A stretch of DNA of 42,970 bases. Source: an uncultured Eubacteriales bacterium (GTDB lineage Bacteria; Bacillota; Clostridia; Oscillospirales; Acutalibacteraceae). The position numbers were made by a program, and so were the translations under genes. Shown piece after piece: positions 1-42,970 of the stretch. The stretch spans positions 1 through 42,970 of the forward strand of contig ONDC01000009.1 in NCBI GenBank assembly GCA_900316495.1, written 5' to 3'. Every line of letters begins with the position of its first letter. Positions within the stretch are counted from its first letter, which is position 1. The notes beneath the pieces are model-generated. The model had not been told where the DNA came from. It made no database searches and saw only the letters and a program-made list of their open reading frames with translations.

Positions 1-2127
1 ACACCTCACCTGCATACCGTTCCAGCTGTCGTTGGAGATCGCCGATGTAGTCGCGGTAGTGTGTCCCGGCCACTTTGTCCATGACGACGCGCCGGACTTC
101 CTGTAGAACCACTGGTAGCTCAGTCCGCTGCCGCTTGCCTTGACCGCAAATTTTACCGTATCGCCGATGTAAGACGTCACAGACTGTGGCTGCTGCGTGA
201 CCGCAAGAGGAATCATCACCGTAATTGTCGCCGTCTCGGAATTCTCCGTGTTTCCGCGCTCATCCGTCACTTGACACCTGACCTGCATGCCGTTCCAACT
301 GTCGTTGGAAACAGCCGAGGTGGAGGCGGTCGTGTGTCCCGGCCACTTCGTCCAGCTTGCGCCCACCTTCTTGTAGTACCATTGATAGCTCAGCCCCGCG
401 CCGCTTGCCTTCACCGCAAATTCCACCGTCTCTCCGACGCCTGCGGTAACGGACTGCGGCTGCTGCGTGATTTGCAGGGAAATATCCATTGTCACGGTGG
501 CGGCGTCGGAGTTTTCCATGTAGCCGCTGCTGTCAGCCACCATGCACCTGACCTGCATGCCGCTCCAGCTTTCGTTGGCGTCGGCGGAAATATCCGGGGA
601 AGTCTTGCCCTCCCACTTAGTCCAGTTCGCCCCTTCCTTCCTGAAGTACCACTGATAGCTGAGTCCACTGCCGACGGCTCTGACGGAAATTTTTACCGTA
701 TCGCCGACATGGGCTGTGACTGACTGCGGATGCTGTGTGATTTCCAGCTGCTGGATGGTTCCGTTCTGATTCACAAGCGTCACTACGGCAGCCTCGGATT
801 CCGCCTTTTCCCCGCTGCTGTCAGCAACGGTGCATTTCACCTGCATGCCGTTCCAGCTTTCATTTGCGGTCGAGGAGACAGAAGCGGCAGTGTGTCCGTT
901 CCACTTGACCCAATCGGTTGCGTCAGCCTTTTTATAATACCACTGATAAGTCAATCCTGTGCCCTTGGCTGCAATGGTAAAGGTTACGGACTCACCTGCT
1001 GCCGTCTCTACCGACTGCGGCTGCTGCGTAATGGAAAGGGGAATATTGACCGTCACCGTCACCGCCTTGGTATTGACGGTGGCTCCGCTGCTGTCGGTAA
1101 CGGTACATCTGACCTGCATGCCGTTCCAGCTCTCATTGGAAGTGGCGGAAACGGTCGCGGAGGACTTGCCCTCCCACTTGGTCCAGACCGAGGCGCCCAC
1201 CTTTTTATGGTACCACTGATAACTCGGAGTTGAACCCGCCGCCCTGGTGCTGAACGTCACCTTTTTTCCGATCTCCGTTGTGACCGCCTGCGGCTGGCGT
1301 GTAATTTTCAGCGTTCCGCTGAATAGCTCGTTTTCAATCGCGTTCCATGTGAGCTTGTTGCAGACCCCGTCCGCTTCAAGACCATGCGCACTCTGAAAGC
1401 GCTTGACGACTCCCGAGGACTGCGGTCCATAGCTTCCGTCGGCATCGATACTGTATCCCAGACAGTACAGACAGATTTGCATATAAAGTACATCGGCGCC
1501 AACCATCATTTCGTCTCCGTATTCAAGAGCACGGCTGAAGGACACCTTGTAATCGGCGGGATCCATTTCGCTTTCGTCCTTGATGGTCTTGCCCTTATAT
1601 ATCTCGTACTTTTTCCAGTAAACGGTTTTTGCCATTTCGCCTCTTCTGTCAGCCTTAACAGCCTTGTCCGCAGGAATTTCATAATAATAACACCAGTGAT
1701 ACCCTGCCTGATATGCGCCGTCAGCGGTATTTTCCACACCTTTTATGTAATTATAGACACTGACATAGCTCTTTTTCAGCTCATACTCCAGGTACCGCAT
1801 CTGCCCCTCAATGCTCCTGTAATCCAGTCCATTGCTCTCGCAATAGTTGATGAGGCTGGTTTTGCGTCCCGCGTGCCACTGAAAAAGTCCAAAGCTGGTA
1901 CCGGCATCGCCGTCACCAACAGGATTAAAATCCGATTCCGCCTTGATATTCGCCAGTAATCCGCAGGCGGCCGCGGTATTCAGACCCATTTTGCTCACCA
2001 GATAATTGTAGACCTTGGCTTCATTGGAAAGTGAGTCTGCGGCATACACCGCTTCACCGGGAATCATCGTCAAAATAATCACGAGCGATACCAGAACCGC
2101 AAGTCCTTTTCTGCATATCATTCTCAT
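1..2127 (-). CDS. Secreted phage-type lysozyme with peptidoglycan-binding domain and Ig-like repeat array (3' end outside window)
   Basis: The frame is open from an ATG at 2127 (GGAGG 7 nt upstream) to the window edge, 709 codons, so the C-terminus is missing. Order: signal peptide (about 1-30, ending VYAA), phage-tail-lysozyme-like domain (about 33-165) with the probable catalytic Glu64 in NIKAES and the SFGLFQWHAGRK block, a PG_binding_1-type domain (about 195-265, DGSYGPQSSGVVKRFQ), then at least five Ig-like repeats of about 90-95 residues, the last one cut. Each repeat carries QWY, a W-x-GHxTAST-like segment and WNGMQVRC. By family, the enzyme cleaves peptidoglycan and the Ig repeats would present it outside the cell or bind glycan. 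It is a paralogue of the next gene, which has only two repeats. It has its own promoter. Domain architecture is confident; the substrate is inferred. Confidence 0.85.
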   Translation of the reverse strand, partial: MRMICRKGLAVLVSLVIILTMIPGEAVYAADSLSNEAKVYNYLVSKMGLNTAAACGLLANIKAESDFNPVGDGDAGTSFGLFQWHAGRKTSLINYCESNGLDYRSIEGQMRYLEYELKKSYVSVYNYIKGVENTADGAYQAGYHWCYYYEIPADKAVKADRRGEMAKTVYWKKYEIYKGKTIKDESEMDPADYKVSFSRALEYGDEMMVGADVLYMQICLYCLGYSIDADGSYGPQSSGVVKRFQSAHGLEADGVCNKLTWNAIENELFSGTLKITRQPQAVTTEIGKKVTFSTRAAGSTPSYQWYHKKVGASVWTKWEGKSSATVSATSNESWNGMQVRCTVTDSSGATVNTKAVTVTVNIPLSITQQPQSVETAAGESVTFTIAAKGTGLTYQWYYKKADATDWVKWNGHTAASVSSTANESWNGMQVKCTVADSSGEKAESEAAVVTLVNQNGTIQQLEITQHPQSVTAHVGDTVKISVRAVGSGLSYQWYFRKEGANWTKWEGKTSPDISADANESWSGMQVRCMVADSSGYMENSDAATVTMDISLQITQQPQSVTAGVGETVEFAVKASGAGLSYQWYYKKVGASWTKWPGHTTASTSAVSNDSWNGMQVRCQVTDERGNTENSETATITVMIPLAVTQQPQSVTSYIGDTVKFAVKASGSGLSYQWFYRKSGASSWTKWPGHTTATTSAISNDSWNGMQVRC

Positions 2128-2167
2128 CGTACAACCTCCAAAAATCAAATGAACACAATATAAAAGA

Positions 2168-2196
2168 ATTATACCATACCAAAATCATTTTATCAA
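2168..2196 (-). promoter_or_regulatory. Sigma-A promoter of the long lysozyme-Ig gene
   Basis: Reading the minus strand, TTGATA (2191-2196) and TATAAT (2168-2173) are separated by 17 nt. The predicted start lies about 35 nt upstream of the ATG at 2127. The AT-rich upstream DNA has TTGTAAA-type motifs that also occur upstream of the paralogue. Confidence 0.7.
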
Positions 2197-2271
2197 CAGC
2201 GTGTAAAATTTTACTGTTTATTTACAATAAAATAGATATGATAAACAAATTTCTAAGAGATATATTGCAAG

Positions 2272-2322
2272 AACAAACAAAAAAAGGAGCCAAAGCTCGG
2301 AATGATCCGAAGCCTTGGCTCC
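2272..2322 (-). terminator. Rho-independent terminator after the short lysozyme-Ig gene
   Basis: GGAGCCAA (2286-2293) pairs perfectly with TTGGCTCC (2315-2322), with further partial pairing inside. On the minus strand it is followed by a T-rich tract (complement of 2272-2285). It lies 12 nt after the stop codon at 2335 and separates the two paralogues into two transcripts. Confidence 0.85.
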
Positions 2323-2334
2323 TCAATGGTTTTA

Positions 2335-3735
2335 TTATCCTACTGCGACCTCGTCGCCGTTCAGTGTGATCTTGGCTGCCTTGGAGGTCACCGTGCTGCC
2401 GCTGCCGTCTGTGACGACGCATCTGACCTGCATGCCGTTCCAGCTGGTGTTGGAGATGGCAGAGGTGGAGGCGGTATCATGACCCGGCCACTGTGTCCAT
2501 GTGTCGGCGTCGGTCTTCTTGACATACCACTGATAGCTCAGGTTCTTGCCTGTCGCCTTCACCGAGAACTTTACAGTGTCGGAGCAGTTGATGGTAACCG
2601 ACTTGGGCTGCTGGGTGATCTCAAGGGGATCGCTGATGGTAATCTTGGCGGCCTTGGAATTGACCTTCTTACCGCTGCTGTCCTTAACGGTGCATCTGAC
2701 CTGCATGCCGTCCCAGGAATCATTGGCCTTTGCCTTGGTGGAGGCAGTGTCATGACCCGGCCAGAGCGTCCATTCTGAAGCGCCAGCCTTCTTGGTGTAC
2801 CACTGATAGCTCAAACCCTTGCCGCTGGCCTTGACAGAAAACGTGACGTACTTGCCTGCATTGGTGGTGACTGCCTGGGGCTGCTCTGTGATTTTCACGG
2901 CGCTCGTCGAAGCGGCGCTGACAGCGGCCGCCTTCTTTTCGATAGCCTTCCATGTGCTTTTGGAAATTTTTCCGTCGACCTTACTGTTCTGTGCCTTCTG
3001 GTACTTCTTGACTATTTCCACGGTACCCTTGCCGTAGCTGCCGTCAACAGTGATCTTGTAGCCCAGCTTTTTGAGGCACTGCTGCATATACTTGACGTCG
3101 TTGCCCTTCATACGCTTCGTCTTAAGCTGGAGCGTGCGGGTAAATGCGACCTTGGAATCGGATGTATCGGTGGAGACCTTCTCTTCCGTCTCAATCTGCT
3201 TGCCGCCGGACTTGCTGTAGGTTTTCCAGTATGTGTCGCGTGCGAGAGCGCCTCTGTTGGCGGCCTTGACGCTTCTGTTGGCGGGAATCTCATAATAATA
3301 GCAGAAATAGTAGCCTGCCTTATAAGCGCCGCTGGCGTTATTGTCAACCGACTTGAGGTATTCGTAAACCTTCTTGTACGATTTTTTCAGCTCATAATTA
3401 AAGTAAGTGAGCTGACCTTCGACAGACTTATAATTCAGCTTCTTCTCCTTGCAGTAGCTGATCAGTCTGCTCTTTCTGCCGGCGTGCCACTGGAACAATC
3501 CGTAGCTTGTGTTGCCGTCTCCGGTTCCGGAAATATTAAATCCGGATTCATGCTTGATATTAGCCATAAGACCGCATGTCGCAGCAGTGTTGAAACCAAG
3601 CTTACCAACAAGGTAGTTGTAAACCTTAATCTCGGTTGACTTAGCGCTTGCCGCATTGACCTGGGTCTGCGGAACGAGTGCTGCCGCGAAAAGTACGACT
3701 AAAAGCGCTGCCGTGAAACGTTTAATTCTGACCAT
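2335..3735 (-). CDS. Secreted phage-type lysozyme with peptidoglycan-binding domain and two Ig-like repeats
   Basis: 466 residues from ATG 3735 (GGAGG 10 nt upstream). A longer reading to 3786 has no ribosome site and would run across the 5' UTR. Signal peptide about 1-28 (LLVVLFAAALVPQTQVNA), phage_lysozyme2-like domain about 33-165 with probable catalytic Glu63 (NIKHESGFN) and SYGLFQWHAGRK, PG_binding_1-type domain about 197-265 (GNDVKYMQQCLKKLGY), then two Ig-like repeats (about 278-365 and 367-455), each with LSYQWY, WPGHDTAST and GMQVRC. It is closely similar to the preceding gene along its length but stops after two Ig units. The likely role is secreted muramidase activity in wall turnover, competition or colony-surface function; only the family assignment is secure. 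It has its own promoter and terminator. Confidence 0.87.
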   Translation of the reverse strand: MVRIKRFTAALLVVLFAAALVPQTQVNAASAKSTEIKVYNYLVGKLGFNTAATCGLMANIKHESGFNISGTGDGNTSYGLFQWHAGRKSRLISYCKEKKLNYKSVEGQLTYFNYELKKSYKKVYEYLKSVDNNASGAYKAGYYFCYYYEIPANRSVKAANRGALARDTYWKTYSKSGGKQIETEEKVSTDTSDSKVAFTRTLQLKTKRMKGNDVKYMQQCLKKLGYKITVDGSYGKGTVEIVKKYQKAQNSKVDGKISKSTWKAIEKKAAAVSAASTSAVKITEQPQAVTTNAGKYVTFSVKASGKGLSYQWYTKKAGASEWTLWPGHDTASTKAKANDSWDGMQVRCTVKDSSGKKVNSKAAKITISDPLEITQQPKSVTINCSDTVKFSVKATGKNLSYQWYVKKTDADTWTQWPGHDTASTSAISNTSWNGMQVRCVVTDGSGSTVTSKAAKITLNGDEVAVG

Positions 3736-3790
3736 TAGAATCATTCCTCCGTGTTGTATTTTGTCTGATTCATTTCCAAACGACACGAGG

Positions 3791-3820
3791 ATTATAACAT
3801 AATTGAAACTTGTTTGTCAA
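3791..3820 (-). promoter_or_regulatory. Sigma-A promoter of the short lysozyme-Ig gene
   Basis: On the minus strand TTGACA (3815-3820), an 18-nt spacer and TATAAT (3791-3796) preceded by TGT, an extended -10. It lies about 55 nt upstream of the ATG. Confidence 0.75.
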
Positions 3821-3925
3821 TATTTGTAACTAAATTAATTGGTTTGTTTACAAATCATTTACAATCGGTTGCAGACTTGTAATAATAGCACTAACATAGG
3901 AGCAGATTATTGTTGAATTTGACGT

Positions 3926-3964
3926 TAAAAACAGGGTGTACATCACGATTCGATGCACACCCTG
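3926..3964 (-). terminator. Rho-independent terminator of the pyridoxal kinase operon
   Basis: A 13-bp stem with one mismatch joins the arm starting CAGGGTGT at 3932 to the arm ending ACACCCTG at 3964. On the minus strand a T-rich tail follows (complement of 3926-3931). It begins 18 nt past the kinase stop codon. Confidence 0.85.
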
Positions 3965-3982
3965 GTATCAAATTTGTAATTA

Positions 3983-4804
3983 TTACTTTGTAAGAATCGG
4001 CAGAGCCTTCTCAAAATTTACGCCGGAACGACGGTCGGACGGGTCATTCTTTGTGAATTTTATGCTCTCGCAGGTGAAGCTGACAGCACGCTCCACCGCT
4101 TCGCCGAGCGATCCTCCGTTGGCAAGCGAACCGACGCAAACCGACGCGAAGATGTCGCCCGTTCCGTGAAAGCTGCCCTCCACCCTGTCGCCCATGCAGA
4201 GGAAGTATTCTCCGCTGACGCTGTCGTAAGCAGCCGCGCCAAGCATTCCCGGCTCCATGCTTACGCCCGTGAGAATCGCCTTGGACGCGCCGAGTCCTGT
4301 CAAATCACAGAGAATCTGCTTCAGATCGTCAACGGAATATTCGTCACCTATGTATTCCCTGTTCAGCATCAGGCAGGCTTCGGTGAGATTGGGGACAATG
4401 ACGTCCCCCTTCCCGCAGAATTTCGCCATACGGCTGACATATTCCGGCGTGAAGCCCGCATACAGCCGCCCGTGATCGCCCATGACCGGGTCGATGAACA
4501 CGAAGCCGTCCCCGCGGAATTCGTCGATGAAGTCGGAAATAATGTCAAGCTGCCGCAACGAGCCTAAATAGCCGGTATAAACGCCGTCGAACCTCGCGCC
4601 GATTTTTCTCCAGTGTGCCGCAATGCCGGTCAGGCTGTCGGTGAGATCGAGGAAATACGGCTCCGGATAGAGCGTGTGAGACGACAGCAGCGCTGTCGGA
4701 AGGGGACACGCCTCCACTCCCATCGCGGAGAGAATAGGCAGCGCCACTGTGAGCGAACACCTTCCGACACAGGAAATATCCTGAACCGTGACGATTTTTT
4801 TCAT
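3983..4804 (-). CDS. pdxK: Pyridoxal/pyridoxamine kinase (PdxK/PdxY-type, ribokinase fold)
   Basis: 273 residues. It would phosphorylate pyridoxal, pyridoxine or pyridoxamine to the 5'-phosphate in the cytoplasm, the key B6 salvage step. Visible signatures: N-terminal VQDISCVGRCSL, LSSHTLYPEPY substrate-site region, FIDPVMGDHGRLY, and the ribokinase-family anion-hole/catalytic motif HGTGD with Asp217. Length is typical of PdxY-like proteins. It starts 4 nt after the stop of the ECF transporter gene, with the ribosome site (AAGGATTG) inside that gene's last codons, so translation is probably coupled. The neighbouring ECF S component and divergent PdxR-type regulator strongly support B6 over other ribokinase substrates. 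The symbol follows the family; the preferred vitamer cannot be read from sequence. Confidence 0.88.
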   Translation of the reverse strand: MKKIVTVQDISCVGRCSLTVALPILSAMGVEACPLPTALLSSHTLYPEPYFLDLTDSLTGIAAHWRKIGARFDGVYTGYLGSLRQLDIISDFIDEFRGDGFVFIDPVMGDHGRLYAGFTPEYVSRMAKFCGKGDVIVPNLTEACLMLNREYIGDEYSVDDLKQILCDLTGLGASKAILTGVSMEPGMLGAAAYDSVSGEYFLCMGDRVEGSFHGTGDIFASVCVGSLANGGSLGEAVERAVSFTCESIKFTKNDPSDRRSGVNFEKALPILTK

Positions 4805-4808
4805 GGAA

Positions 4809-5453
4809 TCAATCCTTACTTGCTTTTTTGCTTATACCTATATTATAGTCGAAAAGTCCTGTTCTGATCATGGCAGGGCGAAGCGCCGCGTAGAGCGCCA
4901 CGGCGATGATCACCGTCAGTATCGCGTTGACAAAGGTCGTAAGGCTTTGCAGCTTTGCCAGAATGGCAGACGCATTCGCGTCCACGCCTAAGATATATCT
5001 CTTGTAGAAATAGGATACCACCGGCTCGGCGATCACATTGAACAACATGCCCGCCGACGAGCCGAGCAGAGTCCAGAGAAAGACGTGCTTCGGAGGCTGC
5101 AGCCTGCCTTCGGACGTGCGGAGGGAAATTTTGCCGATTCTGTGCGCCACAAGACCGGCAATCACACCGATCATCAGCTTGAGGACGAAGGTTTTCGGTG
5201 CGGAGGTGATGTAGACCGGATCGAGCAGGTCGCCGATCGTCATGCCGATGGCGCCGGCAATGCCTCCGGGAAGTCCCCCGAAGAGCAGCGCCGCCAGCAC
5301 ACAGAAGGTATTGCCCAGATGGAAGGACGTATAGTCGGGGCCGGCGGGAATCTTGATCTGAAGAAACGTAAATGCCAGATAGCTCAGCGCCGCCATAATG
5401 CCCACCTTGGCGATCATCAGCGCGTGATTTTTCTTGTCGGACGGATTTCTCAT
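4809..5453 (-). CDS. ECF transporter substrate-binding (S) component, predicted for vitamin B6
   Basis: 214 residues from ATG 5453 (AAAGGAG 11 nt upstream); an upstream TTG at 5501 is less likely because the ribosome site lies between. About six hydrophobic segments are visible: MIAKVGIMAALSYLAFTFL, the CVLAALLFGGLPGGIAGAIGM stretch, VLKLMIGVIAGLVA, FLWTLLGSSAGMLFNVIA and a C-terminal VNAILTVIIAVALYAAL. The Gly-rich LLFGGLPGGIAGAIGM block and small integral-membrane architecture fit ECF S components, which capture a vitamin and dock to a shared EcfA/A'/T module encoded elsewhere. First gene of a two-gene operon with the kinase and divergent from a PdxR-type regulator, so a PdxU/PdxU2-like pyridoxine transporter is the best inference. 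Substrate confidence is lower than family confidence. Confidence 0.78.
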   Translation of the reverse strand: MRNPSDKKNHALMIAKVGIMAALSYLAFTFLQIKIPAGPDYTSFHLGNTFCVLAALLFGGLPGGIAGAIGMTIGDLLDPVYITSAPKTFVLKLMIGVIAGLVAHRIGKISLRTSEGRLQPPKHVFLWTLLGSSAGMLFNVIAEPVVSYFYKRYILGVDANASAILAKLQSLTTFVNAILTVIIAVALYAALRPAMIRTGLFDYNIGISKKASKD

Positions 5454-5519
5454 AATGGTGTATTCTCCTTTTTGTGATGGATTGTTTGGGAACTGCTTCA
5501 ATTGATTTTAACGCGTTAA

Positions 5520-5554
5520 ATTATATCAAGTCGATAGGCATTTCTTGCTGTCAA
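5520..5554 (-). promoter_or_regulatory. Promoter of the ECF transporter-kinase operon, with possible operator
   Basis: On the minus strand an extended -10 (TG-A-TATAAT; hexamer at 5520-5525). The only good -35 match, TTGACA at 5549-5554, is 23 nt away, too long for normal sigma-A spacing, as is common at activator-dependent promoters. TTAACGCGTTAA lies just downstream (about 5508-5519). A TCAAGT/ACTTGA pair (5526-5531 and 5557-5562) spans the region between the divergent promoters. Confidence 0.5.
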
Positions 5555-5558
5555 CCAC

Positions 5559-5587
5559 TTGACTTTTTCAATTGACTGAGTTAATAT
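5559..5587 (+). promoter_or_regulatory. Sigma-A promoter of the PdxR-type regulator gene
   Basis: TTGACT (5559-5564), a 17-nt spacer and TATAAT-like TAATAT (5582-5587). It is back to back with the transporter promoter, the usual arrangement for an autoregulated MocR-family gene. The 5' leader would be about 90 nt. Confidence 0.65.
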
Positions 5588-5686
5588 TACATCATAACTG
5601 TGCATTTGAAAATAACCAATTTCAACTATTTTCAGCATGACAGTTTTAAATCCATACGGTTTTTACCCATCAGGAGAGGACATTTT

Positions 5687-7069
5687 ATGATATACGAGCC
5701 GATTTTCCTTAACGAAAATTCCAAAGAGCCGATGTACCGCCAGCTTTACGACAGCATCCGTGAGAGAATCTGCGCCGGCTGTCCGGCTGTCGGTGAAAAA
5801 ATGCCGTCCATCCGCCGCATTTCGGAGGAATTAGGGGTCAGCCGCACCACGGTGGAGCAGGCATACGCGCAGCTCTGCGTGGAGGGCTATCTCGTCAGCC
5901 GTCCACAAAGCGGGTATTACGTGGAGGCGGCCGTTCTTGAAAGCAACGCCGCTCCCGCGAGCGACATGCCGGACGACGAGCCGGAAACGCCTGTGAAATA
6001 CGACTTCGGCAGCCGCTACGTCGACAGCCGAAGCTCCGACCTCGATCTGTGGCGAAAATACGTGCGCGCCGCCCTCAGCCGTGAGGAAACCGTCGCCTCC
6101 TACGGACATTATCAGGGGGAACCGGCGCTCCGGCGGCAGCTTGCGCGGTTTGGCAGCCTTCTGCGCGGCGTGAATGCCACGCCCGACCGCATTGTGATCG
6201 GCGCCGGCGTGCAGCCGCTTCTGTCGCTGATCTGCGGACTGCTCGGCGAGCGCGCCGGACGCGTAGGCATTGAATACCCCTGCTTTCCGCACGCCGAAAG
6301 GGTGTTCCGCGACTTCCGTCTGAATATAATGGAATTGGGGCACGACAGATACGGCGTGCTTCCGGAGGAGCTGTACGATTCGGGGGCGAATGTGCTGTAT
6401 CTCAATCCCTCCAACACCGAAAGCATGGGACGACCGATGCCCGTCAGCCGACGCGCGGAGCTGCTCGGATGGGCGGAAAGCACAAACGGGCTGATCATCG
6501 AGGATGATTACAACGGCGCGCTGCGCTTCCGGTCGCATCCCGTTCCCGCCATGCAGGGAATGGGCGACGGCAGCCGGGTGATCTATCTCGGCTCCTTTTC
6601 CAAGCTGCTCATGCCGTCGGTACGCATCAGCTATATGGCGCTGCCGCCCGACCTTGCGGAGCTTTACCGCAGCCGTGGAGCCTCCTACAACCAGACCTCC
6701 TCAAAAACAGAACAGCTTGCGCTCGCCGAATACATACGTGACGGGCACATAGAGAAACGGCTGCGCAGGCTGCGAAAAATCTATTCAGAAAAAAGTGAAC
6801 GGCTGCTCTCGCTGCTGCGGGAAGCCTTCGGCGCTTCCGCAAAAATCCGGCTTGCCGAAACCGCGCTGTGCGCGGAGCTTGCCTTCATCAGTGACAAAAA
6901 TTCACAGGAATTAGCGGCAATGACCCTGGCGGATGGCTTGCGGGTCATTCCCATGAACACGGACGACGGCTCCGTGAAGCTGCGGCTGAGCTTCGCGGGC
7001 ATCCCGTCGGAGGACATGCCGGAGGGCGTGCGTCTGCTGCACGAAATCATCCGTCCATATTGCCGGTAG
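5687..7069 (+). CDS. pdxR: MocR-family transcription factor, PdxR-like (GntR winged helix fused to aminotransferase fold)
   Basis: 460 residues from ATG 5687 (AGGAGAGG upstream); upstream in-frame starts lack a ribosome site. Residues about 1-75 form a GntR-type winged helix-turn-helix (PMYRQLYDSIRERI, MPSIRRISEELGVSRTTV, GYLVSRPQSGYYVE). After a linker, residues about 110-455 resemble class I aminotransferases, including LIIEDDYNGALRF and the PLP-lysine segment GSFSKLLMPSVR. In this family the domain senses PLP and the protein activates B6 synthesis or salvage genes, often repressing itself. Here it is divergent from the B6 transporter and kinase genes, making them its probable targets. Its 3' end overlaps the convergent rsmE by 23 bp. 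Family certain, PdxR assignment well supported by context. Confidence 0.85.
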   Translation: MIYEPIFLNENSKEPMYRQLYDSIRERICAGCPAVGEKMPSIRRISEELGVSRTTVEQAYAQLCVEGYLVSRPQSGYYVEAAVLESNAAPASDMPDDEPETPVKYDFGSRYVDSRSSDLDLWRKYVRAALSREETVASYGHYQGEPALRRQLARFGSLLRGVNATPDRIVIGAGVQPLLSLICGLLGERAGRVGIEYPCFPHAERVFRDFRLNIMELGHDRYGVLPEELYDSGANVLYLNPSNTESMGRPMPVSRRAELLGWAESTNGLIIEDDYNGALRFRSHPVPAMQGMGDGSRVIYLGSFSKLLMPSVRISYMALPPDLAELYRSRGASYNQTSSKTEQLALAEYIRDGHIEKRLRRLRKIYSEKSERLLSLLREAFGASAKIRLAETALCAELAFISDKNSQELAAMTLADGLRVIPMNTDDGSVKLRLSFAGIPSEDMPEGVRLLHEIIRPYCR

Positions 7070-7796
7070 CGTACATAATGGCGGCAAGGGCGGCAATGGG
7101 CGCGGTCTCCGTGCGGAGAATCCGCCTGCCGAGCGTCGCGGTAAACGCGCCGGACGCCTGCAGCGCTTCGGCCTCCGCGGGGTCAAAGCCTCCCTCCGGA
7201 CCGATCACGATGGCGACGTCGGTCGCCTGACACTCCAAGAGCCTTCCGATCACGGTAGAAAGCGGTTCGCCGCCGCATTCGTAAAAGAAGATCACCGCCT
7301 GATGGTGTTTCAGACATTCCGGCAGGGCGGAAAAGGCAATCATCTCCCCCACCTCGGGAATGATCCCCCTGCCGCATTGCTTCGCGGCGGAAACCGCCTG
7401 CTTTTGGTAACGCTCGTGCTTTTTGGCGGCGGATCTCGCGTCGGGGCGGGACACTGAGCGCTGCATCAGCACGGGAATGATACCGCACACGCCCAGCTCG
7501 ATGGTTTTTTCGATAATCAGCTCCAGCTTGTCGCCCTTGGGAAGTCCCTGATAGAGCGTGATCCTGACAGAAGGCTCGGATTGTGTGGCTTGTACCTCCT
7601 TCACCGACAGCTCCACCGCGTCGGGAAAAACGCCGGTGATCTCGCAGAGCATATCAAAGCCGAGACCGCCGCAGACGGTGAGAACTTCACCGGGCTTCAT
7701 TCGCAGGGATTTCGCAATATGCACCGCGTCCTGACCGGTGACAGTGAGGGACTCGCCAGGGGATTTTGAGAGGTTCTCAATGAAGAACCGGGGCAA
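7047..7796 (-). CDS. rsmE: 16S rRNA (uracil1498-N3)-methyltransferase RsmE
   Basis: 249 residues from TTG 7796, giving the classical start PRFFIEN; AAAGGAGG lies 9 nt upstream, while an upstream GTG (7820) would place that ribosome site inside the gene. RsmE uses S-adenosylmethionine to methylate U1498 of 16S rRNA in the 30S subunit. Seen: N-terminal PUA-like domain, then the SPOUT deep-knot motifs IVIGPEGGFDPAEAEAL and LGRRILRTETAPIAAL, and ELVIEK/CGIIPVLMQRSVS-type core. Length is normal for the family. It lies about 200 bp downstream of the clpE-like gene on the same strand, without a clear terminator between them, so cotranscription is possible. Its last 23 bp are antisense to the end of pdxR. 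Confidence 0.92.
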   Translation of the reverse strand: MPRFFIENLSKSPGESLTVTGQDAVHIAKSLRMKPGEVLTVCGGLGFDMLCEITGVFPDAVELSVKEVQATQSEPSVRITLYQGLPKGDKLELIIEKTIELGVCGIIPVLMQRSVSRPDARSAAKKHERYQKQAVSAAKQCGRGIIPEVGEMIAFSALPECLKHHQAVIFFYECGGEPLSTVIGRLLECQATDVAIVIGPEGGFDPAEAEALQASGAFTATLGRRILRTETAPIAALAAIMYATGNMDG

Positions 7797-7992
7797 GGCA
7801 AATGACCTCCTTTGCGTCACGCGATTGTATGATCGTAAGAATATCGAGAACGGGAGACCGGCAGACCGGAAAAAGCAACGGTTTTCTCCGAATTCTGCAA
7901 GGGAAATTCAAGTTTTGACTTTTTCTGTTGCGCCCGGATGCAATTCGGGTTAAGGTGCATTGTAGCGAAGGGCGCCGCGCTTGCCTTTTTCC

Positions 7993-10530
7993 TTATTGCT
8001 CCAGCGCCGGAATGTCCGGTTTCACAACGACTTGCTTCACGCCGTCCTTTTCCTCCGTGCCGACAGTGATCCCTTCCGGCAGCTCTCCCGCCGACTCAAT
8101 CACAAAATTCGCAAGCTTATCCTCTACCTCCTTGCGGATGAGGTTCCGCAGGTCACGCGCCGAAGCCTCGCCGCCCATCGCGTTGGAGGCAAGCAGCTCC
8201 ACCGCGCTCTCCTCGATGGTGAGCTTTACATTCCGCTCCGCCATCGAATCGACATATTCCTGCATCAGCAGACGGGCGATCCTGCGGAAGTCATTCTCGT
8301 CCAGCTGACGGAACACCACAATCTCGTCGACACGCGCCAGAAATTCCGGACGCAAAAATTCCTTCAATCCCGACATCGCCTTCTCGCGGGAAATGTCGTC
8401 GGAGGTCTTGTTGAAGCCCAGCGAACCGCCCTGATGATTGCTTCCGGCATTGGAGGTCATGATAATGACCGTGTTCTCAAAGCTGACCGAACGTCCCTGT
8501 GAATCGTTGATCCTGCCCTCGTCGAGAATCTGAAGCAGAATATTCATCACATCCGGATGCGCCTTCTCTATTTCATCGAACAGCAGCACGGAATACGGCT
8601 TGCGGCGCACCTTTTCGGTGAGCTGTCCCGCCTCGTCATAGCCGACGTAGCCGGGAGGCGAACCGATGATCTTGCTCACTGAGTGCTTCTCCATGAATTC
8701 GCTCATATCCAGCCGGATCAGCGTCTCCGGCGAATCAAACAGCTCGCTGGAAAGCACCTTGACAAGCTCTGTCTTTCCCACGCCGGTCGGACCGACGAAA
8801 ATGAAGGACGCGGGACGGCGGCGGGGCGAGATCTGCGCCCGGTTGCGGCGGATCGCCGCGGCCACCAGCCGGGTCGCCTCCTCCTGCCCGATCACCCTTT
8901 CGTTGAGCTTATCTTCCAGGGTGCTGAGCTTCTTGAATTCGTTCTCCTCCACGCGGGAAGCCTGAATGCCCGTCCAAAGCTCAATCACCTTGGCGAGGTC
9001 GGCTTCCGTCACCTGACCGCCCATTGCCTCCGGCTCGATCTCGGAAAGACGGTTCCTGATTTTCAGCTCCTCCGTGCGAAGCTCGGCAATGCGCTCGTAG
9101 TGCTTTTCGGATGTATCCTCGGTGTCCGCCTGCAGCTTATCGCTTTCATCCAGCACCTTGCGCAGCTTTATGTTCAGCTCGTCGAATTCCGCCATGGCCT
9201 TGTTGCCGAGGGAGGCGCAGGCGCAGGCTTCGTCAAGCAGGTCGATCGCCTTGTCGGGAAGGAAGCGGTCGTTGATGTAGCGCTCGGACAGAATGACCGC
9301 CCGCTTCACGATCCAGTCGCTCACCTTCACGCGGTGATGCACTTCATAATAGCCCTTGATGCCCTTGAGGATCTCTATGGTGTCCTCCACATTCGGCTCG
9401 TTGACGCTCACAGGCTGGAACCGTCGCTCCAGCGCGGAATCCTTTTCGATATACTTGCGGTACTCATTGAAGGTGGTTGCGCCGATCACCTGCAGCTCGC
9501 CCCTTGAAAGAGCCGGCTTAAGAATATTCGCTGCATTCATGGAGCCTTCCGCGTCGCCCGCTCCGACAATGCTGTGTACCTCGTCGATGAAGAGAATCAC
9601 GTTTCCGGCGCTCTTGATGTCGTCGATCAGTCCCTTCATACGGCTCTCGAACTGTCCTCTGAACTGCGTGCCCGCGACAAGCGCCGTCAGGTCAAGGCGG
9701 TGAATCTCCTTGTTCGCCAGCCGGAGCGGTACCTCGCCCGCCGCGATCCGCAGCGCCAGCCCCTCGGCAATGGCGGTCTTGCCGACACCGGGTTCACCGA
9801 TCAGACAGGGATTGTTCTTGCTCTTGCGGCAGAGAATCTGAATAACGCGGTTGATTTCCTTGTCCCTGCCGATAATGGCGTCGATTCTTCCCTCGCGCGC
9901 CTTCTTGGTCAGATCCTCACAGTAATCGCCGAGGAAGCGCCGCTTATTGCCATGCTTGCCGCGCTTATTCTTTTTCTGCGGGTGACCGTCCGCGAACTGC
10001 GCGCCGCCCATCTCAAAGCTGCTGCCAAAGAGGTTCCGGAAGGGGTTGAACATGCCGCCGTTTTCTTCATCGTCATGCGAATCGTCGTCAGGCTTATCCA
10101 TTTCCTCCTTCTTCTCCTCAAGTGCCTGATTCTCCCCGGCTTTCATTTCATCAGAGGACACAATCGGTTCAGGGGATTGAGTCTCCGCAGATTCCTCCCC
10201 GCTGTCGTCATCCTCCTCATAGTCTTCCTCGTCCTCGTATTCGTCATCGTCGTCATATTCGTCGTCATCACCGTCGTCAAGACCCGGCATGACCTCGTTG
10301 AACATCGCGGCAAAGGGCGAATTTCCGTCCTCAACCGCCTGCGCCATCTGTTCCTCCATATCCTCTATCATGTCGGCATTCAGGCCGAACTGCTTTATCA
10401 TATTCTCGATATTCGGCAGACCAATCTTTCGGGCGCAGGTAAAACAATATCCCGCAGTCCTTCCGGGATGGGCTGAATCGGTGGCAAACACCACCGCCTG
10501 TCTTTTTTTACATATTGAACAAAGAGGCAT
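7993..10530 (-). CDS. clpE: ClpE-like Hsp100 AAA+ unfoldase (Clp protease ATPase subunit)
   Basis: 845 residues. It would unfold or disaggregate proteins and feed them to ClpP. Order: N-terminal four-cysteine zinc site (Cys4, Cys7, Cys29, Cys32) as in ClpE rather than the ClpC N-domain; very acidic low-complexity segment (about 84-125, mostly D/E/Y); basic linker; AAA1 with Walker A GEPGVGKT (245-252) and Walker B ILFIDE (322-327); coiled middle domain (about 440-500); AAA2 with GPTGVGKT (580-587) and [12 protein letters not shown] (649-658). LGF at 704-706 matches the ClpP-docking tripeptide position. The long acidic segment is unusual. No CtsR-type operator (AGGTCAAA repeats) was seen upstream. 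The gene starts just after the pgsA terminator. ClpE rather than ClpC rests on the zinc finger. Confidence 0.87.
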
Positions 10531-10580
10531 TGATCCTCACACTTCCTTTCATCCACTCCCACAGGGCTAAACCAGTGGGT

Positions 10581-10610
10581 AAAAAAGCACTCTGCTCCGG
10601 CGGAGCAGAG
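10581..10610 (-). terminator. Rho-independent terminator after pgsA
   Basis: CTCTGCTCC (10590-10598) pairs perfectly with GGAGCAGAG (10602-10610) around a 3-nt loop, and on the minus strand a run of six T follows two nt later (complement of 10581-10586). It ends the pgsA transcript about 50 nt before the clpE-like gene. Confidence 0.87.
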
Positions 10611-10642
10611 GATGGTATCATACATCGTCATATGTCAATTAT

Positions 10643-11290
10643 TCAAAAGCGATCACGCGCTTTTTCCGGATCCGACGTCTTTCGGCTTTTTTCCTTTTTG
10701 AGCTTTTCCTGTTCAAAATCAATCACACCGGAAACATATTCCCCGCGCAGGATCTTGAGACCCATGCTGAAATACATCCCGAAAGCAATCAGCATGACAA
10801 CCGCCGCAAAAAGCGCAATCGCGGGAACCAGCACCGATAACTGCGCGTCCCGTGCGAAAATATTCAGCGCGACAATGGCGATCATACAGGCGTAAAAGAC
10901 AACGGTAGCAACCTTTCCCCACCATTTTGCCTTGACAAGCTTGCGCCCCTTCTTGACAATCACCAGACCTCCTATCGCCATCAGCAGCTCCTTCAGGAAC
11001 ATGATGCTGAGAGCGAGCGTGATCCACGGATAATTCTTGTGATAGACAAACCACATACTGATCACGACGGCGCCGAGAGTGAGCTTGTCGGCAATCGGGT
11101 CGAGAATCTTGCCAAGCTCGGTCTCCTGGTGCAGCTTGCGGGCCAGTAAGCCGTCAAACATATCGGAAAGTCCCGACAGCACAAGCACAAGCCCGGCATA
11201 GGGATAATAAGGCGTTCCCATGATAAAGAGGACACAGAAAACAGGTATAAGAACAATACGGAATGCCGTAAGCGTATTCGGAATATTCAT
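10643..11290 (-). CDS. pgsA: CDP-diacylglycerol-glycerol-3-phosphate 3-phosphatidyltransferase (PgsA)
   Basis: 215 residues from ATG 11290 (MNIPNTLTAFRI, the typical family start). It makes phosphatidylglycerol phosphate from CDP-diacylglycerol and glycerol-3-phosphate in the membrane. The CDP-alcohol phosphatidyltransferase motif is complete: Asp43, Asp46, Gly47, Ala50, Arg51, Gly60, Asp64, Asp68. Several hydrophobic helices follow (ITLALSIMFLKELLMAI, VATVVFYACMIAIVAL, VLVPAIALFAAVVMLIAFGM). The C-terminal tail is highly charged. It lies 39 nt after a CvpA-like membrane protein gene and ends at a strong terminator, so it is the last gene of that operon. Other CDP-alcohol transferases are possible, but the start and length favour PgsA. 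Confidence 0.9.
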   Translation of the reverse strand: MNIPNTLTAFRIVLIPVFCVLFIMGTPYYPYAGLVLVLSGLSDMFDGLLARKLHQETELGKILDPIADKLTLGAVVISMWFVYHKNYPWITLALSIMFLKELLMAIGGLVIVKKGRKLVKAKWWGKVATVVFYACMIAIVALNIFARDAQLSVLVPAIALFAAVVMLIAFGMYFSMGLKILRGEYVSGVIDFEQEKLKKEKSRKTSDPEKARDRF

Positions 11291-11329
11291 GATCAACTTA
11301 CACCTCATTTACATCAGAAGATAGGGTAA

Positions 11330-12061
11330 TTACGAAACAATACCCTCACCCAGGAACAGCATGATCAGATTGTTTTCGCTGAACAGCTTGAAAATAAACG
11401 ACTGGGAATACAGCTCCGTATGGAAAAGAACAAAGTCGGGGAGTACGGGGCCGACAAGCTGCATCATCGTCAGAATCATGAGCAGAATCACCACAACCCT
11501 GCCGGAGCCAAGCACCATGCCGTTGGTAGGAGATACCGCGGCGCGGTCGGGATTGTAGAAATAAGCCTCGATAGTGGGATAGAACGCCCGCAGCAAACGG
11601 TATACGCCCGCAAAGGCGATGGCAAAGAACAGCGCTCTCACCACTCCGTCGATGACAGGTCGGGCAATAATATCCACGATTTCACCCGTGGCAGTCGAAA
11701 GGTCGCCCGCCAACAGCTTGTTGATCTGATTCAGGCTATCGCCCGTCGTCGTGTGATAAAGCCTTGCGCCGTTGTTGACCATCGTCGGCATACCGGACAT
11801 GATTCTCTCCACCGAATTCATGCTTGTATCCACATCGCCGGAGGTCATGACGAGCGCCTCCACACGCTCCACAATAACCGGCCGGAAAAAGCTGGAGTAG
11901 CAGAAATCTCCCAAAAAGACGCCGATCGGTACCGCCACAAAAGCCGAAGCAATAAAGATCAGCGATTCCACCGCATTTTTCAACTGCGATTTAACCGCAC
12001 ACTTTTTAAACATAACAATAAAGAATACTATCGTCGCCACGTCAAGTACTAATCCCAACAA
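11330..12061 (-). CDS. Four-helix membrane protein, possibly CvpA family
   Basis: 243 residues from TTG 12061 (GGGAG 9 nt upstream). Four hydrophobic helices are visible: about 2-20 (LGLVLDVATIVFFIVMF), 31-52 (SLIFIASAFVAVPIGVFLG), about 140-160 (VVRALFFAIAFAGVY) and about 192-212 (VVVILLMILTMMQLVGPVL). The loop between helices 2 and 3 is about 90 residues. Topology and genomic position next to a DUF5711-like gene and pgsA recall CvpA-family proteins of Clostridia, but no diagnostic motif was recognised. No enzymatic residues stand out. The gene sits between the DUF5711-like gene and pgsA on the same strand and is probably cotranscribed with pgsA. Confidence 0.55.
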   Translation of the reverse strand: MLGLVLDVATIVFFIVMFKKCAVKSQLKNAVESLIFIASAFVAVPIGVFLGDFCYSSFFRPVIVERVEALVMTSGDVDTSMNSVERIMSGMPTMVNNGARLYHTTTGDSLNQINKLLAGDLSTATGEIVDIIARPVIDGVVRALFFAIAFAGVYRLLRAFYPTIEAYFYNPDRAAVSPTNGMVLGSGRVVVILLMILTMMQLVGPVLPDFVLFHTELYSQSFIFKLFSENNLIMLFLGEGIVS

Positions 12062-12190
12062 TGCATATTACTCCCTTCAGACACTTCTGCGAAGAACCGA
12101 ACCAACAAGCCTTCATGTTATGATAACACAAAAACATGCCAATAACAACCTCGTTAAAGAAAAATTAACAATTACAATTGCTTTCCACAA

Positions 12191-13498
12191 TCAGCCAATA
12201 TCATTCAGGTACATGACGCCCCTTGCCAGCAGCCTTCCACCGGAGGTGACGATCGACTGACAGTCAGCCTCCACCGTCTTCTGCTCAAGCAGCTCCCCCT
12301 TGAAATTATAGCAGCAGACTTCCGACTGAAACAGGAGGTTGATCCTGCCGTCGTCAAGGTCGACATAAGGCGACGTCATTGAGGTTGCAATCACCGATTT
12401 TTCGGTACATTCGTCATTGATTACCGTCACGGTGGCATTTCTCCCGTCCGAATACTCGGACAGCACCAGCGCCATATCGCCGTCCTGATTCAGGTCGTAG
12501 CAATTGAGAATCCTGCCGCCATACCCATAGACCTTCTTCTGTTCGTTCTTCACCGAAAGGTAAGCCGCGAGGTCATCTCCGACGGCGGCAACATGCGTGT
12601 TTCCATCAAACTGTATGTCGGCGATCAGCGTGTTTTCAAACGAGTATTCCCTGAGATTGGCGTGACCTCCCACCTGTTGGATGACGACGGTGGAATACAG
12701 AACGCCATCCCTTGTCGAATAGCCGCAAACCGCCACATATTTGCCCGAAGGACTCAGCGCCACATCCGCGATTTTATAAGTCACGGATTTCCACTTGTGG
12801 AGAACGCTGCCATCGGACGAACAGACAACAAGCCGCACGTTATTCGTTTCACTGGTGGTCACAAAAGCAAAATTTCCCGAACGGGAGACGTCGGCACAGA
12901 GAATGGAGTTGTCCGCCGTCCCCTTGCACATGACTCCGGAAAGCGTCCTGAGAACATAGTCTTTCCCCATACTGTCATAAAGCAGCACATAACTGTCGGC
13001 GCTCTTCATAGCAGGAGATGAAAACATGTGGTTTGCCACCGTAACCTCCCTGCCCTTTCCGTCATAAACCGTGCATCTGCTGGAGGTGAGTACCGCGATT
13101 CCCTTCGTGACCCCCGATACGCCTAAAATCCTTCCCCCGGAAAGCTCCACCGGAAACCCGTCGCCGGAGGCATGTGTAAACGCATACTTATTCTTTGCCC
13201 CTCGCAGAATGGCAGACGGTCTGAAGTCAGCGCCTGCTATCACAAGCATCAGCAGAGAAAGCAGCGCCGCGACGGCAGAGAGTCCCTTCAACGCCAGCAT
13301 GACGTGACTGCCTCCCACCAGCTTCCGAAACAGCCTTGTCACCTTTCTGAATCCGCCAGACACAGACGCCGTAGACGTCTTGCCCGTCTTGGCGGACGCG
13401 GACGTCATTGACGCACTGACAGGCTTGCCCGTCCTGACGGCGGTATGTCTTTTTTTCCGCGCCCCGGCACCCGATCCGGACTTTTTATTTTCAGCCAT
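12191..13498 (-). CDS. DUF5711-like protein: membrane-anchored beta-propeller-like extracytoplasmic protein
   Basis: 435 residues from ATG 13498 (GGGAGAGGG upstream). Residues about 1-60 are basic and rich in Ser/Thr/Lys, followed by one transmembrane helix (about 68-88, LKGLSAVAALLSLLMLVIAGA). The rest is a long beta-rich region of repeated strand units with DVSRSGNFAFVT, DVALSPSGKYVAV and DLNQDGDMALVLS-type blocks, resembling WD40/PQQ-like propeller blades. This matches DUF5711-type proteins of Ruminococcaceae; the function is unknown. It stands downstream of truA with a promoter overlapping the truA 3' end, and upstream of the CvpA-like gene. A role as an envelope scaffold is only a guess from the fold. 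Confidence 0.65.
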   Translation of the reverse strand: MAENKKSGSGAGARKKRHTAVRTGKPVSASMTSASAKTGKTSTASVSGGFRKVTRLFRKLVGGSHVMLALKGLSAVAALLSLLMLVIAGADFRPSAILRGAKNKYAFTHASGDGFPVELSGGRILGVSGVTKGIAVLTSSRCTVYDGKGREVTVANHMFSSPAMKSADSYVLLYDSMGKDYVLRTLSGVMCKGTADNSILCADVSRSGNFAFVTTSETNNVRLVVCSSDGSVLHKWKSVTYKIADVALSPSGKYVAVCGYSTRDGVLYSTVVIQQVGGHANLREYSFENTLIADIQFDGNTHVAAVGDDLAAYLSVKNEQKKVYGYGGRILNCYDLNQDGDMALVLSEYSDGRNATVTVINDECTEKSVIATSMTSPYVDLDDGRINLLFQSEVCCYNFKGELLEQKTVEADCQSIVTSGGRLLARGVMYLNDIG

Positions 13499-13569
13499 TT
13501 TCCCTCTCCCTTCCATGAAGCATCGCTATGTCGAAATCCCAATCTTCTGAGCCATCAGATTCGGAGACT

Positions 13570-13598
13570 ATTATAGCACATCTTTTCAGCTAATACAA
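13570..13598 (-). promoter_or_regulatory. Sigma-A promoter of the DUF5711-like gene
   Basis: On the minus strand TTGTAT (13593-13598), 17 nt, TATAAT (13570-13575) with an extended TGC before it. The -35 overlaps the last codons of truA. Confidence 0.65.
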
Positions 13599-14333
13599 TA
13601 CCTTATTGAGATATAATCCGCAGGCGTCGGCAGTAAAGCCCGCCTTTTCCCTGTCCGCCGAATCGATGACCGACGGAATACAGCCCTCGGGCAGCCTTCC
13701 CGCCGACATCTGAAGGAGCGTTCCCACCATAATCCGCACCATATTGTACAGAAAGCCGTCGGCGGTCACGGTGAATTCAATCATCCGTTCATCGTCCGGA
13801 AGCCGCCTCACACCGCACTGCGTCACGGTTCGCACCTTGTCCATGACGTCGCTGTTCGCGGCGCAGAAGGCGGAAAAATCGTGCGTTCCAAGATAATCCG
13901 CCGCCTGTGCGTCCATGAATGTCTCATCGAGGGGATATTTGTACCACAGCGCCCTCGCGTGCCAGAACGGGTCGCGCAGCGGGGCATTCAATATGAGGTA
14001 ACGGTATTGCTTGCCCCGGCAGCTGTAGCGCGCGTGAAAATCATCCGGCACCTGCCGGCAGTCAAAGGCGGCAATATCCGGCGGCAGCTTCGCGTTGAGC
14101 GCCAGCGGCAGTCTCTCGCAGGGGATCGCGTTCTCCGTGCGGAAGCTCACGCAGAATTCATTGGCGTGAACGCCGCTGTCCGTGCGGCTGCATCCGACGA
14201 TCATCACATTTTCCTTCAGCACGTCCCTGAGCGCCGCCTGAAACACCGACTGCACCGTGCGCAGCTCATTCTGTACCTGCCAGCCGCAGAAGCCGCTCCC
14301 GTCGTATTTGATTCTGACCAGTAAATTGCGCAC
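13590..14333 (-). CDS. truA: tRNA pseudouridine(38-40) synthase TruA
   Basis: 247 residues from GTG 14333 (GGAGG 11 nt upstream), giving MRNLLVRIKYDGSGFCGWQ, the normal family start; an upstream ATG at 14366 would add an atypical extension. TruA isomerises uridines 38-40 in the tRNA anticodon arm. The catalytic Asp is Asp52 in CSRTDSGVHA; further matches are LPPDIAAFDCRQVPDDFHARYS, KQYRYLI, FSAFCAANSD and EFTVTADGFLYNMVRIMVGTL. Length is standard. No cobalt-transporter genes, the common TruA neighbours in Firmicutes, are present. It is probably monocistronic or the end of an upstream transcript that weakly terminates at 14418-14461. Confidence 0.93.
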   Translation of the reverse strand: MRNLLVRIKYDGSGFCGWQVQNELRTVQSVFQAALRDVLKENVMIVGCSRTDSGVHANEFCVSFRTENAIPCERLPLALNAKLPPDIAAFDCRQVPDDFHARYSCRGKQYRYLILNAPLRDPFWHARALWYKYPLDETFMDAQAADYLGTHDFSAFCAANSDVMDKVRTVTQCGVRRLPDDERMIEFTVTADGFLYNMVRIMVGTLLQMSAGRLPEGCIPSVIDSADREKAGFTADACGLYLNKVLY

Positions 14334-14417
14334 TGTCCCGCCGCCCTCCGTAAGGATTTTTGTCACTTCTTCAATTGTATACGCCTTCCGTCAGATTGTC
14401 AAGACATGAATAAAGGC

Positions 14418-14461
14418 AACCGTCTCCGGCGACAAATTCTCTTGCGGCACAAAGACGGTTG
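14418..14461 (-). terminator. Probable weak terminator after the L,D-transpeptidase
   Basis: CAACCGTCT (14418-14426) pairs perfectly with AGACGGTTG (14453-14461). On the minus strand the tail is CCTTTATTC, poor in T, so termination may be partial. It lies 16 nt past the stop codon. Confidence 0.5.
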
Positions 14462-14476
14462 TCAATGCAATATGAT

Positions 14477-15364
14477 TCAATCCTGTTTTTCCGTCGTCGC
14501 GGTGGCCGACGGACTCTCCGACGTGGTATCCGCCGCTTGGGACGCGGTTGTCTTCTTTTTTGACGTGGACGACGTGTCCTTGAAATACGGATTTCCCTTC
14601 GACCATTTGTCGGTGGGGTCCCATCCGCTGTACTTCTTGTCAGGATTCCGGCTGACGGGCGTCGCACCGGTCGGACCCTCCTCCTCTACGATCGACACAG
14701 GCGTACCGAGCGGCGCGTTGTCATAGATCCACTTGCAGTCTCCCACGCTCATTCTGATACAGCCGTGTGAAACCGCCGTGCCGAGCTTGTCGTATTCCGC
14801 GTCGTCAAGGGACGATGGCTTTTCCTTGAGATACGGCGTGGAGTGGAACAGAATGTGTCCGTGTATCCTCGAGCAGTACTGACCGAACACGTTGCCCTGA
14901 AGACTTCTCCACCTGTGCTTGCCGATGATGGAAAAATCGCCTGTCGGTGTGGGCGAGGCTTCGATTCCGCTCGAGCATGTGAAGCACTTGACCTGCTTGA
15001 CTGTCTTTCCCTTGTCCTTGGAGGTATAAACCGCCACCGACTGGCTTTTCAGATACACCACAATGCTGTAGCGGAAGCCCTTGGCAAACCGTATCTTGAT
15101 GGGTGCGGCAGTCGTTGAGGTTGTCTGCGTCTGCGTGGTTGCGGAGGTTGCATCGGTTCCGCTGACGGCATCCGTCACATCCGATAGGCTGACCGCAGAA
15201 CCCGTTGTCGTGTCGCTCCGGCTGACGTCCGTCCCGGACGTCACAGGCCATGCGCTGCTCCCGGGGGACTTCGTCATAGCGCTGGTCACAGCAAAATTAA
15301 CAATCAGTATCAAGACAAATGCAGCCGCAAGGCTTATGATCCCCCTGTACTTCATGAATGACAT
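14477..15364 (-). CDS. L,D-transpeptidase (YkuD domain), membrane-anchored
   Basis: 295 residues from ATG 15364 (GGAAG 7 nt upstream). An in-frame GTG at 15397 overlaps the upstream stop codon (GTGA) and is a possible coupled start. One N-terminal helix (about 8-27, IISLAAAFVLILIVNFAV), a Ser/Thr-rich linker, then a YkuD catalytic domain (about 90-220) with GIEASPTPTGDF, GHILFHSTPY and the catalytic SHGCIRM cysteine motif. The tail is low-complexity Ser/Thr/Lys. The enzyme forms 3-3 peptidoglycan cross-links or attaches proteins to the wall outside the membrane. It is the last gene of an operon with two NodB-type deacetylases, suggesting concerted wall modification. Domain assignment is strong; cellular target is inferred. 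Confidence 0.88.
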   Translation of the reverse strand: MSFMKYRGIISLAAAFVLILIVNFAVTSAMTKSPGSSAWPVTSGTDVSRSDTTTGSAVSLSDVTDAVSGTDATSATTQTQTTSTTAAPIKIRFAKGFRYSIVVYLKSQSVAVYTSKDKGKTVKQVKCFTCSSGIEASPTPTGDFSIIGKHRWRSLQGNVFGQYCSRIHGHILFHSTPYLKEKPSSLDDAEYDKLGTAVSHGCIRMSVGDCKWIYDNAPLGTPVSIVEEEGPTGATPVSRNPDKKYSGWDPTDKWSKGNPYFKDTSSTSKKKTTASQAADTTSESPSATATTEKQD

Positions 15365-15393
15365 CTTTTCACTTCCGCCAAATTTGATAATGC

Positions 15394-16401
15394 TCACCAG
15401 TTGTGATGAATTTCTTCCACCGTCATATCCAGCTTTTCCATGGAATAGCCCTTTGCAAAGAAGAACTCGATGATCTCCGGCAATGCCTGTACCGTGGTGG
15501 CCGTCTTATTGCCGGAATCGTGCATGAGTACGATCACTGTCTTTTTATCTCCCACGGAATTGCTTACATTGGAAAACAGCTTTTCCGGGGGCGTATAGGG
15601 CTTTTCCGCGTCGCAGCTGTCGACGTTCCAGTCCTGATAGACGTAGCCTCTTTCCTTCACACTCTTTTTCAGCACCGACATAAGACCCCTGCTGTACTTC
15701 CGGCTGATGGTGTTGCTCGACCCGCCGGGAAACCTCATGAGCATGGTTCTGACGCCGGTCTGCCGGTAGATATAGTCGCTTATCATATCCATCTCATTGA
15801 AGAAGGAGGCTTCACTGGCATAAACGCTGCTGTAATCATGCGTATAGGAATGCAGCGCAATGGTGTGACCCGCATTGACGATCGCTTTATATTTATCCTC
15901 CATATCCTTGTGATAAATCACAAAGAAGGTCGCCTTGACATTGTAATAATCCAGAATATCCAGGATGGCTTCGGTGTTTTCCGAGGGACCGTCGTCAAAT
16001 GTGAGATAGGCCGTATAGCCGGATCTGTGGGGGAAAAAATTGATGTAATGCTCCATCGGCAGTCTGAGTACTCCGTCCGTGAGTCCCTGCTCCGCCTGGG
16101 AGGACACGTTCCTTTTCGGTGCGGGGTCGTCGGGCTGAGATATGCTTTTGTTCCCGATTCCCAGGTCGGACGCGCTGACCAGCCTGTATTTCAGACCTCC
16201 GTCATTGTAAACCGGAGATTTTCTGACTGAGCCCTCGCTTTTGACGCTGTCTCCGTCGGAGACAGCCCCGCCCGGCAGGATCGAAGAGGCGTTCTCCCGT
16301 ATGCTCATCAACGACAGGGAAAAGCACCCCAACAGAAATGCCGTGATCAGAACTATCGGAATATAAAAGGAAAAGCCCGTATCATGATTTGTTCCGGACA
16401 A
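15394..16401 (-). CDS. NodB-type polysaccharide deacetylase, membrane-anchored (paralogue 2)
   Basis: 335 residues from TTG 16401 (GGGAG 5 nt upstream); GTG 16413 is the alternative. One N-terminal signal-anchor (FYIPIVLITAFLLGCFSLSL), a variable linker, then the NodB domain: TFDDGPSENTEAILDIL (motif 1, catalytic base Asp), HSYTHDYS (motif 2, metal His pair), RFPGGSSNT (motif 3), DWNVDSCDA (motif 4) and VLMHDSG (motif 5). All metal and catalytic positions are present. Such enzymes remove N-acetyl groups from peptidoglycan GlcNAc or other extracellular glycans and can confer lysozyme resistance. It is closely similar to the adjacent upstream gene, suggesting local duplication. Substrate is not provable from sequence. 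Confidence 0.87.
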   Translation of the reverse strand: MSGTNHDTGFSFYIPIVLITAFLLGCFSLSLMSIRENASSILPGGAVSDGDSVKSEGSVRKSPVYNDGGLKYRLVSASDLGIGNKSISQPDDPAPKRNVSSQAEQGLTDGVLRLPMEHYINFFPHRSGYTAYLTFDDGPSENTEAILDILDYYNVKATFFVIYHKDMEDKYKAIVNAGHTIALHSYTHDYSSVYASEASFFNEMDMISDYIYRQTGVRTMLMRFPGGSSNTISRKYSRGLMSVLKKSVKERGYVYQDWNVDSCDAEKPYTPPEKLFSNVSNSVGDKKTVIVLMHDSGNKTATTVQALPEIIEFFFAKGYSMEKLDMTVEEIHHNW

Positions 16402-16450
16402 ATGCGCTCCCACCCTTCTGTGCTGTGCATTCCATCCTTATGCGCGCCGC

Positions 16451-17476
16451 TTACCAATTATGCTGTATGGGCGTAGAGTCGATGGTCAGCGGCTCAATGG
16501 TGTAGCCTGCCGCCTGTACCGCCTCGATGATCCGCGGAAGAGCCTCCACCGTCGTCATCTTGGATTTGCCCGTATCGTGCATGAGAATATCGACTACCGT
16601 CTTTTTCTTTTTCAGTCCCGCCTCGACCCTCGACACCAGGAGATCGGGGTCACGGTTGATGCCGCTGGCGTCGGAGCTGTCGATATTCCAGTCGTGAAAA
16701 ACATACCCCTTCTCGGTGACGGATTTCTTGAGGGTTTTCATGATGGTCTTGTTGTACTTCCTGCTGACGGTGTTGCTGGATCCGCCGGGGAACCGGATGA
16801 TTTTGGAATCGACGCCGGTGACCTTCTCCACGTAATCGTGTATTTTATTGAGATCCTGATAATAGCCCTTTTCGGTTTTGTAGATCTTGCTGTAGTTGTG
16901 CGAATAGCTGTGAAGCGCGATGGTGTGACCGCGTTCGGCGATCGCCTTGTATTTCTTCTCCATATTTTTGTGATAGATCACAAAGAAGGTCGCCTTCACG
17001 TCATACTCATCCAGAATGTCCAGCAGCTTTTCCGTATTGATCGACGGGCCGTCGTCAAAGGTAAGATAGGCGATTTTTTCGCCGTTGTTCCTTTGGGTCG
17101 CGGTGGCGGCCGTAGTGACGATCAAAGGCGCCGACGTTGTTTCGGTCGTCGTATCATTAAAGCTCCGCAGCGGAAGCGCGGTGGTGGTGGTCGTCACCGT
17201 CTGTTCTTCTGTCGCCGCAGTAGTGGAAACGGTTGTGAACTGGGTGGTTTCCTTGGAGATCACATAATACGTAACGCCGTTTTTCCCCTCGGTTTCCACA
17301 AAATCATAGCTGCTGTCGGAAGCGCCGTCATATGCTCCCCGTTCATCGACAGCAAGCGTGCTGACCGGTCTGTTCGTCATGGTGGCAAGTGTCAGCGCAA
17401 ACACGACAAACAACACCACAAACGCCGCCAGAATGGGGATATACGTATATTTTCCTTTTTTTCTTCTTTTGCTCAT
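16451..17476 (-). CDS. NodB-type polysaccharide deacetylase, membrane-anchored (paralogue 1)
   Basis: 341 residues from ATG 17476 (GGAAGG 5 nt upstream); an upstream in-frame ATG would run over the promoter. Short basic N-terminus, anchor helix (about 11-32, IPILAAFVVLFVVFALTLA), a Thr-rich linker (about 70-135), then a NodB domain with TFDDGPSINTEKLLDIL, HSYSHNYS, RFPGGSSNTVSRKYN, DWNIDSSDA and ILMHDTG. The complete set of metal-binding and catalytic motifs predicts an active extracytoplasmic deacetylase, likely on peptidoglycan. It is first in an operon with its paralogue and an L,D-transpeptidase. The two paralogues diverge mainly in the linkers. Confidence 0.88.
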   Translation of the reverse strand: MSKRRKKGKYTYIPILAAFVVLFVVFALTLATMTNRPVSTLAVDERGAYDGASDSSYDFVETEGKNGVTYYVISKETTQFTTVSTTAATEEQTVTTTTTALPLRSFNDTTTETTSAPLIVTTAATATQRNNGEKIAYLTFDDGPSINTEKLLDILDEYDVKATFFVIYHKNMEKKYKAIAERGHTIALHSYSHNYSKIYKTEKGYYQDLNKIHDYVEKVTGVDSKIIRFPGGSSNTVSRKYNKTIMKTLKKSVTEKGYVFHDWNIDSSDASGINRDPDLLVSRVEAGLKKKKTVVDILMHDTGKSKMTTVEALPRIIEAVQAAGYTIEPLTIDSTPIQHNW

Positions 17477-17527
17477 ATCGTCCTTCCACCTTAAACAAAT
17501 CCGCATGATCATGTTGCGTAAATAATA

Positions 17528-17536
17528 GTATACCAC
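17528..17536 (-). promoter_or_regulatory. Extended -10 promoter of the deacetylase-transpeptidase operon
   Basis: On the minus strand TG-G-TATACT (hexamer at 17528-17533), about 50 nt upstream of ATG 17476. No convincing -35 hexamer was found. Confidence 0.4.
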
Positions 17537-17593
17537 ACATGCTCTCCGAATAAAATAGAAATAAAAGAATATTTACAATTTGTTATTCCATCC

Positions 17594-19321
17594 TCACCAG
17601 AATATAAACATTTGCCAGTAAAGAAGATTGACCAGGGTGATCAGCATGCCGCAAAGCGTCATGACACGAACGAATTTCGTTCCCTTTTTCATAGAAGCGC
17701 CCTGCCTGCCGAGTCCGATGATGCCCGCGACCGTCAGCGCCGTCAAAGCAGCGCCAAGGGCGGCAATCACGCCGAAGCCCCAGAAATACGCGTCGGACGG
17801 GCGGTAGCTCAGACCGCTTACCACAATGTAGGCGGCAATGCCCACGATGGCAAGGCGAATCAGCATGGCCGCGGCTGCCCATTTGCCGAGGGGACGGCTC
17901 TCCCCGCGTTTCAGCCGGCAGATCAGCATGACAATCAGCATGACCGGGCAGAGAAGAATGGAAATCAGCCAAAGTCCCACAATCGCCAGCTCATAGATCG
18001 GCTGCCATGCCGGAACGGAAAGCACATCGCCGTAGGGGGCGCAGACGGCGCCGGTCTCCCTGTTCCAGACCCAGAATTCCTCTGTGTCCTCTTCATCAAA
18101 GTTGGTAATGCTGATGCTGTAAAGCCTGACCGGGCCGGAAAAGACCGACCGCGCGGACTTGAAGAAGCCGGTCGGCAGCTCCCGCTTGCCGCCGAAATAC
18201 AGCTTCTCATCGAATTTCCCGAAAAGCAGCTCCGGCATTTTGCAGTTGTATATTTCCTCGCCCGACTGATTTGTCATAACCGCCATGCCAAGGTTGTCCT
18301 GCGGACAGAGAAGAATATACGCCGAACAGCCGTTGGTATTGCCGCCGTGACCGTAGACAGGCTTTCCAAAGGGAATCATCCACATGCCGTGGCAGTTCCT
18401 CGGGATGTCGGTACCGTCGAAAAGCATTGTGGGCGTGAACATGAGATCGTGCGTCCCCGGTCGGGCAAAAAGCGCGGAGTCGCGGTCGAGAAGCGCCTGC
18501 GCGAACAGCAGGTAATCGCCGATGGTGGAGACACAACTCCCCGCCGGATAGATGGGGATAAAATACCGCGAAGGCTCCAGCCTTTGGCAGTCGGTGGTAT
18601 AGCACACCAGCCTGTCCCACGCGCTGCGGACAAACGCGTTGTCGGAATAATCCGGCTTGAGCGACGTGCGCTTCATGCCGAGGGGGGCGAAGATGTGCTG
18701 ATTGACATATTCATAGAACGGCTGTCCGGCGATACATTCGACAATGTACCCCGCCAGCGCCACGCCGTAATTGGAGTACGCCGTGACGGTTCCCGGCTCA
18801 AAGACCTGCTCGGGCGGACGATGGGACAGCAGCTCGCCCAGCTCCATCATCTCGTCCTCGCGGTCTGCCATTACGTCCCACAGCATTTCCTGAAAGCCAG
18901 CGTTGTGATTCATCAGATGGGTCATTGTCACGGGTCTGTCGAAGCGGAGGTTGGTCAGAAAACCCTCCGGCAGATATTCCCGGATATCCGTGTCGAAATC
19001 CAGCTTTCCCTGCTCGTAAAGCTGCATGACGGACGACCACACCAGCAGTTTGGTGGTGGAGCCCCACTCAAAGACGGAATTTCCGTCCGTCCGAACGCCG
19101 TTTTCGATGTCGGTGAAGCCGAAGCAGCCGGTGTAAAGCTCCTTCTTGTCGTCGAATACCGTGACCGCCATTCCGGCCGTAGTATCGCTGTGTTCGGCGA
19201 CGAAGGCTTCTATGTCGCTCCCGATCGAACCGGTATTGACTGCGGCAAACGAATGGACTGCTCCGAAGCAAAGCCAGAGCGTCAGCAATGCGATAACAGA
19301 CAAACGCGTTTTGTGTTTCAT
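17594..19321 (-). CDS. Exported serine hydrolase (beta-lactamase/DD-peptidase fold) with C-terminal membrane domain
   Basis: 575 residues; ATG 19321 with GGAGG upstream. Signal peptide about 1-27 (LLTLWLCFGAVHSFAA), then the class C beta-lactamase/PBP4* fold (about 30-370) with the nucleophile motif STTK (Ser88-Lys91), YSN (182-184) and HGGNTNG. Residues about 450-575 contain four hydrophobic helices (LAIVGLWLISILLCPVMLIVML, MLIRLAIVGIAAYIVV, FGVIAALGAALTALTVAGIIGL, VRVMTLCGMLITLVNLLYW). The catalytic domain therefore faces outside, tethered by a C-terminal bundle. By family it may be a D,D-peptidase, an esterase or a peptidase on D-amino-acid substrates; true resistance beta-lactamase activity is unlikely. 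It lies 42 nt after a GNAT gene, probably one transcript. Confidence 0.82.
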   Translation of the reverse strand: MKHKTRLSVIALLTLWLCFGAVHSFAAVNTGSIGSDIEAFVAEHSDTTAGMAVTVFDDKKELYTGCFGFTDIENGVRTDGNSVFEWGSTTKLLVWSSVMQLYEQGKLDFDTDIREYLPEGFLTNLRFDRPVTMTHLMNHNAGFQEMLWDVMADREDEMMELGELLSHRPPEQVFEPGTVTAYSNYGVALAGYIVECIAGQPFYEYVNQHIFAPLGMKRTSLKPDYSDNAFVRSAWDRLVCYTTDCQRLEPSRYFIPIYPAGSCVSTIGDYLLFAQALLDRDSALFARPGTHDLMFTPTMLFDGTDIPRNCHGMWMIPFGKPVYGHGGNTNGCSAYILLCPQDNLGMAVMTNQSGEEIYNCKMPELLFGKFDEKLYFGGKRELPTGFFKSARSVFSGPVRLYSISITNFDEEDTEEFWVWNRETGAVCAPYGDVLSVPAWQPIYELAIVGLWLISILLCPVMLIVMLICRLKRGESRPLGKWAAAAMLIRLAIVGIAAYIVVSGLSYRPSDAYFWGFGVIAALGAALTALTVAGIIGLGRQGASMKKGTKFVRVMTLCGMLITLVNLLYWQMFIFW

Positions 19322-19363
19322 GATGATTCCTCCTGTCGTTTAGAAACGAGCTGTCTCAGACGA

Positions 19364-19780
19364 TTATGGAATACGGTACATACGCTTCATTCTTTTGTCC
19401 TCGTCATAATCAAAGCCCAGCTTTTCGTAAAAAGGAATATTTTCCGGCGAGGAACAAAGCTCCACAAAGACCCCTGTCCCGCTGACGCCGTGTTCGCCGA
19501 TGAATTTCATCAACTCGTCGATCAGCAGACGCCCGATGCCGTTTCTCTGGTATCCGGGGCGGACGACAACGTCCTTGATATAGTAATCCAGCCCCATGTC
19601 GCCGATTACCCGCGCCATGCCGATGATGGTATCCCCGTCAAAGACCGACACGCGGAAAAGCGTGTGCTCCATCGCAAGTCTCGTCTGCTCAAGGGAAGGG
19701 GCTTGTCCCCAGACCATCTCCCACAGCCCGATGAATTCCTCCGCGCTAAGCTCGTTGTATTTCACTGTCAGTACGCCCAT
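19364..19780 (-). CDS. GNAT-family N-acetyltransferase
   Basis: 138 residues from ATG 19780 (GGGAGG upstream). The acetyl-CoA pyrophosphate-binding motif is VVVRPGYQRNGIGRLL, followed by an IPFYEKLGF C-terminal element, both typical of GNAT proteins. The small single-domain size and lack of further features leave the acceptor unknown. It precedes the exported serine hydrolase by 42 nt, so cotranscription is likely but a functional link is not implied. It is not closely similar to the GNAT proteins elsewhere in the window, which differ around the acetyl-CoA motif. Confidence 0.82.
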   Translation of the reverse strand: MGVLTVKYNELSAEEFIGLWEMVWGQAPSLEQTRLAMEHTLFRVSVFDGDTIIGMARVIGDMGLDYYIKDVVVRPGYQRNGIGRLLIDELMKFIGEHGVSGTGVFVELCSSPENIPFYEKLGFDYDEDKRMKRMYRIP

Positions 19781-19884
19781 GAAAAAGCCCTCCCGGCTGT
19801 GAATTTGCGAAAACTAACCCGCCTTTATGCTTATTGTAGCACTCCCTCCCATGATTGTCAATTGGTTCGGGAGATTCCGCGTCC

Positions 19885-19921
19885 AAAAAGCCTGCCGTTT
19901 CTCCGAAAGACACGGCAGGCT
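19885..19921 (-). terminator. Rho-independent terminator downstream of hisF
   Basis: AGCCTGCCGT (19889-19898) pairs perfectly with ACGGCAGGCT (19912-19921), and on the minus strand T residues follow (complement of 19885-19889). It lies about 190 nt beyond the hisF stop. Confidence 0.82.
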
Positions 19922-20107
19922 GAATGCTTTCTTCTGATACTAATCTTCTACTAATCTTCGATTGAAAGAAGGCATTTATTGGCGAGGTATTATGTGTCCT
20001 GCGAGGAAAAGGACGACGGCAGGTCGGCGTCTGCCTAAGACGATGACGAAGCAGAGCGCAAAAGAGGCCGCAAAGAATGTCTGATTTTAGTCGAAGATTC
20101 GTATGAA
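19922..20107 (-). other. Unassigned transcribed spacer between hisF and its terminator
   Basis: No convincing gene is visible. The segment is unusually long for a 3' UTR. It holds a direct repeat of ACTAATCTTC near 19940-19960 and an inverted pair AATCTTCGA/TCGAAGATT at its two ends (near 19954 and 20093), which could fold into a long stem. It may be a 3' UTR-derived RNA or a decayed sequence. Confidence 0.3.
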
Positions 20108-20869
20108 TTACCTTCTGACGGAGACGCCGCCTGCGGCAAGGTAATCTTTAAGGTCGGGTATTTCCAGCTCCTTGAAGTGGAAGAGAGAGGCCGCAAGAGC
20201 CGCGTCCGCCTTGCCCTCGCCAAGAACGTCGAGGAAGTGCTTCTTCTCCCCCGCTCCGCCCGAAGCGATCACGGGAATTCCCACACTCTCACTGACAATG
20301 CGGGTCAGTTCGAGGTCGTAGCCGGTCTTCTTGCCGTCGCAGTCCATGCTGGTGAGCAATATCTCCCCCGCTCCCCGCTTTTCGGCTTCCATCGCCCATT
20401 CAACCGCGTCGATTCCCATGTCCACCCGGCCGCCGTTCTTGTAGATCGTCCATCCGCTGCCGTCCGCACGGCGCTTGGCGTCGATGGCGACCACAACGCA
20501 CTGACTGCCGAATTTTTTCGCCGCCTCGGAGATCAGCTCCGGTCGGAGAATGGCGGCGGAATTGACCGACACCTTATCGGCGCCCGCCCGCAGAATGGCG
20601 GTAAAATCGTCCACCGTCCGGATCCCTCCGCCCACGGTGAAGGGAATGAACACCGTCTCGGCGACGCGGCGCACCATATCGGTGACAATGCTTCTGTCGT
20701 CCGACGACGCGGTGATGTCAAGAAACACCAGCTCGTCCGCACCCTGTCGGTCGTATTCCGCGGCACATTCCACAGGATCGCCCGCGTCGCGCAGATTGAC
20801 AAAATTCACACCCTTGACCACCCTGCCGTCCTTCACGTCGAGACAGGGGATAATTCTCTTTGCAAACAT
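20108..20869 (-). CDS. hisF: Imidazole glycerol phosphate synthase, cyclase subunit HisF
   Basis: 253 residues from ATG 20869 ([15 protein letters not shown]). A (beta/alpha)8 barrel with catalytic Asp11 and Asp130 at the expected positions, plus phosphate-binding TVGGGIR and VIASGGAG loops. With HisH it converts PRFAR and glutamine-derived ammonia to IGP and AICAR in histidine synthesis. It starts 22 nt after the hisH stop codon and probably is cotranscribed with it. The other his genes are not in the window, so this is a split his locus. Full length, no anomalies. Confidence 0.96.
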
Positions 20870-20891
20870 ATTCCGATTTCCTTCCTTATGC

Positions 20892-21515
20892 TCATTCACA
20901 ATCGCCTGACACCAGCTCCGCAAAATTCCGGAGTATCCTCAGACCGACGCTGCCGCTTTTCTCCGGGTGGAACTGCGTGGCAAACACATTGTCCTTTGCG
21001 ACCGCCGCGTGGTATCTGATGCCGTACTCCGCCACCGCGCTGACAATGCTTTCATCGGCGGCTTCAAGGTAATAGCTGTGTACGAAATAGACATACGGAT
21101 GCTCCGGCAGTCCCTTGAAGAGCGGACACGCTCTGTCGTACTCAATGGAATTCCAGCCGATCTGTGGAATTTTCAGTCCCCTGTCGGAAGGGAACCGCTT
21201 TACTCTGCCCGGAAGAAGGGAAAGTCCCTTTGCCTCCGGCGATTCTTCGCTATGATCAAACAACACCTGCAGCCCGAGACAAATGCCAAGAAACGGTCTG
21301 CCGCCCGCGGCGAATTCCTTGACCGCGCCCTCCAGACCTCTTGCGCGCAGATGGCTCATCGCGTCCCCGAACGCCCCGACGCCCGGCAGCACAACTCCAT
21401 CAGCCGCCGAAATTACCGCCGCGTCGGAGGTCACCACATTCCCGCAGCCGATGTGGTCGAGCGCCTTCTGCACGCTGAGAATATTGCCCGCTCCGTAGTC
21501 GATAATGGCTATCAT
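20892..21515 (-). CDS. hisH: Imidazole glycerol phosphate synthase, glutaminase subunit HisH
   Basis: 207 residues from ATG 21515. Class I glutamine amidotransferase with the triad Cys79 (GICLGLQ), His183 and Glu185 (QFHPEKSG), and N-terminal IIDYGAGNI. It supplies ammonia to HisF through the barrel. First gene of the hisH-hisF pair; the -10/-35 lie about 40-60 nt upstream. No T-box or His-leader peptide was recognised in the short leader. Confidence 0.96.
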
Positions 21516-21549
21516 CTGTCAATCACCCTGTTCCTGTTTTTATGTCACT

Positions 21550-21578
21550 ATTTTATCACCTTGTGGAAAGGATTGCAA
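21550..21578 (-). promoter_or_regulatory. Promoter of hisH-hisF
   Basis: On the minus strand TTGCAA (21573-21578), a 17-nt spacer and TAAAAT (21550-21555) preceded by TGA (extended -10). The start would be about 30 nt upstream of ATG 21515, leaving no room for a leader attenuator. Confidence 0.6.
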
Positions 21579-21629
21579 GTCGTTTTCTTTGCTTCATTAT
21601 AGTGCTATGCTAATTCGTTAAAGCAACAC

Positions 21630-21678
21630 AAAAAAGGAAGGCGCACGGACAATCCTTTGTGGATATTTGCCCGTGCGC
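21630..21678 (-). terminator. Probable terminator of the teichoic-acid-type operon
   Basis: GCGCACGG (21641-21648) pairs with CCGTGCGC (21671-21678) and on the minus strand six T follow five nt after the stem (complement of 21630-21635). It begins 26 nt after the stop of the last glycerophosphotransferase. Confidence 0.7.
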
Positions 21679-21704
21679 ATCACAAAAAAGGAGAAATATA
21701 ACGG

Positions 21705-23321
21705 TTAGTCGTGAAGAATAATGTTGTCTATCACCTTGTCGCTCGCCAAGCCCTCGGTATTGTCGAAGTTTTCCCTGACAAAGCGATAGAGCCGCTCCAT
21801 CTCGAAGTCGCCTGTGCGGATGGCTTCCAGAAGCTCCTCCGTCGTGCGGCAGACCTTGCCGGGCGCGTGGCGGTCGAGCGTGCGGTGAAGTCCCCGCATC
21901 AGCTCGTACTCCTCCTTGTCGAAGGCATAGAAAAGCATGGGCTTGCGGTGAAGCGAAAATTCATATATATTGGACGAATAGTCCGTGATGAGAATATCCG
22001 TGACATAGAACAGCTCGTTGATGTCGGGATAGTCCGAAAAATCAATGATCCTTCCCGCGTATTGGGGGTCGATCTCCGGCGGCGTCAGAATGAACGGGTG
22101 CTGCTTGATGACGAAGAGATATTCGTCCCCGCAAAAGTCGTATATTTTGTCCCAATCGAGCCTGTCGTAGGGATAATACGCCGTTCTCTGGCTTGGTCCG
22201 CGGAAGGTGGGGGCAAAGAGAATGATCCTGCGCCCCTGCCAGTCGGGATTTTTATCATAAAAATCGCGGCGGAACACGGCGACCCTCCGGGCATCCAGAT
22301 AGTTGTCCAGACGCGGCAGTCCATAGGGCAGGCAGCGCTCGCGGTCAATGCCGAACACCTCGGCGTAGACCTCCCGCAGGAATTCGCCTCCCACAATGGC
22401 GTAATCGATCTGCCGGTAGCAGCAGCGCCACGGGTTCGGCGTTCCCTTCTTGCCGAAGCGGGCATAGCCCACCGCCTTGAAGCCAACGCCGGCATGCCAT
22501 ACCTGCACAAGAGTGGTCTTGGGATGTACCTTTACGTTATTGAAGAAGGTGGAATAATCGTCCATGAGAATGACGTCCTGCCTTGCCGTGAGGAAGGCAA
22601 GCCGCAGCCACACCCACAGGATCTTTAGATCGCTGTCGTCCTCCAGAGTCTTGACGAACCAGTAGGACAGCTTCAGCCGCTCCTTGTCAAGCCCCCTCTG
22701 TCTGATGCGGTCGTCGATGGCTTTAAGGTTGCCGTTGATGGGACACCTTGATTCCGACATGAGCAGCACGCGGGTGCCGTTCTTGGGCGTAATATGGGAA
22801 ACGATCTGATATATGACGTTGATGACGTTTTCCAGAAAATATATGAGCTTCTTGATGAAACGCTTTTTGAATCCCGGCGCCTCCACTTTGAATTGGCGCT
22901 TGCGGATATTATCGTTGCGCGCCATGTAGGTGAAGGTCATTTCAAAGATCATGTGATCTCCGTCGCTGACGGGAACAAAGGTAAACACACAGGCGTAGCA
23001 GGTGCCGGCATAGCGGTACACCTTATCCATGTCCTTGAGACAGTAGCCGACCTCCATGCTGATGGGGACGGGAACCCATTCGCCGCCGTCCGCGCGGCAT
23101 TTGAGATACCACACGCCGTTGGTCAGCATTTTCGCGCCGCCGACATTGGTGATATTGAAGGTCAGCTCGCCTGTTTCCGGATCAAACCAATCGACGGGAT
23201 ATACCTTGCCGTTCTTTTTGTCGGCAATGGCGAATGCCATTCCTTCCCTGTCGCCTTTCAGTGCCGCCTTCAGATAAATATTGTCCCAGCGGAGGTTTTG
23301 GATGATGACCGCGTTATCCAT
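21705..23321 (-). CDS. CDP-glycerol glycerophosphotransferase family protein (teichoic acid polymerase type)
   Basis: 538 residues. The N-terminal about 150 residues form a beta-rich region (WDNIYLKAALKGDREGM, FDPETGELTFNI) seen ahead of TagF-like domains in clostridia. The catalytic half (about 190-530) has QVWHAGVGFKAVGY, LPYGLPRLDNYL, ILFAPTFRG, VIKQHPF and the ITDYSSNIYEFSLHRKPMLFY block of the PF04464 family. Such enzymes transfer glycerol- or ribitol-phosphate from the CDP-activated donor onto a teichoic acid chain at the inner membrane face. It overlaps the preceding homologue by 8 bp (ATGGATAA), so translation is likely coupled, and is followed by a terminator. Polymerase versus primase role is not decidable by eye. 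Confidence 0.87.
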   Translation of the reverse strand: MDNAVIIQNLRWDNIYLKAALKGDREGMAFAIADKKNGKVYPVDWFDPETGELTFNITNVGGAKMLTNGVWYLKCRADGGEWVPVPISMEVGYCLKDMDKVYRYAGTCYACVFTFVPVSDGDHMIFEMTFTYMARNDNIRKRQFKVEAPGFKKRFIKKLIYFLENVINVIYQIVSHITPKNGTRVLLMSESRCPINGNLKAIDDRIRQRGLDKERLKLSYWFVKTLEDDSDLKILWVWLRLAFLTARQDVILMDDYSTFFNNVKVHPKTTLVQVWHAGVGFKAVGYARFGKKGTPNPWRCCYRQIDYAIVGGEFLREVYAEVFGIDRERCLPYGLPRLDNYLDARRVAVFRRDFYDKNPDWQGRRIILFAPTFRGPSQRTAYYPYDRLDWDKIYDFCGDEYLFVIKQHPFILTPPEIDPQYAGRIIDFSDYPDINELFYVTDILITDYSSNIYEFSLHRKPMLFYAFDKEEYELMRGLHRTLDRHAPGKVCRTTEELLEAIRTGDFEMERLYRFVRENFDNTEGLASDKVIDNIILHD

Positions 23322-24687
23322 TTTCTTTCGCCTTTTCGCTCAGCTCGCAGATGAAGTCCACGATCCGCTCCGCCGCGTGTCCGTCCTCGTAGCATTGCTT
23401 TTCATCAAGGAATTTCTTCACATCTTCCGCGTAGGTGGCTTCGTCAAAAGCCATGATGTTCTTCGACAGCGCTTCATCGTTCTCGGCGATGGAGAACGGG
23501 GTCTCGCTCAACGGATAGTAGAAGCCCCTCGAATTGATGTACTGCTTGATGTCGCGGGCATAGATGAACGCCGGCGCACCCTTGAGCATGAAATCAAAGA
23601 TCCAGCTTGAGTAATCGGTGATTCCCACATCCGCCGCCGCGATCAGCTCCTGCATATCTATGTAGTCGCTCGCGTCGATAATGGAGTCGCGGTTGGCAAA
23701 CATATGGCGCAGCTCGCTGTTGTGGCGGTTGTGCATATGCGCCTTGACAATGACCTTCCACTCGCCGCCGAATTTCCTCTCCAGCGTCGCCTTGAGCTTC
23801 ATACAGTCGATTCTGATGGCGCTGACGTCGGACTTGTTGTCGCGGAAGGTGGGCGCGTAAAGCACCGTTCTGACATGCGGCTCGATGTGGTAGAATGCAT
23901 GAACCTTTTCACGCAGCTGCTTCATTCTCTCTTTGTCAAAGAGAATGTCGTTCCTCGGATGACCGAACTTCAGCTGCGGCACGTCCGGCCAGAAGGAGGT
24001 GTGGAACACGCCCTCCTCAAACACGCTGTCGGTCACAAAATAGTCGATCAGCTCTGCGGAATGCTGCGCCAGCTTCACCCAGCGGGGGTCGCCTCCCAGA
24101 CGCTTGATGCCGAGCGAGCCGTGCCACAGGTCGATGTAAACCTGCTCCGGCTTTTTGGGCATTTCCTTCCATATGCAGTTGAGGGCGTTGTCAATCCAGA
24201 ATTTCGCCGTGCCGAGGGCAAAATAACTGGCAAGGGAGCCTCGCCACACCAGCTTGACGCCTTCGGGAATATTGTATTTCTCCTTGTGATAGAACACGTC
24301 GGCATTCACAAGGAAGATCAGCTCGTAATCCAGCCCTCTGCGGAGTATCTCGTCGGCAACATACTTGCAGTTGCAGGTGTAGCAGTTCTGGAAGGTGCCG
24401 AACACAATGCGATTGGGAATGATCTTCGCGTCCTTCAGCAGCTTGCGGCGCTGACGGGTGCCGATCGCCTCGTCGCGGTCGATAAAGAACTGGATAACCG
24501 GATCAAAGAATTTCACGATCCTGTCGTGGATATTCCACTTGATCTTGCGCATGAAATTGCCTTCCGCCTTGGAGGTGATCCAGATCGCCTTTTTTCCCTT
24601 TTTATCCAGGGTTATCTGCTGGGTCTCTTCGTCGTAGACTTCGGTAAACAAATCGCTTGGTACGTTCTTTTGTTCATCATTCAGCAT
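23314..24687 (-). CDS. CDP-glycerol glycerophosphotransferase family protein
   Basis: 457 residues from ATG 24687 (AAGGTTGG upstream; TTG 24693 is possible). Compared with the next gene it has a different, shorter N-terminus rich in charged residues, then a PF04464-type domain with DLWHGSLGIKRLGG, FGHPRNDIL, VLYAPTFRDN, VIVKAHMHNR and GITDYSSWIFDFMLKGAPAFIY. It would transfer polyol-phosphate units from a CDP-donor in teichoic acid or related capsule synthesis. The stop overlaps the start of the next glycerophosphotransferase. Middle gene of the cytidylyltransferase cassette. Confidence 0.87.
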   Translation of the reverse strand: MLNDEQKNVPSDLFTEVYDEETQQITLDKKGKKAIWITSKAEGNFMRKIKWNIHDRIVKFFDPVIQFFIDRDEAIGTRQRRKLLKDAKIIPNRIVFGTFQNCYTCNCKYVADEILRRGLDYELIFLVNADVFYHKEKYNIPEGVKLVWRGSLASYFALGTAKFWIDNALNCIWKEMPKKPEQVYIDLWHGSLGIKRLGGDPRWVKLAQHSAELIDYFVTDSVFEEGVFHTSFWPDVPQLKFGHPRNDILFDKERMKQLREKVHAFYHIEPHVRTVLYAPTFRDNKSDVSAIRIDCMKLKATLERKFGGEWKVIVKAHMHNRHNSELRHMFANRDSIIDASDYIDMQELIAAADVGITDYSSWIFDFMLKGAPAFIYARDIKQYINSRGFYYPLSETPFSIAENDEALSKNIMAFDEATYAEDVKKFLDEKQCYEDGHAAERIVDFICELSEKAKENG

Positions 24688-24718
24688 AATCAAACCAACC
24701 TTTTCAAAAAAACAGCTT

Positions 24719-25480
24719 TTACTTCTTCAGTCTGCTGACAACTTCCTTCTCGCCGAAGCCGAAGATCTGCTCCACCTCGTGATACTGCACAAGCCCGTGA
24801 AAAATATACAGATCCTCCGGCGTTGTCACCTTGACGTTGCCCCTGTTGCCCTGCACCATTACGACCTCGTGCCCCAGCTTCTTCATCAGGGTGCAGGTGT
24901 CGATGATGCCGGTGTAGTCGGGATTGACCTTTCTCATCTGCTCATGCGCCGCGATGACGTCCTTCAGATAGAAGCACTGGGGCGCCTGCGCCGTAAAAAA
25001 GCCGTCTCTTGACGGCACATCCTCAATGGTCTTGCCGTCCGAGCTGATGACCGGGGTCTCAAAGAGCGGGGTGCAGGTGATGGCGGAGCCGTTCTTGATG
25101 ACACAGTCGATGCACTCGCTGATAACCGCAAAGGTGATATGGGGACGAACGCCGTCGTGAATAAGCACGATGTCATCCCCGTCGTTTTCGTCGTACGCCA
25201 TTTTCAGCGCCTTGTAAATGGAGTCCTGCCCCGTGACGCCGCCGGGAACAATTCCCGCTACCTTCCGTATGAAATTTTTCTCGATCAGACGCTTTAAGTG
25301 CCTGATGTATTCCTTCTTACAGGCAATGTAGATTTTGTCAATCCGGTCGTGCTCCTCGAAAATCTCGAGGGTATGAATGATGATGGGCTTGCCCGCCACC
25401 TCAAGGAATTGCTTCGGCATGCCGGAGCCCATGCGCGCTCCGCTGCCACCCGCAAAAATAATCGCTATATTCTTACTCAT
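24719..25480 (-). CDS. IspD/TarI-family cytidylyltransferase, probably for a teichoic-acid CDP-polyol
   Basis: 253 residues. The nucleotidyltransferase start is IIFAGGSGARMGSGMPKQFL, followed by KPIIIHTLEIFE, GGVTGQDSIYKAL, VLIHDGVRPHI, FTAQAPQCF, YTGIIDTCTLM and VKVTTPEDL, matching the IspD/TarI fold. TarI makes CDP-ribitol; IspD makes CDP-methylerythritol. Placement immediately upstream of two CDP-polyol phosphotransferases argues for TarI-like activity, but TarJ, the usual partner reductase, is not in the window. An alternative is IspD fortuitously next to teichoic genes. First gene of the operon. Confidence 0.8.
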   Translation of the reverse strand: MSKNIAIIFAGGSGARMGSGMPKQFLEVAGKPIIIHTLEIFEEHDRIDKIYIACKKEYIRHLKRLIEKNFIRKVAGIVPGGVTGQDSIYKALKMAYDENDGDDIVLIHDGVRPHITFAVISECIDCVIKNGSAITCTPLFETPVISSDGKTIEDVPSRDGFFTAQAPQCFYLKDVIAAHEQMRKVNPDYTGIIDTCTLMKKLGHEVVMVQGNRGNVKVTTPEDLYIFHGLVQYHEVEQIFGFGEKEVVSRLKK

Positions 25481-25668
25481 ACCGCTGTTATGATCCCTTC
25501 TACACGTTATTATGCCAAATCGATCTGCTGAAAAACCATTACAAAATCCCTATCTCATATATTAAACCATACAAGCGCTCTTTTGTCAAACAAAAGTTTA
25601 TAAATCTCATGCAAGAATCCTCGGCTTCTTGTTTTGTAAATATATTCACAACGCGGGATAGAAACATA
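25481..25668. other. AT-rich divergent spacer between the cytidylyltransferase and tgt
   Basis: The gap between the two genes is 352 bp. No gene is visible. It holds a small perfect hairpin CTTTTGT/ACAAAAG (25580-25596), an AAGAA/TTCTT hairpin near 25614-25633 and the tgt promoter at its right. No good promoter for the minus operon was found; CATAAT near 25515 is a weak -10 candidate. Confidence 0.35.
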
Positions 25669-25697
25669 TTGACAAATGATCGTGTTCCGCATATAAT
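25669..25697 (+). promoter_or_regulatory. Consensus sigma-A promoter of tgt
   Basis: TTGACA (25669-25674), exactly 17 nt, TATAAT (25692-25697): full consensus. The 5' leader would be about 130 nt. No preQ1 riboswitch pattern was recognised in it. Confidence 0.85.
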
Positions 25698-25832
25698 ATT
25701 CAAAACGGCATGAGCTGTGTGAACATCGGAAAAGACAGTGATTTTTGATCTGTTACCGGACCGAAGCGCTCTGAATTCTATTCCGCACCGGCACGCACAG
25801 CAATTTGCTGAAAACTCACAGGAGGCAGACCG

Positions 25833-26963
25833 TTGTATAAATTACTCAAACAGGAAGGGCATGCCCGTCTGGGGGATTTTGAAACAGTCCATGGCACGGT
25901 GCATATGCCCGCGTTCATGAACGTCGCCACCACCGGCGCGATACGAGGCGCGGTGTCGGCATACGACTTAAAGGAGCTTCACTGTCAGGTGCAGCTCTGC
26001 AATACCTATCACCTTCACCTCCGCCCCGGGGATGAAAACGTCCACACCCTCGGCGGACTGCACAGATTCACCGGCTGGGACGGACCGATCCTCACCGACA
26101 GCGGCGGATTCCAGGTCTTTTCGCTCTCGCAGCTCCGCAAGATCACCGAGGAGGGCGTGCATTTCCGCTCCCACATCGACGGACACCGCATTTTCATGGG
26201 ACCGGAGGAAAGCATGCGGATCCAGTCGCATTTAGCCTCCACCATCGCCATGGCGTTTGACGAGTGCGTGGAGAATCCCTCCCCCTACGATTACGTCAAA
26301 AAAAGCTCCGACCGCACGATCCGCTGGCTGAAGCGCTGCAAGGCGGAGATGGCGCGGCTGAATTCCCTCGATACCACCATCAACCAGCGTCAGATGCTCT
26401 TCGGCATCAATCAGGGCGGCACCTACCAGGATATCCGCATCGACAATATGAAGGAAATTGCGGAGCTTGACCTGAACGGCTACGCCATAGGCGGACTTGC
26501 CGTCGGCGAACCCGCCGAAACCATGTATGAAATCATCGAGACGGTCGAACCGTTCATGCCCAAGGACAAGCCGCGCTATCTGATGGGCGTGGGCACGCCG
26601 GTGAATATCCTTGAGGCGGTGTACCGCGGCGTCGATCTCTTCGACTGCGTCATGCCCAGCCGCAACGCCCGCCACGGGCACATCTTCACCTCCGGGGGCG
26701 TGATCAATATGAACAACGCCAAATACAGGCTCGACGAGCGTCCTCTGGACGAGCGCTGCGATTGTCCCACCTGCCGCAGACACACGAGAGCGTACATTCA
26801 CCACCTCATCAAGAGCGGAGAAATGCTCGCCATGCGGCTGACCGTCATGCACAACCTGTATTTTTACAATACCCTCATGGAGAAGATCAGGGAAGCGCTC
26901 GCCGAAGGACGCTATGAGGAATTCTACCGCGAACAGAAGGAAGCGCTCGGCAGAAGACTTTGA
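25833..26963 (+). CDS. tgt: tRNA-guanine(34) transglycosylase Tgt
   Basis: 376 residues from TTG 25833 (GGAGG 7 nt upstream). Tgt exchanges guanine-34 for preQ1 in GUN-anticodon tRNAs. Residues seen: LTDSGGFQVF with general-base Asp89, GINQGGTYQDI, GGLAVGEP, nucleophile Asp271 (FDCVMPSRNARHG), and the zinc set Cys309, Cys311, Cys314 and His340. Length is typical. queA is not adjacent. It leads the conserved order tgt, yajC, yrzE that Bacillus also has (tgt-yrbF-yrzE), here extended by the SCIFF genes. Confidence 0.95.
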   Translation: MYKLLKQEGHARLGDFETVHGTVHMPAFMNVATTGAIRGAVSAYDLKELHCQVQLCNTYHLHLRPGDENVHTLGGLHRFTGWDGPILTDSGGFQVFSLSQLRKITEEGVHFRSHIDGHRIFMGPEESMRIQSHLASTIAMAFDECVENPSPYDYVKKSSDRTIRWLKRCKAEMARLNSLDTTINQRQMLFGINQGGTYQDIRIDNMKEIAELDLNGYAIGGLAVGEPAETMYEIIETVEPFMPKDKPRYLMGVGTPVNILEAVYRGVDLFDCVMPSRNARHGHIFTSGGVINMNNAKYRLDERPLDERCDCPTCRRHTRAYIHHLIKSGEMLAMRLTVMHNLYFYNTLMEKIREALAEGRYEEFYREQKEALGRRL

Positions 26964-27021
26964 TTTTTATGGCGCGTTTACGGAATTTTTACATTTGCGA
27001 CGGGTTTATTCAAAAATAGAC

Positions 27022-27050
27022 TTGCACTTTTGATGAATAGTTGATATAAT
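27022..27050 (+). promoter_or_regulatory. Sigma-A promoter of yajC
   Basis: TTGCAC (27022-27027), 17 nt, TATAAT (27045-27050) with an extended TGA before it. The ATG at 27082 follows about 25 nt after the predicted start site. Confidence 0.75.
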
Positions 27051-27081
27051 GGATTATATTTTGATTTTGGAGGCAAAAAAC

Positions 27082-27453
27082 ATGACACTTTTCGGATTCA
27101 GCGCGACCGGCGGCAGCGGCGGCGGCATGATCACCATGATTCTGCTTTACGGTCTTATCATCGCGGTATTTTACTTCATTCTCATCAGACCTCAGTCCAA
27201 GCAGAAGAAAAAGGAAGAGGAAATGAGAAACTCCATCGACGTCGGCGACACCATCGTCACCATCGGCGGCATTGTAGGCAAGGTAGTCAGCGTCAAGGAC
27301 GAGGATCTCGTGATTGAAACCGGCGCCGACCGCAACAAGCTCAAACTCAAGAAGTGGGCTATCGGCAGCAACGAGACCAAGCGCAACGCGCCCAAGACAG
27401 AGGAAAAGAAGGACGGCGAAAAGAAGGGCTTCTTCTCCTTCCTTAAAAAGTAA
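27082..27453 (+). CDS. yajC: Sec translocase accessory subunit YajC
   Basis: 123 residues from ATG 27082 (GGAGG 8 nt upstream). One transmembrane helix (about 14-34, MITMILLYGLIIAVFYFILI), then the family signature RPQSKQKKKEEEMRNSIDVGDTIV in two adjacent blocks, GGIVGKVVSVKDEDLVIETG, and a Lys-rich tail ending KKGFFSFLKK. YajC associates with SecDF in membrane protein export. It follows tgt but has its own promoter and a strong terminator right after it. SecD/SecF are not in the window. Confidence 0.93.
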   Translation: MTLFGFSATGGSGGGMITMILLYGLIIAVFYFILIRPQSKQKKKEEEMRNSIDVGDTIVTIGGIVGKVVSVKDEDLVIETGADRNKLKLKKWAIGSNETKRNAPKTEEKKDGEKKGFFSFLKK

Positions 27454-27479
27454 TATTTCAAATTCAACAGGCATAATTT

Positions 27480-27537
27480 CCCGGAGCTCCGAGTATCTAT
27501 GTACCAATCAACAATCGGAACTCCGGGAGGTTTTTTT
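27480..27537 (+). terminator. Terminator after yajC whose U-tract abuts the yrzE-like start codon
   Basis: A 13-bp stem with one mismatch: CCCGGAGCTCCGA (27480-27492) with TCGGAACTCCGGG (27515-27527), then AGG and seven T (27531-27537). The next gene's ATG is at 27538 and its ribosome site GGGAGG (27525-27530) overlaps the 3' arm. The element could act on both transcription and translation. Confidence 0.85.
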
Positions 27538-27978
27538 ATGACTCGTACTAAATCGGGAAAAAGCAGATATGCGCGATGCGGAGGCTGCGGCATTCCCGCG
27601 CTGCAGATCGGCAAGCCCTTTATCATCGGACTGGCGGCGGCGCTCATCGTGTCGATGGCATTTGTCATGCTGTTCGCGCTGGTATTTGTCTTGATGAAAT
27701 CCATCGTATCATCGGCGGTGATACCTCTTTCGGTCATTTCGCTCATGCTGGGCTGTTTTGCGGGCGGCTGGATCTGCGGCTCGGTCTCCCGGCAGAAGGG
27801 GCTGTTTTACGGGCTTGCCATAGGGCTCGCGGTCTTTCTTGGCGCGTGGATCATCGGAATCGCGATGGACGAAAAGGCGTTCAGCATTGCCGTCGCCGTC
27901 AAGCTGATCCTTCTGCTGCTTGCGGGGGGCTGCGGAGGCTGGCTCGGCGCCAATCGTGTCAAGCCGCGCAGGAGATAA
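27538..27978 (+). CDS. Small membrane protein, TIGR04086/YrzE family
   Basis: 146 residues from ATG 27538. A short basic, Cys-containing N-terminus (RYARCGGCGIP) precedes four hydrophobic helices (PFIIGLAAALIVSMAFVMLF, SSAVIPLSVISLMLGCFAGGW, GLFYGLAIGLAVFLGAWIIGI, VKLILLLLAGGCGGWLGAN) and a basic end. Topology, Gly-rich helices and position after tgt-yajC agree with the YrzE-like family found there across Firmicutes. Function unknown. Expression depends on reading through or reinitiating at the terminator hairpin that overlaps its ribosome site, as no separate promoter was seen. Immediately followed by the scfA promoter. Confidence 0.75.
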   Translation: MTRTKSGKSRYARCGGCGIPALQIGKPFIIGLAAALIVSMAFVMLFALVFVLMKSIVSSAVIPLSVISLMLGCFAGGWICGSVSRQKGLFYGLAIGLAVFLGAWIIGIAMDEKAFSIAVAVKLILLLLAGGCGGWLGANRVKPRRR

Positions 27979-28030
27979 CTGAAAAAAATACACAAAAAAC
28001 AGGGAATGCGCAAAAACTTGCATTTATAGG

Positions 28031-28059
28031 TTGAAATATAAAAAAAGATTTGCTATAAT
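28031..28059 (+). promoter_or_regulatory. Sigma-A promoter of scfA
   Basis: TTGAAA (28031-28036), 17 nt, TATAAT (28054-28059) with extended TGC. The scfA ATG at 28094 follows about 28 nt after the predicted start site. Confidence 0.8.
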
Positions 28060-28093
28060 ATCTTTATTCGTAAAACGATTGGAGGTAACAGGC

Positions 28094-28234
28094 ATGAAGA
28101 AGCACATCAAGACTCTCAACAAGGCCAACCTGAAGGAAAGTGCTGTCAAGGGCGGCTGCGGCGAGTGCCAGGCTTCCTGCCAGTCGGCTTGCAAGACTTC
28201 CTGCACCGTGGCAAATCAGAAGTGTGAGAAGTAA
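28094..28234 (+). CDS. scfA: SCIFF ranthipeptide precursor (six cysteines in forty-five residues)
   Basis: 46 residues from ATG 28094 (GGAGG 8 nt upstream). It begins MKKHIKTLNKANLKES, the conserved SCIFF leader, and carries six cysteines at positions 22, 25, 29, 33, 37 and 44, the family hallmark. The partner enzyme ScfB installs thioether bonds from Cys to non-alpha carbons of acceptor residues (ranthipeptide), here probably to Thr and other residues between the cysteines. The mature role in Clostridia is unsettled, with quorum-type signalling proposed. It is followed 160 nt later by scfB. Confidence 0.95.
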   Translation: MKKHIKTLNKANLKESAVKGGCGECQASCQSACKTSCTVANQKCEK

Positions 28235-28287
28235 TCATTTGCATTGTTTTCAGCGTGGCGTCATGATTAAAATGCGCCAAGATTGAC

Positions 28288-28320
28288 AAGGCTGCCGGAT
28301 TTTTGCAATTCGGCGGCTTT
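28288..28320 (+). terminator. Hairpin between scfA and scfB, possible partial terminator
   Basis: AAGGCTGCCG (28288-28297) pairs with CGGCGGCTTT (28311-28320), including two G-U pairs. No T-run follows, so it is more likely an attenuator, a processing site or an mRNA-stabilising stem that lets scfA exceed scfB. Confidence 0.4.
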
Positions 28321-28394
28321 GTACTATTTATCATACTTTAAGAGCCGGCTGACATGGTCTTCCGGCAATAGCAATACGGAAGGATATTACACCA

Positions 28395-29753
28395 ATGATA
28401 CATAAATACAGTCTTAACGGCTACAACATTCTATTGGACGTTTACAGCGGCGCGGTGCATGTGGTGGACGACCTTACCTACCGGTTGGTCGACTTCACCG
28501 ATGAGAACATGACAGAGCAGACGCCGGCCGCCGCCTACGAAGCTCTCGGCGAATTCAGCCGCGAGGAGCTTGACTCGGCCTATGCCGAGCTTTACGAGGC
28601 GTTTGAGCGGGGACAGCTTCACGCTGCCGACGATTACGAGAAATTCGCCGATATGATGGTCAACGCCTCCCTCAAGTCGATGTGCCTGAACATCAGCCAC
28701 GACTGCAATCTTGCCTGCGAATACTGCTTCGCCAGCAAGGGCGGCTTCGGCGGCGAGCGCTGCCTGATGAGTGAGGAAACCGCGCGCAAGGCGATTGATT
28801 TTCTCATTGAACGATCGGTCGGCAGACGCAACCTTGAAGTGGATTTCTTCGGCGGGGAGCCGCTGATGAATTTTGACGTTGTCAGAAAGACCGTCGAGTA
28901 CGCCCGGAGCAAGGAAGCAGAATACGGAAAGAACTTCCGCTTTACCATCACCACCAACGGTCTTCTGCTTGACGACGATAAAATCGACTTCATCAACCGC
29001 GAGATGCACAACTGCGTGCTCTCCATCGACGGACGCAAGGAGGTCAACGACCGTCTGCGCCTCGACTGGGGCGGCAAGGGCTGTCACGACAGGATCCTGC
29101 CGAAATTCAAAAAGTTAGTGGCACAGCGCGGTGACAAGGATTATTATGCCCGTGCCACCTACACCCGCTACAACCTTGATTTCACCAACGACATCCTGTA
29201 TCTCTATGAACAGGGCTTTGATCAGCTTTCCGAAGAGCCGGTCGTCTCCGACCCCAAGCTGGATTTCTCCATTCAGGAGTCCGACCTGCCGAGAATCTTT
29301 GAGGAATACGAGACGCTTGCCAAAAAGCTCATTGAAATGAAGAAGGCGGGGGAGAAAATCAATTTCTTCCACTTCATGATCGACCTCGATCAGGGACCCT
29401 GCGCCATCCGGCGTCTGAGGGGGTGCAGCTGCGGCAACGAATACGTCGCCGTCACGCCGCAGGGCGACATCTTCCCCTGTCATCAATTTGTCGGACACGA
29501 CGAGTGGAAAATGGGCAACCTCAACGACGGCAGCTTCAATGTCGACATCAAGAAAAAATTCGCCCGCACGACTATCTACAACAAACAGAAATGCCGCGAC
29601 TGCTGGGCGAGGTTCTACTGCAGCGGCGGCTGCAACGCCATCAACAACGAGAAAAACGGCAGTATATTAGAGCCTTACAGCCTTTACTGCGAGATGGAAA
29701 AGAAACGTCTGGAATGCGCCATCATGATGCAGGCGGCTCTCGCCGACGAATAG
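28395..29753 (+). CDS. scfB: Radical SAM SCIFF maturase ScfB
   Basis: 452 residues. N-terminal RiPP-recognition-like region (about 1-90), radical SAM core with the 4Fe-4S motif Cys104-x3-Cys108-x2-Cys111 (CNLACEYC) and SAM-binding GGEP (153-156), and a C-terminal SPASM/twitch-type cysteine set (Cys336, 344, 346, 362, 400, 403, 409, 413, 432) for auxiliary clusters. It would generate the 5'-deoxyadenosyl radical and form thioether cross-links on ScfA. Length and spacing match the family. The start is an ATG with AAGGA 10 nt upstream. A GNAT gene begins 2 nt after its stop codon. Confidence 0.95.
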   Translation: MIHKYSLNGYNILLDVYSGAVHVVDDLTYRLVDFTDENMTEQTPAAAYEALGEFSREELDSAYAELYEAFERGQLHAADDYEKFADMMVNASLKSMCLNISHDCNLACEYCFASKGGFGGERCLMSEETARKAIDFLIERSVGRRNLEVDFFGGEPLMNFDVVRKTVEYARSKEAEYGKNFRFTITTNGLLLDDDKIDFINREMHNCVLSIDGRKEVNDRLRLDWGGKGCHDRILPKFKKLVAQRGDKDYYARATYTRYNLDFTNDILYLYEQGFDQLSEEPVVSDPKLDFSIQESDLPRIFEEYETLAKKLIEMKKAGEKINFFHFMIDLDQGPCAIRRLRGCSCGNEYVAVTPQGDIFPCHQFVGHDEWKMGNLNDGSFNVDIKKKFARTTIYNKQKCRDCWARFYCSGGCNAINNEKNGSILEPYSLYCEMEKKRLECAIMMQAALADE

Positions 29754-29755
29754 AA

Positions 29756-30334
29756 ATGGACGGATTGAAAATCGTGCGCTCCTCCGAGAAGTACGCCGTT
29801 TCATACTGCGAAACCTTTGACGAGGTGGCGAAAGAGGGCAAATTTCTCTCGATTTCCGGCGGTTATCCGGTGGAGGACATCATCCGGTTCATCCGGTCGT
29901 GCAGAGAGTGCGGCTATCCGCAGTTTCTGCTGATCGAGCCGGGCGGAAGAGCCGTCGGATGGTGCGACATTGTACGCCGCTGCGACGAGCCGGACGACGT
30001 GGGCTTTCTGGGCGTGGGAATCGCAAGGGAATACAGGGGCATAGGCTGGGGTTCCCGGCTCATGACCGCCACCATCCATGACGCGAAAAAGCGCGGCTTC
30101 AACGAGATCCGTCTGGAGGTCCGCGCCTCGAATTTCAATGCCATCCGCACCTACACGCGGCTGGGGTTTGTCAGAATTGCCTACCGCACCGACGGCGTTG
30201 TCACTGACGGCGTCGCGGAGGACGTATGGCTGATGAGCCTTGATTCCCGCGAGATCAGAACCGATGGCTTTGACCGCAGGGAGTTTTTCGGTCGATTTCC
30301 GAAAACAGGATTCAGGTTTAAGCCGGAACGGTAA
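29756..30334 (+). CDS. GNAT-family N-acetyltransferase downstream of scfB
   Basis: 192 residues from ATG 29756, 2 nt after the scfB stop and with no visible ribosome site, so translational coupling is likely. The acetyl-CoA motif VGIAREYRGIGWGSRLM and the ASNFNAIRTYTRLGFV C-terminal element define the fold. The substrate is unknown. Its tight coupling to scfB makes an accessory role in SCIFF biology worth considering, but GNAT genes are widespread and not a known SCIFF partner. No anomalies. Confidence 0.8.
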   Translation: MDGLKIVRSSEKYAVSYCETFDEVAKEGKFLSISGGYPVEDIIRFIRSCRECGYPQFLLIEPGGRAVGWCDIVRRCDEPDDVGFLGVGIAREYRGIGWGSRLMTATIHDAKKRGFNEIRLEVRASNFNAIRTYTRLGFVRIAYRTDGVVTDGVAEDVWLMSLDSREIRTDGFDRREFFGRFPKTGFRFKPER

Positions 30335-30360
30335 CTTCTCATGAATACGGGGTGATTTTG

Positions 30361-31064
30361 TTGAAACCAACGGTTCTTGTAACCGGAGCCTCAGGGGGAA
30401 TCGGGCTGGCAACCGCGCGGCTCTTCGCGGCAAAGGGACACCCCACTGTCCTCCATTACAACCGAAGTCCGGAACCGGCGCTGGCGGCGGCGCGTGAGAT
30501 CAACGCGGCGGGGGGCGTGGCATTGGCTGTCAGGGCGGACGTCTCGCAGCCCGGGGAGGTATCCGCCATGTTTGACGCCGTCCGTGATCAATTAAGCGGT
30601 GTGGACATTCTAATCAACAACGCTGCCATTGCGCGGCAGAGCCTTTTTACCGACGTCAGCTACGACGAATGGCGAAACACTTTTTCGGTAAATGTGGACG
30701 GCATGTTCCTCTGCTGCCGGGAAGCGTTGCCGCACATGCTGCGGATGCACGCGGGCAGCATTGTCAATCTTTCCTCCATGTGGGGGCAGGTCGGGGCATC
30801 GTGTGAGGTGCTGTATTCGGCAACCAAGGCGGCTGTCATCGGACTGACCAAGGCGCTGGCGCAGGAGGTGGGACCAAGCGGCATCAGGGTCAACTGTGTC
30901 GCGCCGGGCGTGATCGACACCGCGATGAATTCCCATCTTTCCGGCGATGACCTGAACTGGGAACTCCGGAGGAGGTCGCGCAGGCAGTTTACTTCCTCGC
31001 TTCGGACAGCGCGTCCTTTATCACCGGACAGGTTCTCTGTCCCAACGGAGGATTCGTCATGTAG
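30361..31064 (+). pseudogene. Frameshifted short-chain dehydrogenase/reductase (FabG-like)
   Basis: From TTG 30361 (GGGGTG upstream) a typical SDR follows: TGASGGIG dinucleotide motif, INNAAI, and the catalytic YSATK. After DDLN near 30953 the frame is lost, and the original reading becomes [19 protein letters not shown] and ends NGGFVM at TAG 31062-31064, in a different frame. The joint implies deletion of roughly 20-odd nt (length equal to 1 mod 3). The enzyme lacks its C-terminal dimer/specificity segment. The first frame instead runs on to about 31122 with a meaningless tail. It is either a recent pseudogene or an assembly error. The SDR class is certain; the substrate is not. Confidence 0.8.
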
Positions 31065-31143
31065 CGTCTGCTGCATACTATCAGATAATCTATTCACGGC
31101 GCGCGGATGCTGCGCTGCATAACTTTATCGGGAGGTGCTTTGT

Positions 31144-32127
31144 TTGGTTAAGAAATATATAGCGCTTTTTGCCGTGTTTTTCCTTGCCGCTATCGGATTT
31201 GCGGCGTGCAGAGTGTATTTTGCATCTGATGCGTCAGCGTCGGAAAATGATGCTGTCCATACGTCCGAGGCTGTCGCGGCAGCTGCCAGAATGGAGCGAC
31301 TCTGCTGTGGAATCGTTTCCGGCTCGGATATTTCTATGAAGCAGTCGGCGTTCCGAACAGACTTTGTACCGCGTGAACCGGAATATGTTGAACGCTTCCG
31401 CCAGTACGACGGTCCGAAGGCGGATTTTGTGCCGGTGCTGATGTATCATTTTTTCTATGACGCAAACACGGATAAGCCCACCAAGGGCAAAAACAGCCAT
31501 TCCATCCAGTCCGTAAAGCGCCAGCTTCAATGGTTCTGGGAGAACGGATACGTCACCCTGACCATGGACGAGCTTTACGAATGGCTTAACGGAAACATCG
31601 AAATTCCCGCCAAATGCGTTCTTCTCACATCAGACGACGGACAGGACAATTTCTTTGAGCTGCTGCAGCCGGAGCTTCACAGGTATGGCTTTAAAGCCAC
31701 CTCCTTCGTCATCACCGCGTGGCGCCATAATCTCCCGTACAAGCTCACCCTGCCGAATGTTGAACTGCATTCCCATACAGACAATATGCACAGGGGCAAC
31801 GTCCCGGAGGGCGGCGTTCCCACCAACAGGGGCATGATGCAGGGGGTTGCGGTGGAATACGGTGTGGAGGATCTGAAAAAATCATCCGAAAAGCTCGGGG
31901 GCTCGAAGTATTTTGCCTATCCCTTCGGCACCTACGGCGGTCATTCCAAGGAGATTCTCCGGAAGGCAGGCTTCCGGCTCGCGTTTACGACCTCCTCAGG
32001 GGTTGTCAGGCGCGGGGACGATCCGCTTCAGCTCAGACGACTTCGTGTCAGCGGCTCCATGTCCGAAAATGGGATCATGTATCTCGTAAGGTATCCCGAG
32101 ATACAGAAAAAATGCAAGAAACAATAA
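31144..32127 (+). CDS. Exported polysaccharide deacetylase (NodB-like, PF01522 type)
   Basis: 327 residues from TTG 31144 (GGGAGG 8 nt upstream). A signal peptide or anchor (about 1-25, YIALFAVFFLAAIGFAAC, possibly a lipobox-like Cys) precedes a region with PVLMYHFFYD, the catalytic VLLTSDDGQDN (TSDDG rather than the usual TFDDG), metal histidines in VELHSHTDNMH, and AYPFGTYGGH. It belongs to the PgaB/IcaB-like branch of deacetylases rather than the other two in the window. It probably acts on an extracellular N-acetylated glycan. It ends at a bidirectional terminator. Confidence 0.82.
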   Translation: MVKKYIALFAVFFLAAIGFAACRVYFASDASASENDAVHTSEAVAAAARMERLCCGIVSGSDISMKQSAFRTDFVPREPEYVERFRQYDGPKADFVPVLMYHFFYDANTDKPTKGKNSHSIQSVKRQLQWFWENGYVTLTMDELYEWLNGNIEIPAKCVLLTSDDGQDNFFELLQPELHRYGFKATSFVITAWRHNLPYKLTLPNVELHSHTDNMHRGNVPEGGVPTNRGMMQGVAVEYGVEDLKKSSEKLGGSKYFAYPFGTYGGHSKEILRKAGFRLAFTTSSGVVRRGDDPLQLRRLRVSGSMSENGIMYLVRYPEIQKKCKKQ

Positions 32128-32133
32128 AGAATA

Positions 32134-32174
32134 AAGCAGCATTGCACGTCTTCACCCGAAATGCAATGCTGCTT
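32134..32174. terminator. Bidirectional rho-independent terminator
   Basis: A perfect 13-bp stem: AAGCAGCATTGCA (32134-32146) with TGCAATGCTGCTT (32162-32174), followed by CTTTT on the plus strand and by TTATTCTTT on the minus strand. It separates the convergent deacetylase and Nif11-like genes. Confidence 0.88.
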
Positions 32175-32186
32175 CTTTTACTGAGA

Positions 32187-32459
32187 TCAGTTTTCCAGTG
32201 CCGAGAAGAACATCTCGTAAGCGTCGTCCCAGCCGTCGGGACCCTCTACTCCGCCGCCATTGACGCTGCGGAGCATGGCGGCGTTGAATTCCTCGCCCAT
32301 GGTGAAAAGCTCACCCACAGTCACGGGATACCCCAGCGAGGTGGCGCACTCGCAGAACGCCGCAGACGGATCCGCCGCGCTTCGCGTTGCCAGAAGAGCG
32401 GCCTTGATGCTTTCGTCGTGGAGCGCTGCTACCAACAGATTATTCAGCGTTTCATTCAT
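32187..32459 (-). CDS. Nif11-like leader peptide, probable orphan RiPP precursor
   Basis: 90 residues from ATG 32459 (AAAGGA 8 nt upstream). The sequence follows the Nif11-derived leader pattern: a helical N-terminus with DESIKAALLAT, then DP-xx-AF...LGYPVTVGEL, ending with a Gly-Gly-type site in RSVNGGG (about residues 66-70). After it comes a 20-residue acidic, aromatic tail starting VEGPDGW, with no Cys and only one Ser, unlike lanthipeptide cores. Nif11 leaders normally guide maturation enzymes and a bifunctional peptidase-exporter; none is adjacent. Alternatively it is a stand-alone small regulatory protein of the same fold. It is convergent with the deacetylase. The family call is by pattern, not search. 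Confidence 0.55.
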   Translation of the reverse strand: MNETLNNLLVAALHDESIKAALLATRSAADPSAAFCECATSLGYPVTVGELFTMGEEFNAAMLRSVNGGGVEGPDGWDDAYEMFFSALEN

Positions 32460-32734
32460 ATGGTTCATCCTTTGTTTTTTGAATTATTCAGTGTGTTATC
32501 CTGCATTATCATTCTATCACAGTTCCACGAAAATTTCTATAAGTTTGTCTCGTAAAAAATTGAATTTTATGTGAGCATGAGGTATAAGAGACGTGCAACA
32601 GACGCGACCTTCACAGCTGCGAAAAAGTGCGGTAATCCGCGAAAAAACGATTATTTTTATCAGATTTTCAAAATAGTTTGATTGTCTGGAATAATAGTGG
32701 AATTATTCAAAATAGTATAAATCAGAATTAATCG
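32460..32734. other. AT-rich intergenic region without a recognised gene
   Basis: No gene is seen between the Nif11-like start and the next terminator. It contains a hairpin GAATAAT/ATTATTC (32689-32708) and an imperfect direct repeat TTCAAAATAGT (near 32667 and 32706), about 39 nt apart. No clear promoter for the small protein was found; TAGAAT near 32512 is a weak -10. Confidence 0.4.
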
Positions 32735-32775
32735 AAAAAGGCTTGCAGTCTGTCGGGAGACAAAAGCTGTAAGCC
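32735..32775 (-). terminator. Terminator after the glycosidase-membrane protein pair
   Basis: GGCTTGCAG (32740-32748) pairs with CTGTAAGCC (32767-32775) with one imperfect pair; on the minus strand T5 follows (complement of 32735-32739). It begins 12 nt past the stop at 32788. Confidence 0.75.
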
Positions 32776-32787
32776 TCGTTGGAATTT

Positions 32788-33267
32788 TCAGCGTCTGCGC
32801 TGTCTGTGTCTTCGCCACGCAACGACCTGATTGACAAAGGCGAGGGTAAGGAACAGGGCGCTGATCACCCAGTAATAGTGGTCGTAATCCGACGTTCTGC
32901 CGGATATTTCGATAATGCCCCTTACCAGACATCCGCTGACCCGCACCGCCAGACCCGAATTCCACAGATTGAACGAGCCGCGCGAAATATACGGGGGATT
33001 TTCCGACGCCGCCATCAGTCCGAAGGGAATTGCACCGCCAAGCAGCGGCATCATGAACATCATCCGCAAAAAAAGCGAATGTTCGCCGAAGCTGAATATC
33101 TCATATACCGCGCAGAACACAAGACACAGCGCCGTCATACCCGCATAGGCGAGCGCGGTCTTTGCGTACCTGTTGTGGATGACTGCCATTCTCTCCCGTA
33201 CAGCCTCCCGCTGGTATACCTGATGCGCGGTGAATCTCCGCGTCTGTCTGGAATTGTTTACCGGCAT
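32788..33267 (-). CDS. Four-helix membrane protein of unknown function
   Basis: 159 residues from ATG 33267 (AAGGAG 10 nt upstream; an ATG at 33309 would overlap the upstream gene). A basic N-terminus precedes hydrophobic segments LAYAGMTALCLVFCAVYEIF, LRMMFMMPLLGGAIPFGLMAA, LAVRVSGCLVRGIIEI and YYWVISALFLTLAFVNQVVAW, and the end is Arg-rich (WRRHRQRRR). No family was recognised. It starts 22 nt after the phosphodiester-glycosidase-domain gene, so it is probably cotranscribed; a role with that exported protein is possible but unproven. Confidence 0.7.
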   Translation of the reverse strand: MPVNNSRQTRRFTAHQVYQREAVRERMAVIHNRYAKTALAYAGMTALCLVFCAVYEIFSFGEHSLFLRMMFMMPLLGGAIPFGLMAASENPPYISRGSFNLWNSGLAVRVSGCLVRGIIEISGRTSDYDHYYWVISALFLTLAFVNQVVAWRRHRQRRR

Positions 33268-33289
33268 TCTCTGATAGCTCCTTCTGAAA

Positions 33290-34216
33290 TCAATATCCGA
33301 TGTATACAATATCGCTCACCGACCTTTCCGAAATTCTGTTGCCGTTGGTGGTCGGGTGGTTGACCACCTGACCGTTGAAATACATAGTGGACGAACCGCC
33401 GCCGTCTAAATTGTAGGCGGTCTGACAGCCGTACTGCTGCAAGACCTGCGCCAGCTCGTACAGCGACAGCCCCTGGCTTTCGTTTGTCCTGCCGTCCGAC
33501 ACGACGAAAACGTAATGCAGCTCGTCGATGATGCCGATGGCGGTTCTGGGGTTGTTCGCCATGGCTCTGCCTACCTCGTCATTCTGCGAGATGGCGATAT
33601 GTCCGTTCTGAATCAACGCCGGGCCGAAGGCGAACAGGTTGACAACCCCGTTGTCCAGAAGCTCCTGTGCTGTGACCTCCGATTCGTTGATGATACCGAA
33701 GGAGCCGTCGCGGTAAATCACAAGATCGTCGTATGCCGTGCTGCGGCGGGCGGTGTCACGGTAGATGACCCCGTTTTTGATGACATAGCCCTGACTGTTC
33801 GCCCCGTAATAGTCTCCGTTGACGGCTAAAATGGCATTGTGAGCCGACGCAATGCCGGAGGTTTTCTGCGTTACGTTGCGCCCGAAGGTGTCGTTTGCCA
33901 GCGCGGTTTTCAGATAGGCTGCGGAGGACACCTTGACGTCGGCGATGTATACATCCGTGTCATTATATCTGACCGTGCTGATACTGATCTGAATGTTTTC
34001 ATCCGAATAGGAGGTTTCCGTCGATTCGGCGTTCTCCGGCGCTTCGGACGCCACCTCTTCATAATAGGAGGTGTTCTGCGATTGGGTAACGTAGCCTTCT
34101 ACCGTTGGAATCATGAAGGTTTTCAGCAATACATACCCGTTGGCAGCCGTAAGCAGTGTGCAGAATACTGCGGCGTATGCGAAAGGCTTTCTGAAAAATG
34201 CTGTCAATTTGCTCAT
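33290..34216 (-). CDS. Exported phosphodiester glycosidase (NAGPA-domain) family protein
   Basis: 308 residues from ATG 34216 (AGGTG 8 nt upstream). A signal-anchor lies at about 12-32 (FAYAAVFCTLLTAANGYVLL). The rest is a NAGPA domain, with AHNAILAVNGDYYGANSQGYVIKNG divided over two blocks, the AIGIIDELHYVFVVSDGR segment, GLSLYELAQVLQQYGC and the conserved AYNLDGGGSSTMYFNG near the C-terminus. The mammalian relative removes GlcNAc from GlcNAc-phosphate; bacterial members act on or near cell-wall or capsule glycans. First gene of a two-gene operon. Family certain, substrate unknown. Confidence 0.87.
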   Translation of the reverse strand: MSKLTAFFRKPFAYAAVFCTLLTAANGYVLLKTFMIPTVEGYVTQSQNTSYYEEVASEAPENAESTETSYSDENIQISISTVRYNDTDVYIADVKVSSAAYLKTALANDTFGRNVTQKTSGIASAHNAILAVNGDYYGANSQGYVIKNGVIYRDTARRSTAYDDLVIYRDGSFGIINESEVTAQELLDNGVVNLFAFGPALIQNGHIAISQNDEVGRAMANNPRTAIGIIDELHYVFVVSDGRTNESQGLSLYELAQVLQQYGCQTAYNLDGGGSSTMYFNGQVVNHPTTNGNRISERSVSDIVYIGY

Positions 34217-34278
34217 AATTGTGTCACCTGTTTCTTTCAAAGTCCTCTTTTGAAGGGCTTTCTTTTGTTTCTGTCTGT

Positions 34279-34311
34279 ATTATATTCACTTCAGCTTAAA
34301 TCTACTTTAAA
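34279..34311 (-). promoter_or_regulatory. Promoter of the glycosidase-domain gene with 11-nt-spaced hexamer repeats
   Basis: On the minus strand TATAAT (34279-34284) with no good -35. Hexamers TTTAAA (34306-34311) and TTTAAG (34295-34300) are 11 nt apart in the -35 area, the geometry used by OmpR/PhoB-type response regulators. Confidence 0.45.
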
Positions 34312-34354
34312 TTCAGATTAATTTTTTTAGTCAGCACATTGCAAACACCACACG

Positions 34355-34390
34355 AAAAAAACAGGAACCGTTCATGGAAATCGATTCCTG
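34355..34390 (-). terminator. Terminator-like hairpin upstream of the glycosidase promoter
   Basis: CAGGAA (34362-34367) pairs with TTCCTG (34385-34390); on the minus strand seven T follow (complement of 34355-34361). It has no protein gene of its own upstream, suggesting it ends an RNA made from 34391-34816. Confidence 0.6.
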
Positions 34391-34589
34391 ACGCTAAAGA
34401 GTAAATGCATGACGCCAAAAGAACGATAGAATAGGATCATCGGTTTCCGGGATACCGGACACCGTGCTGGCTCCCACCTGGCATTCTTCCTTTTTTCGCC
34501 CTATGCCAGTTTATTCCAGACAATTCGCACATAATTTCATTATCCTTTTCTTCGACATCATATTAAACCTACATTTAATAAACGCATTT

Positions 34590-34795
34590 ATAGGACAAAT
34601 TGTCTCCCAACCAAAAAAGAGGGACGGGAGCTATTCCGTCTGCCTTCTACCTGTCAGACCGAGGCTTTGCTATAGCGGTTCATTCCCCTTGTATCTGACT
34701 TCCTTCCACATTCGCTTTACGACGGGCGCCCTTGCATTTGACTGACAGTTCCTACTGTAAATTCATAGCGGACTTTCACCGCTGAGGCATTTCAC
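34590..34795 (-). ncRNA. Probable group II intron 5' (domain I) remnant
   Basis: On the minus strand this stretch carries features of bacterial group II intron domain I in the right order: GTGAAAGTCCGCTATG (about 34763-34778), AGTAGGAACTGTCAGTC, GCAAGGGCGCCCGTCGT, GGAAGGAAGTCAG, and GCAAAGCCTCGGTCTGAC followed by AGGTAGAAGGCAGACGG. No intron-encoded reverse transcriptase is present and no domain V was recognised downstream, so it is truncated or decayed. It sits just after the GH31 terminator stem, the kind of site class C group II introns insert at. The resemblance is from memory of family sequences and needs an Infernal search. Confidence 0.4.
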
Positions 34796-34810
34796 GCAGG
34801 ATGTACATTG

Positions 34811-34854
34811 AAAAGAGCGCATACACTCTCCGCTTTTCCGGATGATGTATGCGC
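34811..34854 (-). terminator. Rho-independent terminator of the GH31 gene
   Basis: GCGCATACA (34817-34825) pairs perfectly with TGTATGCGC (34846-34854), with an inner TCCG/CGGA pairing, and is followed on the minus strand by CTCTTTTC. It begins 22 nt after the stop. Confidence 0.8.
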
Positions 34855-34876
34855 CTTTTGCTGAATAAAGCGTCGC

Positions 34877-37183
34877 TCAGCGAATCGCGTTGATCCTCCT
34901 GCCGGAGAATTTGATGTTGAAGAGCTTGCCGCTGAGATTGATCTTGAATCGCTCGTACCGCTCGGCATAGCCTGCCTTTATCTGCTCCACCGAGAGACAG
35001 CCGCGATGGCTGACGAATTTGTAGAGGTTGTATTCGCCGTCGCGGTAGGCAAAGTCGGTGCCGTTGTCCTGATAGTGGAGGTATTCGCCGTCGCCGCCGT
35101 AGACCACAAGTTCCAGACAGTCCACCTTCTTTTCGCCGACGTAATTCATCACCTGCCACATGGGAAGCACCGCGCCCTCGCGGACGTAAATCGGACAGGT
35201 ATCGAGCGGCGCTTCGCGGACAATGTAGGAGCCGCCCGGGAATTTCTCGCCGGTGTGGAAGTCGTACCAGTTGCAGTTCTTGGGCAGGTACACGTCACGG
35301 CTGCGCTTGCCCTGATCGACGACAGGCGCCACCATGAGCCACTGTCCCACCATGAACTGATCGTTGATCTCCAGCGTGTTTTTGTCGTTCTGGAATTCCA
35401 GACAGAGCGGGCGGAACACCGGAAGTCCGGTGCTTTCCGTCTCATGGAAGCAATCGTAGAGGTAGGGAATGAGTCTGTAGCGCAGGCGGATGTATTTGCG
35501 GCAGATGTTGAGGGTCTGCTCGTCGAACGCCCACGGCTCCTGATGCCGCGTTCCCTTTGCCGCATGGTTACGGAAGAGCGGGGTGAAGCAGCCAAGCTGG
35601 GTCCAGCGGCAGAGCAGCTCAGGTGTGCAATCGGAGCCGAAGCCGCCGACGTCGCTGCCGATAAACGCCATTCCTCCGAGACCCATGCTGCACATCTGGG
35701 CGATGGAATAGCGCAGGTGCGACCAATGGCTCTGGTTGTCTCCCGTCCAGGCGGTCGTGTATTTCTGCGCGCCGCTGTAGCAGGCACGTGTAATGACAAA
35801 GGGACGCTTGCCTGTGTGACGCTTAACGCCTTCATAGGTTGCCTTGCTCATGAGGGAGCCGTAGACATTGTGCATTTCCCCGTGAGTGGTCTTGCGTTCT
35901 TCGTCATAGAAAACGACGTCCTGCGGTATTTCTCCGCGGAAGCTCGCCGGCTCGTTCATATCGTTCCAGATGCCGGCGACGCCGTCGTCGGTCATAATGC
36001 GCTGGTTGTCCGCCCACCAGTTGCGGACAGCCCGTCTGCCGAAGTCGGGGAATACCGAATCCCCCGGCCAGACCACATTCTCATAGACAGAGCCGTCGGC
36101 GTTGTGTACAAAGAAATCGTTTTTGACGCCCTCGTCATAGATCGGATACCCCTCCTGCTTTTTCACGCCGGGGTCGATGATAGTGACGACCTTGAAGCCG
36201 TGCTTTCCGAGGGATTCGATCATTTCCTTATGCTGGGGGTACTGCTTCTCACCCCATGTGAACACCTTGAAGTCCTCCATGTAGTCGATGTCGCAGTATA
36301 GCACGTCGCAGGGAATTTCCTTCTTCCTCATGCTCTTGGCGACAGACATCAGCTCGTCGCAGTTTTCATAGGACCAGCGGCACTGCTGGTAGCCGAGCGT
36401 CCAGAGCTGCGGCAGCGGCGTGGTTCCGGTGAGATAGGTATAGCCGCTGACGACCGACTTGATGGAATCGCCCGCAATGAGATAATAGTCAAGGTTTCCC
36501 TCATCCGCCGAGAAGGAAAAATACCCGGTGTTCTCCTTGCCGAGATCAAATTGTGTGCGGTGATGATTGTCAAAGAAAATGCCGTAATCCACCTTTTCGC
36601 GGTGAACGATCACAAAGGGGATGGACTTGTAAAGACTGCGCATGGATTCGTAGTGCGGGTCGGGAATGTCGCTGTTCCACATTTCAAAGGCGTAGCCCTT
36701 CTTGTTGAGGAAATTGTATTTGTCTCCCAGACCGTAGAAGTACTCGTCGCCCTCCATGCATTTGAGCACCTCGATCTTGTGGCGGGCAATGCCGTCGGAA
36801 ATGGCGTGTCCCTCCATGCGCGCCTGCTCCATCGCCTCCTGGGAGATGATGGCCGCGCCCTGCGCCTCGCGCGCGCCCTTGTAGTCGCGGCAGATCAGCG
36901 TGCCGTCAGACTGCATGAACTTGATGAGAAAATTGTCATAGACGTAAATCGCCAGCTTTGAAGTGGAGATCACCATGTAATTGCCCACCATGTTGGCGAT
37001 CACATGCACGTTCCGGGACTTGTCGCCCTCTATGGCAAAGGAATGGTTGCACTCCGGCTTAAAGGGACAGAACACATTGATTATGTCCTCGGTGACCGCC
37101 GTGATATACCCGACGGCGTTCTCAAAGGTAATGGCAACGCGGCTGCCCTCGGTATGAAAGGATTTGATTCTGCCGTAATTCAT
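34877..37183 (-). CDS. GH31 alpha-glucosidase, cytoplasmic
   Basis: 768 residues, ATG 37183 with GGAGG 11 nt upstream. An N-terminal beta-sandwich (about 1-230) with GLGDKYNFLNKKGYAFEMWN precedes the (beta/alpha)8 barrel with LGYQQCRWSY, catalytic nucleophile Asp408 in GIWNDMNEP, acid/base Asp482 in TGDNQSHW, and RNHAAKGTRHQEPW; C-terminal beta domains follow. No signal peptide is present, so it hydrolyses imported alpha-glucosides or maltodextrins. No transporter or LacI gene is adjacent. Its leader holds inverted repeats that may control it. Precise linkage specificity is not readable. Confidence 0.92.
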   Translation of the reverse strand: MNYGRIKSFHTEGSRVAITFENAVGYITAVTEDIINVFCPFKPECNHSFAIEGDKSRNVHVIANMVGNYMVISTSKLAIYVYDNFLIKFMQSDGTLICRDYKGAREAQGAAIISQEAMEQARMEGHAISDGIARHKIEVLKCMEGDEYFYGLGDKYNFLNKKGYAFEMWNSDIPDPHYESMRSLYKSIPFVIVHREKVDYGIFFDNHHRTQFDLGKENTGYFSFSADEGNLDYYLIAGDSIKSVVSGYTYLTGTTPLPQLWTLGYQQCRWSYENCDELMSVAKSMRKKEIPCDVLYCDIDYMEDFKVFTWGEKQYPQHKEMIESLGKHGFKVVTIIDPGVKKQEGYPIYDEGVKNDFFVHNADGSVYENVVWPGDSVFPDFGRRAVRNWWADNQRIMTDDGVAGIWNDMNEPASFRGEIPQDVVFYDEERKTTHGEMHNVYGSLMSKATYEGVKRHTGKRPFVITRACYSGAQKYTTAWTGDNQSHWSHLRYSIAQMCSMGLGGMAFIGSDVGGFGSDCTPELLCRWTQLGCFTPLFRNHAAKGTRHQEPWAFDEQTLNICRKYIRLRYRLIPYLYDCFHETESTGLPVFRPLCLEFQNDKNTLEINDQFMVGQWLMVAPVVDQGKRSRDVYLPKNCNWYDFHTGEKFPGGSYIVREAPLDTCPIYVREGAVLPMWQVMNYVGEKKVDCLELVVYGGDGEYLHYQDNGTDFAYRDGEYNLYKFVSHRGCLSVEQIKAGYAERYERFKINLSGKLFNIKFSGRRINAIR

Positions 37184-37218
37184 ATGTAAATCAGCCTCCG
37201 TGTTCTAAGGGAACGTTG

Positions 37219-37347
37219 AATCAGTCGATTCTCACGCCGTTCAAGGGCGTATGCCCGCGGCAAGGAATCGACGGCTGCGCCCTTTATTCAGCGTAACCCT
37301 GAAAAATTGATCAGCAATTGTTGTGGGGAATACCCCTTCTGATCAAT
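37219..37347 (-). promoter_or_regulatory. Structured 5' leader of the GH31 gene with two inverted repeats
   Basis: Near the start site lies an inverted repeat ATTGATCAG (37306-37314) / CTGATCAAT (37339-37347), with GGGG/CCCC pairing inside. Further down, GTCGATTC (37224-37231) pairs with GAATCGAC (37265-37272), enclosing ACGCC/GGGCGT. The first could be a LacI-type operator or an mRNA 5' stem; the second is a multi-branched RNA candidate. No known riboswitch was recognised. Confidence 0.45.
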
Positions 37348-37376
37348 ATTATAACAAAGAAAATCCCAAATTTCAA
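37348..37376 (-). promoter_or_regulatory. Sigma-A promoter of the GH31 gene
   Basis: On the minus strand TTGAAA (37371-37376), 17 nt, TATAAT (37348-37353). The CTGATCAAT repeat begins right after the -10, ideal for repression. Confidence 0.75.
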
Positions 37377-37570
37377 GAAAAACAGACATATCTGATAAAA
37401 AAACGCTGAGCTGTCAGCAAAAGGTCAAGGTTCCGTTGTGAGTAGGAGTCAGAAGGAAGCCGGATAGCTGCGATAATTGGTCGCCGCAGGACAAAATCTC
37501 ATCTTCTTCCGTTACCCTTTTTTGGGGCGCTTTGACGTGTTTTTCTGGCACTCTTTCACATCAGAAAACC

Positions 37571-37615
37571 TCTTTTGCCTGCTGCGGCTGAAGCCGGGGC
37601 AAAAGAAACTTTTTG
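37571..37615 (+). terminator. Orphan terminator-like hairpin
   Basis: TCTTTTGCC (37571-37579) pairs perfectly with GGCAAAAGA (37598-37606), with an inner CGGCT/AGCCG-type stem, followed by AACTTTTTG. There is no protein gene upstream on the plus strand. The 37384-37570 stretch before it shows no gene and no clear promoter, so a small RNA is possible. Confidence 0.4.
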
Positions 37616-37681
37616 TCGATATTTTCTTTGATATATGGATAGAATTTATGTATTTTTTACAGACGCGCTGCGTGTGAGGTA

Positions 37682-37710
37682 TTGACTTTGGAAACGCTGT
37701 CTGTTATAAT
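37682..37710 (+). promoter_or_regulatory. Sigma-A promoter of the 23-residue peptide gene
   Basis: TTGACT (37682-37687), exactly 17 nt, TATAAT (37705-37710). The start site would be near 37717, about 32 nt upstream of the peptide ATG. Confidence 0.85.
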
Positions 37711-37748
37711 GGTAGGGCAAAATTACAATGAAAGGAGGTCATCAAACA

Positions 37749-37820
37749 ATGTATCACAACAGGCTTGCAACCGGAACTGATTATGAAGCGATGACCTCGG
37801 CCTGTGCTGCTTGGTTCTGA
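37749..37820 (+). CDS. 23-residue peptide ending CAAWF, unknown family
   Basis: A 24-codon reading frame from ATG 37749 to TGA 37818-37820. It starts MYHNRLATG, continues with TDYEAMT and ends SACAAWF. A full AAAGGAGG lies 10 nt upstream, a near-consensus promoter lies before it, and a strong terminator follows 24 nt after the stop, so it forms a complete, isolated transcription unit. It has no signal peptide and no long hydrophobic run. The last five residues (Cys-Ala-Ala-Trp-Phe) resemble the ring of agr-type thiolactone autoinducers, which close Cys to the C-terminal carboxylate four residues on, but no AgrB/AgrD context is present. It may instead be a regulatory leader peptide for the hydrolase gene at 37969. 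No known family was recognised. Confidence 0.7.
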   Translation: MYHNRLATGTDYEAMTSACAAWF

Positions 37821-37843
37821 AGGGGAAACGATAGGCGGATAGA

Positions 37844-37878
37844 GTCGTGGCGTCTTGCGTCGCGGCTTTTTATTTTTT
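37844..37878 (+). terminator. Terminator of the 23-residue peptide transcript
   Basis: A 9-bp stem with three G-U pairs, 37844-37852 against 37858-37866, with a 5-nt loop, followed by TTTTTATTTTTT (37867-37878). It ends the peptide transcript 90 nt before the next gene, or serves as an attenuator for it. Confidence 0.85.
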
Positions 37879-37968
37879 CGAATTCAGACAAAGCGCGCTT
37901 GCCGGGTCATTTCCGATCACCATTTTTAAGAAAGGAAAGGCTGCTTTGAATGGCTGCGTAAAAATACG

Positions 37969-39348
37969 ATGGATAAAAATACTATGATGGAAAACATAGC
38001 CCGTGAATCGCACGAAAAGGGCGGCTTCAACGGAGCATGGCTTTACGCGGAACAGGGCGAAATCGTGTCCAAGGGCGTTCTCGGCTTCCGGGATCCCGAA
38101 GGCACGCTGCCAATCACGGAGGACACGGTCTTTCAGCTGGCGTCCGTAAGCAAGCAGTTCACGGCGACTGCCGTCATGCTGCTGGTACGGGAAGGCAAGC
38201 TGAGTCTTGAGGATGAGATCACGAAATTCTTCCCGGAGATCCCCTATCCGGGCGTGACGATCCGGCATCTTCTGAACCACACGAGCGGCATTCCCGATTA
38301 CTTTGACGACGCGGACTGGTTCATCCGAATCTGGAAGGAAGAAAAGCGCGTGCCGGGCAATGACGAAATCCTCCGCTTCCTCTGTGAAACCGAAGCAAAA
38401 CCGTATTTCGCCCCCGGAGAGGGATTTGAATATTCCAACACCGGATACAACCTGCTGGCGCTGCTGGTGGAGCGGCTGTCCGGAATGCCTTATGAGGCAT
38501 TCCTGCAAAAGAATATTTTTGAACCCGCCGGCATGACTTCCACACGTTGCTGCCATATCCGCAGGGACGGCATTCCGTTTGAGAATTACGCCCAGGCGAC
38601 GGTGCTTGAAGACAACCGATACGTTGCCGATGTGGACTCCGCCGAGGACGGCGATGTAGCCGCCTTTGACGGGCTGAACGGTGACGACTACGTGTACACC
38701 AACATATTTGATATGCTTCGCTGGGACAGGGCGTTGCAAGAGGAAAAGGTGCTCACGCAGGAGGAACAACAGCTCATGTACACCCCCGGAAAGCTGCATA
38801 ACGGCGAAAACGCCGTTTTCGATAAAGACCGCGGGCTCGCCTACGGCTTTGGCTGGGTGGTCGGCAGCGATGAAAACCTCGGACTGATCGTCTCTCACAG
38901 CGGCGGGATGCCGGGCGTCAGCACATGGTATGAGCGCCATATCGACGCGGACAGGGTGCTTGTTTTTCTTATAAACCGCGAACCAACGGATTACAGAGCC
39001 GATGTCGGGTTCTGGAACGGCATGCAGGCGATTGCGAGAGACAAGGAAGCCGAGCCTGTTCACACCATCGAAGAGATTGCCATCAAGGATCCCGACAAAT
39101 CAAAGTGGGAGCGCTTCTGCGGCAAATACGAGCATCCCGAAGATGCCGATCTCATCATCGACGAGGTCTTCCTGAAAGACGGAGAGCTTCACGCCAACGC
39201 AATCGACGACGACGGGGACGCCTTGGCATTCCGGCTATATCCCATCGGGGAAGACGAGTTCGGCAGGAAGGGCGGTATGCTCAAGGTGAAATTCGGCGAC
39301 AACTGCCTGATAATGGGCGATCATACCTGCCAAAAACTGACAGACTGA
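37969..39348 (+). CDS. Serine hydrolase, beta-lactamase/DD-peptidase fold, cytoplasmic
   Basis: 459 residues from ATG 37969; no strong ribosome site was found (AAGGAAAGG is about 30 nt upstream), so the start is uncertain. Catalytic motifs are SVSK (Ser59-Lys62), YSN (155-157) and HSGGMPG. The C-terminal about 110 residues are an extra beta domain (FCGKYEHPEDADLIIDEVF) seen in class C-like hydrolases. No signal peptide is visible, unlike the exported homologue at 17594, suggesting a cytosolic esterase or peptidase. It may be controlled by the upstream peptide/terminator unit. Followed 21 nt later by a GNAT gene. Confidence 0.82.
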   Translation: MDKNTMMENIARESHEKGGFNGAWLYAEQGEIVSKGVLGFRDPEGTLPITEDTVFQLASVSKQFTATAVMLLVREGKLSLEDEITKFFPEIPYPGVTIRHLLNHTSGIPDYFDDADWFIRIWKEEKRVPGNDEILRFLCETEAKPYFAPGEGFEYSNTGYNLLALLVERLSGMPYEAFLQKNIFEPAGMTSTRCCHIRRDGIPFENYAQATVLEDNRYVADVDSAEDGDVAAFDGLNGDDYVYTNIFDMLRWDRALQEEKVLTQEEQQLMYTPGKLHNGENAVFDKDRGLAYGFGWVVGSDENLGLIVSHSGGMPGVSTWYERHIDADRVLVFLINREPTDYRADVGFWNGMQAIARDKEAEPVHTIEEIAIKDPDKSKWERFCGKYEHPEDADLIIDEVFLKDGELHANAIDDDGDALAFRLYPIGEDEFGRKGGMLKVKFGDNCLIMGDHTCQKLTD

Positions 39349-39369
39349 CATGGAACGGAGATTGATACG

Positions 39370-39849
39370 ATGATACATCTTGAAAAACTAACCTATGAAA
39401 ACTTTTACGACGTCTTCGACCTCGAAGTAACGGAAGAACAGGACGATTTTGTGGCAAGCAACTGTTTCAGCGTGGCAGAAGCCTATGTGACCCTGATAAA
39501 CGGCGGTCAGGTTTTCCCCTTCGCTATTTACAACGACGATACGCCTGTCGGCTTCATCCAGATCGGTTACGGGGAGAACGCTGATCAGGACGGTGTGAGC
39601 GTCGAAAAGGACAATTATGAGATCTGGCGATTTATGATTGACAAACAGTACCAAGGAAACGGCTACGGCAGGGCGGCAATGAAGTGCGCACTCGATTTCA
39701 TCAGGACATGGCCCTGCGGCAAGGCGGAGCTGTGCTGGATCTCCTATGAGCCGGAGAACGTGGTCGCCAAGAAGCTGTACGCCTCCTTCGGATTCGAGGA
39801 AACGGGTGAAATGTGCGATGACGAGATAGTCGCGGTGCTGAAGCTATAG
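39370..39849 (+). CDS. GNAT-family N-acetyltransferase
   Basis: 159 residues, ATG 39370 (ACGGAG upstream). GNAT elements: PVGFIQIGYG, WRFMIDKQYQGNGYGRAAM (acetyl-CoA pyrophosphate loop Q-x-x-G-x-G/A-type) and NVVAKKLYASFGFEETGE. It resembles spermine/spermidine-type or aminoglycoside-like GNATs but the acceptor is unknown. A degraded relative follows immediately (39914-40260) and a third fragment beyond it, pointing to a tandem amplification that decayed. Probably cotranscribed with the hydrolase 21 nt upstream. Confidence 0.85.
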   Translation: MIHLEKLTYENFYDVFDLEVTEEQDDFVASNCFSVAEAYVTLINGGQVFPFAIYNDDTPVGFIQIGYGENADQDGVSVEKDNYEIWRFMIDKQYQGNGYGRAAMKCALDFIRTWPCGKAELCWISYEPENVVAKKLYASFGFEETGEMCDDEIVAVLKL

Positions 39850-39913
39850 CACAGCCGGAACCATCCGGATTTTTACGGGAAGAATGGCACGCTATTCAAA
39901 TTGATAGACATGG

Positions 39914-40260
39914 ATGGATTCAACAGTGCAGACGGAACAGATTCATCTGGAGAAAATCACATATGACAATGTACAGGAAGTGATCGGACTCAGCGTATCG
40001 GAAGCACAGAAGGAATTTGTCGCAACCAACAGCGAGAGCCTTATCGAAGCCTGTTTGTCATTGACGGACGGAAAGCCCTCCAATGCGCGACGGATTTCAT
40101 CAGGACATTCCCGTGCTGCCGGGCGGACTACTGCGTGATTTCCTACGCGCCGAAAAACGGAATGGCAAGGGAATTCTACCGCTCCTTCGGTTTTAAGGAG
40201 CTGAACGAACCCGGATACTATGAGGAAGGCGATGAATTGTCCGCCGTGATGAAGTTATAA
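39914..40260 (+). pseudogene. Degenerate GNAT paralogue with internal deletion and frameshift
   Basis: The N-terminus (QIHLEKITYDNVQEVIGL) aligns with IHLEKLTYENFYDVFDL of the preceding GNAT. At about 40073 the frame changes: the downstream segment reads ALQCATDFIRTF, then CVISYAPKNGMAREFYRSFGF and ends at TAA 40258-40260, matching CALDFIRTW and the C-terminus of the intact copy. About 60 codons including the acetyl-CoA loop are missing and the two halves are out of frame. It cannot make a functional enzyme. Confidence 0.85.
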
Positions 40261-40274
40261 TAATAATCAACCTC

Positions 40275-40409
40275 ATGATAGACAGCATCAGAAAGGCGCG
40301 GAAGCAGTTTGATTTCCTCGGTTTCAAGGAGGTCTGCGTCACCGCCTACCCGGAGAATAAAAACGAAGCTCAGCAACTCTGAATTTTATGAGAAATTAGT
40401 GAATTTACC
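40275..40409 (+). pseudogene. Possible third GNAT remnant
   Basis: From ATG 40275 a 35-codon frame reads FDFLGFKEVCVTAYPENKNEA before a stop; in a neighbouring frame SNSEFYEKL follows, resembling the Asn...FYEKLGF C-terminal GNAT element. It appears to be the end of another acetyltransferase, out of frame and without its N-terminal half. Confidence 0.5.
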
Positions 40410-40429
40410 AAAACTTTTACTTATTTAGC

Positions 40430-40457
40430 TTGATTTTATGCAGATATGCGGTATAAT
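40430..40457 (+). promoter_or_regulatory. Promoter of the rubrerythrin-desulfoferrodoxin genes
   Basis: TTGATT (40430-40435), 16 nt, TATAAT (40452-40457). The leader is about 80 nt. A canonical PerR box was not seen. Confidence 0.65.
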
Positions 40458-40543
40458 AAAAATGACAGGCGGCAAGGTCTGAACGCCCTGTTCTTTATGA
40501 CCCGCTGCTTTGAATATAAATCAAAACGAAAAGAGGTAAAGCG

Positions 40544-41206
40544 ATGACAAAATGGAAATGCACTGTATGCGGCTATATTCACGAGGGAGACGAAGCTCCT
40601 GAAAGCTGTCCTCTCTGCGGTGTGCCGGCAGATCAGTTCGTCAAGGTTGAAGAAAATCCTCAAAATCCCAAAAACCCATACGCCGGAACCAAAACGGAAA
40701 AGAATCTGCTCGAGGCGTTTGCAGGAGAATCACAGGCGAGGAACAAGTACACCTATTTTGCAAGCGTAGCCAAAAAAGCGGGTTATGAGCAGATCGCCGC
40801 CATTTTCCTCCAGACCGCGGAGAACGAGAAGGAACACGCAAAGCTGTGGTTCAAGGCTCTGGGCGGACTGGGAGATACCGCTGAAAACCTGCTTCACGCC
40901 GCCGAGGGCGAAAACGCCGAGTGGACAGACATGTACGAAAGAATGGCACGCGAGGCGGAGGAAGAAGGGTTCACCGCTCTCGCCGCGCAGTTCAGGGGCG
41001 TTGCCGCCATTGAAAAAGCGCATGAGGAAAGATACCGCGCGCTTCTGAAAAACGTAGAGAGCAAAACGGTGTTTGAAAAGGCGGGCGTAACCGTCTGGGA
41101 ATGCCGCAACTGCGGACACATTGTTGTGGGCGTTGCCGCTCCGGAAATCTGTCCTGTCTGCAACCATCCGCAGTCCTTCTTTGAAGTGAGGAAGGAAAAT
41201 TATTAA
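40544..41206 (+). CDS. Rubrerythrin with rubredoxin domains at both ends
   Basis: 220 residues, ATG 40544 (AGAGGT upstream). An N-terminal rubredoxin-type site (Cys6, Cys9, Cys22, Cys25) precedes the diiron ferritin-like domain (about 50-175; ligands in [15 protein letters not shown] with Glu95/His98, and AIEKAH with Glu157/His160) and a C-terminal rubredoxin-like site (Cys187, Cys190, Cys203, Cys206). Rubrerythrins reduce hydrogen peroxide using electrons from rubredoxin. Having iron sites at both ends is less common than the classical single C-terminal site. It is followed 30 nt later by desulfoferrodoxin, giving a compact peroxide/superoxide defence operon. Confidence 0.92.
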
Positions 41207-41236
41207 ACTCTTGATTAAAATGCTGAGGTGATCATC

Positions 41237-41617
41237 ATGAAAGAGAAGTTTTATATCTGCCGTCGCTGCGGCAACCTGATCGGAATTCTCCATAAGTCAA
41301 ATGTCCCCATGATGTGCTGCGGAGAAAAAATGGAAGCGCTTGTCCCCAACACCACGGAAGCCGCCGGAGAAAAGCATCTTCCTGTAGTAACGGTGGAGGA
41401 CGGCGCGGTTCATGTCAATGTCGGTGAGGTAAATCATCCTATGCTTGACGAGCATTTCATTGAGTGGATCTATCTTGAAACAGAAAACGGCGGTCAGCGC
41501 AGAATTCTCAAGCCCGGAGAGGAGCCCAAGGCAACCTTCTGCATCGGCGAAGACAAACCCGTAGCTGTTTACGCCTACTGCAACCTGCACGGACTTTGGA
41601 TGACCGAAATCAAGTAA
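41237..41617 (+). CDS. dfx: Desulfoferrodoxin (superoxide reductase)
   Basis: 126 residues from ATG 41237 (GAGGTG upstream). N-terminal desulforedoxin site Cys8, Cys11, Cys27, Cys28; C-terminal superoxide reductase centre with histidines in EKHLPVV, VGEVNHPM and DEHFIEWIYL and the Cys/His pair of CNLHGLW. It reduces superoxide to peroxide without making oxygen; the peroxide is then removed by the neighbouring rubrerythrin. A strong terminator follows. Confidence 0.95.
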   Translation: MKEKFYICRRCGNLIGILHKSNVPMMCCGEKMEALVPNTTEAAGEKHLPVVTVEDGAVHVNVGEVNHPMLDEHFIEWIYLETENGGQRRILKPGEEPKATFCIGEDKPVAVYAYCNLHGLWMTEIK

Positions 41618-41657
41618 TCTTCCGGCGTACGGTCTGTAGTGTGCATTAATAACAATC

Positions 41658-41706
41658 AACCTCTTTTGTCTGGTGTACAAAAGCATTCAGATAAAAGAGG
41701 TTTTTT
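41658..41706 (+). terminator. Terminator after desulfoferrodoxin
   Basis: AACCTCTTTT (41658-41667) pairs perfectly with AAAAGAGGTT (41693-41702), with extra inner pairing, and is followed by TTTTTT (41701-41706). Confidence 0.88.
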
Positions 41707-41709
41707 CTG

Positions 41710-41738
41710 TTGCAAATAACCATTGTTTATGGTATAAT
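41710..41738 (+). promoter_or_regulatory. Promoter of the M3 oligopeptidase gene
   Basis: TTGCAA (41710-41715), 17 nt, TATAAT (41733-41738), immediately after the desulfoferrodoxin terminator. Leader about 120 nt. Confidence 0.75.
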
Positions 41739-41867
41739 GCTTTCGGTGCGTTTTCAGCAGGCGACGATGGACAAACATAAAACCCTTGCCTATGAGACAA
41801 ACGAAAAAAGAGCTTTTCACCGGAACATGTTTGTCGTGATATTTTAATTTTATAGGAGATTAGAAAA

Positions 41868-42970
41868 ATGAAATTCAAAGAAATGCCCTACACCAGACCG
41901 GATCCTGAAAAGGTAAAATCCGACCTTGCAAAGCTGACCGAAAGATTAAAAGCCGCGCAGAGCTACGAAGAAGCCCGCACTGTCTTCCTTGAAAAAGAGC
42001 AAAAAGGGAAGGAAATCTACACGCTTGCCACCCTTTCGCTTGTCCGGCATACCATTGACACCCGCGACGAATTCTACGACAGCGAAACGAAATTCTGGAA
42101 CAGCTTTGAGCCTGAGATGGAAGAATACAATCAGGCGTGGCTGGAAGCCATGCTGGCTTCTCCCTTCCGCGGAGACTTCGCCGCCGAGTACGGAGAAATC
42201 ATGTTTGTCAACGCCGAAATTCAGAAAAAGACCTTCTCGCCCGACATGATTCCTGAAATGCAGCGGGAAAACGAGCTGGTGCGCGAATACGACAAGCTGA
42301 TTGCCTCCGCGCAGATACCCTTTGAAGGCGGCGTTTACACGCTGGCACAGCTTGCGCCCTTCAAGACCGACCCGGACGACGCGCGCCGACTTGCAGCGTG
42401 GAAGGCGGACGGAAGCTGGTACAAGGAGCAGCAGCCAAAGCTTGACGCGATCTACGACGAAATGGTACATTTGCGCGACACAATGGGCAAAAAACTCGGT
42501 TACGGCGGTTTCACGCAGCTTGGATATTACCGCATGCAGCGCAACTGCTACACTGCCGACGATGTTGAAAAATTCCGCGCGGCTGTGCAGAAATATCTCG
42601 TCCCGGTCGCCGATTCCATCAAGCGCGAACAGGCAAAGCGTCTCGGCAAGGAATATCCCCTGTCGTTTGCCGACTCCGCGCTGGAATTCAGAAGCGGCAA
42701 TCCCCGTCCGGTCGGCACGGCTGATGATATTCTGGAGCAGGGCAGAAAATTCTATGATGCGCTTTCACCCGAAACAAGTGAATTCTTCCGCACGATGATG
42801 GACAACGGTCTGCTCGACGTGCTTTCCACTGAGGGCAAGCAGAGCGGCGGTTACTGCAACAGCTTCCCGGTGTATGAAGTTCCCTTCATATTTGCCAACT
42901 TCAACGGCACACAGCACGACGTGGAAGTCGTCACCCATGAGGCGGGTCACGCCTTCGCTTACTGGATGAA
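41868..42970 (+). CDS. M3-family oligoendopeptidase, partial (3' end outside window)
   Basis: ATG 41868 (AGGAG upstream); 367 codons are visible before the edge. It starts MKFKEMPYTRPDPEKVK, typical of M3 oligoendopeptidases in Clostridia, and the last visible motif THEAGHAFAYW contains the zinc-binding HExxH with its catalytic Glu. The third zinc ligand and the C-terminal part lie outside the window. It probably degrades short peptides in the cytoplasm. No signal peptide. Not related to the genes before it, since it has its own promoter. Confidence 0.93.
   Translation, partial: MKFKEMPYTRPDPEKVKSDLAKLTERLKAAQSYEEARTVFLEKEQKGKEIYTLATLSLVRHTIDTRDEFYDSETKFWNSFEPEMEEYNQAWLEAMLASPFRGDFAAEYGEIMFVNAEIQKKTFSPDMIPEMQRENELVREYDKLIASAQIPFEGGVYTLAQLAPFKTDPDDARRLAAWKADGSWYKEQQPKLDAIYDEMVHLRDTMGKKLGYGGFTQLGYYRMQRNCYTADDVEKFRAAVQKYLVPVADSIKREQAKRLGKEYPLSFADSALEFRSGNPRPVGTADDILEQGRKFYDALSPETSEFFRTMMDNGLLDVLSTEGKQSGGYCNSFPVYEVPFIFANFNGTQHDVEVVTHEAGHAFAYWM

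Follow-up and report, generated by a model that had tools for sequence, protein, structure and literature searches.

A candidate leader-peptide attenuator ahead of a serine hydrolase–acetyltransferase operon in an uncultured Eubacteriales bacterium

The unit at 37682-37878 and its neighbourhood

The window, that is, the whole stretch of 42,970 nucleotides analysed here, comes from an uncultured Eubacteriales bacterium of the family Acutalibacteraceae. At positions 37682-37878 of its plus strand, four signals follow one another with no other gene among them, as a sequence-only reading of this DNA had already pointed out. The first is a sigma-70-type promoter, TTGACT-17-TATAAT (37682-37710), which scores 11/12 and has a TG preceding its -10 element. 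It is followed by a Shine-Dalgarno (SD) sequence, AAAGGAGG (37731-37738), and by the leader ORF that it serves, MYHNRLATGTDYEAMTSACAAWF (37749-37820), which encodes 23 amino acids between an ATG at 37749 and a TGA at 37818-37820. There is an alternative in-frame ATG at 37728; starting there, the frame would encode 30 amino acids and the SD would fall within it. The unit ends with an intrinsic terminator (37841-37878), composed of a hairpin at 37841-37869 and the T-rich stretch TTTTTATTTTTT at 37867-37878. The terminator had been recognized in the earlier reading, with a stem of 9 bp; in effect, the stem has 12-13 pairs.

It had also been claimed that random small frames rarely have all four signals, and this is borne out. 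When both strands of the window and of 20 other stretches of the same genome were scanned for the four signals together, the leader ORF was the sole match in 242,680 bp, and no match was obtained in six Markov replicates. By contrast with the full set of signals, the length of the leader ORF alone is weak evidence of coding, since a frame stays open by chance for another 22 codons with P = 0.27. In codon score, the frame falls between genes (3.6th percentile of gene segments) and non-coding DNA (within the top 5-7%), and it ranks first for codon use among the six local frames.

Downstream of the unit and in the same direction lie two genes. The first (37969-39348, plus strand) encodes a PF00144 beta-lactamase-fold serine hydrolase of 459 amino acids, in which an SxxK-like motif, SVSK, was located by eye; the second (39370-39849, plus strand) encodes a GNAT acetyltransferase of 159 amino acids. 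Among solved structures, the hydrolase comes closest to PBP/beta-lactamase-fold hydrolases and the GNAT protein to various acetyltransferases. Among the best 25 of 44 NCBIfam families for the hydrolase, every family falls below its curated cut-off. The unit had been described as isolated, which is doubtful, since the hydrolase gene is co-directional, starts 90 bp beyond the end of the unit and has no promoter better than 7/12 in the interval that separates it from the terminator. The strongest promoter-like site ahead of the operon is the one at 37682, with weaker 9/12 sites at 37616 and 37628. Thus, as far as sequence tells, the hydrolase would have to be expressed from the promoter at 37682, by transcripts that read through the terminator.

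Other traces of small frames and of decayed genes are found on this side. The nearest good SD to the hydrolase, AAGAAAGGAAAGG (37928), belongs to a three-codon mini-ORF, ATGGCTGCGTAA (37950-37961), and the hydrolase ATG comes just after the stop codon of this mini-ORF, so that reinitiation is possible. Beyond the operon, 39913-40257 holds the remnant of a second GNAT gene, 52% identical over 64 amino acids to the intact one. Further on, at 41767-41829, the decayed start of a hydrolase gene was recognized by eye between a peptidase-like gene and a gene that is presumably desulfoferrodoxin-like; at the corresponding locus, the congener G008 (L009) still carries a hydrolase that is intact and shares 51% identity with the one at 37969.

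Upstream, the divergent neighbour is a GH31 glycosidase gene (34877-37183), for which 16 of the 17 congeners have a relative at E <= 1e-100. At 15 congener loci, followed for 364 to 1500 bp each beyond the GH31 start, the unit and the hydrolase are both absent. The intergenic region of 785 bp contains other elements as well. Positions 37203-37308 correspond to a dispersed intergenic repeat of ~100 bp, with at least 25 matches in the congener G009 and several in many others; the matches listed include longer copies that are 71-84% identical, and no second copy was matched in the organism's own assembly. The stretch at 37432-37481 shows a weak match to a group II intron family (RF02001; 20.5 bits against a gathering score of 32). 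Finally, contig C115 of the same genome (L048, 1-400) starts with a terminator-like stretch that is 94% identical over 51 bp to 37566-37616 and is followed, as judged by eye, by an apparent group II intron start.

Conservation of the peptide and of the layout

The peptide was searched for in its own genome, the genus (18 genomes), the family (300), the class (391), phages and plasmids. One copy is found in its own genome, and none of the 17 congeners has a match at E <= 10. Matches were obtained in 5 of 299 other genomes of the family (E 0.13-0.95) and in 3 of 390 others of the class (E 0.07-0.28). Six of these eight sit in frames of 120-718 amino acids, within the stretch examined; of the remaining two, both from the family, one (L004) lies in a frame interrupted by a stop codon and the other (L005) in a 28-codon frame that has no ATG and runs antisense to what by eye is a transporter-like frame. 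Judged from their sequences, none of the eight resembles the leader ORF, and all are at chance level. Plasmids and phages gave one chance match each.

Pattern searches centred on the C-terminal end of the peptide lead to a similar picture. A DNA pattern for CAAWF and a stop codon was matched in 4 of 393 other genomes of the order, in no case as a short ORF behind an SD; the open frames of the four have neither ATG nor GTG, and one of them has a TTG nine codons from its end, with no SD. When an SD and an ATG were added to the pattern, four matches appeared in a collection of genome contigs, about the number expected by chance according to a rough hand estimate, and none had the ATG in the CAAWF frame. 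In viral contigs, there was no match to this pattern or to an N-terminal peptide pattern, and a literature search for "CAAWF" found no mention of it. At the DNA level, the unit matched none of 97 relatives. Comparison of the whole intergenic region with the congeners gave matches mainly outside the unit; inside or beside it, the matches listed are short pieces, none with an E value better than 0.04. Rfam recognized nothing in the window at the gathering cut-off and, at E <= 5, only the group II intron fragment, which is weak, and a small RNA assignment that is implausible, both outside the unit. Thus, on this sequence evidence, the leader peptide lacks the conserved homologues by which a conserved small-protein gene product would be known. 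The sequence-only reading had named a lack of homologues with synonymous-biased substitution as grounds for giving up its candidate, which holds for a conserved peptide product; a cis-acting leader, by contrast, needs no conserved peptide.

At E <= 1e-30, relatives of the hydrolase in the genus are restricted to G008 (51% identity), G010 (66%, partial) and G011 (36%), and the closest hydrolases among the 300 family genomes are in other genera, namely in G215 (79%) and G133 (81%), the latter being split over two contigs, with 81% identity over the first 198 residues and 69% over the rest. No relatives were found in viral contigs, and plasmids gave only remote serine hydrolases (29-36%). In both G215 and G133, the hydrolase is the second gene of its operon, behind a gene for a GNAT-hydrolase fusion protein whose GNAT part is 37-38% identical to the acetyltransferase of the window.

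These two operons are also preceded by a leader. Upstream of the fusion gene, each has a promoter, an SD, a mini-ORF and then two tandem terminator hairpins. The mini-ORF encodes MIYRAF (6 codons) in G215 (L042:8063-8347, minus strand) and MVCSNSIIG (9 codons) in G133 (L043:1403-1696); the two leaders share 73% identity over 206 nt, and their peptides differ. The leader of the window therefore shares with them the order of promoter, SD, mini-ORF and terminator, followed by the same two kinds of enzyme, but differs in the length of its ORF, in its single terminator and in the gene that it precedes, which is not a fusion. Nor is there significant DNA similarity between the window leader and either of the others (best blastn E 0.47). 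The G215 and G133 leaders had no Rfam match near the gathering score, the G215 leader had no match in plasmids, and the pattern of the two leaders had none in viral contigs.

How frequent such a layout is was estimated with a fold-based scan for a promoter of at least 10/12, an SD, an ATG-started mini-ORF and a terminator before the gene. It covered upstream regions with a minimum length of 120 bp, 163 in all, taken from the window, the 20 stretches of the same genome, L042-L046 and L013-L026. The full layout was present in four: the unit of the window, the G215 and G133 leaders, and an ORF before the gene at 28395. The same scan found it in none of 179 regions (383,975 bp) from five congeners. 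The terminator criterion is a loose one, passed on its own by 114 of the 163 and 114 of the 179 regions, and the promoter cut-off of 10, which admits G215, was set after the G215 and G133 leaders had been seen. Since the cut-offs were chosen in this way, the contrast is suggestive and is not a pre-planned test. A scan with strict stems listed the unit of the window and, apart from it, only an overlapping TTG-started frame at 37688; the leaders of G215 and G133 escaped it, since the stems of their terminators are long and interrupted. As for the more distant hydrolases, the 163-bp region upstream of that of G008 was scanned and no leader scored, a promoter-like site of its own being visible by eye, while the G010 region, of 109 bp and with 90 bp to the preceding gene, is under the minimum of the scan and shows no leader by eye.

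The fourth region of the scan contains, at 28094-28234, an ORF for a Cys-rich peptide of 46 residues with a promoter, an SD and a terminator, which we take to resemble a SCIFF precursor.

Predicted competition among hairpins

Three hairpins that exclude one another are predicted in the RNA of the window: one that covers the SD, an antiterminator and the terminator. In the first (hairpin 1, 37735-37798), GAGGTCATC (37735-37743) pairs with GATGACCTC (37790-37798), a strand that lies inside the leader ORF, through a perfect complement of 9 nt. A complement of this length was equalled in 58 of 20,000 dinucleotide shuffles and in 1373 of 20,000 synonymous resamplings. The predicted stability of the hairpin is -18.8 kcal/mol, which was reached in 4 of 1000 shuffles, and in the model it is proposed to act as an anti-antiterminator. 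In the second (hairpin 2, 37790-37854; predicted at -25.1 kcal/mol), the strand freed from hairpin 1 would pair with the 5′ arm of the terminator, making it the proposed antiterminator. As for the terminator hairpin, no shuffle among 1000 was as stable. Folded as a whole, the 165-nt transcript does not stand out from its shuffles (30 of 200).

The evidence for hairpin 2 varies with how much of the leader is left free to fold. When the 5′ part of the RNA is removed, the gain on the terminator arm is -12.7 for truncation at 37788, 37784, 37776 and 37768, with 9, 10, 13 and 15 of 500 shuffles, respectively, doing as well, and the gain for truncation at 37780 was reached by 31 of 1000. With truncation at 37760, the gain is -11.9 (20 of 500 shuffles). 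It falls to -8.2 at 37792 (125 of 500) and to -4.0 at 37797 (742 of 1000), and it is ordinary when the whole leader is free and hairpin 1 can form (780 of 1000). A plain duplex test of hairpin 2 was likewise ordinary (145 of 500). The truncation points were picked after seeing the data, and the predicted antiterminator exceeds chance modestly and for some truncations only. In the G215 and G133 leaders, no antiterminator stood out clearly in the same arm-gain analysis (26 of 300 shuffles in the best case).

The effect of a ribosome on these structures was modelled by placing its footprint along the leader ORF. A footprint on codons 1-4 abolishes hairpin 1, and 12 pairs form on the terminator arm before the 3′ arm has been made. 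On codons 5-9 and 22-24, hairpin 1 stands and 3-5 pairs form on the arm, while on codons 10-21 hairpin 1 is again open, with 9-13 pairs on the arm. Consequently, the model gives the first codons no special standing as the place where a ribosome would act. Once the 3′ arm is present, the terminator forms at every ribosome position tested in this equilibrium model. If the switch is real, it must therefore act kinetically.

A possible attenuator and its alternatives

Taken together, the unit may form the 5′ end of the operon of hydrolase and GNAT genes (37969-39849) and function as a leader-peptide transcription attenuator, a reading that we consider to have an even chance of being right on the sequence and the folding models. 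Counted in its favour were the lack of a promoter better than 7/12 between the unit and the hydrolase, the recurrence of the layout in G215 and G133, the hairpin statistics, the modelled effect of a footprint on codons 1-4 and the likeness in layout to vmlR of Bacillus subtilis. Counted against it were the lack of DNA likeness between this leader and those of G215 and G133, the position of those leaders before a fusion gene, the lack of a leader before distant hydrolases, the loose terminator criterion of the scan, the dependence of hairpin 2 on the truncation chosen and the prevalence of the terminator at equilibrium. A leader peptide with a terminator that attenuates the hydrolase had been offered in the sequence-only reading as an alternative; it has become the best-supported explanation, with an antiterminator for which the evidence is modest.

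In such an attenuator, the promoter at 37682 would drive the operon as a whole. In the default state, the SD hairpin (37735-37798) would form in the nascent RNA and RNA polymerase would halt at the terminator (37841-37878), so that the operon stays off. If a ribosome were held in the leader ORF, for instance by an antibiotic and most simply at the initial codons, it would keep hairpin 1 open. The freed strand GATGACCTCGG could then pair with the 5′ arm of the terminator (hairpin 2, 37790-37854), and polymerase would read through into the hydrolase and acetyltransferase genes. If the ribosome instead completed the leader ORF, hairpin 1 and the terminator would form. The promoter, the short ORF and the intrinsic terminator ahead of a co-directional gene are seen as sequence signals; that the leader is transcribed and translated, that ribosomes stall in it and that an inducer causes this is what we infer. 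Likewise, the operon would presumably inactivate a compound that targets ribosomes, or answer to an antibiotic.

A rather unlikely explanation is that the unit is an independent gene, whose ~160-nt transcript works by itself, whether through the peptide, the RNA or both. The RNA would carry the anti-SD strand GAUGACCUC, and the hydrolase would be served by leakage or by an unrecognized promoter. The strong promoter and SD, the very stable terminator and the first rank of the leader frame in codon use would all suit such a gene, and a short transcript of stand-alone appearance, with an ORF and a terminator, recalls the dual-function small RNAs that encode a small protein. Unlike these, however, the unit is not conserved, with no homologue of its peptide or DNA in 17 congeners beyond pieces of chance size, and it lies directly ahead of an operon that has no good promoter of its own. 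In addition, the same layout recurs with unrelated peptides in related operons, which also speaks against an independent gene.

That the unit is a remnant is unlikely. The promoter, the ribosome site and the first codons would be what is left of a gene that was truncated and lost when the intergenic region was rearranged, a region in which a dispersed repeat, a possible group II intron fragment and an old terminator are also found; the frame would have no function. The repeat and foreign-looking fragments in the intergenic region, the absence of the unit and the hydrolase beyond the GH31 start at 15 congener loci, an intermediate codon score and an unremarkable frame length are what this explanation would lead one to expect. 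On the other hand, the promoter and the terminator are intact, the 9-nt SD complement and hairpin 1 exceed most shuffles, and the peptide matches no protein start in the congeners.

The sequence-only reading had compared the peptide with a Cys-plus-four thiolactone signal of the agr type, but a precursor of this kind is very improbable: the likeness to AgrD precursors consists in the Cys-Ala-Ala-Trp-Phe end, with a cysteine four residues ahead of the terminal one, while the leader peptide has no homologues, its frame stops right after the would-be ring so that Phe, as the last residue, leaves no tail for AgrB to remove, no ATG stands in frame with CAAWF in the four contig matches, and AgrB (PF04647), already noted as missing nearby, has no match at E <= 0.001 in the one genome, 86.87% complete, in a search that had no positive control, as 0 of 14 control genomes rose above the cut-off either. 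In Staphylococcus aureus, by contrast, AgrD carries a charged C-terminal tail of 14-15 residues that AgrB cleaves off (PMC10196373). The leader ORF was thus rejected as an AgrD.

The attenuator reading, in turn, belongs to a known kind of system. For instance, vmlR of Bacillus subtilis is subject to transcription attenuation that depends on an upstream ORF (uORF), as set out in PMC9226507. The two leaders are alike in having a short uORF in a first hairpin, a later terminator, a predicted competing antiterminator, a gene downstream and a peptide whose sequence can vary. They differ in that the ORF has 23 codons in the window and 3 in vmlR, in that the SD itself is sequestered in the window, and in the genes that follow, a serine hydrolase and a GNAT acetyltransferase here and an ABC-F gene there; the likeness is one of layout. 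A literature search found no description of an attenuator leader before this hydrolase-GNAT pair. A broader proposal, put forward tentatively and somewhat doubtful, is that an undescribed group of attenuators controls operons of GNAT and beta-lactamase-fold hydrolase genes in uncultured clostridia-like bacteria, as a system for the inactivation of drugs or toxins that is induced by ribosome stalling and in which the layout is kept while peptides and RNA turn over completely.

If the attenuator reading is true, what looked like a candidate new peptide gene would be a regulatory switch, and a non-conserved peptide could function through its layout instead of its sequence. The leader would also flag the operon of the GNAT acetyltransferase and the PF00144 hydrolase as likely inducible by an agent that stalls ribosomes, and screening for inducers of the leader would be a cheap route to the substrate of these enzymes.
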